64,000 nt of DNA from Lachnospiraceae bacterium (lineage in GTDB: Bacteria; Bacillota; Clostridia; Lachnospirales; Lachnospiraceae): NCBI GenBank assembly GCA_016283275.1, contig JAEEMP010000125.1, positions 62,001 through 126,000 on the forward strand, given 5' to 3'. Within the stretch, counting starts at the first letter, position 1. Every line of letters begins with the position of its first letter. The notes below the pieces were generated by a model, which saw only the letters and a program-made list of their open reading frames with translations, did no database searches and was not told where the DNA came from. Shown piece after piece: positions 1 to 64,000 of the stretch. Position numbers and translations under genes: made by a program.

Positions 1-655
<655 letters not shown>

Positions 656-687
656 ATGATCAAACCTCTGAAAATTCGTTACGTATC

Positions 688-716
688 ATTGTATACAAGA
701 GCCTTCCAAAAGTCAA
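688..716 (-). promoter_or_regulatory. Sigma-A promoter inside the ilv cluster with overlapping TTGTATACAA palindrome (689..698)
   Basis: Minus strand TTGACT-17 nt-TACAAT between ilvN copies 2 and 1. Confidence 0.7.
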
Positions 717-757
717 TAAAAATAAGCCGCTGATGCATTTTTATGCATAATTATACA

Positions 758-1246
758 TTAATTGTCTTTATCATTGCATTTGGGAAGTGCAAGGGTGCCT
801 GTTCTGGCCACTTCCACGACCGAAATACCCGAGAGCATTGAGCGGAATACCGCGATCTTTTCCGGAGTATTGCAGATTTGTATCATTATGTGAGTCTTTG
901 ACATATCCACGATCTCGGCGGAACAGATCTCGCATATCTCAAGAATGTCCTTGCGGTTGTTCTTATTGTATTTGACCTTTATGAGCATAAGTTCCCTGGA
1001 TACGGACTGCTCTTCGTTAAAAGTCTTTACCTTTATGACATCAAGTTTCTTATTTAATTGTTTTTCTATCTGTTCAAGCGTTCTTTCATCACCGGAGCTT
1101 ACGATCGTCATATTTGATACTTCGGGATCGAAAGTCTCGCCCACAACAAGCGAATCGATATTAAAACATCTTCTTGCGAACAAACCCGATACCTTGCTCA
1201 ATACACCCGATCTGTTCTCAACCATTACCGAATATATTTTTTTCAT
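758..1246 (-). CDS. Acetolactate synthase small subunit-like ACT protein, copy 2
   Basis: 162 aa; VENRSGVLSKVSGLFARRCFNIDSLVVG; directly after ilvB. Confidence 0.88.
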   Translation of the reverse strand: MKKIYSVMVENRSGVLSKVSGLFARRCFNIDSLVVGETFDPEVSNMTIVSSGDERTLEQIEKQLNKKLDVIKVKTFNEEQSVSRELMLIKVKYNKNNRKDILEICEICSAEIVDMSKTHIMIQICNTPEKIAVFRSMLSGISVVEVARTGTLALPKCNDKDN

Positions 1247-1252
1247 ATTCCG

Positions 1253-2869
1253 TCAGCCTTTCACTATATCCATGGGATTAATGTTAACTTCCATTATTCC
1301 GGGGTTATCGGATGCAAGGAATTTATCCGTTCTTGAAAGTTCCTTGTCAAGCGTGACCTTAAAATAATCAAAGTCATAAGCCTTAGCCAGTGCCTCAAGA
1401 TCCGGATAGTCGTTTAATTCGACCACGCTGTAATTATCCTTATAGGTAAAATGCTGATACTCTCTTACCATTCCGAGATATCCGTTCTTAAAGACTATGA
1501 TCTTGACATTGGCGTTTTCCTGCTTAATGGTTGCAAGTTCGCACATGGACATCTGGAACGAACCGTCGCCGCATACGGCAATGACCTGTTTACCGGGATT
1601 CGCAAGTTTTGCGCCGAGTGCCGCGGGTATAGAATAACCCATGGTACCCATACCGCCGCTTGTTAAGAATCTTCCCTTCTTGACTACATGATATGCACAG
1701 CTCCAGATCTGATTCTGTCCGACATCCGCCACATATATGCCGTCCTCATCCATCTTATCGGAAAGATATTCGATAAATTCCTGAGGATCCACATATTTAC
1801 TGTCGGGGAATCGCTTTATGTTCAACTCTTTTTTGTATTCGTAAAGCTTGTTGAGCCATTCAGGCTCCGAAGCATTGATATCTTCCTTGTTGAGTTCTTC
1901 GAAGATTGCCTTCGCATCGCCTACGATAGGAATCGTGGGACCGATGTTCTTACCTATTTCGGCAGGATCCACATCCATATGGATCATAACCTTATGATCG
2001 GTCAAAAAATCGGGCTGGTTTACCGCTCTGTCGGCCACTCTCGCGCCCACCATCAAAAGTGTGTCGCACTCTCTTATCGCTTTATTGGCATAAGGCTTTC
2101 CGTTATTACCGACCATGCCGAAGTATAAAGGGTGCTCCGTGGGCATGGCGCCTATACCCATCATCGTGGATACGACGGGAATATTGCTCTTTTCCACAAA
2201 TTTACGAAGTTCCGATTCTGCATTTGATAAAGCCACTCCTCCGCCTACGCATATCAAAGGTCTTTTTGCTTTTTCAAGTGCGCTTACAAGTCTTTTGAGC
2301 TGCATGCCGTTACCCTTTACAGTGGGCTTATAAGTACGCATATTTACTTCTTCGGGATATTTGAAATTTTTAATGACCGCGTTCTGGATATCGATCGGAA
2401 CATCGATAAGAACAGGGCCTTTACGACCCGTCGATGCAATATGGAACGCTTCCTTCATGATGCGGGGAATATCATTTACATTTTTGATAAGATAACTGTA
2501 TTTGACAAAACTCTCCGCAGCGCCCGTTACATCGGCCTCCTGGAAAACATCGGATCCCAAAAGCGAGGAATTGACCTGGCCTGTTATACATACAAGCGGG
2601 ATACTGTCGGCAAATGCGGTTGCGATACCCGTAAGAAGGTTCGTTGCACCGGGACCGCTTGTAACAGCACATACTCCGACCGTTCCGGTAGTCCTTGCAA
2701 GACCGCTTGCCATATGAGCCGCGCTTTGCTCCGTACGCACAAGTACGGTCTTTATATCGGATGACAGAATGGAATTGTAAAAAGGACAGATTGCGACTCC
2801 GGGATAACCGAATACGTATTTCACCTTTTCTTCTTCAAGACATTTTATAATTGCGTCAGCACCATTCAT
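1253..2869 (-). CDS. ilvB: Acetolactate synthase large subunit
   Basis: 538 aa ThDP enzyme; GYPGVAICPFYNSI, GPGATN, GDGSFQM motifs. Confidence 0.93.
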   Translation of the reverse strand: MNGADAIIKCLEEEKVKYVFGYPGVAICPFYNSILSSDIKTVLVRTEQSAAHMASGLARTTGTVGVCAVTSGPGATNLLTGIATAFADSIPLVCITGQVNSSLLGSDVFQEADVTGAAESFVKYSYLIKNVNDIPRIMKEAFHIASTGRKGPVLIDVPIDIQNAVIKNFKYPEEVNMRTYKPTVKGNGMQLKRLVSALEKAKRPLICVGGGVALSNAESELRKFVEKSNIPVVSTMMGIGAMPTEHPLYFGMVGNNGKPYANKAIRECDTLLMVGARVADRAVNQPDFLTDHKVMIHMDVDPAEIGKNIGPTIPIVGDAKAIFEELNKEDINASEPEWLNKLYEYKKELNIKRFPDSKYVDPQEFIEYLSDKMDEDGIYVADVGQNQIWSCAYHVVKKGRFLTSGGMGTMGYSIPAALGAKLANPGKQVIAVCGDGSFQMSMCELATIKQENANVKIIVFKNGYLGMVREYQHFTYKDNYSVVELNDYPDLEALAKAYDFDYFKVTLDKELSRTDKFLASDNPGIMEVNINPMDIVKG

Positions 2870-3036
2870 AATGTTCTCCTTATGTAAAATCGCATTTTTC
2901 GCGATAAATAAGCGATATCCGTTTCAAAAAATTTTAACACAATACTTTGTTAACGTGCAACAAAATATGGTGCTTTTATTGTTTTTTTAACACATATATG
3001 GTAAATTATCTAAAGGGTCCAAAGGAGGTATAAACC

Positions 3037-3504
3037 TTGTTCAAAAAGATATTAACCGTTATGACGGGAGTGATCCTCGCCGTTTCATTAGCCGCTTGTG
3101 CGGATTCTGCCGAAGATTATTCGGAATACAAAAAAGAGATGAGCAATTTCTTTGAAAGCGTCAACACCTTAAACGAAGAGATGAATGCTTTAAATCCCGA
3201 TGACGCCGAAGCGGTAAGTAAGCTCTTTGAGTATCTTGATCAGGTTGAAGAACAGTTTAAATATTTTTCCGAGATCGAGGTGCCTTCTCAATATAAAGTT
3301 ACCGAATCTCTTGCAGATGAGGCTTATGATTACATGAAAGAAGCCAATGAGTATTTCAGACAGTCCTTCTCGGAGAATTCTTACAACGAATATACTCTCG
3401 AAGCCGCCATGGAGTGTTACAGCAGAGCCAATAAGCGTATGCAATACGTTATTGATATCATTCACGGAAAGCTTCCCGAAGACGAAAACATTTCTTTCGA
3501 ATAA
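3037..3504 (+). CDS. Small lipoprotein of unknown function
   Basis: 155 aa; lipobox SLAAC; acidic helical remainder. Confidence 0.7.
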   Translation: MFKKILTVMTGVILAVSLAACADSAEDYSEYKKEMSNFFESVNTLNEEMNALNPDDAEAVSKLFEYLDQVEEQFKYFSEIEVPSQYKVTESLADEAYDYMKEANEYFRQSFSENSYNEYTLEAAMECYSRANKRMQYVIDIIHGKLPEDENISFE

Positions 3505-3520
3505 TATACAGAAATTTTAT

Positions 3521-3549
3521 GGAGTGCCGGTCGGCACTCCATTTTTTTA
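3521..3549 (+). terminator. Intrinsic terminator
   Basis: GGAGTGCC-GGTC-GGCACTCC then ATTTTTTT. Confidence 0.85.
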
Positions 3550-3570
3550 CGGCAAAAATATAAATCCGCT

Positions 3571-4767
3571 TTACATTCTTGATCTTATCTCTTTAAAGAA
3601 ATCCTTTGTATTTACTGTCTTTACGTTTGAAAGTGAACAGATCCTTGAAAGATCGGCTGTCATAACACCGGACTCGATAGTGCCGATAACGGCTTTCTCA
3701 AGTCTTTCTCCAAACTCGGTGAGTTCTTTTATGCCGTCGAGCTCGCCTCTTTTCTTAAGGGCTCCGCTCCATGCGAATATAGTAGCAACAGGATTTGACT
3801 TCGGTTCTTCGCCTTCAAGATATCTGTAATAGTGCTTCTGGATAGTACCGTGAGCGGCTTCGTATTCGAAAACACCCCTGGGCGATACGAGCACACTGGT
3901 CATCATTGAAAGCGAACCGAATGCGGATGATACCATATCACTCATCACATCACCGTCGTAATTCTTGCAGGCCCAGATAAATCCGCCCTTTTCCTTCATT
4001 ACTCTGGCTACGGCATCATCGATCAGTGTGTAAAAATATGTGATGCCGGCTTCTTCAAACTTTTCTTTGTATTCGTTATCGTAGATATCCTGGAAGATAT
4101 CTTTAAATGTATGATCGTATTTCTTGGATATCGTATCCTTTGTGGCAAACCAAAGATCCTGTTTTGTCTCCAATGCGTAATTAAAGCAGGCATATGCGAA
4201 ACTTGTGATCGATGCGATGGTATTATGGATACCCTGGATGATGCCGGGGCCCTTAAACTCATGAATGAGTTCTTTTGTAACGGTTCCGTCCTCAGCCGTA
4301 AACACAAGCTCGGCTTTTCCCGCACCGGGAACCTTTATCTCCGCATTCTTATAGACATCACCGTATGCATGTCTTGCAAGTGTAATGGGCTTTTCCCAGT
4401 TTCTTACACAGGGGTTGATGCCTTTGACTATAATGGGAGCTCTGAAAACAGTACCGTCGAGTTTTGCTCTTATGGTACCGTTGGGGCTCTTCCACATCTC
4501 CTTTAAGTCATATTCCTTGACTCTTGCGGCATTGGGTGTGATCGTTGCGCATTTGACCGCAACACCGTATTTGAGTGTGGCCTCGGCACTGTCTACGGTA
4601 ACCTGATCGTTTGTTTCGTTTCTGTGCTTTAAACCAAGATCGTAATATTCAGTCTTTAAATCCACATAGGGAAGAATGAGCTCGTCTTTGATCATCTGCC
4701 AGAGTATCCTGGTCATCTCATCTCCGTCCATTTCAACGATCGGAGTGGTCATTTGAATCTTACTCAT
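3571..4767 (-). CDS. icd: NADP-dependent isocitrate dehydrogenase (eukaryote-like family)
   Basis: 398 aa; [46 protein letters not shown]. Confidence 0.92.
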
Positions 4768-5449
4768 TTAAATAAGCCTCCTTTAAGCCGTTTTTAACCA
4801 TATTCTCATATGCGTTGTGAATATGGAGTGTGGCAAGTTCATCCGCTCTTTCCGGATTATTGTCTCTTATTGCTTCCATTATTGCCTGATGCTCGGAATT
4901 GGAAGCAAGCGATCTTTCAATTGTTGAAAGAGTCTTTCTTCGAACACGCTGTACATATTGATGAAAGTCCTTAAGCAAATGCTCAAGCATCTTTGAATTG
5001 CATGCCTCATACATGATCTCATGGAATCTTGAGTCAAGCTCGGACATCTGCTCAAAATGACCCTTCTCGGCATGAAACTTTGCAAGATAGATATTCTCTT
5101 CCATTTCTTCAAGCTGCTCTTTTGTAATATGCTCGCATGCCCACGATGCGCAAAGACCTTCAAGTTTTGATCTTATCATATAGATGTCTTTGACATCCTC
5201 GATCGTTATACCGGTGACATATGCGCCTTTATTGGGAATGATCTGTATAAGCCCTTCCAGTTCGAGCTGCCTGAATGCTTCTCTTACCGGTGTTCTTGAA
5301 ACGCCGAGTTCTTCGCCGATGGCTATTTCTTTAAGTTCTTCGTTTTCTTTGTATTTACCTGAAAGAATGTCCTCGCGTACCTTATTGAATACTCTTCCGC
5401 GCAAAGAATACTTATCGGTAACTTCCTGCTTTAAATCGTATCCTTGCAT
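4760..5449 (-). CDS. GntR-family transcriptional regulator, FCD (FadR-type) domain
   Basis: 229 aa; w[35 protein letters not shown]-terminal Asp/His-rich FCD pattern. Confidence 0.9.
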
Positions 5450-6885
5450 AAACTCTCCAATCCAAGTTCCTTAGAAAATCTGTCGATGGCTGCGTATAAT
5501 TCATTATCTGTCATTACGGTAACACGACCGCTTGCGTATTCTTCATCAACCCAGCCTTTTATAGCCTTTACCAGGTCAGAATTCTTCTCTATCGCATTTT
5601 CACCCGTAAGTTTGAACTTTGCGTTGATCCAGTGAGCGATTCCGGCTAGACCGGATGTGTTGGATACCGCACAGATAACGGGACGATTCAAAAACTTATC
5701 GGTATCAAATATATTGTATATTTCTTCGTTCTTTAAAAGTCCGTCGGCATGGATACCCGCACGGGTCACGTTAAAGTTCTTGCCCACAAAAGGTGTTCTT
5801 TCGGGGATCTTGTAACCTATTTCCTTTTCGTAATACTCTGCAAGCTCTGTTATCACTCTTGTGTCCATGCCGTTCAGATCGCCTTTTAACTGGGCATATT
5901 CAAATACCATGGCTTCAAGAGGTGTATTGCCTGTTCTTTCACCGATACCGAAAAGCGAAGTGTTGACGGCCGAACATCCGTAAAGCCATGCGGTCGTTGA
6001 ATTGACCACGGCTTTATAAAAGTCATTGTGTCCGTGCCATTCGATAAGCTCATGCGGTACGCCGGCATGCGTATGGATAGCATAGATGATACCCTGAACG
6101 GACCTCGGTATAACGGCACCCGGGTAATTGACTCCGTAACCCATTGTGTCGCAGGCACGGATCTTGATCGGAATCTTGTACTCATCCATGAGCTTCATAA
6201 GCTCTAAGCAGAAAGGCACCACATATCCGTAAATATCGGCTCTTGTAATATCCTCAAGATGACATCTTACGGCAATACCTTCGTCAAGACAGTCGCGAAC
6301 GACCGAAAGATAATGGTCCATAGCCTGTTTTCTGGTCATCTTAAGCTTAAGGAAGATATGATAATCCGAACAGCTTACAAGTATACCCGTCTCCTTCATA
6401 CCGATCTCTTTTACGAGTTTAAAGTCATCCTTGCTTGCTCTTATCCAGCTTGTGACTTCCGGAAATTTATATCCTCTTTCCATACACTTGTATACAGCGT
6501 CACGGTCCTTCTTGGAGTATAAGAAAAATTCACTCTGCCTTATCATACCGTTAGGACCGCCGAGTTTATGAAGATAATCGTATATCGTCACGATCTGCTC
6601 CGTTGTGTAAGGAGCTCTCGACTGCTGTCCGTCACGGAAAGTGGTATCGGTGATCCAGATATCCTTGGGCATATTGTGAGGTACTATTCTGTCATTAAAG
6701 GGGATCTTCGGTATTTCCGAATAAGGAAACATATTTCGAAACACATTGGGCTTCTTGACATCATCAAGAATATACATGTGCTCTTCGATCTGTAACAGAT
6801 TGTTCTTTTCGTTCATCGAAACCGGACGGTTTGTGAACATATCCTCAGAACTCTCGGCAAATACGGCCGTTTCGTTTATATCCAT
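5431..6885 (-). CDS. DRE-TIM HMGL-family enzyme, likely Re-citrate synthase (homocitrate/isopropylmalate synthase-like)
   Basis: 484 aa; ITDTTFRDGQQSR, EWHGHNDFYKAVVNSTTAWLYG; operonic with icd and GntR. Confidence 0.75.
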   Translation of the reverse strand: MDINETAVFAESSEDMFTNRPVSMNEKNNLLQIEEHMYILDDVKKPNVFRNMFPYSEIPKIPFNDRIVPHNMPKDIWITDTTFRDGQQSRAPYTTEQIVTIYDYLHKLGGPNGMIRQSEFFLYSKKDRDAVYKCMERGYKFPEVTSWIRASKDDFKLVKEIGMKETGILVSCSDYHIFLKLKMTRKQAMDHYLSVVRDCLDEGIAVRCHLEDITRADIYGYVVPFCLELMKLMDEYKIPIKIRACDTMGYGVNYPGAVIPRSVQGIIYAIHTHAGVPHELIEWHGHNDFYKAVVNSTTAWLYGCSAVNTSLFGIGERTGNTPLEAMVFEYAQLKGDLNGMDTRVITELAEYYEKEIGYKIPERTPFVGKNFNVTRAGIHADGLLKNEEIYNIFDTDKFLNRPVICAVSNTSGLAGIAHWINAKFKLTGENAIEKNSDLVKAIKGWVDEEYASGRVTVMTDNELYAAIDRFSKELGLESLCKDTI

Positions 6886-6929
6886 AATTGTATCCCTCTC
6901 TCTACTTTGCGGATTGTTCTTTTCGTATG

Positions 6930-6958
6930 ATTGTATACAATTATACGATATAAGTCAA
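6930..6958 (-). promoter_or_regulatory. Sigma-A promoter with overlapping TTGTATACAA palindrome (6931..6940)
   Basis: Minus strand TTGACT-17 nt-TACAAT upstream of the citrate synthase-like gene. Confidence 0.75.
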
Positions 6959-6996
6959 GCCTTAAAACCAGAAGGTCTTAAGGCTTGAAATAAAGA

Positions 6997-9864
6997 TCAT
7001 ATGCGTTTTTTATAAAGAATAAATGCAAGACCCGCAAAAAGCAATCCGATGCTTAATACGGTTTTCGGATGGATCCTGTCTCCCGTATCGGGAGAATCGT
7101 CCAGATTATAATTGGATACGGCGGTTGAATTAAACGAATACAATCCGTAATCACCGGTATGATTTATCTCGAATCTTACGCCTAACTTTCCGTCCTGCTC
7201 CACCAGTTTAAAAGGAAGATCTTCAAGCTGCTTGTCCTCGTCGACACAGATCACATGAAGGTTTGAAGTGGGAACGTTTGCCGGAAGCGAAACCGTAACG
7301 CTTAATTTCTGCTTTCCGAATTTGGTAAGCATGATCTCATTTCCGCTTTCCCTTAAACTTATATCAAACGTTGAAAGATTGCCCGGAACCGTATCGCCGT
7401 AGATACGTTTATAAGCATCCACTATATCGGTATTTACCGAAGCGTCGTTTGAAACATTTAAAATGTATTCTTTATCGGATCCCACAAAACCTGTTTTAAG
7501 TCCGCCGTCTAAACCGGGATCGTTTGAAGAGACCGACGAAAAACTTCCTTCTTTTGCACTGTCCAATAAGTAGCCAAGCTGTTCTTCGTTAAAATTGTAT
7601 CCCTTGCCGAATATTATCATCGTTTTCGGAACGGTGAAGTTTTGTGCCTCTTCTTTTGTAAGAGTACAATCTATGATATTTAAAGTACCGTTTGAATATG
7701 CATCGTTTTCTTTGGTGATCACACATACAAGGCCCGAAAATCCCGAAAGATTTCTGTCGAGTATCGTACCGTCCCTTAAAACGTCTTCAGCATTTACTAC
7801 AGCCACCTTTACACCCTCAAGAGCATCAACCCTGTAAGAAGAATTGGTAAGTCTGGTCGTAGTCTTATTATGCGTAAGCTTAGGTAACGTATTTCCGAAG
7901 AATACACAGGCCCTGACATCGTCTCCCGCCACACTCTGATCGTAATTAAACGCACCGTTTCCGATACTTTCAACCGTATCCACTATTCTCACACAATCAA
8001 GCGGACAGCCCGAAAAAGCTCTGTCTTCGATAGTTTTAAGATTAACTCCGCCGTTTAAGCTTTTAAGATTTGTGCATCCGCTGAAAGCATCTTCACAGAT
8101 CCTTGTGAGTGAATCGGGAAGAAATACCTCCGTTATGCCCTTATGATCCTTAAAAGCTTCGGGGCCTATCTGTTTAACGCCCTCCGGTATCCTTATCCTT
8201 GAATCTTTTCCTCTGTATGCGATCAAAATGCCGTCACCGCATATAAAGAAGTCGCCGCTTCCGTATATTTCCCAGTTGTCCATCATCCTGGTGTGGGAAA
8301 ATGCTGCAGGCTCGATATTTACGACCGTTGAAGGTATCACTACATTCGAAAGGTTCTCGCAATGATAAAACGCACCGTATCCTATGTCGGTTACGCCTTC
8401 CGGTATGGTGATCTTATTTAAATTCGTCCTTGCAAAAGAAAAATCTCCTATTGCTTTTATATCATCCGAAATCTCATATTCCGTAAGAGTCGTATCGCCG
8501 TAAAATGCCTTTGATGCGATCCTGTTCCCTATGATCGCAAATTTGGGAAGGCTTAAACCTTTTCCGTTTGTCTCTGTCTCAAGTGCACCCGACATATCGG
8601 AAATTATATCCGAATATTCTTCGGTCCTGTTAAGCGGAGCCACACCGTCATAAACTGTCTGCTCGGTATTATTGATAAATACGACTGCTTTTCTTCCGAC
8701 AACTATCGACTCACCTATAAGCCCCTGTGAAGAAACATACGAATCAAATATATCTTCTATGGTATTGGGCACATTTGCAGGGTCCTGTCCGCCACCGCCC
8801 GGCTCTGTGGAATTCGGATCATTCGAAGGATTGCCCGAAGGGTTATCCGGACCGTTGCCGTTACCGCCGCCGTCATTTGTATCATCGGTATTTGAGGGAT
8901 TGTTTTGATCAAAACCGTTTTGACCGTTTCCGTTTTGCTCATCGGAATAGATATTACCCGAATTTTCTTCATTATCAATGACCGCAGCCTGGCTTCTGTC
9001 GAGCGATTCAAACCATCTCGCGGCATAGGTGAGCGGTGAAGCCACGATATTTAAATTGGGGCAGCCGTCAAATGCGGTATTGTGGATATAAGTGACGGAT
9101 TCGGGAATGTTGACGTCACAAAGATTGATACAGTTTTCAAATGCCTTTGCATCGATCGTGTTGACCGAATAAGGTATCGTGACATCTTTAAGTGAAATAC
9201 AGTTTGAAAAAACAAAAGCCGAAACTTCATCAAGATTCGGAGACAATGTTACTGCATCCAGATTGCTGCATCCGTAAAAAGAATAAGCAAGGGCATATTC
9301 TATGGTATTTGGCATGGAATATGCTTTTTCCTTCTTACCCGGAAGCACTTGATAAAGCTTTGTGTGATCTTTGTTGTAAATAACCGAATCTTCGCATACA
9401 AAGAATTTGGATGCGATCTTGACATCGGAAAGGGAGGTACATCCGGTGAAAACGCCGGTACCAAGTTTTTTTAGACCCGATCCGATCGAGACATCGCTTA
9501 AAGAAGTACAGTTGCAAAAAGCGGCCGTATCTATCTCTTCTACCTTGTCGGGAATAACTATCTTTGTAAGATTTGAACAGCCCGAAAAAGCCGCATAGTT
9601 GATCTTTTCAACGGACTCAGGGATAACAACGCTCGTAATGACCGCATTGTCCGCAAAAGCCTCGTTGCCTATAACTTTGACCGTACTCGGAATAGACACG
9701 GTTGATGCCGCGCCTGTATATTTTACAAGTGTAGATTCATTAAGTAAAAAATCCGTTGTTGATGCTGTAACCGCATTAACCGTATCGGCCGGTATCGCAA
9801 AAACGATAAGGGCCGATATGATTAAGAGTGCACCTATTATTTTAAGTACAGCCTTTTTATTCAT
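6997..9864 (-). CDS. BspA-type LRR_5 cell-surface protein with SPDTGD sorting signal
   Basis: 955 aa; signal peptide; repeated GxxAFxxCxxLxxVxIPxSV; C-term SPDTGD-hydrophobic-YKKRI. Confidence 0.9.
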   Translation of the reverse strand: MNKKAVLKIIGALLIISALIVFAIPADTVNAVTASTTDFLLNESTLVKYTGAASTVSIPSTVKVIGNEAFADNAVITSVVIPESVEKINYAAFSGCSNLTKIVIPDKVEEIDTAAFCNCTSLSDVSIGSGLKKLGTGVFTGCTSLSDVKIASKFFVCEDSVIYNKDHTKLYQVLPGKKEKAYSMPNTIEYALAYSFYGCSNLDAVTLSPNLDEVSAFVFSNCISLKDVTIPYSVNTIDAKAFENCINLCDVNIPESVTYIHNTAFDGCPNLNIVASPLTYAARWFESLDRSQAAVIDNEENSGNIYSDEQNGNGQNGFDQNNPSNTDDTNDGGGNGNGPDNPSGNPSNDPNSTEPGGGGQDPANVPNTIEDIFDSYVSSQGLIGESIVVGRKAVVFINNTEQTVYDGVAPLNRTEEYSDIISDMSGALETETNGKGLSLPKFAIIGNRIASKAFYGDTTLTEYEISDDIKAIGDFSFARTNLNKITIPEGVTDIGYGAFYHCENLSNVVIPSTVVNIEPAAFSHTRMMDNWEIYGSGDFFICGDGILIAYRGKDSRIRIPEGVKQIGPEAFKDHKGITEVFLPDSLTRICEDAFSGCTNLKSLNGGVNLKTIEDRAFSGCPLDCVRIVDTVESIGNGAFNYDQSVAGDDVRACVFFGNTLPKLTHNKTTTRLTNSSYRVDALEGVKVAVVNAEDVLRDGTILDRNLSGFSGLVCVITKENDAYSNGTLNIIDCTLTKEEAQNFTVPKTMIIFGKGYNFNEEQLGYLLDSAKEGSFSSVSSNDPGLDGGLKTGFVGSDKEYILNVSNDASVNTDIVDAYKRIYGDTVPGNLSTFDISLRESGNEIMLTKFGKQKLSVTVSLPANVPTSNLHVICVDEDKQLEDLPFKLVEQDGKLGVRFEINHTGDYGLYSFNSTAVSNYNLDDSPDTGDRIHPKTVLSIGLLFAGLAFILYKKRI

Positions 9865-9876
9865 TTTCTCTCCCGC

Positions 9877-12800
9877 TTAAGCAGTTACAACCCTCTTGGG
9901 TTCTCTTCTGTCCTTGACAAAGAATAATGCTATACTCATAGCCGCAAGTCCTATGGAAAGGAACCACTTGGGCTGGAAATCACCTGTCTTGGGAGTAGCA
10001 TCATAAGATGTTCCTTCCACAAGATTTCCCGTATCCACATAGATCGTATAAGGCGAGAAGTGTGTACAGTCAAATACTATACAGGGAACACCGTCTATAG
10101 CGGTAAATCTGGGATTAAGCTTATCAAGCTTTTCATTCACAACGCCTGCAGCCTTGTTGTTTCCGGCATACGGAGCAAGCGCATCCGGTATGGGAAGCGT
10201 AAGTGTAATGGACAAGCCTGTCGTATCGGTTATCTTTGTGGAACCGGTCGAATCGTAAAGGCTTATATCCATAGCGCTGTATCTTATGTTGTCAAGATTT
10301 CCGTATTCGTTTGTAAGAGCCTTTTCAACAGCCTGTGTAGCCGCTGCGGTCTCTGTGATCCTTATTACGTAGTTGTCCGTCGATCCGTTGACCGTAGCGG
10401 ATGCAAGTCCCGTATTGGAAATGCCGGGTTTTGAAATAACAACGGTATTGCCGGGATTATTTCCGTTTACGTTATTGCTTCCGGTACCGTTATTCGATCC
10501 GTTCGACGATGAAGAACCGCCGTTCGAACCGGAAGATGATGCATCCTTAAATGTTGCGGTTACTGCGGAATTGTGAGCGGGCATCGTAAGCGTTGTTGCG
10601 GGAACGGATACACTTGCTATACCAAGATCGTCCGTCTCGGGTACCCACTTATCAAACTGTTTTCCGCTGGGCGGATTCGTACAGGAAATTATGACAGTTG
10701 CTCCTGCGGCATAGCTTCCGGATCCGTTACCGTTTGTAACAAGTAATGTGTAAAGTGTGCCGGTTCCGGGCGTCGTACCCTGATTGGTCCCGCCGCCGTT
10801 ATTGCCGCTCACACCGGAATTGTTTCCGTTCGGAGTATTGCCGTTTAACGGATCGTTACCCGATACACCGCCCGGATTGTTCTGATTCTGCGTATATGTG
10901 GCTACTATTATCGTATCTGTTGTTATGTTTGTAAGCGGTTTGTTCCATCCTGCAAAAGTATATCCGTCTCTTACGGGATCTGCTGGGATATCTTCAAGCT
11001 TAACGCTTCCGCCTACAGTCACAAATATATAATTTGAAAGTTCTTTTCCGTCGTAATCAAGGAACTGAACCTTAACGGTATCGTCAAGAGTCTCGGTTAC
11101 GTCGGCGCCGATATCCTTTGCAGCCTTTCTCACTGCCGAATCCTTATAGGAAATGACTCTGTAGCTAGTGGGATCATCCGAAGCATCACCGAATGCATCC
11201 TTCGGGAGGTATACTTCTTTACCGTATGCAACAACTTCTATACCGTTCATGGTACCCTTAAATGCATCATGTCCGATCGCGGTCACATTTTCGGGAAGTA
11301 CTACCTGATTTAATCTGTCGCAGTCCTTAAAGCAATCATCGGGGATCTCCGAAAGCTGGTCCACGCCTCTTAAGTCAACGCCCGTGATACCGTCACAGTT
11401 TTCAAATGCGCCGTCCCTTATCTCCGATACATTGGCAAGATAAGGATCCTCTTCACCGGGCTTAACCTTCTGGCTTCCCACAAGATTACCTCTTGAGGAA
11501 AGAACTTCCACTATGTCGTATGAACCGTCAGGATTCTTTGAATAAACTATACCGTTATAACAGATAAAGTCATCCGTATTGCTGCCTACCGAACTCAGAT
11601 TTGCACAACCGGTAAACGGAGCAACACCCATCTCGGTAAGTGCATCACCGAGATTAAGACTTGTAAGTCTTTCGCAGCTCTTAAATGCATAATCGGGAAG
11701 ATATTCAACCGAATTCAATGTGATCGATTCAACGCGGTCATTACCGATATCTTCAAGTTCAAGGGTACTGCCCTTTTCATATTCACGTTTTCCGTCGTCT
11801 CCCGTTACCGTACCGTAGAAACCGTTAAACAGACCGTTCTGTTTGTACTGTGCATAGTCGTCTGCGGTAAGCAGGTATTTTGAAACATTGCTCGAGTTGG
11901 AAGTGGTCGGGCTCTTTCCTTCCGCAAGTTTTGATGTGTTATTCATATAACCCTGGGCATCGATCGATCTGATACCCGAAGGTACTGTTACGTTGATCGC
12001 GGAATTTACAAGTTTTTCTTCGTCGAGTGAAAGCGTATATGTATATAAGACATTTCCTGCGGAATCCATGATCTCTTTACCGAGATTCTCATATCTGGTC
12101 AAAAGATCGGTGGGAAGTCCGGGGTTACCCGATACATCGGTAGTCTTGCCTTCGGTTCCCGATAATTTGTTTAACTGCTCATAATGAGGATAATCAAGGA
12201 GCGTGGGCATATCATTTCTGTTATCCACGATAACGGTCAGGAATGTGGGATAACCTGTCTTATAACATACTCTCGTACCTTCCGATTCATCGACATAGTT
12301 GGTAGAATCCGTAGCCCATACGAACGGACCGTAGCTTTCATCTATGTCACCCTCAAAGGTAAGTCTGTCGGAACCCGTGCTGAACGCATTGGCGCCGATA
12401 TTGCCGACAGGGAATGATGAATAACCGCCCTTGGGCGTCTCAAAATTAACATATGTGAGTTTCGGACAGTTTTCAAACGCGGACTCGCCGATACTTGTTA
12501 CCGAATTACCTATCGATACAGACTCAAGGATCGGACATCCCTTAAATGAATTGGGTGCGATCGTACTGATCGTATTATCTGCGATCTTGATCGTCTTTAT
12601 GTAATTATGTACTTCGGGATCGGAGAAACATGCGGATGCAACACCCGTAACCTTTGTATCACCGACTGTCTCGGGGATTTCAAGATCAAGGCCGCTCGCC
12701 TGAGCTTCAGCCTGCATTGCCGCGGATGCGTAAGTACAGGATTGAAGAACACCGTTATCATCAATGATAAGGATGTACTGTCCGTTACTTATCTCAACCT

Positions 12801-15012
12801 GCTCTTTTCCGTTTGTGTCTATGTAAATATAAGGAACATCATTGCCAAGTCCGCTCTTTAAGCCCCATGTGGACTTTCTGGGAGATGCGATATTACCCGC
12901 AAGATCCTTTTCGGGACCGTATACGCAGAACTCTTTGGTACGTATGGTATCAAACATCGTCCTGTCTCCGTCCGCGGGATTGCACTTATTGTCGCCGTTC
13001 TTGTCGTAATAACCGTATGTGACATAACCGCAGGCGCCGCCCTGATCGGGGAATCTGACATCTTTAAGAGCTATATCGTTAAAGAATACACCGTAAGGAA
13101 GTTCGACCGCTACATTCTTACCGTAATCGGAAGGCATTGTAACATGGGTAAGATTAGTACGGCCCGCAAGCACAAAGTTACCGATAGGTGTACGTGAAGG
13201 AGTCGTTCCGTCGGGCATCTTTTCGGTAACCGGACCCGAAATATGATCGGGGAACTTAAACTCCAAAAGGTTGCCGGATACACCCATCGTACATGCAAAG
13301 CATCCTTCGCCGAGTCTTGCGATATTGTCGGAAAGCTTTACGGTTGCAAGCGCTATGTCATTAAAGAACGCAAAGTCGCTGATATTACATGCCTGGTTGA
13401 TGGCGCTTAAGTCAAGATTTGAAAGTTTGGTACAGTTTGCAAACGCTCCGGGGCCCACATAAGAGATAGACTGTGAAAGCGCAGCCGAAGTAAGAACGTT
13501 ACAGCCGTAGAAGGCTTCCGTTCCGATATTTACCGTAGTATCCGAAATATTTATGGATGTAAGCTTTGTACAATCCTTAAACGCTCTGTTACCTATATCC
13601 TGAACGTTTGAGAAAGTGATCTTGTTAACGAAAGATTTGTTGAACGCATAATCGCCGATGTATTTTACTTCACCCGCAAGGTTCAGCTCGGTAACGTTTG
13701 TGGTCGATTCAAACGCATGCGCGCCTATACCGATAACGGAAGTAAGATCGGTGATCCGGAAACCGTAGGCATCGTTTCTGGATGATGATGAGAAAGATTC
13801 ATTTGCCGTTCCCTTGGGCATATATACATACTGGTTTGTAAGACCGCTTGTACCGCCTCTGGAATCCTTAACTTCATCAAGCGAATAACCGTGCCCCTGT
13901 AAAAGTCCGAAGTATGAAGGATGGACTTCGCAGAAGTAACTGAACATTCCTTCTTTTGTACGGGGCATATCAGCAACCCAGCATGTAAGGTAAGGACAAT
14001 ATGATGTGGGATTTGCGACCGATTGAGATATCGGTGTACCGACATTTGTCTGAGCGGCAGCGGGATACGCATTACTCGTGCTGTATGAGGGCAGATCGGG
14101 CAAAGTGGGATTATTCGTAGGCATTTCGGCATAAGGGTAAACGTCGGGATTGGAGGTATAATTCTCATAAGCCGTTTTCAATCTTTCAAATTCGGCCTTA
14201 TCGTTATTATACTTATCCATTGCTATCACAAAGGCATCGTATTTACTCTTATCCGAAACCCAGTCTTCGTATTTGGTCTTGTATGCGGCATACTGTGTCG
14301 GGAAATATCTCTTGATCCAGTAATCGTCCTCAAGATTATTGTCTTCTCTTGTGGAATCGATATTTTCCATGACAAATTTTGTCTGTGTATGTACGTCGGC
14401 AGCTGTATAAGCCGGATCGGATGCTTTTGCTGCGGGAACGGAAGAAAGATATTTCTTTACCTTTTCCTGACCCGGAGTATCGGGAACCTTGGCCGCGGTG
14501 TGAAGTCCGAGATAATTGTCAAAGAAATCCTTTTCAACGGCACAGTAAGACAACGGTATCGATGCTTCTATCGAAACCGTACCGGATGCATAAGTATCGT
14601 TATATTTACATACGATGGCGTAGGGGCTTCCGTTTACATCCTGCTGATAAACCTTAAACTGCCAGTTGTAATCAAAAGATCCGTCGGAAAGCTGACGCAC
14701 CATATATGTCTTCTTAACATTGGCTTCATCGGTATCGCCGCCAAGACCGTAGCCTGCTTCGGTACCGTATCTGTTTAAATTGACCCCGGTAAGACTCGGA
14801 TCGTAATATGCAAGATCCGTGCTGTCGGTCTCCTGAACACCGTACACATAAGTCGTTTCGGCGTTTTCTCCGGATCCCGTACCCGGAGCTATATATGCCT
14901 CTGTGGGCTTCGCCGGAACGGCAGCCACTATAATGGAAGTAACCATCAATACTCCGGCAACGGAGCGTCTAACAGTCTTTTTAGTCCTTCTTGACATATT
15001 GAGTTTCTTCAT
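9877..15012 (-). CDS. Giant BspA-type LRR surface protein with InlB-type B-repeat and TPKTGD sorting signal
   Basis: About 1710 aa from likely start MKKLNMSRR (ORF opens at 15069); LRR_5 repeats; VQFLDYDGKELSNYIFVTVGG..GYTFAGW repeat; C-term TPKTGD-hydrophobic-KDRREPKR. Confidence 0.88.
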   Translation of the reverse strand: MKKLNMSRRTKKTVRRSVAGVLMVTSIIVAAVPAKPTEAYIAPGTGSGENAETTYVYGVQETDSTDLAYYDPSLTGVNLNRYGTEAGYGLGGDTDEANVKKTYMVRQLSDGSFDYNWQFKVYQQDVNGSPYAIVCKYNDTYASGTVSIEASIPLSYCAVEKDFFDNYLGLHTAAKVPDTPGQEKVKKYLSSVPAAKASDPAYTAADVHTQTKFVMENIDSTREDNNLEDDYWIKRYFPTQYAAYKTKYEDWVSDKSKYDAFVIAMDKYNNDKAEFERLKTAYENYTSNPDVYPYAEMPTNNPTLPDLPSYSTSNAYPAAAQTNVGTPISQSVANPTSYCPYLTCWVADMPRTKEGMFSYFCEVHPSYFGLLQGHGYSLDEVKDSRGGTSGLTNQYVYMPKGTANESFSSSSRNDAYGFRITDLTSVIGIGAHAFESTTNVTELNLAGEVKYIGDYAFNKSFVNKITFSNVQDIGNRAFKDCTKLTSINISDTTVNIGTEAFYGCNVLTSAALSQSISYVGPGAFANCTKLSNLDLSAINQACNISDFAFFNDIALATVKLSDNIARLGEGCFACTMGVSGNLLEFKFPDHISGPVTEKMPDGTTPSRTPIGNFVLAGRTNLTHVTMPSDYGKNVAVELPYGVFFNDIALKDVRFPDQGGACGYVTYGYYDKNGDNKCNPADGDRTMFDTIRTKEFCVYGPEKDLAGNIASPRKSTWGLKSGLGNDVPYIYIDTNGKEQVEISNGQYILIIDDNGVLQSCTYASAAMQAEAQASGLDLEIPETVGDTKVTGVASACFSDPEVHNYIKTIKIADNTISTIAPNSFKGCPILESVSIGNSVTSIGESAFENCPKLTYVNFETPKGGYSSFPVGNIGANAFSTGSDRLTFEGDIDESYGPFVWATDSTNYVDESEGTRVCYKTGYPTFLTVIVDNRNDMPTLLDYPHYEQLNKLSGTEGKTTDVSGNPGLPTDLLTRYENLGKEIMDSAGNVLYTYTLSLDEEKLVNSAINVTVPSGIRSIDAQGYMNNTSKLAEGKSPTTSNSSNVSKYLLTADDYAQYKQNGLFNGFYGTVTGDDGKREYEKGSTLELEDIGNDRVESITLNSVEYLPDYAFKSCERLTSLNLGDALTEMGVAPFTGCANLSSVGSNTDDFICYNGIVYSKNPDGSYDIVEVLSSRGNLVGSQKVKPGEEDPYLANVSEIRDGAFENCDGITGVDLRGVDQLSEIPDDCFKDCDRLNQVVLPENVTAIGHDAFKGTMNGIEVVAYGKEVYLPKDAFGDASDDPTSYRVISYKDSAVRKAAKDIGADVTETLDDTVKVQFLDYDGKELSNYIFVTVGGSVKLEDIPADPVRDGYTFAGWNKPLTNITTDTIIVATYTQNQNNPGGVSGNDPLNGNTPNGNNSGVSGNNGGGTNQGTTPGTGTLYTLLVTNGNGSGSYAAGATVIISCTNPPSGKQFDKWVPETDDLGIASVSVPATTLTMPAHNSAVTATFKDASSSGSNGGSSSSNGSNNGTGSNNVNGNNPGNTVVISKPGISNTGLASATVNGSTDNYVIRITETAAATQAVEKALTNEYGNLDNIRYSAMDISLYDSTGSTKITDTTGLSITLTLPIPDALAPYAGNNKAAGVVNEKLDKLNPRFTAIDGVPCIVFDCTHFSPYTIYVDTGNLVEGTSYDATPKTGDFQPKWFLSIGLAAMSIALFFVKDRREPKRVVTA

Positions 15013-15065
15013 GATCCTGAATCTCCCCGCGTCTCTGACGCTATTTTTATTATCCGAAAAATGAA

Positions 15066-16223
15066 TCAATCAATCTTTTTGGCCACCACGGCAAACCTTC
15101 CGTTCTCTTCCTGATAATCGCAGGTGGAGAGCGTTATAAGCCTGTCGCCGTAGACGGCGGTCACACCGGTATCGTAAATGCTCATCTTTGACATTTCTTC
15201 CATCGCGGAATTGAATTCGGCTTCGGAATTGGCATCTATGAATTGATAATACTTAAAGGTGATCTCATCGGCGTTGTATATATGCGTCCTGAACGCATAC
15301 ATTACCTCATAAGTCCCTTTTTCGTATATGGTGTCGAACTGAATGTATCTGTGTTCTTTGTAAAAATCTTCGTTTCCGTATTTTACAAGGCTTCCGAACA
15401 TCTTTCCGGAGTTCATGTGATGTCCGTAGATTATGTAATTGGTATTGCCCAGTACTATATCGCAGTTGCAATCAAGAAATATACATCCGTTCACATCTTC
15501 TTTCTGTTCGAAGTTGTGCTTAAGATAATATTCGTTGTCGTATGTCTGCATGACAGGATAATCTATCTTGGTGCCGTCGATCTTGACCCAGCCTATAAGG
15601 CTTTTGTTCTTTTGATACATTACTTTGTATTCATCAAGTATCTCAGGGATCACGACTTCATCGTCGTATTCCTTTTTAAGCACCTGCGAGACCGTTATAA
15701 AATCCGCGGCGGACGAATCTCTTAAATCCGCCATTGCTTGGGCACTTTCTTCCGCAGCCTTGGCATCGAGCATGTATTTCACAAAATACCCTATACAGCC
15801 AAAAGAAACGACAACAAGAGAAATAACAAGCAGAGTTCTCTTCCTGTTCTGCTTCTTTATTTCCCGGTTTATCGCATTCTTCATGCTCTCATCCATGACT
15901 TCGGGCCTTGATTTGGTTCGTTTTACACTACCCTTATTCTTTTTATCGGCAGATTTACCCTTTTTATTAACCCCTTCACGGGATAAATCGTCGGATAGCT
16001 CTCCGTTTTTGTATTTATTGTACAGCTCAAATACATGATCATCGAACTTTCGCCCTTTGTCGGATTCAAAAGAAACCGTCTGAAGTTCCCTGTATATACC
16101 TTTTACGCCTTCAAAAGTATCGATGTCATATATTCTTTTAAGATCATCTATTATCTTTTCATCGTGGGTTTCACGCTTATAATCGTCTTCCGAACGGTAT
16201 TTTCTGCCATTGACTTCGTACAT
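15066..16223 (-). CDS. srtB: Class B sortase with N-terminal cytosolic extension
   Basis: 385 aa; single TM; NYIIYGHHM, LITLSTCDYQ and GRFAVVAKK motifs. Confidence 0.92.
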   Translation of the reverse strand: MYEVNGRKYRSEDDYKRETHDEKIIDDLKRIYDIDTFEGVKGIYRELQTVSFESDKGRKFDDHVFELYNKYKNGELSDDLSREGVNKKGKSADKKNKGSVKRTKSRPEVMDESMKNAINREIKKQNRKRTLLVISLVVVSFGCIGYFVKYMLDAKAAEESAQAMADLRDSSAADFITVSQVLKKEYDDEVVIPEILDEYKVMYQKNKSLIGWVKIDGTKIDYPVMQTYDNEYYLKHNFEQKEDVNGCIFLDCNCDIVLGNTNYIIYGHHMNSGKMFGSLVKYGNEDFYKEHRYIQFDTIYEKGTYEVMYAFRTHIYNADEITFKYYQFIDANSEAEFNSAMEEMSKMSIYDTGVTAVYGDRLITLSTCDYQEENGRFAVVAKKID

Positions 16224-16324
16224 AGGCTTACATTATCATCCTAATTTTAGCATTATACATATATCATTTTACTATATGTAGGATTTTTTGCAAGTAGCAT
16301 CTACTAAATATTGTTATTGTCGTA

Positions 16325-16358
16325 AAAGAAAAAGGAACCCCCGATCGGGGATTCCTTT
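16325..16358 (-). terminator. Intrinsic terminator of the EF-G-like gene
   Basis: Minus AAAGGAATCCCCGATCGGGGGTTCCTTTTTC. Confidence 0.8.
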
Positions 16359-16368
16359 ATTGATCTTT

Positions 16369-18462
16369 TTATGCTTCGGTATTGCCTTCCGCAACCTTTT
16401 CGGCGCGTTCTTTAACCTGAGCTTCCTGAATATCCGAAGGAGCCTGCTCATAACGTTCGAACTCATATTCAAACTCGCCGCGTCCGCCGGTCATGGAACG
16501 TAAGTCTGTACAATAACCGGTAAGACTCATCATCGGAACGCTTGCTTCGATGATCTGACGTCCGCCGGCTACGGGGTTCATACCCAGAACACGACCGCGT
16601 CTCTTGTTAAGATCGCCCATAACATCGCCTGTGTAAGCATCGGGAACATTGACCTTCAAACTTGCGATAGGCTCAAGAAGTACAGGTGTTGCTTCCATGA
16701 AGCCTTTCTTGAAAGCCTGGATGGTAGCCATCTTGAATGCCATTTCCGAAGAGTCTACGGGATGGTAGGAACCATCGTACAATGTAGCCTTAACTCCGAC
16801 AACGGGATAAGCTGCAAGAGGTCCGCGAAGTACCGATTCCTGAAGTCCCTTTTCAACTGCGGGGAAGTAGTTCTTCGGAACCGCACCGCCGACAACTTCT
16901 TCGTCGAATTCGTAAGGAACGGTGATGTCGCTTGACGGCTCGAAACGCATCTTAACGTGACCGTACTGTCCGTGGCCGCCCGACTGCTTCTTGTACTTAT
17001 ATTCAACGTCGGACTTCTTCTTGATGGTCTCTCTGAATGCGATCTTCGGCTTCTCAAGTACGATCTCAACCTTGTATTCATTCTTAAGTCTTGAAACCGC
17101 GATATCAAGTGCCATATCGCCCATAGCGTAAAGAAGCATCTGACCGTTTTCGGAGTCATTTACATTCTTGAGGGTAAGATCTTCATGCATCATCTTCTGA
17201 AGCGCTTGGGAGATCTTATCAACATCACCCTTATTAACGGGCTTGTATCTCATGTATGTATAAGGCTTTGATATCTCAAACATACCGTACTTGATAACGT
17301 TGGCTTTTGTGGAAAGGGAGTTGCCCGTACGTGCGGAGGACAACTTGGGTATAGCTCCGATATCTCCCGCATGAAGTTCGGATACTTCAATAGGCTTATT
17401 ACCCTGAAGGGTATAAAGCTTGCTGACCTTTTCCTCAATATCCTTATCAATGTTGTAGACAGGATCGTCTGCCTTGAATACACCCGAGCATACCTTGATA
17501 AGAGAATACTTTCCGATGAAAGGATCGACGATCGTCTTAAATATGTATGCCGATTTAGCCTTTGAGAAATCGTAATTTGCTTCGAATATCTCGTTGTTCT
17601 TCATGGAGATACCTGCGATCTTGCAGTTCTCGGGACTCGGAAGATATTTAACGATATCATCAAGGAGTGTATATACACCGTAGCAAAGCAGGCTTGAACC
17701 CATTGTCATGGGTACTACTGTAGAATCTATAACGTTTGTACGGATAGCTGCACGGATCTCTGCTTCCGAGAAGGTGTCACCCGAGAAATATCTGTCCATG
17801 AACTCTTCACTGGTCTCTGCAACAGTTTCCATAAGGGTTTCACGATACTGCTCAAGGTTAGCCTTTGAGTAATCCGGAACGGGGATCTCAACCGTTTCCT
17901 TGCCCTGCCACTTCTGGCCTTTTTCGGAAATAACGTTAACATATCCGATAAGTTTCTCATTCTCACGGATCGGAAGATGGAAAGGAGCCATACGCTTTCC
18001 GTACTTCTCGGTAAGTGTCTCGACAACGTTCTTGTAGGAGGCGTTGTCAACATCCATATCCGTTACAAATATCATTCTGGGAAGCTTATGCTTCTCGCAA
18101 AGATCCCATGCCTTCTCTGTGCCGACTTCTACACCGGCTTTACCCGAAACAACAATGATAGCCGCATCGGCAGCCGCAACAGCCTCTTCCACTTCGCCCA
18201 CAAAATCGAAATAACCCGGTGTATCGAGAAGATTAATCTTTACACCATCCCACTCAAGAGAAATCAATGATGTATTAATTGAGAATTTCCTCTTCTGCTC
18301 TTCTTTGCTAAAGTCAGAAATAGTGTTTCCGTCATCGACCTTTCCCATACGGGATGTTAAACCCGCAAGATAAGCCATTGCCTCGGCAAGACTTGTCTTA
18401 CCGCATCCGCCGTGACCTAAAAGGACAACGTTACGGATTTTGTCCGTTGTGTAAACATTCAT
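16369..18462 (-). CDS. Elongation factor G-like translational GTPase
   Basis: GHGGCGKTSL, DTPGYFDFVGEVEEAV; EF-G domains to SYGxGRGEFEYEF-like tail; ATG at 18462 has GGAGG upstream. Confidence 0.9.
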   Translation of the reverse strand: MNVYTTDKIRNVVLLGHGGCGKTSLAEAMAYLAGLTSRMGKVDDGNTISDFSKEEQKRKFSINTSLISLEWDGVKINLLDTPGYFDFVGEVEEAVAAADAAIIVVSGKAGVEVGTEKAWDLCEKHKLPRMIFVTDMDVDNASYKNVVETLTEKYGKRMAPFHLPIRENEKLIGYVNVISEKGQKWQGKETVEIPVPDYSKANLEQYRETLMETVAETSEEFMDRYFSGDTFSEAEIRAAIRTNVIDSTVVPMTMGSSLLCYGVYTLLDDIVKYLPSPENCKIAGISMKNNEIFEANYDFSKAKSAYIFKTIVDPFIGKYSLIKVCSGVFKADDPVYNIDKDIEEKVSKLYTLQGNKPIEVSELHAGDIGAIPKLSSARTGNSLSTKANVIKYGMFEISKPYTYMRYKPVNKGDVDKISQALQKMMHEDLTLKNVNDSENGQMLLYAMGDMALDIAVSRLKNEYKVEIVLEKPKIAFRETIKKKSDVEYKYKKQSGGHGQYGHVKMRFEPSSDITVPYEFDEEVVGGAVPKNYFPAVEKGLQESVLRGPLAAYPVVGVKATLYDGSYHPVDSSEMAFKMATIQAFKKGFMEATPVLLEPIASLKVNVPDAYTGDVMGDLNKRRGRVLGMNPVAGGRQIIEASVPMMSLTGYCTDLRSMTGGRGEFEYEFERYEQAPSDIQEAQVKERAEKVAEGNTEA

Positions 18463-18620
18463 CCTAAAAACCTCCAAAATACATTATTTCGGCTATACTT
18501 TTAAATGCTTTCTCTAAAAGAACGACCTTGTTAACAGTTTACTAAAAATTCAGACAACATTCAACATAATTGTTCAAAATATCTAAAAAATATCGGGTTT
18601 CAAGATTATTTTTATGCATA

Positions 18621-18655
18621 AAAAAGAACGTTTCGGATATACGAAACGTTCCTTA
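18621..18655 (-). terminator. Intrinsic terminator after the PilZ gene
   Basis: Minus GGAACGTTTCG-TATATC-CGAAACGTTCTTTTTT. Confidence 0.8.
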
Positions 18656-18673
18656 AAAAGTCATATCCGCCGA

Positions 18674-19012
18674 TTATTTTTTTGTCTCGTCTTCGACGGT
18701 CTGATAAACTTCGATCCTTGCCGCATCCATTTCGGGCATACCGATAAAAATGCTTCCGTAATTGAACTTATCACCGACCTTCTCAATACGAATGATCTCA
18801 AGGAAAGCATGAAGCACTTCTTTTGTCCAGATCGTAAGATAAGCTTCATAAACGGCGCCTATTGAAAGAGCCTTATCTGCGGTAAATCCGACGCCCGTCT
18901 TCGAAACATCGTTAACCTCTATTCCGACTTCTTCGACTCCCGAACCGTCAAGGCGCTTTAATACAAGCTTTGACAAAAGCTCCGTCCTTTTGTGTTTACG
19001 TTTTTCTTCCAT
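18674..19012 (-). CDS. PilZ-domain protein
   Basis: 112 aa; EEKRKHKRTELLSKLVLK...NDVSKTGVGF, PilZ RxxxR and DxSxxG pattern. Confidence 0.82.
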   Translation of the reverse strand: MEEKRKHKRTELLSKLVLKRLDGSGVEEVGIEVNDVSKTGVGFTADKALSIGAVYEAYLTIWTKEVLHAFLEIIRIEKVGDKFNYGSIFIGMPEMDAARIEVYQTVEDETKK

Positions 19013-19125
19013 TAATTCACCCTCCGAAAATGGGCATGAAGATTATCATAAAAAACCGGATGCCCATAAATTTATAGCCTATGCTATAAACTGATTTTAC
19101 AAAATTAGATATTCAAAGTAAAGAT

Positions 19126-21324
19126 TTATTTGCTGAACTTCGAATAGTCGGGCGTATAGTTCTGTTCGACCACAGGGATCTCAATTCCCAGATAATCGTC
19201 TATATATTTGTAATAATCGTAGTTGACTATACGTTCCGAATATTTACGTTTAAGACTCAGCTTTTTCTTTAAATTCTCAAGATAATCCTCGGGAAGATCT
19301 GCCGGAGGCTCGCCGTCTTCGGTAAGATAAACAACGTCTCCCGTCTGTGAATTGTACATAAGGGTCTCCGTGATGATCGAACGGTTCCACATTGCCACGA
19401 AACCTTCCTCATCCGAGAATATATCCTGTCCCATCAAAAGTCTTGAATCGTATTCAAAGCCGAAAAGATTCAAAAGCGTGGGAAGAATGTCCATACTGCA
19501 CATGGGCTTATCTATCACGATAGGCTCTTTAATGGCTCCCGACCAAAGGATCAGATTCGACTTGTACAGTTCGAAGTTCTCTTCAACTTCATGGCCTAAA
19601 AGTTCCGAAAACTCTTCGTTTGAAAGTCCGTAAGGCCAATGGTCGCCGGTAAAGCAGATGACGGTCCTGTCGGCTATGCCCTTCTCTTCAAGAGTCTTGA
19701 TCATATATTCAAGTCCCTTGTCCAGTTCTTTCTGACAGGCGAGATATGCCTGACAGGGCTCCGATAACGGAAGATCCTGCACAGCCTCCCTGTTGATCTT
19801 GGCACACCAGTTACCCGTAAAGTTATAGTTAAGATGTCCGCTTACGGTCATGTAATATACATGGAAAATATCATCATCCACATATTCGGGCATTGAAGCC
19901 TCGAACATCTGAAGATCCGACGCGGGCCAGTGCTTTTCTATCTCAAGACCGTTGCCGACACCCTGATAATAGTAGCCCATACCCGGATAGGTAATGTCTC
20001 TTCCGTAATACTGGAAATCGTTATCATGGTAAGCTCGGCTTGTGATGCCGTACTTCATGTTAAAAAGATTACCGAGAGCAAACGGCATATCATTCTGACC
20101 TACAGCCTTAAAGTTTGTGGCACCGCCTCTCATGGGATAAAGGCTTGTGGAGCACACAAACTCGCCGTCCGAAGTGGAACCTCCGGAACGTGCATTATAG
20201 AAGTTATTGAACACAAAGCCTTCGTGAGTGAGCCTGTATAAAGTGGGCGTGATCTCTTCGTCAACGGCTATCGACGAAAATCCTTCCGCCGTCATGAATA
20301 TAAGATTAAAGCCCTCAAACATACCCGTATACTCATTCTTCTTGGTGGGTTCAAGCGTCGACATATATTCATGAATACCCGCAATGTATTCATCCGGCTC
20401 ATTTTCCGCAAGAGATACGAAGTCTATATCGAGCATGTTGGGCGAACGGTCGATAACAGGCACAGGATCGGACTCGGAAACATCCGCACCCGATACATCG
20501 CTTCCCGAAACATCTGCGCCCGATACATCGTTTGAAGAAACCTCTTCGGGCGCTTTATATACCCAGACTTCTCCAAGCTCGTCATCTTTCTTTGCACTGT
20601 CGGGCATGATGATATTTTTAAGTTCGATCTCGGCGGTCGCCATTACTCCGAGTTTTTCATAAGAAAACTCGCTTATGTTTTCGTTTACGCAAAGATCGTA
20701 AGGAGTGAAACTGTCTTTACCGAAAGCAAGGATCACAAACCCTTCAATAACGATCGTAAGTGCAAGCAAAGTCAAAGGCACATAGAAATGTCTTAACTTA
20801 ACCTGCTCATATCTGTACACCGTAAGCTTATTAAGCGTAATAAGCACCGCTATGGGAATAACGATGATCAGCAAAAGAACAAGCCAGTTATCTATGATAC
20901 CCTGTATTATCTCTCTGTAGTACTGTGTTACCTTTGCGTTATTCTTGCTTATAAAGGAAATGCTGAAGAAAACCTGAAATATCGCGTGATACAAAACATT
21001 GACGACATAATACAGAAGAAGTATTCCTGTCAATACCCATGTGATCACCTTATTGGCTTTCTTCTTAAAGAACAGTACAAACAACGAAAGAAAGGCGGCC
21101 GTCGGGAAACACATAACGAGTTTTGCAAAATAATTAAGCGTCAGCCCCTTGAAACTCCATATATGAAAAACAGTTTCAAGATAAATAAGCATTAACGAGA
21201 AAAGGATAAATCTCTCGAGCGAATACAAAAGGCCTTTTACGACCGTAGTTTTCTTTTCCCGTTCCGGCCCCATGTTCAGATTAAAATCCAGATCTTCGAA
21301 TTCGGGCTCAAATGAATCTTTCAT
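19126..21324 (-). CDS. LtaS-like membrane sulfatase/phosphoglycerol transferase
   Basis: 732 aa; N-terminal TM helices; NFYNARSGGSTSDGEFVCSTSLYP active-site region; FTGDHWPYG. Confidence 0.88.
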   Translation of the reverse strand: MKDSFEPEFEDLDFNLNMGPEREKKTTVVKGLLYSLERFILFSLMLIYLETVFHIWSFKGLTLNYFAKLVMCFPTAAFLSLFVLFFKKKANKVITWVLTGILLLYYVVNVLYHAIFQVFFSISFISKNNAKVTQYYREIIQGIIDNWLVLLLIIVIPIAVLITLNKLTVYRYEQVKLRHFYVPLTLLALTIVIEGFVILAFGKDSFTPYDLCVNENISEFSYEKLGVMATAEIELKNIIMPDSAKKDDELGEVWVYKAPEEVSSNDVSGADVSGSDVSGADVSESDPVPVIDRSPNMLDIDFVSLAENEPDEYIAGIHEYMSTLEPTKKNEYTGMFEGFNLIFMTAEGFSSIAVDEEITPTLYRLTHEGFVFNNFYNARSGGSTSDGEFVCSTSLYPMRGGATNFKAVGQNDMPFALGNLFNMKYGITSRAYHDNDFQYYGRDITYPGMGYYYQGVGNGLEIEKHWPASDLQMFEASMPEYVDDDIFHVYYMTVSGHLNYNFTGNWCAKINREAVQDLPLSEPCQAYLACQKELDKGLEYMIKTLEEKGIADRTVICFTGDHWPYGLSNEEFSELLGHEVEENFELYKSNLILWSGAIKEPIVIDKPMCSMDILPTLLNLFGFEYDSRLLMGQDIFSDEEGFVAMWNRSIITETLMYNSQTGDVVYLTEDGEPPADLPEDYLENLKKKLSLKRKYSERIVNYDYYKYIDDYLGIEIPVVEQNYTPDYSKFSK

Positions 21325-21346
21325 AGCAAAAACAACCTCTTATAAC

Positions 21347-22384
21347 TTAATCGTGTATAAACATCGCATCTCCGAAGCTGAAGAATCTGTATCGGTTTTC
21401 AACGGCTTCTTTGTATGCGTTTAAAACATTTTCTCTTCCCGCAAGAGCGGAGACCAGCATGATAAGCGTCGACTCGGGCAAATGGAAATTTGTGATAAGG
21501 CAATCCGTAAGTTTAAATCTGTATCCCGGATATATGAATATCGAGGTATCGCCTTCGCACGGTCTTAACTTTCCGTTCTCATCCGCAGCGCTTTCAACGG
21601 TCCTGACGCTTGTGGTGCCCACACAAATGATACGCCCGCCGTTTTCTTTTACGGAATTGACAACGTCGGCCGTTTCTTTGGTGACCCTGAACCATTCGGT
21701 ATGCATATGATGATCTAAAATATTGTCTTCCTTGACGGGTCTGAATGTGCCTAGTCCCACATGCAATGTCACAAATACAACTTTTACACCCATTGACCTT
21801 ATTTCGTCAAGAAGCTCATCCGTAAAATGAAGTCCCGCGGTCGGTGCCGCAGCCGAGCCTTCGTATTTTGCATAAACCGTCTGATATCTGTTTTTGTCTT
21901 TAAGTTTGTGGGTTATATAAGGAGGAAGCGGCATCTCGCCGAGTCTGTCGAGAATTTCTTCGAAAATCCCGTCAAAAGAAAACTCTATAAGCCTGTTTCC
22001 TTCTTCGACTATATCCTTGACCGTACCCTTTAAGATACCGTCGCCGAAAACGATCTCCTGCCCGATCCTTGCCTTTTTACCGGGCTTTACAAGCGTCTCC
22101 CATGTATTGTCCTTTAATCGTTTCAAAAGAAGGACCTCTATGACAGCTCCTGTATCTTTACGGTGGCCGATAAGCCTTGCGGGTATTACCTTTGTATTGT
22201 TGAGCACCAGACAGTCGCCTTCTTTTAAATACGACTTTATGTCTTTAAAGATCGAATGTTCAACCCTGCCCGTATTCTTATCAAGAAGCATCAGTTTAGA
22301 CGAAGATCGGTCGCTTAACGGATCCTGTGCGATAAGTTCCTCGGGCAGGTCATAATAATAATCTGATTTTAAAAGTGTTTCCAT
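21347..22384 (-). CDS. queA: tRNA preQ1(34) S-adenosylmethionine ribosyltransferase-isomerase
   Basis: 345 aa; [35 protein letters not shown]. Confidence 0.95.
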
Positions 22385-22389
22385 CTGTC

Positions 22390-23802
22390 TTACATTCCGG
22401 GTGCGTTTAAGAAAGCAACATAACCCCTCATTGACTCATATACATCCGCTTTGCTGGTGGCTTCGAACGGAGCATGCATGTTAAGTACCGCAACGCCCGC
22501 ATCGATGACGTTCATGCCGTATTTTGCCATGATATATGCTATCGTGCCGCCGCCGCCGACATCAACCTTGCCGAGTTCGGCTATCTGGAACGAAACCTTT
22601 GCATCATCCATGATCTTGCGTATATATGCGATATATTCGGCATTGGCATCGTTGCTTCCGGACTTGCCTCTTGAACCGGTAAACTTGGAAAACACCATGC
22701 CGTTGCCCATTACGGAAGCGTTCTTTTTCTCAAAAGCGCTTGCGTATGAAGGATCGTATGCGGCGTTGACGTCCGAGCTTAACATTGTTGAGTTTGCAAG
22801 ACATCTTCTTAACTTAAGCTCATCTGCCTTGCCCATGAGATTTAATATTTCTCTTATGACATTTTCAAAATAAAAACTTGTCATACCCGTGGCTCCGACT
22901 GAACCTATCTCTTCCTTGTCGGTAAGTATGCAGCACGATGTTCTCTTTACGTCTTTAACCTCCAACATAGCGAAAAGAGATGCGAAAGCGCAGACTCTGT
23001 CATCCTGTCCGTATGCAAGTATCATGCTTCTGTCAAAGCCTGCTTCTCTTGCCTTTCCTGCGGGTACGACTTCAAGCTCGGCAGATAAGAAGTCTTCCTC
23101 TTCCATGCCGTACTCATCTTTTAATATCCTAAGAACCTCTGCCTTGACAGGATCCTTGTCTTTTTTATCTTCTTCACCCTTCTTGGCTTTGATGGTCAAA
23201 GGCTTATTTCCCACGATGATATCGAGCGCTTCGCCTTCCACAACCTTGGCTGCCTTTTTATCCATCTGCTCGGCTGCAAGGTGGATCAGAAGATCCGATA
23301 CAAAGAACACCGGATCGTCCTCATCTTCACCGATCGCCATCTCGATCGTGCTTCCGTCCTTTTTGATCACTACGCCGTGCAAAGAAAGCGGTATCGCAAC
23401 CCACTGATATTTCTTGATGCCGCCGTAATAATGTGTATCAAGATAAGCGATCGAAGTATCCTCGTAAAGAGGATTTGACTTAACGTCCATTCTGGGAGAA
23501 TCGATATGGGCACCCAATATGTTCATGCCCTTTTCAAGCGGCTCTTCGCCGATATTGAATAAGATTATGGACTTATTCATGTTTACGGCATAGATCTTGT
23601 CGCCTTTTTTGATCTTTTTGCCCGCTTTCAAATATTCTTCAAGTTCGGTATATCCGCATTTTTCGCAGAGGTTGACTATATTGTTGACACATTCACGCTC
23701 GGTCTTGCAGTTATCGAGAAAATCTCTGTAATCCTTTGTGAATACTTCAAGTTCACGGATCTGCTTCAATGAATAGTTGCTCCAGCAGTTTTTAGTCTCC
23801 AT
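22390..23802 (-). CDS. M18-family aminopeptidase
   Basis: 470 aa; [33 protein letters not shown]. Confidence 0.9.
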
Positions 23803-23842
23803 ATGATAACTCCTTTATAAAGATATTCTAAAAGTTCAAAAT

Positions 23843-26266
23843 TTACGCTCTTAAAGTAACGTCGTATTTTTCCTTAAGTACATCAAGGATATCGTTTACG
23901 AGTCCGTCCACGAAATCTGCGGTAAACTCGGTATCCTTTGGCGTAAATACTACCGAGAAAGCCATACTCTTCTTGTCAGCCCCGAGCTGGACGCCTTCAT
24001 ATACATCGAAAAGATCTATCTTGGTGATATAATCACAGGCTCCTTTGATGGCCTTTTCGATCTGCGCGCAGGTTATATCCTTGTTCATTACAAAGCAAAG
24101 GTCTCTCTTTTCCTCAAGGAACTTCGGAAGCGGCACAAAGTGTCTGTCTTTTCCGTAATACTTTACAAGCGAAGCAAGATCGATCTCTGCGATATAAGCG
24201 GGAACTCTCATATCCGTTTCATTCTGGATCTCATAAGAAAGCTGACCCAGATATCCTATGCCTTCACCGTTACACATGACTTTTGCCGTCCTGTAAGGAT
24301 GTAAGAACGAAAGGGTTTCCGACTCATACTCAAATTCAATGTCGAGTGCCTTTGCAACGGTATCCGTGAGTCCTTTTAAGGTAAAGAAATCTTCATCGTC
24401 GCCGAAGATACCGATACAGATCGTTTCTCTCTCATCGGGATACTCCGTTAACGGAAGCTCACCGGGAATAAACTTATTGCCAAGCTCATAGATACGGCCG
24501 CTTAAGATTCCTCTCTTCTGATTCTTTGAGATCGCAGTGATCATCTGAGGAGCAAGAGTCGTTCTCATAAGAGAAAGGTCGATATTTATGGGATTGATAA
24601 GCTTAATGGCATGTCTTTCGGGTGCATCTTCCGGAAGTTTGATAAGATCAAGATCCGAGGGTGAAAAGAACGAGTAATGAACTCCTTCAAAAGCTCCCTG
24701 GGCACAAAGTGCATTCTTTATCTTAAGCTCCGTCTTCTGCCTTAAATTGTATCCGCCGCTTGTAACTTCCGCGGTAGGAATAAATGTGGGTATGATCTTA
24801 TCGTAACCGTACATACGGATCACTTCTTCGGCCACATCCTGATATGTAGCCATATCTTCGCGGTAAGCGGGCACATTTAAGGTAAGTTCGTCTCCGTTAA
24901 GTACGGGTGCGAAATTTAAGTTTGTAAGTATCCTTACGATATCCTTATCGGGAACGGTGATACCGAGTACCGCATTTACCTTCTTAACGCTTACGGTAAG
25001 AGGTGTTGTGTCTACGGAATTACCTGTGTTTACATCAAAATGAGTCGATGATATCTTGCCGCAGTTAAGTTCTTCAACAAGATGAAGAGCTCTCTTCATT
25101 GCCATAACGGTCGCATATTCATCGACACCCTTTGCATAACGTGCACTTGCATCGGATACCTGGCCGAGTTCTTTTGAACTTATACGGATATTGTCATGAG
25201 CAAACTTTGCGGACTCAAAAAGCACTGCGGAAGTGGTGTCAAGGATCTCTGAATTTAAACCTCCCATGATACCGGCAAGCGCGACCGGCTTTTTCCCATC
25301 ACAGATAACAAGGTTGTTTGAATTTAAGGTAAATTCTTTCTCATCAAGCGTTACGATCTTTTCGCCGTCAGCGGCGCGTCTTACGTTGATCGCATTGCCT
25401 TCTATAAAGCTTTCGTCGAAAGCATGCATGGGCTGACCGAGTTCTTTTAAGATATAGTTTGTTATGTCAACCATGTTTGAGATCGCCGAACAGCCGACAA
25501 GCGCAAGTCTTCTCTTCATCCACTGGGGAGATTCGGAGATCTTTACATCGTATACATAGTGAGAAATATATCTCGGGCAAAGATCGGGGGCTTCAACCGT
25601 TACTTTAAAGCCGTCCTTCTTTACATCGGTTTCAGTATAATCAAGCGCAGGCTCTTTGACAGGCTTTTCAAGCACTGCGGCAACTTCTCTCGCAATACCG
25701 AAAATACTCTGACAATCCGGCCTGTTTGCGGTGATCGATACATCAAAGATCCAGTCATCGATCCCGACTATGGGCTTTACGTCCTCGCCGGGAACGCAGT
25801 CGTCGGGAAGAACAAGCAATCCGTTATATCCGGCTCCTTTAAACATCTCTTCTGTAACACCGATCTCTACACCCGAGCAGAGCATGCCGAAAGAATCGTA
25901 ACCGCGAAGTTTGCCCGCATTGATGGTCATAACACCTTCAACGGTCTTATGATCTTTTGCGGTCGCATAAACGGTCGCACCCACAAGTGCAAGAGGGAAC
26001 TTCTTTCCGGCTTCGACATTGTCTGCTCCGCAGCAGATCTGGAATGTGCCGTGCTTTCCGGCATCGACCGTACAAAGATGAAGATGTGTTCCTTCTATAG
26101 GCTCGCAGGTCTTTACAAGGCCCACAACTACATTTGAAATGTCGTGACCGACCTCATATTTTTCTTCTACTTCAAAACCGCAGGAAAAAAGCTTCTCCTC
26201 AAGTTCATCGGGTGTAACATCATCTATATCCACATAATCTTTTAACCAGCTTAAGGGCACTAACAT
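23843..26266 (-). CDS. pheT: Phenylalanyl-tRNA synthetase beta subunit
   Basis: 807 aa; MLVPLSWLKDYVDID; tRNA-binding and B3/B4 domains. Confidence 0.95.
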   Translation of the reverse strand: MLVPLSWLKDYVDIDDVTPDELEEKLFSCGFEVEEKYEVGHDISNVVVGLVKTCEPIEGTHLHLCTVDAGKHGTFQICCGADNVEAGKKFPLALVGATVYATAKDHKTVEGVMTINAGKLRGYDSFGMLCSGVEIGVTEEMFKGAGYNGLLVLPDDCVPGEDVKPIVGIDDWIFDVSITANRPDCQSIFGIAREVAAVLEKPVKEPALDYTETDVKKDGFKVTVEAPDLCPRYISHYVYDVKISESPQWMKRRLALVGCSAISNMVDITNYILKELGQPMHAFDESFIEGNAINVRRAADGEKIVTLDEKEFTLNSNNLVICDGKKPVALAGIMGGLNSEILDTTSAVLFESAKFAHDNIRISSKELGQVSDASARYAKGVDEYATVMAMKRALHLVEELNCGKISSTHFDVNTGNSVDTTPLTVSVKKVNAVLGITVPDKDIVRILTNLNFAPVLNGDELTLNVPAYREDMATYQDVAEEVIRMYGYDKIIPTFIPTAEVTSGGYNLRQKTELKIKNALCAQGAFEGVHYSFFSPSDLDLIKLPEDAPERHAIKLINPINIDLSLMRTTLAPQMITAISKNQKRGILSGRIYELGNKFIPGELPLTEYPDERETICIGIFGDDEDFFTLKGLTDTVAKALDIEFEYESETLSFLHPYRTAKVMCNGEGIGYLGQLSYEIQNETDMRVPAYIAEIDLASLVKYYGKDRHFVPLPKFLEEKRDLCFVMNKDITCAQIEKAIKGACDYITKIDLFDVYEGVQLGADKKSMAFSVVFTPKDTEFTADFVDGLVNDILDVLKEKYDVTLRA

Positions 26267-26283
26267 AATAAAGCCTCCTTCCT

Positions 26284-27327
26284 TTAATCATCTATCTGAT
26301 CGAGTACACGAAGATCCGACTCGAAAAGTAATTTAATATTGTTGATACCGTATTTGAGCATTGCTATTCTCTCAATACCGATACCGAATGCGATACCGCT
26401 GTAAACGTCACTGTCGATCCCGCAGTCTTCAAGGACCTTCTTGTTTACAACACCTGCACCCAGGACCTCGATCCAACCGGTTCCCTTGCAGAGTTTGCAG
26501 CCTTTTCCTTTGCACTGGAAGCAGCTGACATCAACCTCGACAGAAGGCTCCGTAAAGGGGAAATACGAAGGACGAAGTCTTGTGCTTGTACCTTCACCGA
26601 AAATTTTCTGCACAAAAAGATCGAGCATACCTTTAAGATCGCAAAGTGTTATACCCTTATCGACAACAAGACCTTCCATCTGAGAAAACATCGGTGAATG
26701 CGTTGCATCATCGTCGGAACGGAAAACCTTACCGGGAGATATGATCTTGATCGGAGGCTTATTCTCTTCCATGACATGGACCTGACCGGAACTAGTCTGG
26801 GTACGGAGCAAAAACTCCGGGCTTAAATAGAATGTATCCTGCATATCTCTTGCGGGATGGTCTTTAGGTATATTAAGAGCCGTAAAGTTATAATAATCGG
26901 TCTCTATCTCTCTTCCTTCGTAGATATTAAAGCCCATGGAACCGAATATATCGACAAGCTGATTTCTCACCTGGGTGTTCGGATGAAGATTGCCCTTCTT
27001 TTGCATCTTTGCGGGCATGGTAACATCTATTTTTTCGCTTTCGTAACGCTTTTTAAGCTCGGCTTCCTTAAGTTTCTTCTCAAAACTTTCAAACTCTTCG
27101 GTAGCCCAGTTCTTTATCTCATTTACCTTCTTACCGTATTCGGCTTTAAGTTCGTTGGGGATCTTGCCCATTTCTCTCATAAGCGAACCGATCTTACCGG
27201 TCTTTGAGTCCATAATGCTCTTTTTGTACTCAAAAGCGCCCTGGGAACTTTCTATCTTTTTTAATTCTTCGGTGATCTCCTGCCTTATATTTGACAGTTT
27301 CTCGGTTAACTCGTTAAGGTCAGCCAT
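26284..27327 (-). CDS. pheS: Phenylalanyl-tRNA synthetase alpha subunit
   Basis: Start [11 protein letters not shown] with AGGAGG upstream; earlier ORF start at 27369 lies in a terminator hairpin; [14 protein letters not shown]. Confidence 0.94.
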
Positions 27328-27344
27328 AATATACCTCCTGATGA

Positions 27345-27380
27345 TAAATAAAAAATCCCGTGGCTTCATAAACCACGGGA
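27345..27380 (-). terminator. Terminator/attenuator hairpin in the pheS 5' leader
   Basis: Minus TCCCGTGG-TTTATGAAG-CCACGGGATTTTTTATT between promoter and pheS SD. Confidence 0.8.
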
Positions 27381-27391
27381 CGTAACTTTCT

Positions 27392-27421
27392 TTATGTCCA
27401 ACGCATATAATACTTACGCAT
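27392..27421 (-). other. Candidate leader peptide MRKYYMRWT
   Basis: ATG CGT AAG TAT TAT ATG CGT TGG ACA TAA between promoter and attenuator; no strong SD. Confidence 0.35.
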
Positions 27422-27437
27422 CTTCACAGCCATTGAG

Positions 27438-27466
27438 ATTATACCTTCTCACATGTTAGTTGTCAA
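27438..27466 (-). promoter_or_regulatory. Consensus sigma-A promoter of pheST
   Basis: TTGACA-17 nt-TATAAT. Confidence 0.85.
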
Positions 27467-27469
27467 ACC

Positions 27470-28366
27470 TTATTCTTCAAGACTTTCGCCCTGATACTTA
27501 ACCGGCTTGCGTCTCATGTTTTTGTCTATGACCAGAAAAACGGGTCTGAAATACTTATTTAAGTTGGCTCCTACAAAGACAAGATACATACAGAAATAAA
27601 GCCATACACACATGACCATTATCGTTGCAAAACTGCCGTACAGGCTGAACGCACTGAAATTCTCGACATAAAGCGAAAAAAGATACGAAAACAGCGTCCA
27701 TGTCACAGCAGTAAAAAACGCCCCGAAAAGCTGAACCCGCATCCTTATCTTTGCATAGGGAAGGATCGCATACAAAACGGTAAACACCACGGTCATAAGC
27801 ACGATCGTGATTACCGACCTGAACAGAACGAGAATATTGAAAACATATGATAACCGGGGAAAATATCCCACAAGGATGTTCTTTCCGATCTTACCGTATA
27901 CCATAAGCGTAAGATACACTATCATGGCCGCAAGAAAGATAAGCGTATATAACGAAGAAAGAAGCCTTGTGAGCAAAGGGTTTCTTTTATCTTCCACATG
28001 CTCAATGGCGTTAAGCCCCGTTATAAGTGCATTGACACCCTTACCTGCCGACCAGACGGTCGCGATTATGGATAAGGAGATCACTCCGATCGATTTATCG
28101 TACACTTCGGAAACAAGCGAAACCAAAAGACCGCCTACCGACGTCGGGATCTCTCTGCTTATGATATCGATAAGATCCGATTCTTTGAGCGGCGTGTACG
28201 GAATGATCGAACATATTAATATCATCATGGGAATTATTGAGAGAAAAATAAAAAAAGCACAGCTTGCGGCATGCGAACTTAAATTATCGACTTTTGCCCT
28301 GTATGCGAAATCTTTGAGAATAAGTTTTAACTTGGAATTATTCGAACTCTTACGGTTCTCTTTCAT
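27470..28366 (-). CDS. YihY/BrkB-family membrane protein
   Basis: Multi-TM; start MKENRKSSN preferred because the longer ORF runs through the ncRNA locus. Confidence 0.85.
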   Translation of the reverse strand: MKENRKSSNNSKLKLILKDFAYRAKVDNLSSHAASCAFFIFLSIIPMMILICSIIPYTPLKESDLIDIISREIPTSVGGLLVSLVSEVYDKSIGVISLSIIATVWSAGKGVNALITGLNAIEHVEDKRNPLLTRLLSSLYTLIFLAAMIVYLTLMVYGKIGKNILVGYFPRLSYVFNILVLFRSVITIVLMTVVFTVLYAILPYAKIRMRVQLFGAFFTAVTWTLFSYLFSLYVENFSAFSLYGSFATIMVMCVWLYFCMYLVFVGANLNKYFRPVFLVIDKNMRRKPVKYQGESLEE

Positions 28367-28404
28367 CTTAACGATCCCCAAATAAACCAAAAAACTTATA
28401 AACC

Positions 28405-28607
28405 AAAAAAGGGCGGCGTACGCACCCTTTTTTAATGGGCCCAAAATGAGGTCCTGTCTTTTGACTCCTAGCTCATTCGCCAGGTGGGTGACCGCACATC
28501 GGCTTCTGCCGTCCACTCGAAGGAGGCTTGACATCCACCGATAGATATAGGAATCCCGTTTAAAGTAACTGTAGGTTCAAAAATAACAGGTTCCAGCATT
28601 TCAGGTT
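28405..28607 (-). ncRNA. Structured small RNA, possibly 6S RNA
   Basis: TTGTTT-17-TATAAT promoter, rod-like complementary arms (CCTGT/ACAGG, ATTCCTA/TAGGAGT, GGTGG/CCACC), 3' GGGTG..CGCCC-TTTTTT terminator, noncoding. Confidence 0.5.
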
Positions 28608-28613
28608 AACTGT

Positions 28614-28642
28614 ATTATACCAAATGACCTATTAAAAAACAA
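28614..28642 (-). promoter_or_regulatory. Promoter of the ncRNA locus
   Basis: TTGTTT-17 nt-TATAAT. Confidence 0.6.
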
Positions 28643-28645
28643 TTA

Positions 28646-29389
28646 TCAATATTCAACTTCCATAAGACAAAGTCCCTGAGCCGGTGCGGTAACCCCCGCA
28701 AGCTTTCTGTCCCTTGCATTTATAAGCTCCGTCATGCTTTCGGGCGTCCTTTCATGATACCCTACCTCAAGGAGCGTTCCCGTAAGGATACGTACCATAT
28801 GCTGCAAAAAACCCGTACCGTGAAAAGTAAGATAAAGATACTCGCCTTTAACGGAGATATCTATCTTATCCACAAGCCTCACGGTTGATTTTTTCATCCT
28901 CGGATTTGCACAAAAAGATGCAAAATCATGCTCTCCGATGAGTAACTTTGCCGCCTTTTCCATTGCATTTACATCCGGGCACTTATCAAGGACATATACG
29001 TATTTTCTGTCAAAAACGGGCTTGGACTTACCTATGTAGCAGGTGTACCTGTATGTCTTACCGACAGCCTTGTACCTTGAGTGAAAGCGTTCGGATGCAA
29101 ATCTCACTTCGATGACCGCAATATCTTCGGGAAGGTATCGGTTTACATAATCCATTATCCCGGTCTCGGAAAGATCGGTCTCAAGGAACGCGTTGGCAAC
29201 CATTTTCTTTGCATGCACGCCGGCATCCGTTCTGCCCGCTCCTATCACCTCAACATCTTTTCCTTCAAGCTTTGAAAGAACGCTTTCTATCTTGCCCTGA
29301 ACAGTCCATTCTGTATCGGGCTGGTGTTCCCAGCCCTGATACCTGGTCCCGTCGTATGAAATTATGAATTTAACGTTTCTTTTCGCCAT
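28646..29389 (-). CDS. truA: tRNA pseudouridine synthase A
   Basis: 247 aa; ISYDGTRYQGWEHQP; GAGRTDAGVHA. Confidence 0.95.
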   Translation of the reverse strand: MAKRNVKFIISYDGTRYQGWEHQPDTEWTVQGKIESVLSKLEGKDVEVIGAGRTDAGVHAKKMVANAFLETDLSETGIMDYVNRYLPEDIAVIEVRFASERFHSRYKAVGKTYRYTCYIGKSKPVFDRKYVYVLDKCPDVNAMEKAAKLLIGEHDFASFCANPRMKKSTVRLVDKIDISVKGEYLYLTFHGTGFLQHMVRILTGTLLEVGYHERTPESMTELINARDRKLAGVTAPAQGLCLMEVEY

Positions 29390-29390
29390 A

Positions 29391-31184
29391 TTATAAGGGT
29401 CTTGTCTGTTCTTTAAGCCATTTTCTCTCGGTTTCGTTTAAGAATCTGTATGTCTTTTGATAAACCTTCTTGTGATAATCGTCGATGCGCTTTATATCTT
29501 TTTCTGAAAGGTATTTCTTATCAAGCGCTTCCCTGTCGATCGGTATCCATGTAAGCTGTTCAAACTTCATAAACTGACCGCCCGATGTTTTTTCGGCCTT
29601 AACCGAAAGAAGCATGTTCTCGGTCCTTATTCCGTGGCTTCCCTCAATGTATACACCGGGTTCATCCGACATAAGCATTCCGTCTTCCAAAACAGCCTCA
29701 TTGACATCGGGATTGTACTTCCATCTTATCCCGTGAGGTCCCTCATGAACGTTTAAGATATAACCGATGCCGTGTCCGGTACCGCATTTATAGTCGATCC
29801 CTAGCTCCCAGAGAGGAAGTCTTGCAAGTATATCTACGTTTCTTCCCGTACAACCGTATAAGAATCTTGCATCGGCAAGCGCAAGCATACCTGCCGCAAC
29901 CTTTGAAAAGTGCAGCTTCATCTCATCGGTGATCGGTCCCAATACAAAGGTTCTTGTAACATCCGTTGTACCGTTCTCATACTGTCCGCCGGAATCTACG
30001 AGAAGAAAGTTTTCGGGTTTTAAATAAGCGAAGTTTTTCTTAGTGGCACTGTAATGCATCATTGCCGCATTCGGGCCGTATCCTGCGATGGTGGGAAAAG
30101 AAAGTTCTATAAAACCTTTAACCTTACTTCTTAAGCCGTCGATCTTATCGGCTGCGTCAAGTTCCGAAAGTTTTTCTTTTCCGATCGTATTTTTGAGCCA
30201 ATACATAAATTTGATCATGCATACGGAATCGGTCACACATATCTCTCTTATATGCTTAAGTTCAGTCTTATTCTTAACGGCTTTCATGTAGGTCGTGGGA
30301 TTGGCCATGTTCAATATCTCGCTTCCCTTACCCGCACACATAAAAGCGGCGAAGCTTACGCTGTTTTCTTCAAGCATCAGTTTTTTCTTTACGGAAAACT
30401 CACTTAAGAATTTAAAGAAATCGTCGTAATCGATAACAGTGACACCTACTGAATCAAGGTAAGTCCTGATCTTTTTTGTGACTACGCATTCCCTTAAGAA
30501 AAGATATGCTTCTTTTTCCGTGACCATCATATACGAAAGAAAGACAGGATTACACTCTATATCGTTTCCTCTCATGTTCGTAAGCCATGCTATATCATCG
30601 AGTTTTGAAAGAAGGAGTGCACCCGCATCGGAATCCCTGAGCACTTTTCTGACCCTTTTAAGCTTGGATGTACAGGATTCCCCGGTCGTCTCGTCCTTTA
30701 AGATATAAAGAGGTGCGTCCGGAAGCGAAGGTCTGTCCTTCCAAAGTTTTGCGGCCGTATCGTCTTCAAAGTTAAGCTTTGCTTTGTTGGATTCAAGGAT
30801 CTTCTTTATCTTTTTGCCCAGACTTGTGGAGACGCATCGTCCGTCAAAAGCAAGCGTCATTCCCTTTTTTACGTTGGCCTTTATAAATTCGGTAACCGTG
30901 GGAACACCTTCCTCGCCCATGCGCATAAGATTTATCGTGGTGCCTTTAAGCTCGCCCTCGGCCTGAATAAAATAGCGGCCGTCGGTCCACATGTATGCGC
31001 TGTCCTTGTCAAGCAAAAGATACGCATTGTCCCCGGTAAAGCCGCTGAAATGCTCCCGTACTTTGAAATAGTCCGATACATATTCCGAAGAATGATAATC
31101 GTCGGATGTCATAAAGTACCAGTCGATCTTAAGATCGGCCATCGCCTTTCTGAGCTCGCCGATCCTTTTTAATACTTCGTTCAT
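29391..31184 (-). CDS. M24-family aminopeptidase P
   Basis: 597 aa; LLVDSGGQYENGTTDVTRT, GTGHGIGYILNVHEGPHGI. Confidence 0.92.
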   Translation of the reverse strand: MNEVLKRIGELRKAMADLKIDWYFMTSDDYHSSEYVSDYFKVREHFSGFTGDNAYLLLDKDSAYMWTDGRYFIQAEGELKGTTINLMRMGEEGVPTVTEFIKANVKKGMTLAFDGRCVSTSLGKKIKKILESNKAKLNFEDDTAAKLWKDRPSLPDAPLYILKDETTGESCTSKLKRVRKVLRDSDAGALLLSKLDDIAWLTNMRGNDIECNPVFLSYMMVTEKEAYLFLRECVVTKKIRTYLDSVGVTVIDYDDFFKFLSEFSVKKKLMLEENSVSFAAFMCAGKGSEILNMANPTTYMKAVKNKTELKHIREICVTDSVCMIKFMYWLKNTIGKEKLSELDAADKIDGLRSKVKGFIELSFPTIAGYGPNAAMMHYSATKKNFAYLKPENFLLVDSGGQYENGTTDVTRTFVLGPITDEMKLHFSKVAAGMLALADARFLYGCTGRNVDILARLPLWELGIDYKCGTGHGIGYILNVHEGPHGIRWKYNPDVNEAVLEDGMLMSDEPGVYIEGSHGIRTENMLLSVKAEKTSGGQFMKFEQLTWIPIDREALDKKYLSEKDIKRIDDYHKKVYQKTYRFLNETERKWLKEQTRPL

Positions 31185-31189
31185 GTCAT

Positions 31190-31837
31190 TTACCCTTCCA
31201 ATATTGATATTGCTGAACTTGTACCGAGTCTGTCGGCACCGAGTTCCATAAATCTTTCCATATCGTCCCTTGTACGGATCCCGCCTGCGGCTTTGATCTT
31301 AACATCGGGGCCTATGTTTTCCTTAAACAGTTTAACGTCTTCAAAAGTTGCTCCGCCCGTACCGAAACCGGTTGAAGTCTTGATATAATCCGCTCCGGCC
31401 TTTGTGACAACTTTACAAAGCTTTATCTTTTCTTCTTCGGTCAGATAACACGTTTCGATTATGACCTTTAAGATATGGTCGCCGCACGCGTTCTTTATCT
31501 CTTTGATCTCGTTTAAGATCTTGTCAAAATCACCGTTCTTTGCATCATTGATGTTAATGACCATATCCACTTCGCCGGCTCCGTCTTCTATGGCACAGAC
31601 CGCTTCCGTGACTTTAGCCTTTGTAACGCTGTATCCGAGCGGGAAACCTATAACGGTACAGATATTTATCCTGTCGCCGTAAGTATCGTGTATACGCTTA
31701 ATGTAGCACGGCGGAACACAAACAGAAGCCGTCTTGTATTTTACGGCTTCATCGCATAGTTTCTTTATGTCTTCCCATGTTGCAAACGCTTTAAGCTGAG
31801 TATGATCCACATGTGCATAAAGTTCACTGTTTGTCAT
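31190..31837 (-). CDS. deoC: Deoxyribose-phosphate aldolase
   Basis: 215 aa; ADYIKTSTGFGTGGAT; VKIKAAGGIRT. Confidence 0.95.
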   Translation of the reverse strand: MTNSELYAHVDHTQLKAFATWEDIKKLCDEAVKYKTASVCVPPCYIKRIHDTYGDRINICTVIGFPLGYSVTKAKVTEAVCAIEDGAGEVDMVININDAKNGDFDKILNEIKEIKNACGDHILKVIIETCYLTEEEKIKLCKVVTKAGADYIKTSTGFGTGGATFEDVKLFKENIGPDVKIKAAGGIRTRDDMERFMELGADRLGTSSAISILEG

Positions 31838-32181
31838 TTTTTCTCCATTCCGAACAAAAACCTGTTCTGGGCTTTAACTGTCATAACTCCGAAAATGATG
31901 ATCGCTATAAAAAAGACGACATCACAGATGATCGAAACAAGCGAAAGCGAGGTGACGAAATTGCTTGCCACAGATACTGCGGTTATTATGATTATCGACG
32001 CTTCAAGACAAAACAGCCTCGGGACCATATAATTTATATAACCCTCTTTATCCTTGGCGTTTTCGGCATTTATCCTGTTATTCACCAAAAAGGGTGGTAT
32101 CTCACGGGTTCTTTTCATCTTGACCGTAAGATAGAACAGATAAATCGCATATATTACGAAAATGATCTCAAGAACGTTCAT
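31834..32181 (-). CDS. Small membrane protein of unknown function
   Basis: 115 aa, about 3 hydrophobic segments; overlaps both neighbours. Confidence 0.65.
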   Translation of the reverse strand: MNVLEIIFVIYAIYLFYLTVKMKRTREIPPFLVNNRINAENAKDKEGYINYMVPRLFCLEASIIIITAVSVASNFVTSLSLVSIICDVVFFIAIIIFGVMTVKAQNRFLFGMEKK

Positions 32182-32548
32182 TCTTTAATGCCCTTTCTAT
32201 CCTAAGAACCATATCCTCGGGATCGAAAGGCTTTCTGATAAAGTCTTTGGCACCGAGTTCAATGCCCTTTACCTCGTTTTCCTCCTGATTGTCGCCCGAA
32301 AGAAAGATAACGGGGATGCTGTTGAATTTTTCGTCGCTTGAAAGTTTTGAGAAAACGGTAAAACCGTCCATCTGCGGCATCTTGATATCCAAAAGGATCA
32401 GGTCGGGACGGGCCTTTTCAAGTATCTTAAAGACCTGCTCTCCGCTCTTTGCCATGGACAGGATATAGTTTTCTTTTAAAACCTCACCGATATACCTTAA
32501 GTTCGTGGTCACATCATCCACGATAAGAATATGTTTCTTGCTTTTCAC
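32168..32548 (-). CDS. Stand-alone response-regulator receiver domain
   Basis: 126 aa; LIVDDV, LILLDIKMPQMDG, FIRKPFDP. Confidence 0.92.
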   Translation of the reverse strand: MKSKKHILIVDDVTTNLRYIGEVLKENYILSMAKSGEQVFKILEKARPDLILLDIKMPQMDGFTVFSKLSSDEKFNSIPVIFLSGDNQEENEVKGIELGAKDFIRKPFDPEDMVLRIERALKNERS

Positions 32549-32560
32549 CTTCTACCTCGA

Positions 32561-34045
32561 TCACCTTAAACCCATGTTGTTTAAAACATAATCCCTCATA
32601 CCTTCGCGTTTGCAAACAGTATCATGAATGACTTTTGCATCGCGTATCTCCTCAATAGCGGGAGGAATATCAACATTTGCCTTTTCGGAAAGGATGTTGA
32701 TAAGTTCAAAATCTTCACCGTCTTCGTACTTTTTGTCGATCGCCTTAAGTACCGAACGGGCAAATTTAAACGGGCTTGCCGTCGAAGCTATGACTGTGAC
32801 CGTCTTATCGCCGGTATCATGTACATACTTATCGTAAGCGGCTGCGGCAACGGCTGTATGTGTATCGATTATATAACCCGTATTCTCGTACAGAGATCTT
32901 ATCTTCCCCGAAGATTCGGCCCAGTCGGCATATTCGCCCACGAAACTGTCCATGAATTCCTTCATGTCGGCCGTGATCTCATATTTCCCTTCTTTAGCAA
33001 GGCTCTCCATGAGCTTTTTGTTCTTTTGGGCATCGCATCCGGCCGACATATAGATAAGTCTTTCAAGATTTGATGAAATAAGGATATCCATCGAAGGGGA
33101 ATCCGTAAGGATAAACTGTCTGTTCTTGTCGTAAACGCCCGTCTTAAAGAAATCGAACAAAACCTTGTTGTCATTCGAGGCGCAGATAAATGTCTTGATC
33201 GGAAGTCCCGATCTCTTGGCAAAGAACGCTGCGAGAATGTTTCCGAAGTTTCCTGTGGGAACACATACGTTTATCTCATCGCCGGGACGGATACGCCCGT
33301 TTTTAACAAGTCGTCCGTAAGCAAATACATAATATGCGATCTGAGGAACAAGTCGTCCTATGTTCATCGAATTGGCGGATGAAAATGCAAATCCCGCATC
33401 GGCCATTTTCTTACGAAGATCCGCGTCTCCGAATATTGCCTTGACTTCGGACTGACAGTCATCAAAATTTCCGTCAACGCCAACCACAAAAGTATTATTG
33501 CCATTCTGTGTGACCATCTGAAGTTTCTGTACGTTGGAAACACCGTCTTTGGGATAAAAAACAATGATGCGCGTACCCGGAACATCCGCAAAACCCGCAA
33601 GAGCCGCCTTCCCGGTATCACCGCTCGTAGCGGTCAGGATAACAACTTCCTTATCGGATCTGTTCTTCTTTACCGCTGTTGTAAGAAGATGGGGCAGGAT
33701 CGATAAAGCCATATCCTTAAAAGCGATCGTGGGACCGTGGAAAAGTTCAAGATAATAAGCCTTGTCCGCTTCTGCCATCGGCACTATCTCTTCGGTATCA
33801 AACTTACTGTCGTAAGCCTTATCGATACAGTCCTTAAGTTCATCTTCGGTATAATCGTCAAGATAACCTTTCATAACGGCAAAGGCCGTTTCCTTATAAT
33901 CCATATCGGCCAGTTCTTCAAGACTTACAGGAAGAGTGGGAAACTCACTCGGCACAAAAAGACCTCCGTCATCGGAAAGGCCTTTAAGTACGGCCTCGGA
34001 CGCCGTAAGCCTTATGGAAGAATCTCTGGTACTTGAATAATACAT
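32561..34045 (-). CDS. thrC: Threonine synthase
   Basis: 494 aa; FHGPTIAFKDMA; TATSGDTGKAAL. Confidence 0.95.
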   Translation of the reverse strand: MYYSSTRDSSIRLTASEAVLKGLSDDGGLFVPSEFPTLPVSLEELADMDYKETAFAVMKGYLDDYTEDELKDCIDKAYDSKFDTEEIVPMAEADKAYYLELFHGPTIAFKDMALSILPHLLTTAVKKNRSDKEVVILTATSGDTGKAALAGFADVPGTRIIVFYPKDGVSNVQKLQMVTQNGNNTFVVGVDGNFDDCQSEVKAIFGDADLRKKMADAGFAFSSANSMNIGRLVPQIAYYVFAYGRLVKNGRIRPGDEINVCVPTGNFGNILAAFFAKRSGLPIKTFICASNDNKVLFDFFKTGVYDKNRQFILTDSPSMDILISSNLERLIYMSAGCDAQKNKKLMESLAKEGKYEITADMKEFMDSFVGEYADWAESSGKIRSLYENTGYIIDTHTAVAAAAYDKYVHDTGDKTVTVIASTASPFKFARSVLKAIDKKYEDGEDFELINILSEKANVDIPPAIEEIRDAKVIHDTVCKREGMRDYVLNNMGLR

Positions 34046-34164
34046 ATTTACTACCTCACTTAAAAATATCCAAATATAAAGATATACGAAAATTCACGAC
34101 AATTCAATAGAGACAGCGCAAAATTGTTAAGTTTGTTATCAATATCATTCTATTTTACTTATTT

Positions 34165-34196
34165 ACGCAAAAAAAGCGGAGGCATGCGCCTCCGCT
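34165..34196 (-). terminator. Intrinsic terminator of cstA
   Basis: Minus AGCGGAGGC..GCCTCCGCTTTTTTTG. Confidence 0.85.
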
Positions 34197-34208
34197 TGAT
34201 AGTTTGCA

Positions 34209-35912
34209 TTATTTCTTCTTTGCTTTAGCCTGTTTAGCGAAAGTCTGAACACCTTCAACCACAAGGATCACAGCAAGAACTGCCATTGCAAGTGCGAATA
34301 CAAGCTGGAAATAATCTCCCCACATAGCTTCGCCCTTACCGATTGCAGCAAACTTCTTGAAGATCGTAATAACAAGACTGGTAAGTGTAGCGGTAAGCAT
34401 GAATACCGTAGGGATAAAGAACATCTTGTTGTTCTTTCCGACTTCGCCGAGCCATGCCGCAACAGCCAGAAGTGCTATACCTGCAAGCAGCTGGTTAGCT
34501 GCACCGAAAAGACCCCATATCTGTGAAAGACTTAATCCACCGAGTACACAGCCGATGATGACCATGATGGAGGTACCGAACAAGGGATGTGCAAGAAGCA
34601 TTCTTACGCCCTTTGCATCCTTCCATGTTGCTTCATCTTCCTTAAGGAAAAGTTCAGAGAACATGAAACGTGAAAGTCTGGTACCCGTATCAAGACTTGT
34701 AAGAGCAAATACAGATACGGCAAGTGTAAGAAGTGCATATATGGTCTTGTACTGGCCCGAGCCTTCATTACCGAACATGATACCGATACCTGCCGCAAAT
34801 GCTGCGGAAGGAGAACCGAACTCGCCGTCAAGGTACTTCTGGTATACCATACCTACTGCAATAAGAGATACGATACCGAGTGCGGATTCGATAAGCATCG
34901 AACCGTAACCGATGGCCTTAGCGTTCTTCTCATTGTCAAGCTGCTTGGATGATGTACCGGTCGAAATAAGAGAATGGAAACCTGAGCATGCACCGCAGGC
35001 AACGGTGATGAACAATGCGGGGAACATCGTACCGATCTTTGTGGTCCAACCCGTAACTGCAGGGATCGTAAATGTAGCCTGATGTGTAAATGCAGTAACT
35101 ATAATACCTACAACAGCAAGTGCCATCATAAAGTAAAGTAAGAAACTGGAAAGGTAATCACGGGGCTGTAAAAGGATCCAAACGGGAACCAGTGAAGCAA
35201 CGGCGATATAAATACCGATCGCGATGATCCATGCCGTACGGCTCATTGCAAAACCAACATTAAGACCGATGATAACGGAAAGAACGATACCTGCGATACC
35301 GATAATGGTTGCGGGAAGTGTCTTAACGCCCATCTTGTTGGTAAGAATACCGTAGATGATAGCAAGGACGATGAATAAAAGTGAGATTATTGCCGTAGTC
35401 TCATTTCCGGTAACGGCATCGCCAGTGGTAAAGCCGAATGTATCGGACTTGAAGGTACCTGCTACGACGTTAACGAAAGATGCGATAACGAGAATAAGAA
35501 CCAAAAGTGCAAAGATGATGAATAACTTCTTTGCACGGCTGCCCATCGAGTCTTTGATGATCTCACCGACGGATTTTCCGTCATGTCTGATGGAAGCAAA
35601 AAGTGAACCGAAATCCTGAAGACCGCCAAAGAAAATACCACCGATAACACACCACAGGAAAACCGGAAGCCATCCGAATACAGAAGCCTGTATAGGTCCG
35701 TTAATGGGACCTGCGCCTGCAATGGATGAGAAGTGGTGACCCATTAATACTGCAGGCTTAGCCGCAACATAGTCAACACCATCCTCCTTTTCAACAGCAG
35801 GAGTCTTCTTTGTAGGGTCGATGCCCCACTGCTTTGCAAGCCATGATCCGTAGAAAACATAGCCCAAGAACAGCAAGATAATAGCTGCAACAATGATAAG
35901 TAATGCTGTCAT
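34209..35912 (-). CDS. cstA: Carbon starvation protein CstA family (peptide/pyruvate transporter)
   Basis: 567 aa polytopic; GHHFSSIAGAGPINGPI, CGACSGFHSLISTGTSSKQL. Confidence 0.93.
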   Translation of the reverse strand: MTALLIIVAAIILLFLGYVFYGSWLAKQWGIDPTKKTPAVEKEDGVDYVAAKPAVLMGHHFSSIAGAGPINGPIQASVFGWLPVFLWCVIGGIFFGGLQDFGSLFASIRHDGKSVGEIIKDSMGSRAKKLFIIFALLVLILVIASFVNVVAGTFKSDTFGFTTGDAVTGNETTAIISLLFIVLAIIYGILTNKMGVKTLPATIIGIAGIVLSVIIGLNVGFAMSRTAWIIAIGIYIAVASLVPVWILLQPRDYLSSFLLYFMMALAVVGIIVTAFTHQATFTIPAVTGWTTKIGTMFPALFITVACGACSGFHSLISTGTSSKQLDNEKNAKAIGYGSMLIESALGIVSLIAVGMVYQKYLDGEFGSPSAAFAAGIGIMFGNEGSGQYKTIYALLTLAVSVFALTSLDTGTRLSRFMFSELFLKEDEATWKDAKGVRMLLAHPLFGTSIMVIIGCVLGGLSLSQIWGLFGAANQLLAGIALLAVAAWLGEVGKNNKMFFIPTVFMLTATLTSLVITIFKKFAAIGKGEAMWGDYFQLVFALAMAVLAVILVVEGVQTFAKQAKAKKK

Positions 35913-35935
35913 GTCTCTCTCCTCTTTGAAAATGA

Positions 35936-36430
35936 TTATTTTGTATATCGCATGAACATCTGCTTTAAGATCCTCCCTTGGCGGTTGGTGGCAAATCTCT
36001 TAAGCTTCAGTTCAACTGCAACCACTTTAAAATTCGAATAGCCTTTAAAGCTGAACGAATATGATTTATATCTTCTGGTCTTTTTGACCGCTTCAAAACA
36101 GTTGTTGTCGATACGGTCCGCAAATATTACAAGCGATACATCGGTATTTTTATGACCGAGATAAGGTTTTACCCTTGATATGCCTTCTTCCCAGCTTATA
36201 TCGCAAAGTCTTTCATACTCTTCCAAAGTTAAATGATCGATCGTCTTAAAAAACACATATTCATTGGAATCGACATCATCGACCTTTGCGGCCTTCACCA
36301 GAAAATACTGTTCATTGTGCGAAAGGAACCACGCCTCCTTATCAAACGGTTCTTTAACGTTTTCGGTTATAATGTTATAATACCGTTCGTAAGAAGGAAT
36401 TATCGCATCAAGAGCTTCTTTTGTCGTCAT
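35936..36430 (-). CDS. Hypothetical protein
   Basis: 164 aa ORF 23 nt upstream of cstA; no family recognised. Confidence 0.6.
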   Translation of the reverse strand: MTTKEALDAIIPSYERYYNIITENVKEPFDKEAWFLSHNEQYFLVKAAKVDDVDSNEYVFFKTIDHLTLEEYERLCDISWEEGISRVKPYLGHKNTDVSLVIFADRIDNNCFEAVKKTRRYKSYSFSFKGYSNFKVVAVELKLKRFATNRQGRILKQMFMRYTK

Positions 36431-36554
36431 AGTTTTATACTTTATCGCTTTACCGCTACAAATTATTTACTAAATTTTAACCCCGAATCTTCAAATAAGC
36501 AACAACAAATTTAGAAAAAATTAATTATTTGTTAATCAAAAATAAAAGGATTGC

Positions 36555-37340
36555 ATGGCAGCGCAAAAACAAGGTGTTTATATCGACAATTTAAAAAGCG
36601 GAAAGCCCAATTTTCGTGCTTCCATAACCAGGAACAACAAGCACATAAGCCTGGGCAGCTACTCTTCCGAGAGCGAAGCCGGAAAAGCTTATCTTTTCGC
36701 CGAAAAGCTTCTTTCTTCGGATATCGATGTTTCCGATTATCCCGAAGACTGCCCTCTTTCCTTCGAAAAATTTGTCATTTTGTGTAATCTTCGAGACAAG
36801 AATATCTATATAAAAACTCCGATCTATCTTGAGAATAAATTTTTCTTTTACTACTATTCTCCGAACGAAATATACAAATTCGATACCGACGATCTTTTTT
36901 ACTTTTCCTCGCATAAGATAATAAAGCGCGGAAACCATATCTTTGTTTCCGATTACGGTTCACAGGTCTCGGTAAAAGAACGATTCGGCATAAAGCCGTT
37001 TTCCGTCGAAGGAAGGGATTATATATTCATAAACGGCGACAATTACGATTTCAGGCGTGAGAACATAGAGATAATAAACCGTTATTTCGGCGTCGAAAAA
37101 CAGACCGTAAAAGCAAAGGAAATATACAAGGCCACGATCAATATAAACGGTAAGTTCATCATCGGCCGCTATGCCGATGAGATAACGGCGGCGATCGCTT
37201 TTAACAAAGCCGTCGATCTGTTACGTTCCAAAGGGATCTCGAAAAAATACCCTCAAAATTATATTGAGGGTATCTCTGCGCGCGAATACGCGGACATTTA
37301 TTCAAATATAAAGATCTCTGACAAGCTTTTGACTATCTGA
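36555..37340 (+). CDS. AP2-domain protein with degenerate HNH-like core
   Basis: 261 aa; two AP2-like segments flanking IFINGDNYDFRRENIEIIN; AGGA upstream. Confidence 0.7.
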   Translation: MAAQKQGVYIDNLKSGKPNFRASITRNNKHISLGSYSSESEAGKAYLFAEKLLSSDIDVSDYPEDCPLSFEKFVILCNLRDKNIYIKTPIYLENKFFFYYYSPNEIYKFDTDDLFYFSSHKIIKRGNHIFVSDYGSQVSVKERFGIKPFSVEGRDYIFINGDNYDFRRENIEIINRYFGVEKQTVKAKEIYKATININGKFIIGRYADEITAAIAFNKAVDLLRSKGISKKYPQNYIEGISAREYADIYSNIKISDKLLTI

Positions 37341-38439
37341 GCGAATAATCCACGAAACTTAAATTGAAGCTTACATCTCCGGATATTCCGGAAATACTGC
37401 CCTTTTTATTGTACTGCCACATGGTAAATTCATAAGGGTAAGTGGGCATATCGGCCTCTTCCGAAAGCCATACGTCGAAATCCGAAACGACTTTGTTAAG
37501 CTCGATATATTTTATGAGCCATGCCTTTGTACCATACACTATCGGTTTATAGCCCGCCTCTTCTATCTTTTTAAGAAAAGCCCTGGCTACCATTGATTTT
37601 TCGTTTTTATTAAGTGCTTCCACCCTTGCCGTATCGCCTTCGGTATATTCCATCACAAATGCTACCGGATAGATAAGCTTATAGTCTTTTATCTTTTCTA
37701 TTACAAGTTCGGCTTCCTCTTCGGCTTCCTCTTCGGTGATCGCCTGCGAAAGAAAATAAACGCCTATATCAAGCCCGGCACTCGATGCACGTCTTATATT
37801 GTCTTCAAAATAATCATCGATCGTGATCTGTCCGCTTGAATAGCCTCTCGCGCCGACGCGGATCATCACAAAATCGACTCCGGCTTTCTGAAGCTTGACA
37901 TAATCGATATAGCCCTGATCCTTTGACACATCCACACCGAAAGCACTCACAACGCGGTTGTTGTATGTATATTCTTTGATGCCGTCAAGGTCCGAAAGAT
38001 TTGTGTAATCATAAATATTTTTGGTTATGTACTTACTGATGGATACCCATTCTTCCGTACCGTCGGGCATAACAACAAGTGTATGCTTTCCGTCCGTCGC
38101 AGGATCTTCTTCGACCTCTGCCGGTTCCTCCTCGGAAACGGAAACGGATTCGGATGTTTCGTGATACATCTCATAAAAATCAAGATCTTCGGGATGAAGG
38201 GTCGATAAAGGAACGTGATCGTCGACAACTTCACCGGAAGTATCATCGCTTCCGATCGATGCTATCTCGCTTATGATCGAAGCCGTCTTTGTGGAAGATG
38301 CGGTTCTTTTAACGGAATCGGCATTTAATATGAGCACAAAAACAATAACGGTAACTATCGCTATTACGGCAACGGCAGTTATCGTCGTCTGAAATTTGCC
38401 CTTCTCGTATGAACTGTTAAAATCATCATCAAGCTTCAT
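37333..38439 (-). CDS. Membrane-anchored GH25 (lysozyme)-like protein
   Basis: 368 aa; N-terminal TM; FGVDVSKDQGYIDYVKLQKAGVDFVMIRVG; MWQY. Confidence 0.85.
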   Translation of the reverse strand: MKLDDDFNSSYEKGKFQTTITAVAVIAIVTVIVFVLILNADSVKRTASSTKTASIISEIASIGSDDTSGEVVDDHVPLSTLHPEDLDFYEMYHETSESVSVSEEEPAEVEEDPATDGKHTLVVMPDGTEEWVSISKYITKNIYDYTNLSDLDGIKEYTYNNRVVSAFGVDVSKDQGYIDYVKLQKAGVDFVMIRVGARGYSSGQITIDDYFEDNIRRASSAGLDIGVYFLSQAITEEEAEEEAELVIEKIKDYKLIYPVAFVMEYTEGDTARVEALNKNEKSMVARAFLKKIEEAGYKPIVYGTKAWLIKYIELNKVVSDFDVWLSEEADMPTYPYEFTMWQYNKKGSISGISGDVSFNLSFVDYSLR

Positions 38440-38483
38440 TAATACGTTCCCTTTTTACCGGATATGCGTTAAAATCTATAACT

Positions 38484-39470
38484 ATGAAAAGAAAAACCTC
38501 TTCAGTGATCTTAACTTTAACAATGATTATATCATTAATGCTTTCTCTTGTGGCATGCAAATCACAAGAAACCGAAATTTCTCTTTCGGGTTTCTATTTT
38601 GACACCGTTATCATGGTCGATCTTGCCGGAAGCGAAGCAAAAGCCGCCGCCCAAAAGTGTATGGAACTTGCGGCCGTATACGACGGCCTTCTTAATAAAA
38701 ATACCGAAACATCAGACATTTATATCATTAATCATTCAGGTGGAAAGACCGTAACCGTAAATGAAAAAACCGCCGAGATTTTAGGCGATGCACTTTCTTT
38801 TGCAAAAGAAACGGACGGATTGTTCGATCCGACCGTAGGAACTCTTACCGCCATATGGGATTTTAAATCCGATGACCCAAAGATCCCTTCCGATGCGGAA
38901 ATATCAAAAGCTTTATCTCACGTCGATTATAAAAATGTGATCCTAAACGGCACAAACGTAACCTTAAAAGACAATGAGGCCATGCTCGATCTCGGCGGCA
39001 TCGCAAAAGGCTATATTGCCGATGTCTTAAAAGAAGAAATAAAAAAATATGATGTGGACTACGGATTTATAAATCTGGGCGGAAATGTACTTACCATAAA
39101 CTCAAAACCCGGCAATACTCCGTTTAAGATAGGCATCAAAGACCCTGACCCGGCTGGCGACGGATCGATAACGACAGTTGAAGTTATCGATAAAAGTGTT
39201 GTTACGAGCGGAAGCTACGAACGTTTCTTTCTCAAAGACAATGTTCTTTATCATCATATCCTTGATACAAAAACAGGCTGCCCCGTAAGGAACAACCTGT
39301 TAAGCGTCAGTATAATAGGCGAAAAGTCAACTATATGCGATGCGCTTTCCACCATCCTTTTCATCAAAGGAATCGACGAAGGAACAAAATATCTTGATAA
39401 CTATCCGGGATATGAAGCAATATTCATAACCGACACAAGGGAAATTATCTCTACGAATAAAGCTCGTTGA
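38484..39470 (+). CDS. apbE: FAD:protein FMN transferase lipoprotein
   Basis: 328 aa; lipobox SLVAC; DLGGIAKGYIAD; GFINLGGNV. Confidence 0.93.
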   Translation: MKRKTSSVILTLTMIISLMLSLVACKSQETEISLSGFYFDTVIMVDLAGSEAKAAAQKCMELAAVYDGLLNKNTETSDIYIINHSGGKTVTVNEKTAEILGDALSFAKETDGLFDPTVGTLTAIWDFKSDDPKIPSDAEISKALSHVDYKNVILNGTNVTLKDNEAMLDLGGIAKGYIADVLKEEIKKYDVDYGFINLGGNVLTINSKPGNTPFKIGIKDPDPAGDGSITTVEVIDKSVVTSGSYERFFLKDNVLYHHILDTKTGCPVRNNLLSVSIIGEKSTICDALSTILFIKGIDEGTKYLDNYPGYEAIFITDTREIISTNKAR

Positions 39471-40254
39471 TGACCTTCTTCGGGCATTTCTCCGCACAGG
39501 CTCCGCAGTTTTTGCAAAGTGCGTAATCGATCGTCGCATTGAAATTCTCAAATTTTACGGCATTGTTGGGACAGCTCTTTACGCAGAGAGAACATCCCAC
39601 GCAACCGACTTTACACTGCTTGGTGGTTATCGCACCTTTTTCGGTATTGGAGCATGCAACCGCATACTTTGCATTGTAAGGAATGAGCGATATAAGATGC
39701 TTCGGGCATACCTCAACGCATTTTCCGCAGGCCTTACATTTATCCCTGTCCACAACAGCTACACCGTCCTCGACATGAATGGCATCAAAAGGACAGACGG
39801 AAGCGCATGTACCGAAACCGAGGCATCCCTGATTACACGATTTGGGACCGCCGTTAGGCACAAAGCTTAACATCCTGCAGTCATTTACGCCGTAATATTC
39901 ATAATCCACGGAAGCGTCTTCACAATGGGCTTTACAAGCCACAAACGCAACCTTTCTTTCCGCCGCTTCGGCCTTTGTGCCCATGATAGCCGCTATCTCA
40001 TCGGCAACGGCCTGACCGCCCACGGGACAACGGTTTATCTCCGCCTCACCGTTAACGATCGCATGTGCAAGCCCCGCACAGCCGGGGAATCCGCATCCGC
40101 CGCAGTTATTGCCGGGAAGTTTCGACAGCACGGCTTCTTCTTTTTCATTTACTTCGACTTTAAATACTATTCCCGCGATTCCTAAAAATATACCTACAAA
40201 CAGCCCTATCGAACCTATTATGATAAGAGCGGTAACTATCGATCCGAAATCCAT
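39451..40254 (-). CDS. rnfB: Rnf complex subunit B (ferredoxin-rich)
   Basis: 267 aa; LPGNNCGGCGFPGCAGLA; 4Fe-4S motifs. Confidence 0.95.
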   Translation of the reverse strand: MDFGSIVTALIIIGSIGLFVGIFLGIAGIVFKVEVNEKEEAVLSKLPGNNCGGCGFPGCAGLAHAIVNGEAEINRCPVGGQAVADEIAAIMGTKAEAAERKVAFVACKAHCEDASVDYEYYGVNDCRMLSFVPNGGPKSCNQGCLGFGTCASVCPFDAIHVEDGVAVVDRDKCKACGKCVEVCPKHLISLIPYNAKYAVACSNTEKGAITTKQCKVGCVGCSLCVKSCPNNAVKFENFNATIDYALCKNCGACAEKCPKKVINELYS

Positions 40255-40265
40255 GTCACGCCCTC

Positions 40266-40853
40266 CTACAAAAGTCCCGAGAAACCGCAGAAGGCGATCG
40301 CCATGAGTCCTGCCGATATAAGAACGATCGGCATGCCTTTAAACGGTTTCGGGATATCGTTGTATTGTATCTTTTCACGGATACCGGCAAGTATGATTAT
40401 CGAGATCGCAAAACCCACACTCGTGGCAAATCCGTTAACTGTTCCCTCAAGAAGACTGTAGCTTTTATTGACATTTGTAAGTGCTACACCCAAAACAGCA
40501 CAGTTTGTGGTGATAAGCGGAAGGTATACACCGAGCGCGCTGTACAAAGAAGGTATATATCGCTTTAAGAACATCTCCAAAAACTGCACCAAAGCTGCGA
40601 TCACAAGTATGAATATTATCGTTTTCAAATATTCGATGTGAAATCTTACAAGCAGCTGCTCATACAGGATTCCTGTAACGATCGAGCTTAACGTTATGAC
40701 AAATATGACCGACGTACCCATTCCGACAGCGGTCTTGACCTTTTTGGAAACTCCCAGGAACGGACACAGGCCTAAAAACTGGCTTAAAACGACATTGTTT
40801 ATAAGGGCTGAACCCAATGCAAGAAATATAAGACTTCTAATCATTGTTCTCAT
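40266..40853 (-). CDS. rnfA: Rnf complex subunit A
   Basis: 195 aa; NNVVLSQFLGLCPFLGVSK. Confidence 0.95.
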   Translation of the reverse strand: MRTMIRSLIFLALGSALINNVVLSQFLGLCPFLGVSKKVKTAVGMGTSVIFVITLSSIVTGILYEQLLVRFHIEYLKTIIFILVIAALVQFLEMFLKRYIPSLYSALGVYLPLITTNCAVLGVALTNVNKSYSLLEGTVNGFATSVGFAISIIILAGIREKIQYNDIPKPFKGMPIVLISAGLMAIAFCGFSGLL

Positions 40854-42441
40854 CCTCCTTTAAACTTTCTTCTGCCTTTGAAAGAAGCAATTTGGCTTTA
40901 TCGATGCTCGACTTCTTGTGTGACTTCTTTTTGACAGGCTTATTTATACGGCTCTTAAACTCTTCAAGATTGAAAAATTCAATATCATCATCTTCGGCTT
41001 TTGCTTCTTCCGCTTTGTCTGCCTCTCCGGCATTTCCGGCTTCTTCTGAAACTTTGGCTTCTTCTAAGACTTTTGCTTCTTCCAAAGCCTTTGCTTCCTC
41101 GGCTTTCTTGGCTTCTTCCGCTGCTTTTGCCTCTTCGGCTGCCTTGGCTTCTTCCGCCGCCTTTGCCTCTTCGGCTGCCTTGGCTTCTTCCGTCGCCTTT
41201 GCCTCTTCGGCTGCCTTGACCGTTTCTTCGGCCTCTCTTAAGATACGCTCTTCTTCAGCTTTTTCTGCTTCCAAAGCCTTGCGGGCAACTTCTTTCGCCT
41301 TTTCCTCAGCCTTTTTAGCTTCCAATGCCGCTTTTTCTTCAGCCTTCTTAGCCTCCAGAGCAGCCTTTTCTTCGGCTTTCTTGGCAGCCAGTTCAGCCTT
41401 TTCTTCGGCTCTTTTCTTTGAAGCCTCTTCTCTTGCCGCCTTTCTTTCCGCATTCTTTACAGACTGCTTTTCTTTAAAGTCGGCAAATCTGCCCGAAAGA
41501 ACGGCAATAAAGTTAGGTTTTGAAGCCTTGTCTTCTTCTGCCCCGGATCCGTCGGACTTTGGCTCTTCGACCTTTAAATCCTCTTTGGCGGGTTCTTCAG
41601 CCTCGGGCTCTTCCTTATCTTCTTCCTGCTTAGGTTCGTTCTTAACGGTTTCTTCGGGCTTTTTATCTTCCTCAACGGACTCTTTAGGCTTTTTATCTTC
41701 CTTAACGGGTTCTTCCGGCTTTTGCTCTTCCGTTACCGGAGCGGCAACCTTACATTCCTTATCACAGGCCATACAGTCTCCGCCACAGCCGGAGCCGATT
41801 TTGGACATATCCTTTCCGTGCTTTTGACCGATATCCTTGATATAATTCTGAAGTGCGGTAAGCAGTGCCATTACAAAGAACGCACCGGGTGCCATTATAA
41901 ATATGCTCACCGGCACAAACCCGTCCGGCATTATATGATAACCGAATATTTCTCCCGCTCCGAGAAGTTCTCTGAAACCACCGAGGATCGTAAGAGCCAG
42001 ACTGAAGCCCAGGCCCATTCCGATACCATCGAAAAGAGACGGGATCGGGCCGTGGGAGTAAGCATATGCCTCCGCACGTCCGAGGATGATACAGTTAACG
42101 ACTATAAGCGGTATATATATGCCGAGTGCATCGTAAAGGAACGGAATATATGCCTTAAGCAAAAGCTCCACGATCGTTACGAACGAAGCGATAATAACGA
42201 TAAACGCAGGTATCCTGATCTTATTCGGAATGACCTTTCTTAAAAGCGAAATAAGCAGATTGCTCAATGCAAGCACCACCATTGTGGTAAGTCCCATGCC
42301 AAGACCGTTGATCGCGCTTGTGGTCACCGCAAGCGTAGGACACATACCGAGCAAAAGAACAAAGGTGGGATTTTCTTTAAACAGACCGTTTACAAGTCTT
42401 TCACCCATTTGAGAGGGAATGCTTTGGTTTTGCTTATTCAT
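40837..42441 (-). CDS. rnfE: Rnf complex subunit E with large C-terminal extension
   Basis: 534 aa; N-terminal ~205 aa is RnfE (LGMCPTLAVTTSAINGLGMG); then Cys cluster and Ala/Glu/Lys-rich tail. Confidence 0.93.
   Translation of the reverse strand: MNKQNQSIPSQMGERLVNGLFKENPTFVLLLGMCPTLAVTTSAINGLGMGLTTMVVLALSNLLISLLRKVIPNKIRIPAFIVIIASFVTIVELLLKAYIPFLYDALGIYIPLIVVNCIILGRAEAYAYSHGPIPSLFDGIGMGLGFSLALTILGGFRELLGAGEIFGYHIMPDGFVPVSIFIMAPGAFFVMALLTALQNYIKDIGQKHGKDMSKIGSGCGGDCMACDKECKVAAPVTEEQKPEEPVKEDKKPKESVEEDKKPEETVKNEPKQEEDKEEPEAEEPAKEDLKVEEPKSDGSGAEEDKASKPNFIAVLSGRFADFKEKQSVKNAERKAAREEASKKRAEEKAELAAKKAEEKAALEAKKAEEKAALEAKKAEEKAKEVARKALEAEKAEEERILREAEETVKAAEEAKATEEAKAAEEAKAAEEAKAAEEAKAAEEAKKAEEAKALEEAKVLEEAKVSEEAGNAGEADKAEEAKAEDDDIEFFNLEEFKSRINKPVKKKSHKKSSIDKAKLLLSKAEESLKEDENND
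41111..41218. repeat. 36-bp tandem repeat, 3 near-identical copies
   Basis: Copies of gcttcttccgcYgcYtttgcctcttcggctgccttg at 41111, 41147, 41183 (copy 3 also has tcg for gccg). Confidence 0.9.
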
Positions 42442-43060
42442 TCACAACACCTCCTCCCAAAACTTCTCTTAAATATAAAAGCCCGGCATTTACACCGTTA
42501 ACAAATGCCTTTGATGTGATCGTAGCACTTGAAATGGCATCTATCTGATTGTCGAGTGCGGCACCGGTCTTTGTGACCTCAAAGCTGTCAGCTCTTCTTT
42601 CAAAAAACTGCGGAACGATAACTTCTTCGGCTCTCATACCAAGCCCTGCGGTCTCGGATATTGACGTGATCGCTATCGCATTGACCGTTCCGTCATTCTG
42701 AACGCCCATTCTGAACACGATATCTCCGCCGAAGCCTTCGTGGCTTGTGATCTCAAATACATATCCGATCTGTCCGCCGCCCGAATCCTTTGCGGCAAGA
42801 ACTTCCGTGATCTCGACGTTTTCAAAATCGTCTTCGAGGCATTTAAGCATCTGATCTTTGTCAAAATTCTGTTCTTCAAACGAAGAAGCATTTACAAATA
42901 CAGCCGCATTGGCTTCCTGTCTTGCCTTTTCTTCCATATTGGCAATGGGGTCTTTGGTAATTTCATACACGAATCCGAGGATAAAGCCCGCGATAAGTGT
43001 GATCGCAAGCATTATAAGGGTATTCTTTACAAGTTCTTTTATCTCAACGTTCTTATTCAC
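42434..43060 (-). CDS. rnfG: Rnf complex subunit G
   Basis: 208 aa; flavinylation-type motif SSATITS. Confidence 0.93.
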   Translation of the reverse strand: MNKNVEIKELVKNTLIMLAITLIAGFILGFVYEITKDPIANMEEKARQEANAAVFVNASSFEEQNFDKDQMLKCLEDDFENVEITEVLAAKDSGGGQIGYVFEITSHEGFGGDIVFRMGVQNDGTVNAIAITSISETAGLGMRAEEVIVPQFFERRADSFEVTKTGAALDNQIDAISSATITSKAFVNGVNAGLLYLREVLGGGVVNE

Positions 43061-43988
43061 TCTTTACCGCCCCCTTTCCGAAATATGAAGGTACGGTAAT
43101 CTTATCGATGAGCGGAACAAGAATGTTGCCGATTATGATCGCATAAGAAACTCCTTCGGCTGTCGGACCGAAGACTCTGAACACAGCGGTCAATATACCG
43201 AGCAGCATTCCGAATATTACCTGTCCCGATTTGCTTATGGGTCTTGTGACATAATCGGTAGCCATGAAAAACGCACCGAGTATAAGTCCGCCGCCCAGAA
43301 CATGCGCAGAAAGGAAGGTCGGATCGAATCCGTGGCCTCCGAACAATCCGATACATATCACAAAAGTCGCTATGTACATTCCGGGGATTATAAGATCGAT
43401 AACACCGCAAAGAAACAAAAATACCGCTCCGATAAGAAGACACAGCGCCGATGTCTCACCGATGGTACCCTGGGTATTTCCGGTAAGCATCTTCACGATA
43501 TCCACCTGCTCTCCCATCTTTATCCTGTAAAGAGGCGTAGCGCCCGACATCGTATCGGTATCGAAATTTGTCATTATGGATGTAAATGAGATCAAAAGAA
43601 AACATCTTGCGGCAAGGGCCGGGTTCATAAAATTCTGACCGAGACCGCCGAAAAGCATCTTGACCACCACTATGGCAAAGAAAGAACCCACGATCGGGAT
43701 CCACCACGGTGCCTTTACCGGAAGGTTAAGGGCCAGAAGAAGACCCGTAACGATCGCGGAAAAATCAGAGACAGTGTTCTTTCTGCCCGTAAACATTTCA
43801 AATAAAAGTTCAAACGCAACCGCACTTATTATCGAAACACCAATGAGCATAAGTGCGTTAAAGCCGAATCTGTATATTGCGTGACCGGCGGCCGGAAGAA
43901 GCGAAATGATGACTAAAAGCATGATCGAGCTTGTTGTCTGCTTTGACCGGATATGCGGATTTGAAGATACATTTAATAATCCGTCCAC
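43053..43988 (-). CDS. rnfD: Rnf complex subunit D
   Basis: 311 aa; SGATPLYR flavinylation-type motif. Confidence 0.95.
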   Translation of the reverse strand: MDGLLNVSSNPHIRSKQTTSSIMLLVIISLLPAAGHAIYRFGFNALMLIGVSIISAVAFELLFEMFTGRKNTVSDFSAIVTGLLLALNLPVKAPWWIPIVGSFFAIVVVKMLFGGLGQNFMNPALAARCFLLISFTSIMTNFDTDTMSGATPLYRIKMGEQVDIVKMLTGNTQGTIGETSALCLLIGAVFLFLCGVIDLIIPGMYIATFVICIGLFGGHGFDPTFLSAHVLGGGLILGAFFMATDYVTRPISKSGQVIFGMLLGILTAVFRVFGPTAEGVSYAIIIGNILVPLIDKITVPSYFGKGAVKSE

Positions 43989-44000
43989 TTTCTCTTCCTC

Positions 44001-45317
44001 CTACTTTTTCTTTTTTGCAAGTTCTATCTTGCGCATTGATTTTATATTCTGTGCAAGCGGTCTCTTAGCGGGGCAGATGTAACTGCAGCATCCGCACTCC
44101 ACACACTCAAGTCCGTTACAGCTTAAAAATGCTTCTTCATTGAAGTTCTCGGCGTGATCCGAAAGTATCTTCGGCACAAGACGGCTCGGACATACACTCA
44201 CGCACTTTCCGCAATTTATACATGCGGAAGGCTCCATTCTTGAAATATCGTCTTTCGAAAGACAAAGAAGCGCCGATGCGGTCTTCGTAACGGGAACATC
44301 AAGATCGAACATGCATATACCCATCATGGGCCCGCCCGATATTATCTTTGCCGGTTCCTTTTTATAACCGCCTGCCTCTTCAAGAAGAGTTGAATACAAA
44401 GTTCCGGTCCTTACCTTAAAGTTTCGCGGATTCTTGATGCAGTTGCCGGTAACCGTTACTATCCTGTACATTAACGGCCTGCCTTCGTATACTGCGGAAC
44501 CGACGGAATATACGGTATCGACATTATTGACCACGCAGCCTACATCTGCGGGGAGAAGCTTTGAGTTAAGTTCCCTTCTCGTTACGGCATAGATGAGATG
44601 TCTTTCGGAACCCTGCGGATACTTTGTCTTTAAGGCTTTCACCACTATTCTCGGTTCTTCTCTGGTAAGTGCCTTATAGATCTTGATGCAGTCGGGTTTA
44701 TTGTCTTCGATCGCAACTATTCCCAATGCATTGGGGAAAAGTTTAAGATATACCTTAAGACCGTCCAGAAGCTTCTCGGGTGATTCGATAAGCCTTCTGT
44801 AATCACTTGTAAGATAAGGCTCGCATTCGGCCGCATTGACGATCACATAATCGATCTTATGAGGTTCCTTTACCGAAAGCTTTACATGAGTGGGGAAACC
44901 CGCACCGCCCATACCTACGATCCCGGCTTCGCGTATCCTGTTGATGATCTCGGCCTCATCCATCTCATCAAGGGGTTTGACATCCCATGGAGTCGCACTC
45001 TCGTACTGACCGTCGTTTTCGATGATTATGGACATGGCATTATTACCTGCAAGCACTCTGTGATTGCAGATATCTTTGACCGTACCGGATACGGACGAAT
45101 ATATCGGAGATGACACGAATCCCTGTGCCTCGGCTATCTTCTGGCCTGCGAGTACACGATCTCCTTTTTGAACAATGGGAACAGCCGGCGCACCGATATG
45201 CTGCGACAGCGGATAAACCAGAACAGGGCCGGCATTGATCTCTTTAATGGGTATATCCTTGGACATATCTTTTCCGTCATAAGGATGAATCCCGCCCCTG
45301 AATGTCAGACTTGCCAT
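44001..45317 (-). CDS. rnfC: Rnf complex subunit C
   Basis: 438 aa; GGIHPYDGKDMSKD; GMGGAGFPTHVKL; two CxxCxxC sets. Confidence 0.95.
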   Translation of the reverse strand: MASLTFRGGIHPYDGKDMSKDIPIKEINAGPVLVYPLSQHIGAPAVPIVQKGDRVLAGQKIAEAQGFVSSPIYSSVSGTVKDICNHRVLAGNNAMSIIIENDGQYESATPWDVKPLDEMDEAEIINRIREAGIVGMGGAGFPTHVKLSVKEPHKIDYVIVNAAECEPYLTSDYRRLIESPEKLLDGLKVYLKLFPNALGIVAIEDNKPDCIKIYKALTREEPRIVVKALKTKYPQGSERHLIYAVTRRELNSKLLPADVGCVVNNVDTVYSVGSAVYEGRPLMYRIVTVTGNCIKNPRNFKVRTGTLYSTLLEEAGGYKKEPAKIISGGPMMGICMFDLDVPVTKTASALLCLSKDDISRMEPSACINCGKCVSVCPSRLVPKILSDHAENFNEEAFLSCNGLECVECGCCSYICPAKRPLAQNIKSMRKIELAKKKK

Positions 45318-45355
45318 ATGAAACCTACCTTCTCAATTTTTTCCAATACAAAGAT

Positions 45356-45384
45356 ACTATACTATAAAATGATATAAGTGTCAA
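45356..45384 (-). promoter_or_regulatory. rnf operon promoter
   Basis: Minus TTGACA-17 nt-TATAGT upstream of rnfC. Confidence 0.78.
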
Positions 45385-45524
45385 AAGAACTTGTAAGCCT
45401 TATAAGCACTATTGTTTTCATGTTTTTGTGACATTTGTGTCATGCATTTTAATCTTGTCTCTTTAAGATCTAAATGATACTATCATGATAAGCGGTTTTT
45501 TCTTATATTCTTCGGAGGTATGAT

Positions 45525-46625
45525 ATGCAGACAATCACAAATCCCATAAACATTTCCGAATTAAACTACCCTTTGGAAAAAATATGTGACAGGAACAAAT
45601 GTCTTTTTATCGATATTGAGACTACGGGATTTACCGCCAGAAACTCAAATCTTTATCTTATAGGCTGCGTTTACTTTAAAGACAATGCCTTTTATGCAAC
45701 CCAGTTTTTTGCCGATAAATATTCCGACGAGGAAGAACTGTTAAATGAATTCTTCTCATTTGCAAAGGATTTTTCGTTCCTCATCCATTTTAACGGCAAC
45801 AACTTTGATATTCCATATATCCTTGCCAAGGTCAAAGAACACGATCTCCCTTACAATTTCAATGATTTTACCGGGATCGACTTATATAAACGCGTTGCAA
45901 CGCTTAAGTCGTTTTTGAAACTTGAAAACTGCAAGCAGAAAACGATAGAAAGATTCTTAAAGATCGACAGGGAAGACAAATATTCGGGCGGGGATCTCAT
46001 CGGGCTTTATCATCAATATGTTGAAACGCACGATGAAGAATTAAAACGCCTGCTCCTACTTCATAATTTTGAAGATTTAAGCGGAATGCCGGGTATACTT
46101 CCCATATTGTCGGTATGCGATCTGTTTACGGACAAGTTAAAGGTCACAAAGGTGTCCGCAAGCCACTTTAAAGACGTTAACGGAAACGACCGTTCCGAAC
46201 TTTTGATGACGTTCGACACCCCCGCTCCCCTTCCCGTTCCGATCTCATATATGTATGACGGAGTATATTTTGCGGGAGCGGCAAATCAGGCAATGCTGAG
46301 AGTTCCGATCGCCGAAGAAGAACTCAAATACTATTATGCAAACTACAAGGATTACTATTATCTTCCCGATGAAGACGTGGCCCTCCACAAATCCGTAGCT
46401 TCATTCGTGGATAAAGGTCACAGAGAAAAAGCCAAAGCGCAGAACTGTTACACAAGAAAGACATCCAGATTCTTACCCGAATGGGATGCACTTATAACTC
46501 CGTTTTTTAAACCCGATTTCAGTTCAAAGAAGCTTTTCTTTGAGCTTACCGATGAAAGAAAGACCGATCGTGAGCTTTTTTCGGCTTACGCCTCACATCT
46601 TATGGAACATATGCTTAAACAATAA
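45525..46625 (+). CDS. YprB-like RNase H-fold exonuclease
   Basis: 366 aa; LFIDIETTGF, HFNGNNFDIPYI. Confidence 0.82.
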   Translation: MQTITNPINISELNYPLEKICDRNKCLFIDIETTGFTARNSNLYLIGCVYFKDNAFYATQFFADKYSDEEELLNEFFSFAKDFSFLIHFNGNNFDIPYILAKVKEHDLPYNFNDFTGIDLYKRVATLKSFLKLENCKQKTIERFLKIDREDKYSGGDLIGLYHQYVETHDEELKRLLLLHNFEDLSGMPGILPILSVCDLFTDKLKVTKVSASHFKDVNGNDRSELLMTFDTPAPLPVPISYMYDGVYFAGAANQAMLRVPIAEEELKYYYANYKDYYYLPDEDVALHKSVASFVDKGHREKAKAQNCYTRKTSRFLPEWDALITPFFKPDFSSKKLFFELTDERKTDRELFSAYASHLMEHMLKQ

Positions 46626-46655
46626 AAAAGCCGCCCATCCGGGCGACTTTTTATT
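46624..46655. terminator. Bidirectional terminator between yprB-like and cheR
   Basis: aaaaaaGCCGCCCATCCGGGCGACttttta. Confidence 0.8.
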
Positions 46656-46656
46656 A

Positions 46657-47433
46657 TCATGGCTTGTCGTAATAAAATGAGTTCTTTCTCTGGAAACCTA
46701 TTTCCCTATAGTTGATTATCTGCTCGGTACTTCCTATAAAGAGGATGCCTTTACTCTTAAGCGAAGCGCAGAACTTTTTGAATATCTCTTCCTTTGCTTC
46801 TTCGGTAAAGTATATCAGTACATTTCTGCAAACGATAAGATGCATATCGGTAGGATAAGTATCTTTTAAAAGATTGTGCTGTTTAAACTCTACTCTTGCC
46901 TTGATCTCATCCTTTATCCTGTATGAACCTCCGACTTTTTCGAAATACTTGGCCTTAAGGTCCTTCGGAACGTTTTCGATCGATTTCTCGTTATAAAGAC
47001 CCATCTTGGCCTTTTCAAGTATCTGCTTGTCTATATCGGTTGCAAATATCTTGATCTGATTAAGCGGCAGGTGTCTTGAAAGCGCCATTACAAGCGAATA
47101 GGGCTCGTCACCCGTCGAACATGCGGCGCTCCATACCTTTAAGTTGTTGCCGAACTTTGATATGAGTTCCGGAATGATCGTTTTATCCATCAATTCCCAC
47201 TGATCGGGATTTCTGTAAAACTCCGAAACGTTGATCGTTAAATAGCTTACAAATTCTTCAAATTTTTCCTTGTCGGTCTTAAGTAACTGTACATATTCGT
47301 CGTAACCCTTAACATTATGCTTGCCGATAAGCGTATCGATCCTTCGCTTCATCTGCTTCTCCTTGTAAGCGTTAAGATCGATCTTGGTCAAGTCGAAAAC
47401 TGCTTTTTTGAAATACTCGTAATCGTATGCCAT
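46657..47433 (-). CDS. cheR: CheR-type protein-glutamate methyltransferase
   Basis: 258 aa; VSEFYRNPDQWE, WSAACSTGDEPYS, CRNVLIYF. Confidence 0.93.
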   Translation of the reverse strand: MAYDYEYFKKAVFDLTKIDLNAYKEKQMKRRIDTLIGKHNVKGYDEYVQLLKTDKEKFEEFVSYLTINVSEFYRNPDQWELMDKTIIPELISKFGNNLKVWSAACSTGDEPYSLVMALSRHLPLNQIKIFATDIDKQILEKAKMGLYNEKSIENVPKDLKAKYFEKVGGSYRIKDEIKARVEFKQHNLLKDTYPTDMHLIVCRNVLIYFTEEAKEEIFKKFCASLKSKGILFIGSTEQIINYREIGFQRKNSFYYDKP

Positions 47434-47451
47434 CCCCTTGCTTCTCCTATT

Positions 47452-47493
47452 TAAAAAATTAATGGGCGGTCTTTACCGACCACCCATTATTAT
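47452..47493 (-). terminator. Intrinsic terminator of rpsA
   Basis: Minus TAATGGGTGGTCGGTAAAGACCGCCCATTAATTTTTT. Confidence 0.85.
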
Positions 47494-47523
47494 ATCAAAT
47501 GATATTTAACGATTAATTAAGAC

Positions 47524-48675
47524 TTATGCCTCTTCACCGTTTTCTTCCGCAGCGATCACGGCATCAATGTCAACGCTTGCAACGTCTTCGTTACTCTCTT
47601 CTTCTTTTTCTTCCTTAGGGTCGGGAGCTGTAAGAGCCTTTATCGAGATGCTGACTCTCTTTTCGTCAAGATTGAAGTCAACAACTTTTGCCGTAACTTC
47701 ATCGCCGACCTTAAGCACATCCGAAGGCTTCTCGATATGATCCTTGGATATCTGAGATACATGAAGAAGTGCATCGATTCCGTTTTCAAGTTCCACAAAT
47801 GCACCGAAGTCAGTCATACGCATCACTTTACCGGTAACAACCGTTCCCACTGCATACTTTGACTCTGCGTCAACCCAGGGATTTGTGTCGTTGAACTTAA
47901 GGCTTAATGCGATCTTGTTCTCGTTGATCTCTTTGATGAGAACCGTAAGCTTCTCGCCTGCCTTGTAGTTCTTCTTGGGGTTCTCAACATGGCCCCAGCT
48001 CATCTCGGAAATGTGAAGCAAACCGTCCATTCCGCCAAGATCCACAAATACACCGAAGTCCGTAACGTTCTTTATGGTTCCTTCAACAACGTCGCCTTCC
48101 TTGATGGTCTCAAGAAGTTTCTTCTGAGCTTCTTCTTTCCTTGCAACAAGGATAACCTTGCGGTTACCGATGATACGACGCTTCTTGGGGTTGTATTCGG
48201 TAACGACGAACTCGATCTCTTCACCCAGATATTTGCTTAAGTCTTTCTCGTATGTGTCGGAGAAAAGGCTTGCGGGGATGAATACCCTGACTTCATCGAC
48301 AACTATGCAGACACCGCCTTCGAGAACCTGTGAAACTTTTGCTTTTAAGATCTCCTGGCTTTCGAATGCTTCTTCGAGTCTCTTGGAGCCCTTGTCAAGT
48401 GCGAGTCTCTTGTATGTAAGAAGAACCTGACCCTCTCCGTCGTTAACTTTGATGATCTTAACTTCCAAAGTATCACCGATCTTAAGCGCTTCGGTGAGAT
48501 CGACACCGGGATCATTTGAATATTCACTCTTGGTAAGTATACCGTCTGACTTATAGCCGATGTTTAAAACTGCCTCATTGGGCTTAACATCAATTACAGT
48601 ACCCTCAACAACCTCTCCCGTATGTATAGTCTTAAATGATGCGTCAAGCATCTGTTCAAACGTCATTTCTGACAT
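47524..48675 (-). CDS. rpsA: 30S ribosomal protein S1-like protein
   Basis: Repeated S1 domains (VEGTIKNVTDFGVFVDLGGMDGLLHISEMSW); likely start MSEMTFEQML. Confidence 0.93.
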   Translation of the reverse strand: MSEMTFEQMLDASFKTIHTGEVVEGTVIDVKPNEAVLNIGYKSDGILTKSEYSNDPGVDLTEALKIGDTLEVKIIKVNDGEGQVLLTYKRLALDKGSKRLEEAFESQEILKAKVSQVLEGGVCIVVDEVRVFIPASLFSDTYEKDLSKYLGEEIEFVVTEYNPKKRRIIGNRKVILVARKEEAQKKLLETIKEGDVVEGTIKNVTDFGVFVDLGGMDGLLHISEMSWGHVENPKKNYKAGEKLTVLIKEINENKIALSLKFNDTNPWVDAESKYAVGTVVTGKVMRMTDFGAFVELENGIDALLHVSQISKDHIEKPSDVLKVGDEVTAKVVDFNLDEKRVSISIKALTAPDPKEEKEEESNEDVASVDIDAVIAAEENGEEA

Positions 48676-49510
48676 AGCTTTGAACCTCCTCAATAATATA
48701 TCTCGGGGTTGATGCCCCGGCTGTTATACCTATCAGACCGTCCATACCGGAAAGTTTTCCCTTTATATCATCTACTGTCTGAATAAAGTACGTATTCGCA
48801 CAATTCTTTTTGCATATATCGAACAGCTTACGACTGTTGGAGCTTTTCTCGTCCCCGATGACAATCATAATGTCCGCTTTTGCCGACAATTCATCGGCTT
48901 CAGCCTGCCTGATGCGCGTAGCATCACAAATTGTGTTCATAACAGTCATATTGTAACTGTTTTTTTGAAAAATATCAAGAAATTCTTGAAATTTGTTACG
49001 GTTAAACGTTGTTTGAGCGACAACGCAGATCTTTTCGTCCGGATCCGGCTTAAAATTTCTAACCTGTTCTTCGGTTTCCAAAACAGTTGCGCCATTACTG
49101 CTCCAGCCCACGATCCCAATAACTTCGGCATGTTTCGGGTTTCCGATAACGACGATCTTTTCTCCCTCGGCACTCTTTTGTGCGACAATTTTATGGATCC
49201 TTTTCACAAACGGGCATGTCGCATCGTAAACCTCATTGCCTGTCGCCTCGATCGCATCGCAAACACTCTTTTCGACGCCGTGGCATCTTATGACCACAAG
49301 CCCTTTGGGCCGGTCCTTAAGCTCACTTATATCGTTTATGACCTTTACTCCCCGCTTTTCAAACGATTCGATGAGCTTATCGTTATGAAGGATGGGACCG
49401 TAGGTATAGATCGGTGTTCCGCTGTCTATCGCCTTATTTAAAAGATCCACTCCTCTGCCGGCTCCGTAACAAAAACCCGCATTTTCCGAAATAACAACTT
49501 CTTTTGCCAC
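48656..49510 (-). CDS. ispH: 4-hydroxy-3-methylbut-2-enyl diphosphate reductase
   Basis: 284 aa; AGFCYGAGRGVD, DATCPFVKRIH. Confidence 0.95.
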   Translation of the reverse strand: MAKEVVISENAGFCYGAGRGVDLLNKAIDSGTPIYTYGPILHNDKLIESFEKRGVKVINDISELKDRPKGLVVIRCHGVEKSVCDAIEATGNEVYDATCPFVKRIHKIVAQKSAEGEKIVVIGNPKHAEVIGIVGWSSNGATVLETEEQVRNFKPDPDEKICVVAQTTFNRNKFQEFLDIFQKNSYNMTVMNTICDATRIRQAEADELSAKADIMIVIGDEKSSNSRKLFDICKKNCANTYFIQTVDDIKGKLSGMDGLIGITAGASTPRYIIEEVQSYVRNDV

Positions 49511-49511
49511 T

Positions 49512-50177
49512 TTACGACACCTTTTTAAACTCGTCTATGATCGTGTTTTTTACTTCTTCGATCGACATGTAGGAACTGTCTACATATACTGCTTCGGGAA
49601 CTCTCGTAAGCGGTGAATTGTCTCTGTGCATATCCCTGTAGTCACGTTCTCTGACCCCGGAGAGTATCTCGTCATAATCGGGATCCTCACCCTTTGCGAC
49701 AAGTTCGTCATATCGTCTTTTTGCACGCACCTCAACGTCCGCATCGAGATAGATCTTTAAATCCGCATTCGGAAGAACGACGCTTGCTATATCTCTTCCG
49801 TCCATGACCACATTTTCCGTATCTGTGAGCGATCTTTGAAGCTCCACGAGTTTTTCCCTTACTTCTTTGTAGGTCGAGACCATTGAAGCGGCATCGCTTA
49901 CAGCCGGAGTCCTTATAAGACCGTTTACGTTTTCTCCGTTTAAAAATACCGCCTGTTCTCCGTCTATGTATCTTATCGATACGTCCGCGGTCCTGCAAAG
50001 ATCCACAACAGCCTTCTCATCATCTTTGGAAACGCCTTCTTTTACGCAGTACAAAGCCATCGCCCTGTACATGGCACCGGTGTCAACATATACAAAATTA
50101 AGTTCTTTTGCCACCAGTTTGGCTATTGTGCTCTTACCTGCGCCCGCAGGCCCGTCTATTGCTATCTGATAACTCAT
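49512..50177 (-). CDS. cmk: Cytidylate kinase
   Basis: Start MSYQIAIDGPAGAGKSTIAK; DGRDIASVVLP. Confidence 0.95.
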   Translation of the reverse strand: MSYQIAIDGPAGAGKSTIAKLVAKELNFVYVDTGAMYRAMALYCVKEGVSKDDEKAVVDLCRTADVSIRYIDGEQAVFLNGENVNGLIRTPAVSDAASMVSTYKEVREKLVELQRSLTDTENVVMDGRDIASVVLPNADLKIYLDADVEVRAKRRYDELVAKGEDPDYDEILSGVRERDYRDMHRDNSPLTRVPEAVYVDSSYMSIEEVKNTIIDEFKKVS

Positions 50178-51412
50178 GATTCCTCCTTTTTGCTGCCGGC
50201 AAGATGTCCCGTCGACCATGCGAGCTGAAGATTGTAGCCGCCGGTCATTGCATCAATGTCTATCATCTCACCCGCAAAATAAAGATTTTTTATAAGTTTT
50301 GATTCCATTGTGGATGGATTTATATCTTTGACCGATACACCGCCTCTTGTGATTATGGCCTCTTCTATCGGTCTTGTTCCCGTGATCTTAAAAGAAAGGT
50401 TCTTTAAAAGGTTAAGAAGGGTCTTTCTTTCCTCTCTGGATATGAGATTTACCTTTGTGTCGGGATCGATGCCGGAAAGTTTTACAACGGTCTCCGTTAG
50501 TCTTTTTGGTAACAGTCCGTCGAGCGAATTTTTAAACGACTTATTCCGATTTTCTTCAAAATCCCTTAAGATCCGCTTATCAAGCTGTTCCTCGGATAAC
50601 CACGGCTTAAGATCGATCGATGCGTAAATATCTGAGTTCTTTTCCGCCTCTTTCTGATAAAAAGAACTTGCACTCAATACAAGCGGCCCCGAAACTCCGA
50701 AATGTGTAAAAAGCATCTCGCCGAGTTCCGAAAAGATCGTTTTTTTACCGGAAATAAGTGAAAACGTGACATTCTTAAGCGAAAGGCCCTGAAGGTCATT
50801 TACCCACTCTTCATCAGAAGTAAGCGGAATGAGTGAAGGGACCGTATCCGTTATCTTATGGCCCGAATCACGCGCGAGTCTAAGCCCGTCCCCGTCCGAA
50901 CCGGTTGCGGGATAGCTTAAACCGCCTGTCGCAAGTATGACCTTATCGGCAGTAAGTTTAGAATCATCCGTTAAAATAACACCCATTAAGACATTGTTGT
51001 CAATTATGAGCGATCTTACTTTTTTATTGAGTAAAACCTTTACATTTTCCGCTTTTAAGACCTTCTCAAGCGTTTTTATTATATCCGAAGAATGATCTGA
51101 AACCGGGAATACCCTGTTCCCTCTCTCCACTTTAAGCTTACATCCGTTATCTTCAAAAAAAGACATAACGGCATTGTTGTCATAAGAATAAAGTGCGCTG
51201 TACATAAACTTCGGATTTCTGTTTATGTTGGAAAAAACCGTTTCAATGTCCGATGAATTGGTGACATTGCATCGCCCTTTTCCCGTTATAAAAAGCTTCT
51301 TGCCGAGCTTTTCGTTCTTTTCGATCAAAGTAACTTCATCACCCGCTCCGGCCGCGGCTATTGAAGCCATCATCCCCGCAGCTCCGCCGCCAACGACAAT
51401 TACTTTACTCAT
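50174..51412 (-). CDS. NAD(P)/FAD-dependent oxidoreductase (HI0933/YhiN family)
   Basis: 412 aa; VVGGGAAGMMASIAAA; GKKLFITGKGRCNVTN. Confidence 0.92.
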   Translation of the reverse strand: MSKVIVVGGGAAGMMASIAAAGAGDEVTLIEKNEKLGKKLFITGKGRCNVTNSSDIETVFSNINRNPKFMYSALYSYDNNAVMSFFEDNGCKLKVERGNRVFPVSDHSSDIIKTLEKVLKAENVKVLLNKKVRSLIIDNNVLMGVILTDDSKLTADKVILATGGLSYPATGSDGDGLRLARDSGHKITDTVPSLIPLTSDEEWVNDLQGLSLKNVTFSLISGKKTIFSELGEMLFTHFGVSGPLVLSASSFYQKEAEKNSDIYASIDLKPWLSEEQLDKRILRDFEENRNKSFKNSLDGLLPKRLTETVVKLSGIDPDTKVNLISREERKTLLNLLKNLSFKITGTRPIEEAIITRGGVSVKDINPSTMESKLIKNLYFAGEMIDIDAMTGGYNLQLAWSTGHLAGSKKEES

Positions 51413-52346
51413 CCGTATCTCCGTTTTGTTCTTCTTTTCTCAAAGAATAGTTAAGTATCGGTTCATCATCTATGAAGTTGATCTCATCGTTTAAGTATAC
51501 CTGATAATTGCCCCACGCTTCCTCAAGATTTTCCAGATTTGTCTTGACCTCATCGGGTCTTTTAAGGCAAAGCGCCACAACAAGCGCATTAATAACACTG
51601 AGCGGAGCCACCAGCGAATCCACGATCGAGACCATATCGGAACGGGCCAGAAGGTTACATGACGAATAAAGGTTCATGGGCGAATGAACGGAATCGGTTA
51701 TGGTAATGACCTTGGCATTCCTGTCATTGGCAAATTCCATAGCCTTAAGGGTACGCATGGAATACCTTGGGAAAGAGATACCGATTATACAGTCATGTTC
51801 ATCGATCCTGATCATCTGCTCAAACATTTCGCTTACACTTGTGGTGCCCAGCAGTACCACATCGGGTCTTATCATGTTTAAGTAGAAATGAAGAAACCTT
51901 GCAAGAGGTTCGCAGGAACGAAGTCCCACTACATAAACCTTTCTCGCTCTTAAAATAAGATCCACGGCAAGTTCGAATGAATTGACATCCAGATTTGCCA
52001 TAGTATCCTCAAGTTTTTCGATATCCGACGATATAACGGAGGTAAGTAACTCGGACTGGCTTGCTCTTCCGTATTTTGCTCCGATCTTCTGAACGGTATT
52101 GATCTTTGATTTGTACCATTCTTCAAGATCCTTCATAAACTCCGGAAAACCGTCATAACCTAATGCGGAAGCAAATCGTACGACCGTCGATTCGCTTACG
52201 CCTACGGTCTCACCGAGTTTTGCGGCCGTCATAAATACAGCCTGATCGTATCTGTCCACGATGTAGGCCGCAATGAGCTTATGTCCTTTGCTTAATTTGG
52301 GATAAGCTTCGTTGATAACAGACAAAAAGTCTTTGGAATCGTCCAT
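51405..52346 (-). CDS. RpiR/MurR-family regulator (HTH + SIS)
   Basis: 313 aa; TVGVSESTVVRFASALGYDGFPEF; SIS domain. Confidence 0.92.
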   Translation of the reverse strand: MDDSKDFLSVINEAYPKLSKGHKLIAAYIVDRYDQAVFMTAAKLGETVGVSESTVVRFASALGYDGFPEFMKDLEEWYKSKINTVQKIGAKYGRASQSELLTSVISSDIEKLEDTMANLDVNSFELAVDLILRARKVYVVGLRSCEPLARFLHFYLNMIRPDVVLLGTTSVSEMFEQMIRIDEHDCIIGISFPRYSMRTLKAMEFANDRNAKVITITDSVHSPMNLYSSCNLLARSDMVSIVDSLVAPLSVINALVVALCLKRPDEVKTNLENLEEAWGNYQVYLNDEINFIDDEPILNYSLRKEEQNGDTDE

Positions 52347-52365
52347 TTGATAAAGTACCTCTTAT

Positions 52366-52917
52366 TTATCTTCTTACAAAAGCCTTATAGGCCTCTTCGA
52401 GCTGAATGCGCGTCTCGGCATAGGAAAGATCGAAATCCCCTGTAATAGACATACATGCCGCGCCGTGAATGAGCATCCACATCTTCATGAAAATGGACTC
52501 GGGAGAAGAAACGCCCTCTTCCGTTGCCATGTTCATCTCGGTCTTTACCGCACCCGTACGGCCGTTAAGCTTGCTGTATAAGTTATAATCACCACGATCG
52601 CCCTTGATAAAAAGGAACGAGAACAGATTGCTCTCCTTCTGGGCAAAGGTAATATAAGCCAAGCCTAAGTTGACAAACGGAATGTGGCTGCTCTTATCGA
52701 ATTTTTCATAAAAATCATCGAAGAAATAAAGAGACTTTTCGAACACCTGAAGGTAGCAGTCCTCCATATTTTCGAAATTACGGAATATAGGCTGTGTCGA
52801 GCAACCCGCATATGCTGCAAGCTTTCTCGCGGTAACCTCTTCGATTCCCTTCTCTCTCGTCATGTTGAAGGCCGCTGTAAGAATATCATTCTTTGATATT
52901 ATTTCTTTTCTTGCCAT
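52366..52917 (-). CDS. TetR/AcrR-family regulator
   Basis: 183 aa; ILTAAFNMTREKGIEEVTARKLAAYAGCS. Confidence 0.85.
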   Translation of the reverse strand: MARKEIISKNDILTAAFNMTREKGIEEVTARKLAAYAGCSTQPIFRNFENMEDCYLQVFEKSLYFFDDFYEKFDKSSHIPFVNLGLAYITFAQKESNLFSFLFIKGDRGDYNLYSKLNGRTGAVKTEMNMATEEGVSSPESIFMKMWMLIHGAACMSITGDFDLSYAETRIQLEEAYKAFVRR

Positions 52918-53007
52918 ATAATACCCCCTAAAGATTGTGAACCGCTTTATGCCACCCCGGCATCATTATGCGGCAGTCAATTTTACCCCTTGGAAAGAAC
53001 ACATGTT

Positions 53008-53036
53008 ATTATACATAAAAACCGCATTATATGCAA
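53008..53036 (-). promoter_or_regulatory. Promoter upstream of the TetR-RpiR-cmk-ispH-rpsA run
   Basis: Minus TTGCAT-17 nt-TATAAT. Confidence 0.6.
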
Positions 53037-53124
53037 ACCTTTGCTTTATTTTTATAAATTATTAACCTATAATGAATAAGGTCTAAAAAATAATTGCCGT
53101 TTCACGGCTCACAAAAAAGGAATC

Positions 53125-54234
53125 ATGATTATGAAAGTGGTTTTGGAGCATCTTACCAAGAAATTTCCCAACAGAAACAAAAAAATAAAAGGAGACGTTA
53201 TCGCCGTCAACGATTTTACTTTTGAGATACCCGACGGAAAGCTCATCGGCTTACTCGGTCCGTCCGGCTGCGGAAAAAGTACGACCTTAAACCTTATAAG
53301 CGGTCTTGAAAAACCCACGAGCGGCAAGGTTTATTTCGGAGAAGACGATGTCACCGGACTTCCGCCCGAACACAGGGGCGTCGGTCTTGTGTTTCAAAAT
53401 TATGCGCTTTACCCGCACCTTACGGTAAGGCAGAATATTGTCTTCCCTCTTGAAAATCTCAAGGGAAAAGACAAGCTTTCAAAAGAAGCAATGGAAGCAA
53501 AGGCGCTTGAGGCCGCAAAGCTTGTGCAGATAGATGAATATATGGAAAGAAAACCCGGCGAACTCTCGGGCGGTCAGCAGCAGCGTGTCGCAATAGCCAG
53601 AGCTTTGGTAAAGATGCCCAAAGTACTTCTTTTGGACGAGCCTTTATCAAACCTCGATGCAAGATTACGCCTTCAGACCCGCGAGGAAATAAGACGTATA
53701 CAAAAAGAGACCGGCATCACGACCGTATTCGTAACGCACGATCAGGAAGAAGCAATGAGCATTTCGGATATGATAGTCGTTATGAAAGACGGTATCTTCC
53801 AGCAGATGGGAAAACCCCAGGATGTATACGATAAGCCCGTAAATCTTTTCGTGGCTAAATTTTTGGGAACCCCTGCGATCAATGTTTTTAAAGGTTTTGT
53901 AAGATCCGGAAAGCTGTACATAGGAAGCGATGCGGTACTTGATGTTGATATTCCCGATAAGGAAGTATGGGTGGGCATCCGTCCCGAGGGCTTCATAGTC
54001 GATGAAAACGGACCTTTTAAGTGTAAGCTTAAAGGCATTGAAGTCATGGGCCGCGATACGAGCGTTATATCGGAAAACGAAGAGCTTGACGGTGTCACGG
54101 TTCGCTCCATTGTGCCTTCCGATACTGCAATAGACACGACAAAGGAAACGGTTTCTTTTTCCTTAAAGCCGTATAAAGTACACATTTTCGATAAAACTAC
54201 CGAAGAAAGAATCGTTACCGACGCGGAGGCATAA
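53125..54234 (+). CDS. Sugar ABC transporter ATP-binding protein (MsmK/UgpC-like)
   Basis: LLGPSGCGKSTTLNLISGLE; LSGGQQQRVAIARAL; start may be 53131 by SD spacing. Confidence 0.93.
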   Translation: MIMKVVLEHLTKKFPNRNKKIKGDVIAVNDFTFEIPDGKLIGLLGPSGCGKSTTLNLISGLEKPTSGKVYFGEDDVTGLPPEHRGVGLVFQNYALYPHLTVRQNIVFPLENLKGKDKLSKEAMEAKALEAAKLVQIDEYMERKPGELSGGQQQRVAIARALVKMPKVLLLDEPLSNLDARLRLQTREEIRRIQKETGITTVFVTHDQEEAMSISDMIVVMKDGIFQQMGKPQDVYDKPVNLFVAKFLGTPAINVFKGFVRSGKLYIGSDAVLDVDIPDKEVWVGIRPEGFIVDENGPFKCKLKGIEVMGRDTSVISENEELDGVTVRSIVPSDTAIDTTKETVSFSLKPYKVHIFDKTTEERIVTDAEA

Positions 54235-54236
54235 GC

Positions 54237-55124
54237 ATGAAAAACAACGTTAAAGGCTTTTTATATCTTCTGCCCGCAATACTTTTCTTACTGGTGTTCA
54301 TGGTATATCCGCTCGTGGATGTGGTCGTGTATTCCTTTGAGGAAGGTTATAACTTTGCTTCGCAAAGCTTCTTCGGAACGGGTCTTTACAACTTTTCGTA
54401 TGTACTTCACGACCCGTACTTTATGCAGGCGGTCAAGAACACTTTCATAATAGTCATAATCACGGTCCCGCTTTCCACGGGGATCGCACTTTTGATATCT
54501 TTGGGGCTTAATTCCATAAAGCCGTTAAAAGAACTCTTCCAGACCGTTTACTTTCTGCCTTATGTCACAAACACTTTGGCTGTAGGTCTTGTTTTCATGA
54601 TCCTGTTTAAAAAGACCGCATATTCCGACGGTCTCATCAATATGGTCATAAACCTCTTCGGCCATGAATCGATCGACTTTATCGACGGTCCTTACTGGGC
54701 GAAGATGTTTGTTATGTGCTTTTATACGATCTGGGTCGTAATGCCGTTTAAGATCCTGATCCTCACAAGCGCTCTTGCGGGAGTAAAGAAAGATTATTAC
54801 AATGCGGCAAAGGTGGACGGTACAAGCCGGTTCAGGATTTTTTACAAGATCACTCTTCCGATGATATCCCCGATGATCTTCTATCTTGTGATCACAGGTT
54901 TTATCGGAGCCTTCAAGGCATATTCCGATGAGGTTGCGATATTCGGTACAAATTTAAATGCAGCCGGTATGAATACTATAGTCGGCTATGTATACGATAT
55001 GCTCTACGGCGATTCGGGCGGTTATCCTTCATATGCTTCGGCTGCCTCCCTTATCCTGTTCGCGATAGTGTTTACGATAACAGTCATCAACTTGACCATA
55101 AGCAAGAAAAACATTCAATATTAA
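54237..55124 (+). CDS. Sugar ABC transporter permease (MalF-like)
   Basis: 295 aa; NAAKVDGTSRFRIFYKITLPMISP EAA loop. Confidence 0.93.
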   Translation: MKNNVKGFLYLLPAILFLLVFMVYPLVDVVVYSFEEGYNFASQSFFGTGLYNFSYVLHDPYFMQAVKNTFIIVIITVPLSTGIALLISLGLNSIKPLKELFQTVYFLPYVTNTLAVGLVFMILFKKTAYSDGLINMVINLFGHESIDFIDGPYWAKMFVMCFYTIWVVMPFKILILTSALAGVKKDYYNAAKVDGTSRFRIFYKITLPMISPMIFYLVITGFIGAFKAYSDEVAIFGTNLNAAGMNTIVGYVYDMLYGDSGGYPSYASAASLILFAIVFTITVINLTISKKNIQY

Positions 55125-55135
55125 GGCGGATTGAC

Positions 55136-56011
55136 ATGGAAAATCAACTTGATTTCGAATTAATAGAAAAACGCACAAAGACCCGCGCCAAGATAAAGAC
55201 AACAGTCACTTATATACTTTTGGGCATTTGGGCTTTGATCGTTCTTTTCCCGTTTTACTGGATGATACTTACATCGGTAAAAAGCTACAGTGTATATAAC
55301 TCCGAATACGTTCCGACGTTTTTTACATTAAGCCCTACTCTTAAAAACTATATAGACGCGTTCACGACAGTAAGCCTTTCAAGATATTTCTTAAATACGA
55401 TAGTGTTTACCGTTATTACGACCGCTCTTATGCTCATAGTTACGGTACTGGCGGCATTCGCTTTCTCCAGGCTCGATTTTAAGGGAAAGAACCTTGTGTT
55501 CGCTGTCTTTCTTTCACTTATGATGATACCCAACGAGCTTGTGGTCATCACGAACTTCGTGACCATCACGAACCTTGACTGGAGAAATACATTCACCGGC
55601 CTTGTAATGCCTTCGGTAACAAGTATCTTTTATATATATCTGTTAAAAGAAAACTTCGAGCAGATACCGGATTCATTGTATAAAGCCGCAAAAGTGGACG
55701 GCACGAGCGATCTTAAATACCTTTTAAAGGTTATGATCCCGATATGCAAGCCCACTGTGATAACGATACTCATCCTTAAAGTCATCGAATGCTGGAACTC
55801 CTATGTGTGGCCCAGACTTATCACCGACGATTCAAACTACTTCCTGGTGTCAAACGGTATTCAGTCGATCCGTGAAAACGGTTTTGGCCGCGAGAACATC
55901 CCCGCGATGATGGCTGCGGTCGTCGTTATCTCGATCCCGCTTATAATCATCTTCCTCATCTTCCACAAAAAGATCATGGAAGGTGTTTCGAGAGGAGGTA
56001 CAAAAGGATGA
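55136..56011 (+). CDS. Sugar ABC transporter permease (MalG-like)
   Basis: 291 aa; KAAKVDGTSDLKYLLKVMIPICKP. Confidence 0.93.
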   Translation: MENQLDFELIEKRTKTRAKIKTTVTYILLGIWALIVLFPFYWMILTSVKSYSVYNSEYVPTFFTLSPTLKNYIDAFTTVSLSRYFLNTIVFTVITTALMLIVTVLAAFAFSRLDFKGKNLVFAVFLSLMMIPNELVVITNFVTITNLDWRNTFTGLVMPSVTSIFYIYLLKENFEQIPDSLYKAAKVDGTSDLKYLLKVMIPICKPTVITILILKVIECWNSYVWPRLITDDSNYFLVSNGIQSIRENGFGRENIPAMMAAVVVISIPLIIIFLIFHKKIMEGVSRGGTKG

Positions 56012-57615
56012 TAAAAAAGATAAAAGCCGTTTTGGCCGCTTGCGTTCTTTTGATATCCGCTCTTCCGCTTTCCGCCTGCCACGGATCAAAAGGATTTGAA
56101 GCGTTTACCGTTCCTGAAAACTTTGACGAAAGCAGGCACTACGAGATAACCTTCTGGGCCAAGAACGATACGAACCAGACTCAGGCCTCTATATATGAAA
56201 AGGCCATAAAGGATTTTGAGGCGATCTATCCCAATATCACCGTCAATATGCGCCTTTATACCGATTACGGAAAGATATACAACGACGTAATAACCAATAT
56301 ATCCACACAGACCACTCCCAATGTCTGCATCACTTATCCCGATCATATAGCTACCTATATGACCGGCACAAATGTCGTGGTCCCTTTGGACGATCTTTTC
56401 CGGGATGCAAGATACGGGCTTAACGGAAGCGAGATAAAATTCGACGCTCCGTCATTTGACGAACTCATTCCTTCATTTATCGAAGAATGCAAGATCGGCG
56501 ACCATTATTATGCCATTCCTTATATGCGTTCGACCGAAGCTTTGTATATAAACAAAACCTATGTTGAAAAGCTCGGGTATGAAATTCCCAAAGATATAAC
56601 CTGGGATTTTGTGTGGGAAGTATCCGAAAAGGCCATGGAAAAGGATTCTGACGACAACTTTAAGGTAAACGGCCAAAAGGTCATGATCCCGTTTATCTAT
56701 AAGTCGACCGACAATATGATGATATCGATGCTTAAGCAGCTGAATGCGGATTATTCAGACGCCAACGGCAATATCCTCATATTCAACGATACCACGAAAG
56801 AGCTTTTGAAAGAGATCTCTGTCCATGGTAAAAGCGGTGCATTTTCAACCTTTAAGATCTCAAGTTATCCCGGTAACTTCTTAAACGCCGGCCAGTGTAT
56901 TTTTGCCATCGATTCGACCGCGGGGGCTTCATGGATCGGTACGCTTGCACCCCACTCGGATATAAGCGCGGATAAACTTGTGGATTTTGAGACCGTCGTA
57001 TGTCCCATTCCGCAGTTCGACCCCGGTAATCCCAAGATGATCTCGCAGGGTCCTTCGATCTGTATATTCAACAAAGAAGACGACGGTGAAGTTCTTGCCT
57101 CGTGGCTGTTTACACAGTTTATGCTCACAAACGACGTACAGACCGCCTATTCAAAGACCGAGGGCTATGTACCCGTAACAAGCAAGGCGCAGAACTCTCC
57201 CGAATACATCGATTACCTTAGCCGCGAGGGCGAAGACGAGGAAGAACACTATGCCATCAAGATACAGGCGGCCAAACTTCTTCTCGATAATACGAACAAT
57301 ACCTTTGTTACTCCCGTGTTCAACGGTTCGGCATCCCTTCGTGATGCGGCGGGACAGCTTATCGAAGGCGTTACCAAGGCAGTAAGGCGTAAACAGACGG
57401 TAGACGATGCTTTTATCGATAAACTGTTTGACGATACCGCTTCTTTGTACCATTTAAATCAGGGAAATATGTCCTCGACATCCTACGGCGAAAAGCGCGA
57501 TCTCGGTCCTCTACCCAAAACCGCAGTCGCACTTATCACAATACTTATAATCGTGTGGATCCTTATCGGAGCATATTATCTTAACGGATTTATCAGAAAA
57601 CATAAGAAAAAATAG
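56008..57615 (+). CDS. ABC transporter extracellular solute-binding lipoprotein with C-terminal TM helix
   Basis: 535 aa; lipobox LSAC; SBP_1-like; C-term VALITILIIVWILIGAYYLNGFIRKHKKK. Confidence 0.88.
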   Translation: MIKKIKAVLAACVLLISALPLSACHGSKGFEAFTVPENFDESRHYEITFWAKNDTNQTQASIYEKAIKDFEAIYPNITVNMRLYTDYGKIYNDVITNISTQTTPNVCITYPDHIATYMTGTNVVVPLDDLFRDARYGLNGSEIKFDAPSFDELIPSFIEECKIGDHYYAIPYMRSTEALYINKTYVEKLGYEIPKDITWDFVWEVSEKAMEKDSDDNFKVNGQKVMIPFIYKSTDNMMISMLKQLNADYSDANGNILIFNDTTKELLKEISVHGKSGAFSTFKISSYPGNFLNAGQCIFAIDSTAGASWIGTLAPHSDISADKLVDFETVVCPIPQFDPGNPKMISQGPSICIFNKEDDGEVLASWLFTQFMLTNDVQTAYSKTEGYVPVTSKAQNSPEYIDYLSREGEDEEEHYAIKIQAAKLLLDNTNNTFVTPVFNGSASLRDAAGQLIEGVTKAVRRKQTVDDAFIDKLFDDTASLYHLNQGNMSSTSYGEKRDLGPLPKTAVALITILIIVWILIGAYYLNGFIRKHKKK

Positions 57616-57659
57616 ACAAAAAAGAAGCCTTTAATGCTTAAAATTGTGACATATGTTTA

Positions 57660-57687
57660 TTGAAATCCTAAACATATAAAGTATAAT
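57660..57687 (+). promoter_or_regulatory. Promoter of the 229-aa lipoprotein gene
   Basis: TTGAAA-16 nt-TATAAT. Confidence 0.65.
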
Positions 57688-57729
57688 AAAGACGTTTGAT
57701 AAAACCATTCAAATGAAAAGGAGATTATT

Positions 57730-58419
57730 ATGAAAAAAGTATTGGCACTTGTTATGGCCCTTACTCTCATCTTCGCTTTTGCAGGATGCGGTGAGGCAAA
57801 GAACACTTCCGCTAAGTCAGAAGGTGTTATGACATACGCTGAGTATGATGCAGCTGCACTTGATTCGGAAGTAACTGTTGAATGCTATGTACAGGCACAT
57901 CAGTCATGGTGGGACAACAAGATCACAGTTTATGCAGCCGATGAAGACGGTGCATATTTCTTCTATGAGATGGCATGTTCCGAAGAAGATGCCGCAAAGC
58001 TTGTACCCGGCACCAAGATCAAAGCTAAAGGTTACAAGAGCGAGTGGTCGGGTGAAGTTGAGATCACAGACGCTACATTTGAGATCGAAGACGGTTCTTA
58101 CATCGCTCCCGTTAAGGATGTTACCGGTAAGTCTGCAGACGAACTTAAGGCTTTCCAGAACCAACTCGTAGCATTTAACGGCATGACCGTTGAAGCTGTT
58201 TCCTACAAGAACAACACACCCGGTGATGATATCTACGTTACACTTTCCAAGGACGGCATCAATTTTGAATTCTGCCTTGAGTACTACTTAAACGGCAGCG
58301 ACGAAGCTTTCTACAATACAGTAGGCAATCTTGAAGTCGGCTCAACCGTTGATGTTGAAGGTTTCCTTTACTGGTATGAAGGACCCGATGCACATCTTAC
58401 CAAAGTTACTGTTAAGTAA
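57730..58419 (+). CDS. Lipoprotein, possibly OB-fold-like
   Basis: 229 aa; lipobox AFAGC; beta-rich VTVECYVQAHQSW..ITVYAADEDGAYFFYEM and repeat-like second half. Confidence 0.7.
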   Translation: MKKVLALVMALTLIFAFAGCGEAKNTSAKSEGVMTYAEYDAAALDSEVTVECYVQAHQSWWDNKITVYAADEDGAYFFYEMACSEEDAAKLVPGTKIKAKGYKSEWSGEVEITDATFEIEDGSYIAPVKDVTGKSADELKAFQNQLVAFNGMTVEAVSYKNNTPGDDIYVTLSKDGINFEFCLEYYLNGSDEAFYNTVGNLEVGSTVDVEGFLYWYEGPDAHLTKVTVK

Positions 58420-58439
58420 GAAATCGATCCAAAAATTAA

Positions 58440-58466
58440 GGCAGGGCACAAAGCCCTGCCTTTTTT
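58440..58466 (+). terminator. Intrinsic terminator
   Basis: GGCAGGGC-ACAAA-GCCCTGCC-TTTTTT. Confidence 0.9.
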
Positions 58467-58473
58467 ATATGTT

Positions 58474-59274
58474 TTATTTTACAAAATAATGTCTTCCGAG
58501 CCACTTTGACAATCCGTCCAGTCCCGGGAAGAACATCCTCTCGCTCACATTCTGCTGATCGAGCATATCACGTATGCGCCAGCGGAGTTCTTTGGGGATG
58601 ATGTATTTAATGGTCTTCTCGGTATACTTATCCAAAAAATCGGCAAGATTTTCTATGCCGTTCGGCACTATCGAGAAGAACGAATACTGATTGACGATCC
58701 TCGGATCTATCGACGGAGGTTCTATGACGACCATTGATTTATCCGACATATCCGCATCGTACTGCTTAAGGCTCGGTACCACATCATTTAACATATTGAC
58801 CGTAAATACGGTCGTCTTATGACTTGCAAGCTCGCTTTTGTATTTTTCGGGAAGGAGCGCATGTATCTCCTTCATGTCGATCCTCCAGATCATGCAGTCG
58901 TGAGCATCCATTTTATCAAGATTATTCTCACATGTCGCAAAATGAAGCGCCACCAGCGGAGACTGTGACCAGTCAAGAAGTCTTGTCGGCAGTCCGTAGT
59001 GCTGACCCATGAACATCTGTCTCCAGACGGATCTTTCGATCGTGGGATCTTCAAGCGCACCGTATTTGGTAAAGTTCATCAGGATACTTGTCTCAAGCTC
59101 AGCCTTATGCTGTTTGCAGTTTCTGTCAAGGCTGGTCGTAAGATCAAACTTTGTATTGGTCATGCCCCTGTACAGATACCAGCTCCTGTTTCTGTCAAGA
59201 TCTTCCCTGTATTCCTGCTGCGTGTATAACGGAAGAATATCTTCGATCGTTTTAAGTTCAATTATTTTAACCAT
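58474..59274 (-). CDS. FRG-domain protein
   Basis: LYRGMTNTKFDLTTSLDR; MGQHYGLPTRLLDWSQSPLVALHFA; start MVKIIELK favoured by AAAGGTG. Confidence 0.88.
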   Translation of the reverse strand: MVKIIELKTIEDILPLYTQQEYREDLDRNRSWYLYRGMTNTKFDLTTSLDRNCKQHKAELETSILMNFTKYGALEDPTIERSVWRQMFMGQHYGLPTRLLDWSQSPLVALHFATCENNLDKMDAHDCMIWRIDMKEIHALLPEKYKSELASHKTTVFTVNMLNDVVPSLKQYDADMSDKSMVVIEPPSIDPRIVNQYSFFSIVPNGIENLADFLDKYTEKTIKYIIPKELRWRIRDMLDQQNVSERMFFPGLDGLSKWLGRHYFVK

Positions 59275-59307
59275 CTCATCCGCACCTTTAAACACTAAAC
59301 CGTATTA

Positions 59308-60249
59308 TCATTCGGAAGGAGTCTCATCCTCCGAAGGCTCTGACTGTATATTTACGTCCGTTCCCTTAAATTCATATTCGGGAATACCGTAGAACATTGA
59401 TGCTATCTCCGAATCCTTATCAAGGATTATCGTCTTCTCTTCTCCGGTCATTGAAGCCTTTAGCGCATCCAAAGATCTTATGTAATTGTAGAAGTCGGCC
59501 TTATCTTCATTGTTGTAGGCATCCGACAATATCTTCATGTATTCGGCTTCACCTTCCGCAATGAGGATCGCTGCCTGCTTCTCGGCATCCGCCTTCATAA
59601 CGGCAACCTTTTTATCGGTCTCGTTCTTTATCTTCTGAGCTTCCGCATCACCGGAAGCTTTATAGGCTGCCGCGATATTGTTTCTTTCAGAGATCATACG
59701 CTCATATACGGCTTCCTTGTTGTCATCGGGAAGGTCCAAAACCTTAATCTGAGACTGAAGGATGGTGATACCGTAACCGCCTATATCGGAATTGGCCTGC
59801 TCCGTGATAAGGTTCGTAAGTCTGTCGCCTCTTGCTGCGATTATCTCATCCTGCGTCATCGCCGAAATAACATTCTTTGTGGCATTATAAACATTGGCCT
59901 CAACACGTTCGTTGGCTCTTTCCGTAACTGCGGAAAGTGTCTGGATATACTTTGTGGGATCCGTTACCTTCCAGAGCACGTAGTTATCGGCTATCATGCT
60001 CTTTTTATCCTTTGTGATAACATCCGAGACCGGAAGATCGTATAAGACCGTAGCCGTCGAAACTCTCTGAACAGTCTGTACAAAAGGTGTCTTTATGTAA
60101 AGGCCGGGCTCTTCGTATGTCCTTACGATCTTACCGAACTGCTTTACTACCACAAACTCTTTCTGATGTACCACAAACGGTCCGTTAAAAAGAAAGATAA
60201 CGACCAGCGCAAGTAATACTATTAAAATCGCTTTTGTTTTCTTTGACAT
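59308..60249 (-). CDS. hflC: SPFH/prohibitin-family protein HflC
   Basis: 313 aa; N-terminal TM; VVHQKEFVVVKQFGKIVRTYEEPGLYIKTPFVQTV. Confidence 0.92.
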   Translation of the reverse strand: MSKKTKAILIVLLALVVIFLFNGPFVVHQKEFVVVKQFGKIVRTYEEPGLYIKTPFVQTVQRVSTATVLYDLPVSDVITKDKKSMIADNYVLWKVTDPTKYIQTLSAVTERANERVEANVYNATKNVISAMTQDEIIAARGDRLTNLITEQANSDIGGYGITILQSQIKVLDLPDDNKEAVYERMISERNNIAAAYKASGDAEAQKIKNETDKKVAVMKADAEKQAAILIAEGEAEYMKILSDAYNNEDKADFYNYIRSLDALKASMTGEEKTIILDKDSEIASMFYGIPEYEFKGTDVNIQSEPSEDETPSE

Positions 60250-60250
60250 A

Positions 60251-61198
60251 TCAATATCCCTCCCCGCTGAAACTTCCGAGTGGGATTATACTTTCGGTAT
60301 TGCCGTCGGTAATGATCACTTTTACATCGGGAAGTATTGTTTCCATTGTTTCATAGAAAAGTCTTTTCTTGGTGATGAGCGGATTAAGCTTATACTCTTC
60401 GAACATAGCGTTAAATCTGGCCACCTGACCCTGTGCTTCGGCAATTCTTGCGTTCTTTTCGGCCTCCGCATCCTGGATGATCTTATCAGCCGAAGCTTCC
60501 GCTGCGGGAACCTGTTCGTTCTGATACTGGAAAGCCTGGTTCTTTGCCGTATCGGCACCCTGCTTGGCCGTCTCAACTGCTTTAAAAGCCTGAATGATAG
60601 TTTCCGTCGGAGGCTCTGAGTCCTGAACCGAGATATTTACGACCGAAAGACCGATCTTCTGTTCTTCAAGCTCTTCCACCATCTCTGCCTTAACATCGGC
60701 CTGTATCTGACTTTTTCCCGTTGTCATGGCTTCATCAACGGTATAATTAGATACAACGGAACGAATGCTTGCAAGCGCGATATTCCTTAATATATATTCG
60801 GGTTCCTTGGAATTGTAAAGATATGCTATCGGATCCGAAACCCTGTATTCAAGGTAAAAATCGATATTTAAAAGGTTGAAATCCGATGTTATCATTATTC
60901 CTTCGGAATTGTCGGTAATATTCTGCCCTTTTTCTGAAACCGTATAACCGATGCCGGTTCCGTGCGTTGTTATGTCAACCTTTCTTACACTCTGAAGAAA
61001 AGGTATCTTAAAGTGAAGGCCTGCCGTGTCAACCCTCACGATCTTTCCAAACTGCGTCACTACCGCATTTTCCTGCTCGGTCACATTGTAAAACGAGGAA
61101 AAGAAAACAATGACCACAAACAATGCGATCAATACACCCGATACGATCCTTTTGATGTATATCGGTTTATCTTCGGAATTAAATATTCCTTTTGCCAT
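60251..61198 (-). CDS. hflK: SPFH/prohibitin-family protein HflK
   Basis: 315 aa; VTEQENAVVTQFGKIVRVDTAGLHFKIPFLQSV. Confidence 0.92.
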   Translation of the reverse strand: MAKGIFNSEDKPIYIKRIVSGVLIALFVVIVFFSSFYNVTEQENAVVTQFGKIVRVDTAGLHFKIPFLQSVRKVDITTHGTGIGYTVSEKGQNITDNSEGIMITSDFNLLNIDFYLEYRVSDPIAYLYNSKEPEYILRNIALASIRSVVSNYTVDEAMTTGKSQIQADVKAEMVEELEEQKIGLSVVNISVQDSEPPTETIIQAFKAVETAKQGADTAKNQAFQYQNEQVPAAEASADKIIQDAEAEKNARIAEAQGQVARFNAMFEEYKLNPLITKKRLFYETMETILPDVKVIITDGNTESIIPLGSFSGEGY

Positions 61199-61276
61199 AC
61201 GATCACTCCTTTATAAATTTCTAAAACCATCTTTAAAATATTATCACCGCAATAAATACATGTCAAAAACGATATG

Positions 61277-62995
61277 CTATTGCGGCTTATCTCCCATAAG
61301 GCTTTCGTAAGTCACGCCGTAACGTTTCGCTATGGACTGTGCATAACTTTGACCCTCGGGTTTTGAAACGGCTATCTTAAATGCGTTTTCCTCACCATCC
61401 GATCTTATGATGAGCGATCTTATTATGTTTTTATCGCTTTCGTCCTTAGTCATTTCAAAAGCAAGTTTATGCATATGCGTGTTATATATAGCCCTTATCT
61501 TTTTATCGGCTATCGCATTGACCGAATCATGGGCAATATAATATCCTTCTTCAAATGAAGTCGTTGAAAACGTCTCGTTCAGTAAGATGAGGCTTTTTCC
61601 CGTTGCTTCAAAGAAGATCTCGCGAAAACGCTTGCATTCTTCACCGAGCCTTCCAAGATCGAGTGTTTTGTCTTCATCGGCCGGAAAATGAGTAAAGATA
61701 TTATCGACCGGCTCATATTCAAATCCATCTCCCGGTACATAAATACCGTTTTGCGAAAGCAAAAACAGCTGACCCACAGCCTGGGTGATCGTCGTTTTTC
61801 CGCCTCGGTTTGCTCCGGTCAATATAAAAACGACATTATCCTCGTCGAAATCAAGATCGTTTTTGACGATAGTCTCATTGTTTTTTATGGCGGCATCGAT
61901 CAGTTTTATGTTGTATATGCCCCGGGCATGCATCTTTCGTGAAAACGGTTCGCGTTTAAGTGCCACAGGTCTTACAAATGACATTCCCATTTTCTCAAGT
62001 TTTCGTATATGATCCGCAAACCTTATATAAAACATGAACTCGGGAATAAGATCCGTCACATCGGTAATGGTCACATTTAAATATCTGCTTAATGTTTCCC
62101 TTAAATTTCTTACGGTAAAAGAAAGAAGATGTGTGGCCTCACGGTTCATATATCTTGTTATGTCCTGTGAAGGATCTGCAGAAGGAACCGATGCCAATCC
62201 CGCGTATATAAGCGGATTTCTTGCGGCAACCGTAAATCTCGCGGTTTCTTCCAAAAACCCCGTATCCGAACCCGGTTTTACCTGATGATATTTATAGTTT
62301 TCATCCCAGGAAGTATCATCGTTTATCTTATCTTTTGATGATATCTTATCGTAAAATTCACCCAGGATATTGGACTTTAAGAACGGCTGTCTGTTAAGCG
62401 AGATAAGGCCCAGGCTCTCGGCTTCGAAACGGTTGTTAAGATTAATGCCGACCGTGACGCTCTTAAGATTATCGGTTGATGCTTTAAGTTTGGCTATATC
62501 CTTTTTCAGCGCATCATAACCGTTATCATGGTATATCTTTTCAATGTGTTCTTTTAAAAGAATAAGACCGTCCGAGTGTATATCCGCTTCGTCGAGACAT
62601 TTATACAATGCTTCCACGTATCCGATATATTCGTTCAACTCCTCAAGATTATGCAAAAGTTCCCATACTCCGACATTCTCATCATATTTCTTCTTAAGCG
62701 AACCGTACTCCTTGAGGAAATCGACCTTATCAAGAAGAGCCGTCATGTTTGCACACATCGACGGATTTTTATATATATCGTCAAATACACCGGCTCTGAA
62801 CCCGCATACACCGGCATCGTCAGTGATCTTTGAAAGGATCTTAAGTATTGCCTTCTGTTCCGTTTCACTGTCGGTAATGTTTTTTACAAAAGAATCCATA
62901 CCGAGATCATGTAATGTGACTTCGGAAACGATATGGTAATCCGCGCTGATATGCGTCGGATACAGTATACTTACACGTTTTGATGCATTGCCCAC
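61277..62995 (-). CDS. MutS-like ATPase lacking an evident mismatch-binding domain
   Basis: FILTGANRGGKTTITQAVGQ Walker A, LILLNETFSTTS Walker B; GTG at 62995 with GGGAG SD. Confidence 0.85.
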   Translation of the reverse strand: MGNASKRVSILYPTHISADYHIVSEVTLHDLGMDSFVKNITDSETEQKAILKILSKITDDAGVCGFRAGVFDDIYKNPSMCANMTALLDKVDFLKEYGSLKKKYDENVGVWELLHNLEELNEYIGYVEALYKCLDEADIHSDGLILLKEHIEKIYHDNGYDALKKDIAKLKASTDNLKSVTVGINLNNRFEAESLGLISLNRQPFLKSNILGEFYDKISSKDKINDDTSWDENYKYHQVKPGSDTGFLEETARFTVAARNPLIYAGLASVPSADPSQDITRYMNREATHLLSFTVRNLRETLSRYLNVTITDVTDLIPEFMFYIRFADHIRKLEKMGMSFVRPVALKREPFSRKMHARGIYNIKLIDAAIKNNETIVKNDLDFDEDNVVFILTGANRGGKTTITQAVGQLFLLSQNGIYVPGDGFEYEPVDNIFTHFPADEDKTLDLGRLGEECKRFREIFFEATGKSLILLNETFSTTSFEEGYYIAHDSVNAIADKKIRAIYNTHMHKLAFEMTKDESDKNIIRSLIIRSDGEENAFKIAVSKPEGQSYAQSIAKRYGVTYESLMGDKPQ

Positions 62996-63021
62996 TTTTC
63001 GGCTCCCTTCTAAAAATTCCC

Positions 63022-63061
63022 GTAAAGAAAAAAAACATGCGGCAGGATTTCTGCCGCATGT
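63022..63061 (-). terminator. Intrinsic terminator of oadA
   Basis: Minus ACATGCGGCAG-AAATC-CTGCCGCATGTTTTTTTT. Confidence 0.9.
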
Positions 63062-63070
63062 GATCAAACT

Positions 63071-64000
63071 TTATACGGGATACGCTCCGTTCTTTGTGTC
63101 AGCAATTGTGGTGTCCACTTTTGTCTGCTGCGCTTCACGATATTTGAAGAACTCTGTCGCAACCTGAGGGAACAATGCATAGGACAGAACATCTTCTTCC
63201 TGCTGCTTGTACTGTTTCATCTCTGCTTCGAGTGATGCAAGCTCGGGCTCCGTACGGCCTGTAGCTTCTGCGGAACGGGCAGTGGAACGGGGTTCGCCCG
63301 GAATAACCTTGTCGATAACTTCCTGGTTCATGGGCTTTACAGTCTGACCGTAGTTACCGCGGAGTAAATCCTTGAACTCACCTGTTGCCATCTTGTAACG
63401 TTCGCCCATAAGGACATTGAAGATAGCCTGTGTTCCGACGATCTGTGAAGAAGGTGTAACAAGCGGAGGCTCACCGCAGTCCTTACGTACTCTCGGGATC
63501 TCCTCGAGAACGTCGCGATATTTATCTTCAGCATGCTGTTCCTTAAGCTGTGAAACCATGTTGGAAAGCATACCGCCGGGTACCTGATAAAGAAGTGTCT
63601 TAATGTTAACGCCCAATACCTTTGTAGACATAAGACCTGACTTTAAGCACTCTTCACGGTAAGGAGCGAAGTAATCCGCGATCTCTGCAAGAAGGTTCTG
63701 ATCGAAGCCGGTATCATAAGGAGTACCCTTAAAGGTCTCAACCATAACTTCCGTTGCGGGCTGTGAAGTACCGAGTGCGAAAGGACTCATTGCACAGTCG
63801 ATGACATCAACACCTGCTTCAACTGCCTTTAAGTAAGTCATTGAAGCAACACCCGAAGTATAGTGTGTATGTAACTGGATAGGAAGCTTTGTATTTTCTT
63901 TCATGGCCTTTACAAGCTCAGCTGCTCTGTAAGGTACGAGAAGACCTGCCATATCCTTTATACAGATGGAATCTGCACCCATCTCTTCGATCTTCTTTGC
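63071..64000 (-). CDS. oadA: Oxaloacetate decarboxylase alpha / pyruvate carboxylase subunit B-like (5' end outside window)
   Basis: Open to window edge; ADSICIKDMAGLL, LHTHYTSGVASMTYLKAVEAGVDVIDCA; no biotinyl domain at C-term. Confidence 0.9.
   Translation of the reverse strand, partial: AKKIEEMGADSICIKDMAGLLVPYRAAELVKAMKENTKLPIQLHTHYTSGVASMTYLKAVEAGVDVIDCAMSPFALGTSQPATEVMVETFKGTPYDTGFDQNLLAEIADYFAPYREECLKSGLMSTKVLGVNIKTLLYQVPGGMLSNMVSQLKEQHAEDKYRDVLEEIPRVRKDCGEPPLVTPSSQIVGTQAIFNVLMGERYKMATGEFKDLLRGNYGQTVKPMNQEVIDKVIPGEPRSTARSAEATGRTEPELASLEAEMKQYKQQEEDVLSYALFPQVATEFFKYREAQQTKVDTTIADTKNGAYPV

Follow-up and report, generated by a model that had tools for sequence, protein, structure and literature searches.

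The 64,000-nt window analysed here raises the question of what a protein composed of the modules of a phage homing endonuclease does in a bacterial chromosome. The window is part of a 137-kb contig of a 2.46-Mb Lachnospiraceae-type metagenome-assembled genome (MAG), whose named relatives are Lachnospiraceae MAGs originating from yak omasum, rumen-type samples and horse faeces. The open reading frame at 36555..37340 (+, TGA stop included) starts with ATG, is preceded by the ribosome-binding site AAAGGA (36545..36550, +) and encodes a 261-aa protein in which two AP2 domains flank a core derived from an HNH nuclease. Its orthologues are open from end to end. An earlier note, written from the DNA sequence alone, had described the product of this gene as resembling a domesticated HNH homing endonuclease; the gene and the peptides quoted for it are present.

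Two AP2 domains flank the core

To identify the domains of the protein, we used profile searches and structure prediction. Scans of the window protein alone against Pfam and NCBIfam yielded no match. The protein did match seven PHROG families, and it was mainly the two AP2 segments that aligned; six of the seven families are annotated as HNH endonuclease. More specifically, PHROG_99 (HNH endonuclease) matched with an E-value of 1.4e-9, the best stretch being residues 7-54, and PHROG_4578 matched residues 186-219 (3.6e-4), which bears out the AP2-like character that the earlier note had assigned to both termini. All 26 aligned orthologues matched PHROG_99 (best 5.9e-17). The profile check proposed in the note, against AP2 and HNH_3, gave Pfam AP2 in 12 of the 26 family members (best 1.1e-5) and a weak HNH_3 match in five (best 0.013).

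The N-terminal AP2 domain (residues 6-55; 36570..36719, +) comprises three strands and a helix and carries the near-invariant motif KHISLGSY. In hhalign comparisons, it matched phage AP2 at 1.8e-12 and phage HNH-AP2 endonucleases at 2.3e-8. The C-terminal AP2 domain (residues 177-223; 37083..37223, +), marked by the motif AAIAYNKAxD, is followed by a C-terminal tail (residues 224-261; 37224..37337, +). The closest relative among PDB sequences was the double-AP2 plant factor WRI1 (7wq5; 6e-7), both AP2 domains of which were matched by the family profile. Matches to de novo TIM-barrels in the same search were dismissed as chance.

The AlphaFold2 model of the whole protein, built on the family alignment, had a pLDDT of 91.8 and a strand-strand-strand-helix AP2 unit at each end. 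Searched against viral proteins, this model matched HNH and HNH-AP2 proteins, with 30 viral proteins at E<=0.001. The top fold match in the PDB was the AP2 domain of TEM1, a weak match (E=0.02).

The core is of HNH ancestry

A conserved helix (residues 69-84; 36759..36806, +), recognized from the model and from conservation, precedes the core. The core itself spans residues 85-176 (36807..37082, +), as judged from hhalign, structure matches to HNH endonucleases and conservation. The HNH-like core had previously been placed at 36906..37079; its HNH ancestry was upheld, and its extent proved wider.

To evaluate this ancestry, we compared profiles with profiles. Residues 100-222 matched the HNH and AP2 parts of phage endonucleases with an E-value of 3.1e-13. 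Stripped of AP2 sequence on both sides, the core still matched HNH (9.4e-5) with a score of 28.9, as compared to a maximum of 19.6 among 200 column shuffles and 15.1 for the reversed profile. The core was also modelled alone (residues 66-180; pLDDT 87.6). This model matched viral proteins down to an E-value of 6.7e-6, with a query TM-score of about 0.5-0.58 for the top matches; nearly all of the named ones were HNH or homing endonucleases, and the HNH-AP2 enzyme of Bacillus phage Stahl was among them. Because the core-alone model matches HNH endonucleases, the HNH ancestry is supported independently of the AP2 parts. The structure prediction suggested in the earlier note thus recovered AP2 units at both ends and an HNH-like middle. 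The core is also the best-conserved region of the protein (conservation of 0.70 vs 0.60 and 0.62 in the two AP2 domains), and its dN was the lowest in most close pairs.

The catalytic residues of HNH enzymes have been lost

Catalysis by I-HmuI uses D74, H75 and N96 (PMC12724721), and phage HNH-AP2 proteins align to I-HmuI through a VDH motif and an Asn-bearing helix. In the window protein, the positions of the catalytic Asp-His are occupied by Ile-Phe (residues 157-158; 37023..37028, +), as the earlier note had read. Among 85 distinct orthologues, residue 158, which corresponds to the general base H75, is Phe in 82, Leu in two, Gln in one and His in none, and residue 157, at the D74 position, is Asp in a single orthologue. 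The stretch from N170 to G179 (37062..37091, +) numbers exactly 10 residues in all 85 orthologues, whereas the active Stahl protein has about 25 there. The helix bearing N96, the third catalytic residue, is therefore missing from 85/85. In the LHR motif, the His is replaced and the Arg is kept (R143 in 82/85), so that the loss of the His-Arg pair claimed in the note held for its first residue and failed for its second. The note's claim of lost nuclease activity agrees with the family-wide absence of the catalytic residues; what it missed was the main loss, the deletion of the third-residue helix. Overall, the alignments indicate that catalysis has very probably been lost across the family.

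Three residues of the core, D155, R167 and N170, are invariant in 85/85 orthologues, and position 156 is Tyr or Phe in 81/85. We considered an alternative alignment that puts D155 at the D74 position. It was rejected, as it needs a two-residue insertion where the gapless loop length fits exactly, finds a His in only 3/85 orthologues and provides no helix. The invariant D155, two residues before the Asp position, nevertheless leaves a small chance of a cryptic or altered metal site.

The gene occupies a fixed locus and is inherited mainly vertically

The conserved flank of the AP2 gene is the threonine synthase gene thrC (32561..34045, -), identified by Pfam Thr_synth_N and other families and by synteny. 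In 36 of 41 orthologous loci, thrC occupies this side of the AP2 gene and is oriented away from it; a Hydrolase_2 cell-wall hydrolase gene is present at 21 of the 41, mostly between the two. The divergent neighbour in the window (35936..36430, -), which encodes 164 aa with no Pfam family, is common to close relatives only (4/41 loci). Genomes of the same family that do not carry the AP2 gene have thrC together with several of these flanks and a clean junction where the gene would be, as in the arrangement thrC-leuD-leuC and in loci where thrC occurs with clusters 11, 15, 45, 149 and 148. These clean empty sites indicate that the gene is dispensable. The best fit is that the gene inserted next to thrC in an ancestor and was later lost in some lineages. 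The thrC neighbourhood could reflect mere positional inheritance.

One Lachnospirales family (f2; L029, G736, G757, G791, G803, G831 and others) has a third, C-terminal AP2 domain in open frames of about 354-411 aa. In the two loci of this type that were examined, the gene adjoins transketolase and not thrC. Elsewhere in the window, an apparent rnf cluster (39451-43988) adjoins an ApbE flavin transferase gene (38484-39470). One of its genes (40837-42441, -) encodes an Rnf-type subunit of 534 aa with an N-terminus that is RnfE-like by eye and a long, repetitive C-terminal extension rich in Ala, Glu and Lys. A 6S/SsrS RNA at 28434-28610 (-) scored 55.4 bits, above the Rfam gathering score, and was also found in the relatives L133 and L139.

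Of 17 other genomes of the same genus, 16 carry the AP2 gene, as do 115 of 298 genomes sampled evenly across the family of the window and 63 of 196 sampled across the order. Absent from about 60% of the sampled family genomes, it is not essential. Outside Lachnospirales, 243 genomes sampled from the class and 399 from the phylum yielded only short AP2-type fragments and no full-length orthologue. Copies are nearly always single and open, the exceptions being a decayed copy with five stops (G643), a copy with a split frame (G511) and fragments at the ends of contigs. In eight unsaturated close pairs, dN/dS was 0.025-0.09, which reflects strong purifying selection. This was the orthologue check that the earlier note had called for, and the family is not of the sporadic, decaying kind that it named as the opposing outcome.

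To compare the history of the gene with that of its hosts, we used gyrB. Distances in the AP2-protein tree track those of gyrB across 29 genomes (Mantel r=0.67; 0/5000 permutations), and the two trees have 8 of 26 internal splits in common, including the genus clade. These data fit a gene inherited mainly vertically; the deep branches, left unresolved by so short a protein, may include some transfers. The gene was not found on plasmids. As for phages, two records labelled 'Bacteriophage sp.' carry leuCD-type genes, with thrC in one, and were set aside as bacterial contigs, and the single IMG/VR match is a contig edge adjoining leuCD. Both records, L170 (MT837267.1) and L171 (MT836856.1), are Lachnospirales-like chromosome fragments with leuC and/or leuD and appear to be mislabelled. 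The single copy, fixed locus and gyrB congruence differ from the selfish, sporadic distribution of elements found in phages, introns and inteins.

A probable DNA-binding regulator

Domestication of an HNH-AP2 endonuclease with loss of its nuclease activity is well supported: the catalytic residues are absent, the gene is kept as a single copy in a fixed place under purifying selection, its tree agrees with that of gyrB and decay is not apparent. On this point the earlier note was right. We consider it probable that the product is also, as the note went on to propose, a sequence-specific DNA-binding regulator, acting through its two AP2 domains. A role in DNA binding is argued for by the conservation of both AP2 folds, which are intact, and of the inactive core that carries them, by purifying selection and by the lack of any hint that the gene moves. 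From these features we infer DNA binding, its mode of recognition, the regulation of transcription and the existence of targets. Transcriptional regulation is the likeliest role by analogy with WhiA and the AP2/ERF factors. Several points count against this explanation. With 38 Lys and Arg vs 33 Asp and Glu, the protein is not strongly basic; the gene is missing from more than half of the sampled family genomes; and the operator search described below was negative.

In the scenario that we favour, an ancestor of the Lachnospirales would have acquired a phage-type AP2-HNH-AP2 endonuclease next to thrC. The general-base His and the metal-binding helix would then have been lost, such that the protein should not cut DNA, and inheritance thereafter would have been mainly vertical, as a single host gene. 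The two AP2 sheets would contact two half-sites in the major groove, with the HNH-derived core acting as a rigid, highly conserved connector that perhaps makes a DNA, protein or ligand contact of its own. As a result, transcription would be switched or tuned.

To search for an operator, we subjected 77 upstream regions to gapped-dyad and EM motif searches, which returned no operator-like motif. The one motif that stood out, GCnTCnGAAGC, was strong but was traced to the other strand of the thrC coding sequence, where it corresponds to codons for Ala-Ser-Glu-Ala. A role in sporulation was tested because of the Hydrolase_2 gene at many of the loci. However, spoIVA was present in 70 of 114 genomes with the AP2 gene vs 130 of 184 without it, and no association was detected (Fisher p=0.10). 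A search for spoIVA in the genome of the window, which is 86% complete, gave no match.

The same features allow other readings. An inactive DNA-binding relic could serve a non-regulatory role, for example in nucleoid organisation or in immunity by occupying the homing sites of phage HNH-AP2 enzymes; in the latter variant, the dead enzyme would bind its target and block cutting by an active phage endonuclease. Phages whose host is annotated as Enterocloster, which belongs to the Lachnospiraceae, do encode active HNH-AP2 endonucleases, and the loss of the dispensable gene in many genera and the negative regulatory motif search also favour such a relic. Nevertheless, we regard it as unlikely. PADLOC gave no defence-system match, and the gene sits in a fixed metabolic neighbourhood, not in defence islands or prophages. 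Moreover, a site-blocking protein would experience the strongest selection on its AP2 surfaces, but it is the HNH-derived core that is most conserved.

This slow evolution of the core, together with its three invariant residues, could also be taken as the mark of a nuclease that is still active with a changed active site, built for example from D155 plus D165, H30 or H120. Such an enzyme is quite improbable, given that the HNH-defining residues are substituted or deleted, that position 156 is almost always aromatic and that single-copy vertical inheritance without spread is unlike homing. Finally, the patchy presence of the gene and its two damaged copies recall a homing endonuclease, once mobile, of which no more than a remnant is left and which is heading for loss. 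We regard this reading as all but refuted by the selection and orthology evidence: nearly all copies are uninterrupted, their dN/dS is low, and the kept locus position and the gyrB congruence span the whole order.

A domesticated regulator could imply more. We see roughly an even chance that the family is a bacterial AP2 factor made from a phage HNH-AP2 endonuclease, independently of plants and apicomplexans, in which the dead core gained a function of its own, such as a specific DNA, ligand or partner contact. A new function of this kind would explain why the core is the slowest-evolving part.

Relation to known systems

The open-licence literature describes HNH-AP2 enzymes in phages, putative AP2 regulators of anti-CRISPR loci, plant AP2/ERF factors whose origin from endonucleases has been proposed, and WhiA; in it we found no account of bacteria with a chromosomal HNH-AP2 family that is catalytically dead. 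The phage HNH-AP2 homing endonucleases (Bacillus phages Stahl and Slash, Enterocloster phage PMBT24 and Synechococcus phage Ssp-JY42) consist of the same two modules and are homologous to the Lachnospirales family by the profile comparison given above and by predicted structure, including the HNH-lineage fold of the core. The Ssp-JY42 protein even has the same AP2-HNH-AP2 order. However, the phage enzymes keep VDH or a similar motif and the catalytic helix and sit in phage genomes, whereas the Lachnospirales family has neither the catalytic Asp-His nor the helix Asn and is an orthologous chromosomal gene. The Ssp-JY42 protein (L160:206-883), annotated as hypothetical, has an intact Asp-His and offers a plausible picture of how the active ancestor was built.

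AP2-domain proteins in anti-CRISPR loci of Clostridioides phages, putative Aca proteins, have been proposed as regulators in Clostridia (PMC10732046). These are small phage proteins encoded beside acr genes. By contrast, the Lachnospirales family is chromosomal, contains the HNH-derived core and lies in the thrC neighbourhood, away from acr genes and prophages.

The closest precedents of a domesticated regulator are WhiA and the plant AP2/ERF factors. WhiA (DUF199) is a Gram-positive transcription factor, inherited vertically, that has incorporated a homing-endonuclease domain no longer capable of catalysis (PMC3781837). It is LAGLIDADG-derived and relies on an additional HTH domain for DNA binding, whereas the Lachnospirales family is HNH-derived and keeps its AP2 domains; Pfam scans of the window protein and the 26 members detected neither a LAGLIDADG-derived domain nor an HTH. 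The two have no sequence relationship and are alike in how they would work, not in membership. If the Lachnospirales family is indeed regulatory, HNH-AP2 enzymes would join the LAGLIDADG lineage of WhiA as a source of bacterial regulators.

The plant AP2/ERF factors (WRI1, TEM1, ERF) have the AP2 fold, a three-stranded sheet and a helix, in common with the family, and WRI1 likewise has two AP2 domains. An origin from HNH-AP2 endonucleases has been proposed for them as well (review PMC5318435). In the plant factors the HNH domain has been lost entirely, whereas the Lachnospirales family keeps the HNH-derived core as its best-conserved part. The family would thus parallel, in bacteria, the route by which AP2/ERF transcription factors are proposed to have arisen. 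The gene is conserved across Lachnospirales, uncharacterised and probably regulatory; should it prove to be a bacterial AP2 factor with a newly functional core, it would represent a regulator family that spans an order of major gut and rumen bacteria and has not been described. With AP2 domains still joined to a dead HNH core, the family would preserve an intermediate state that makes the path from endonuclease to regulator testable.
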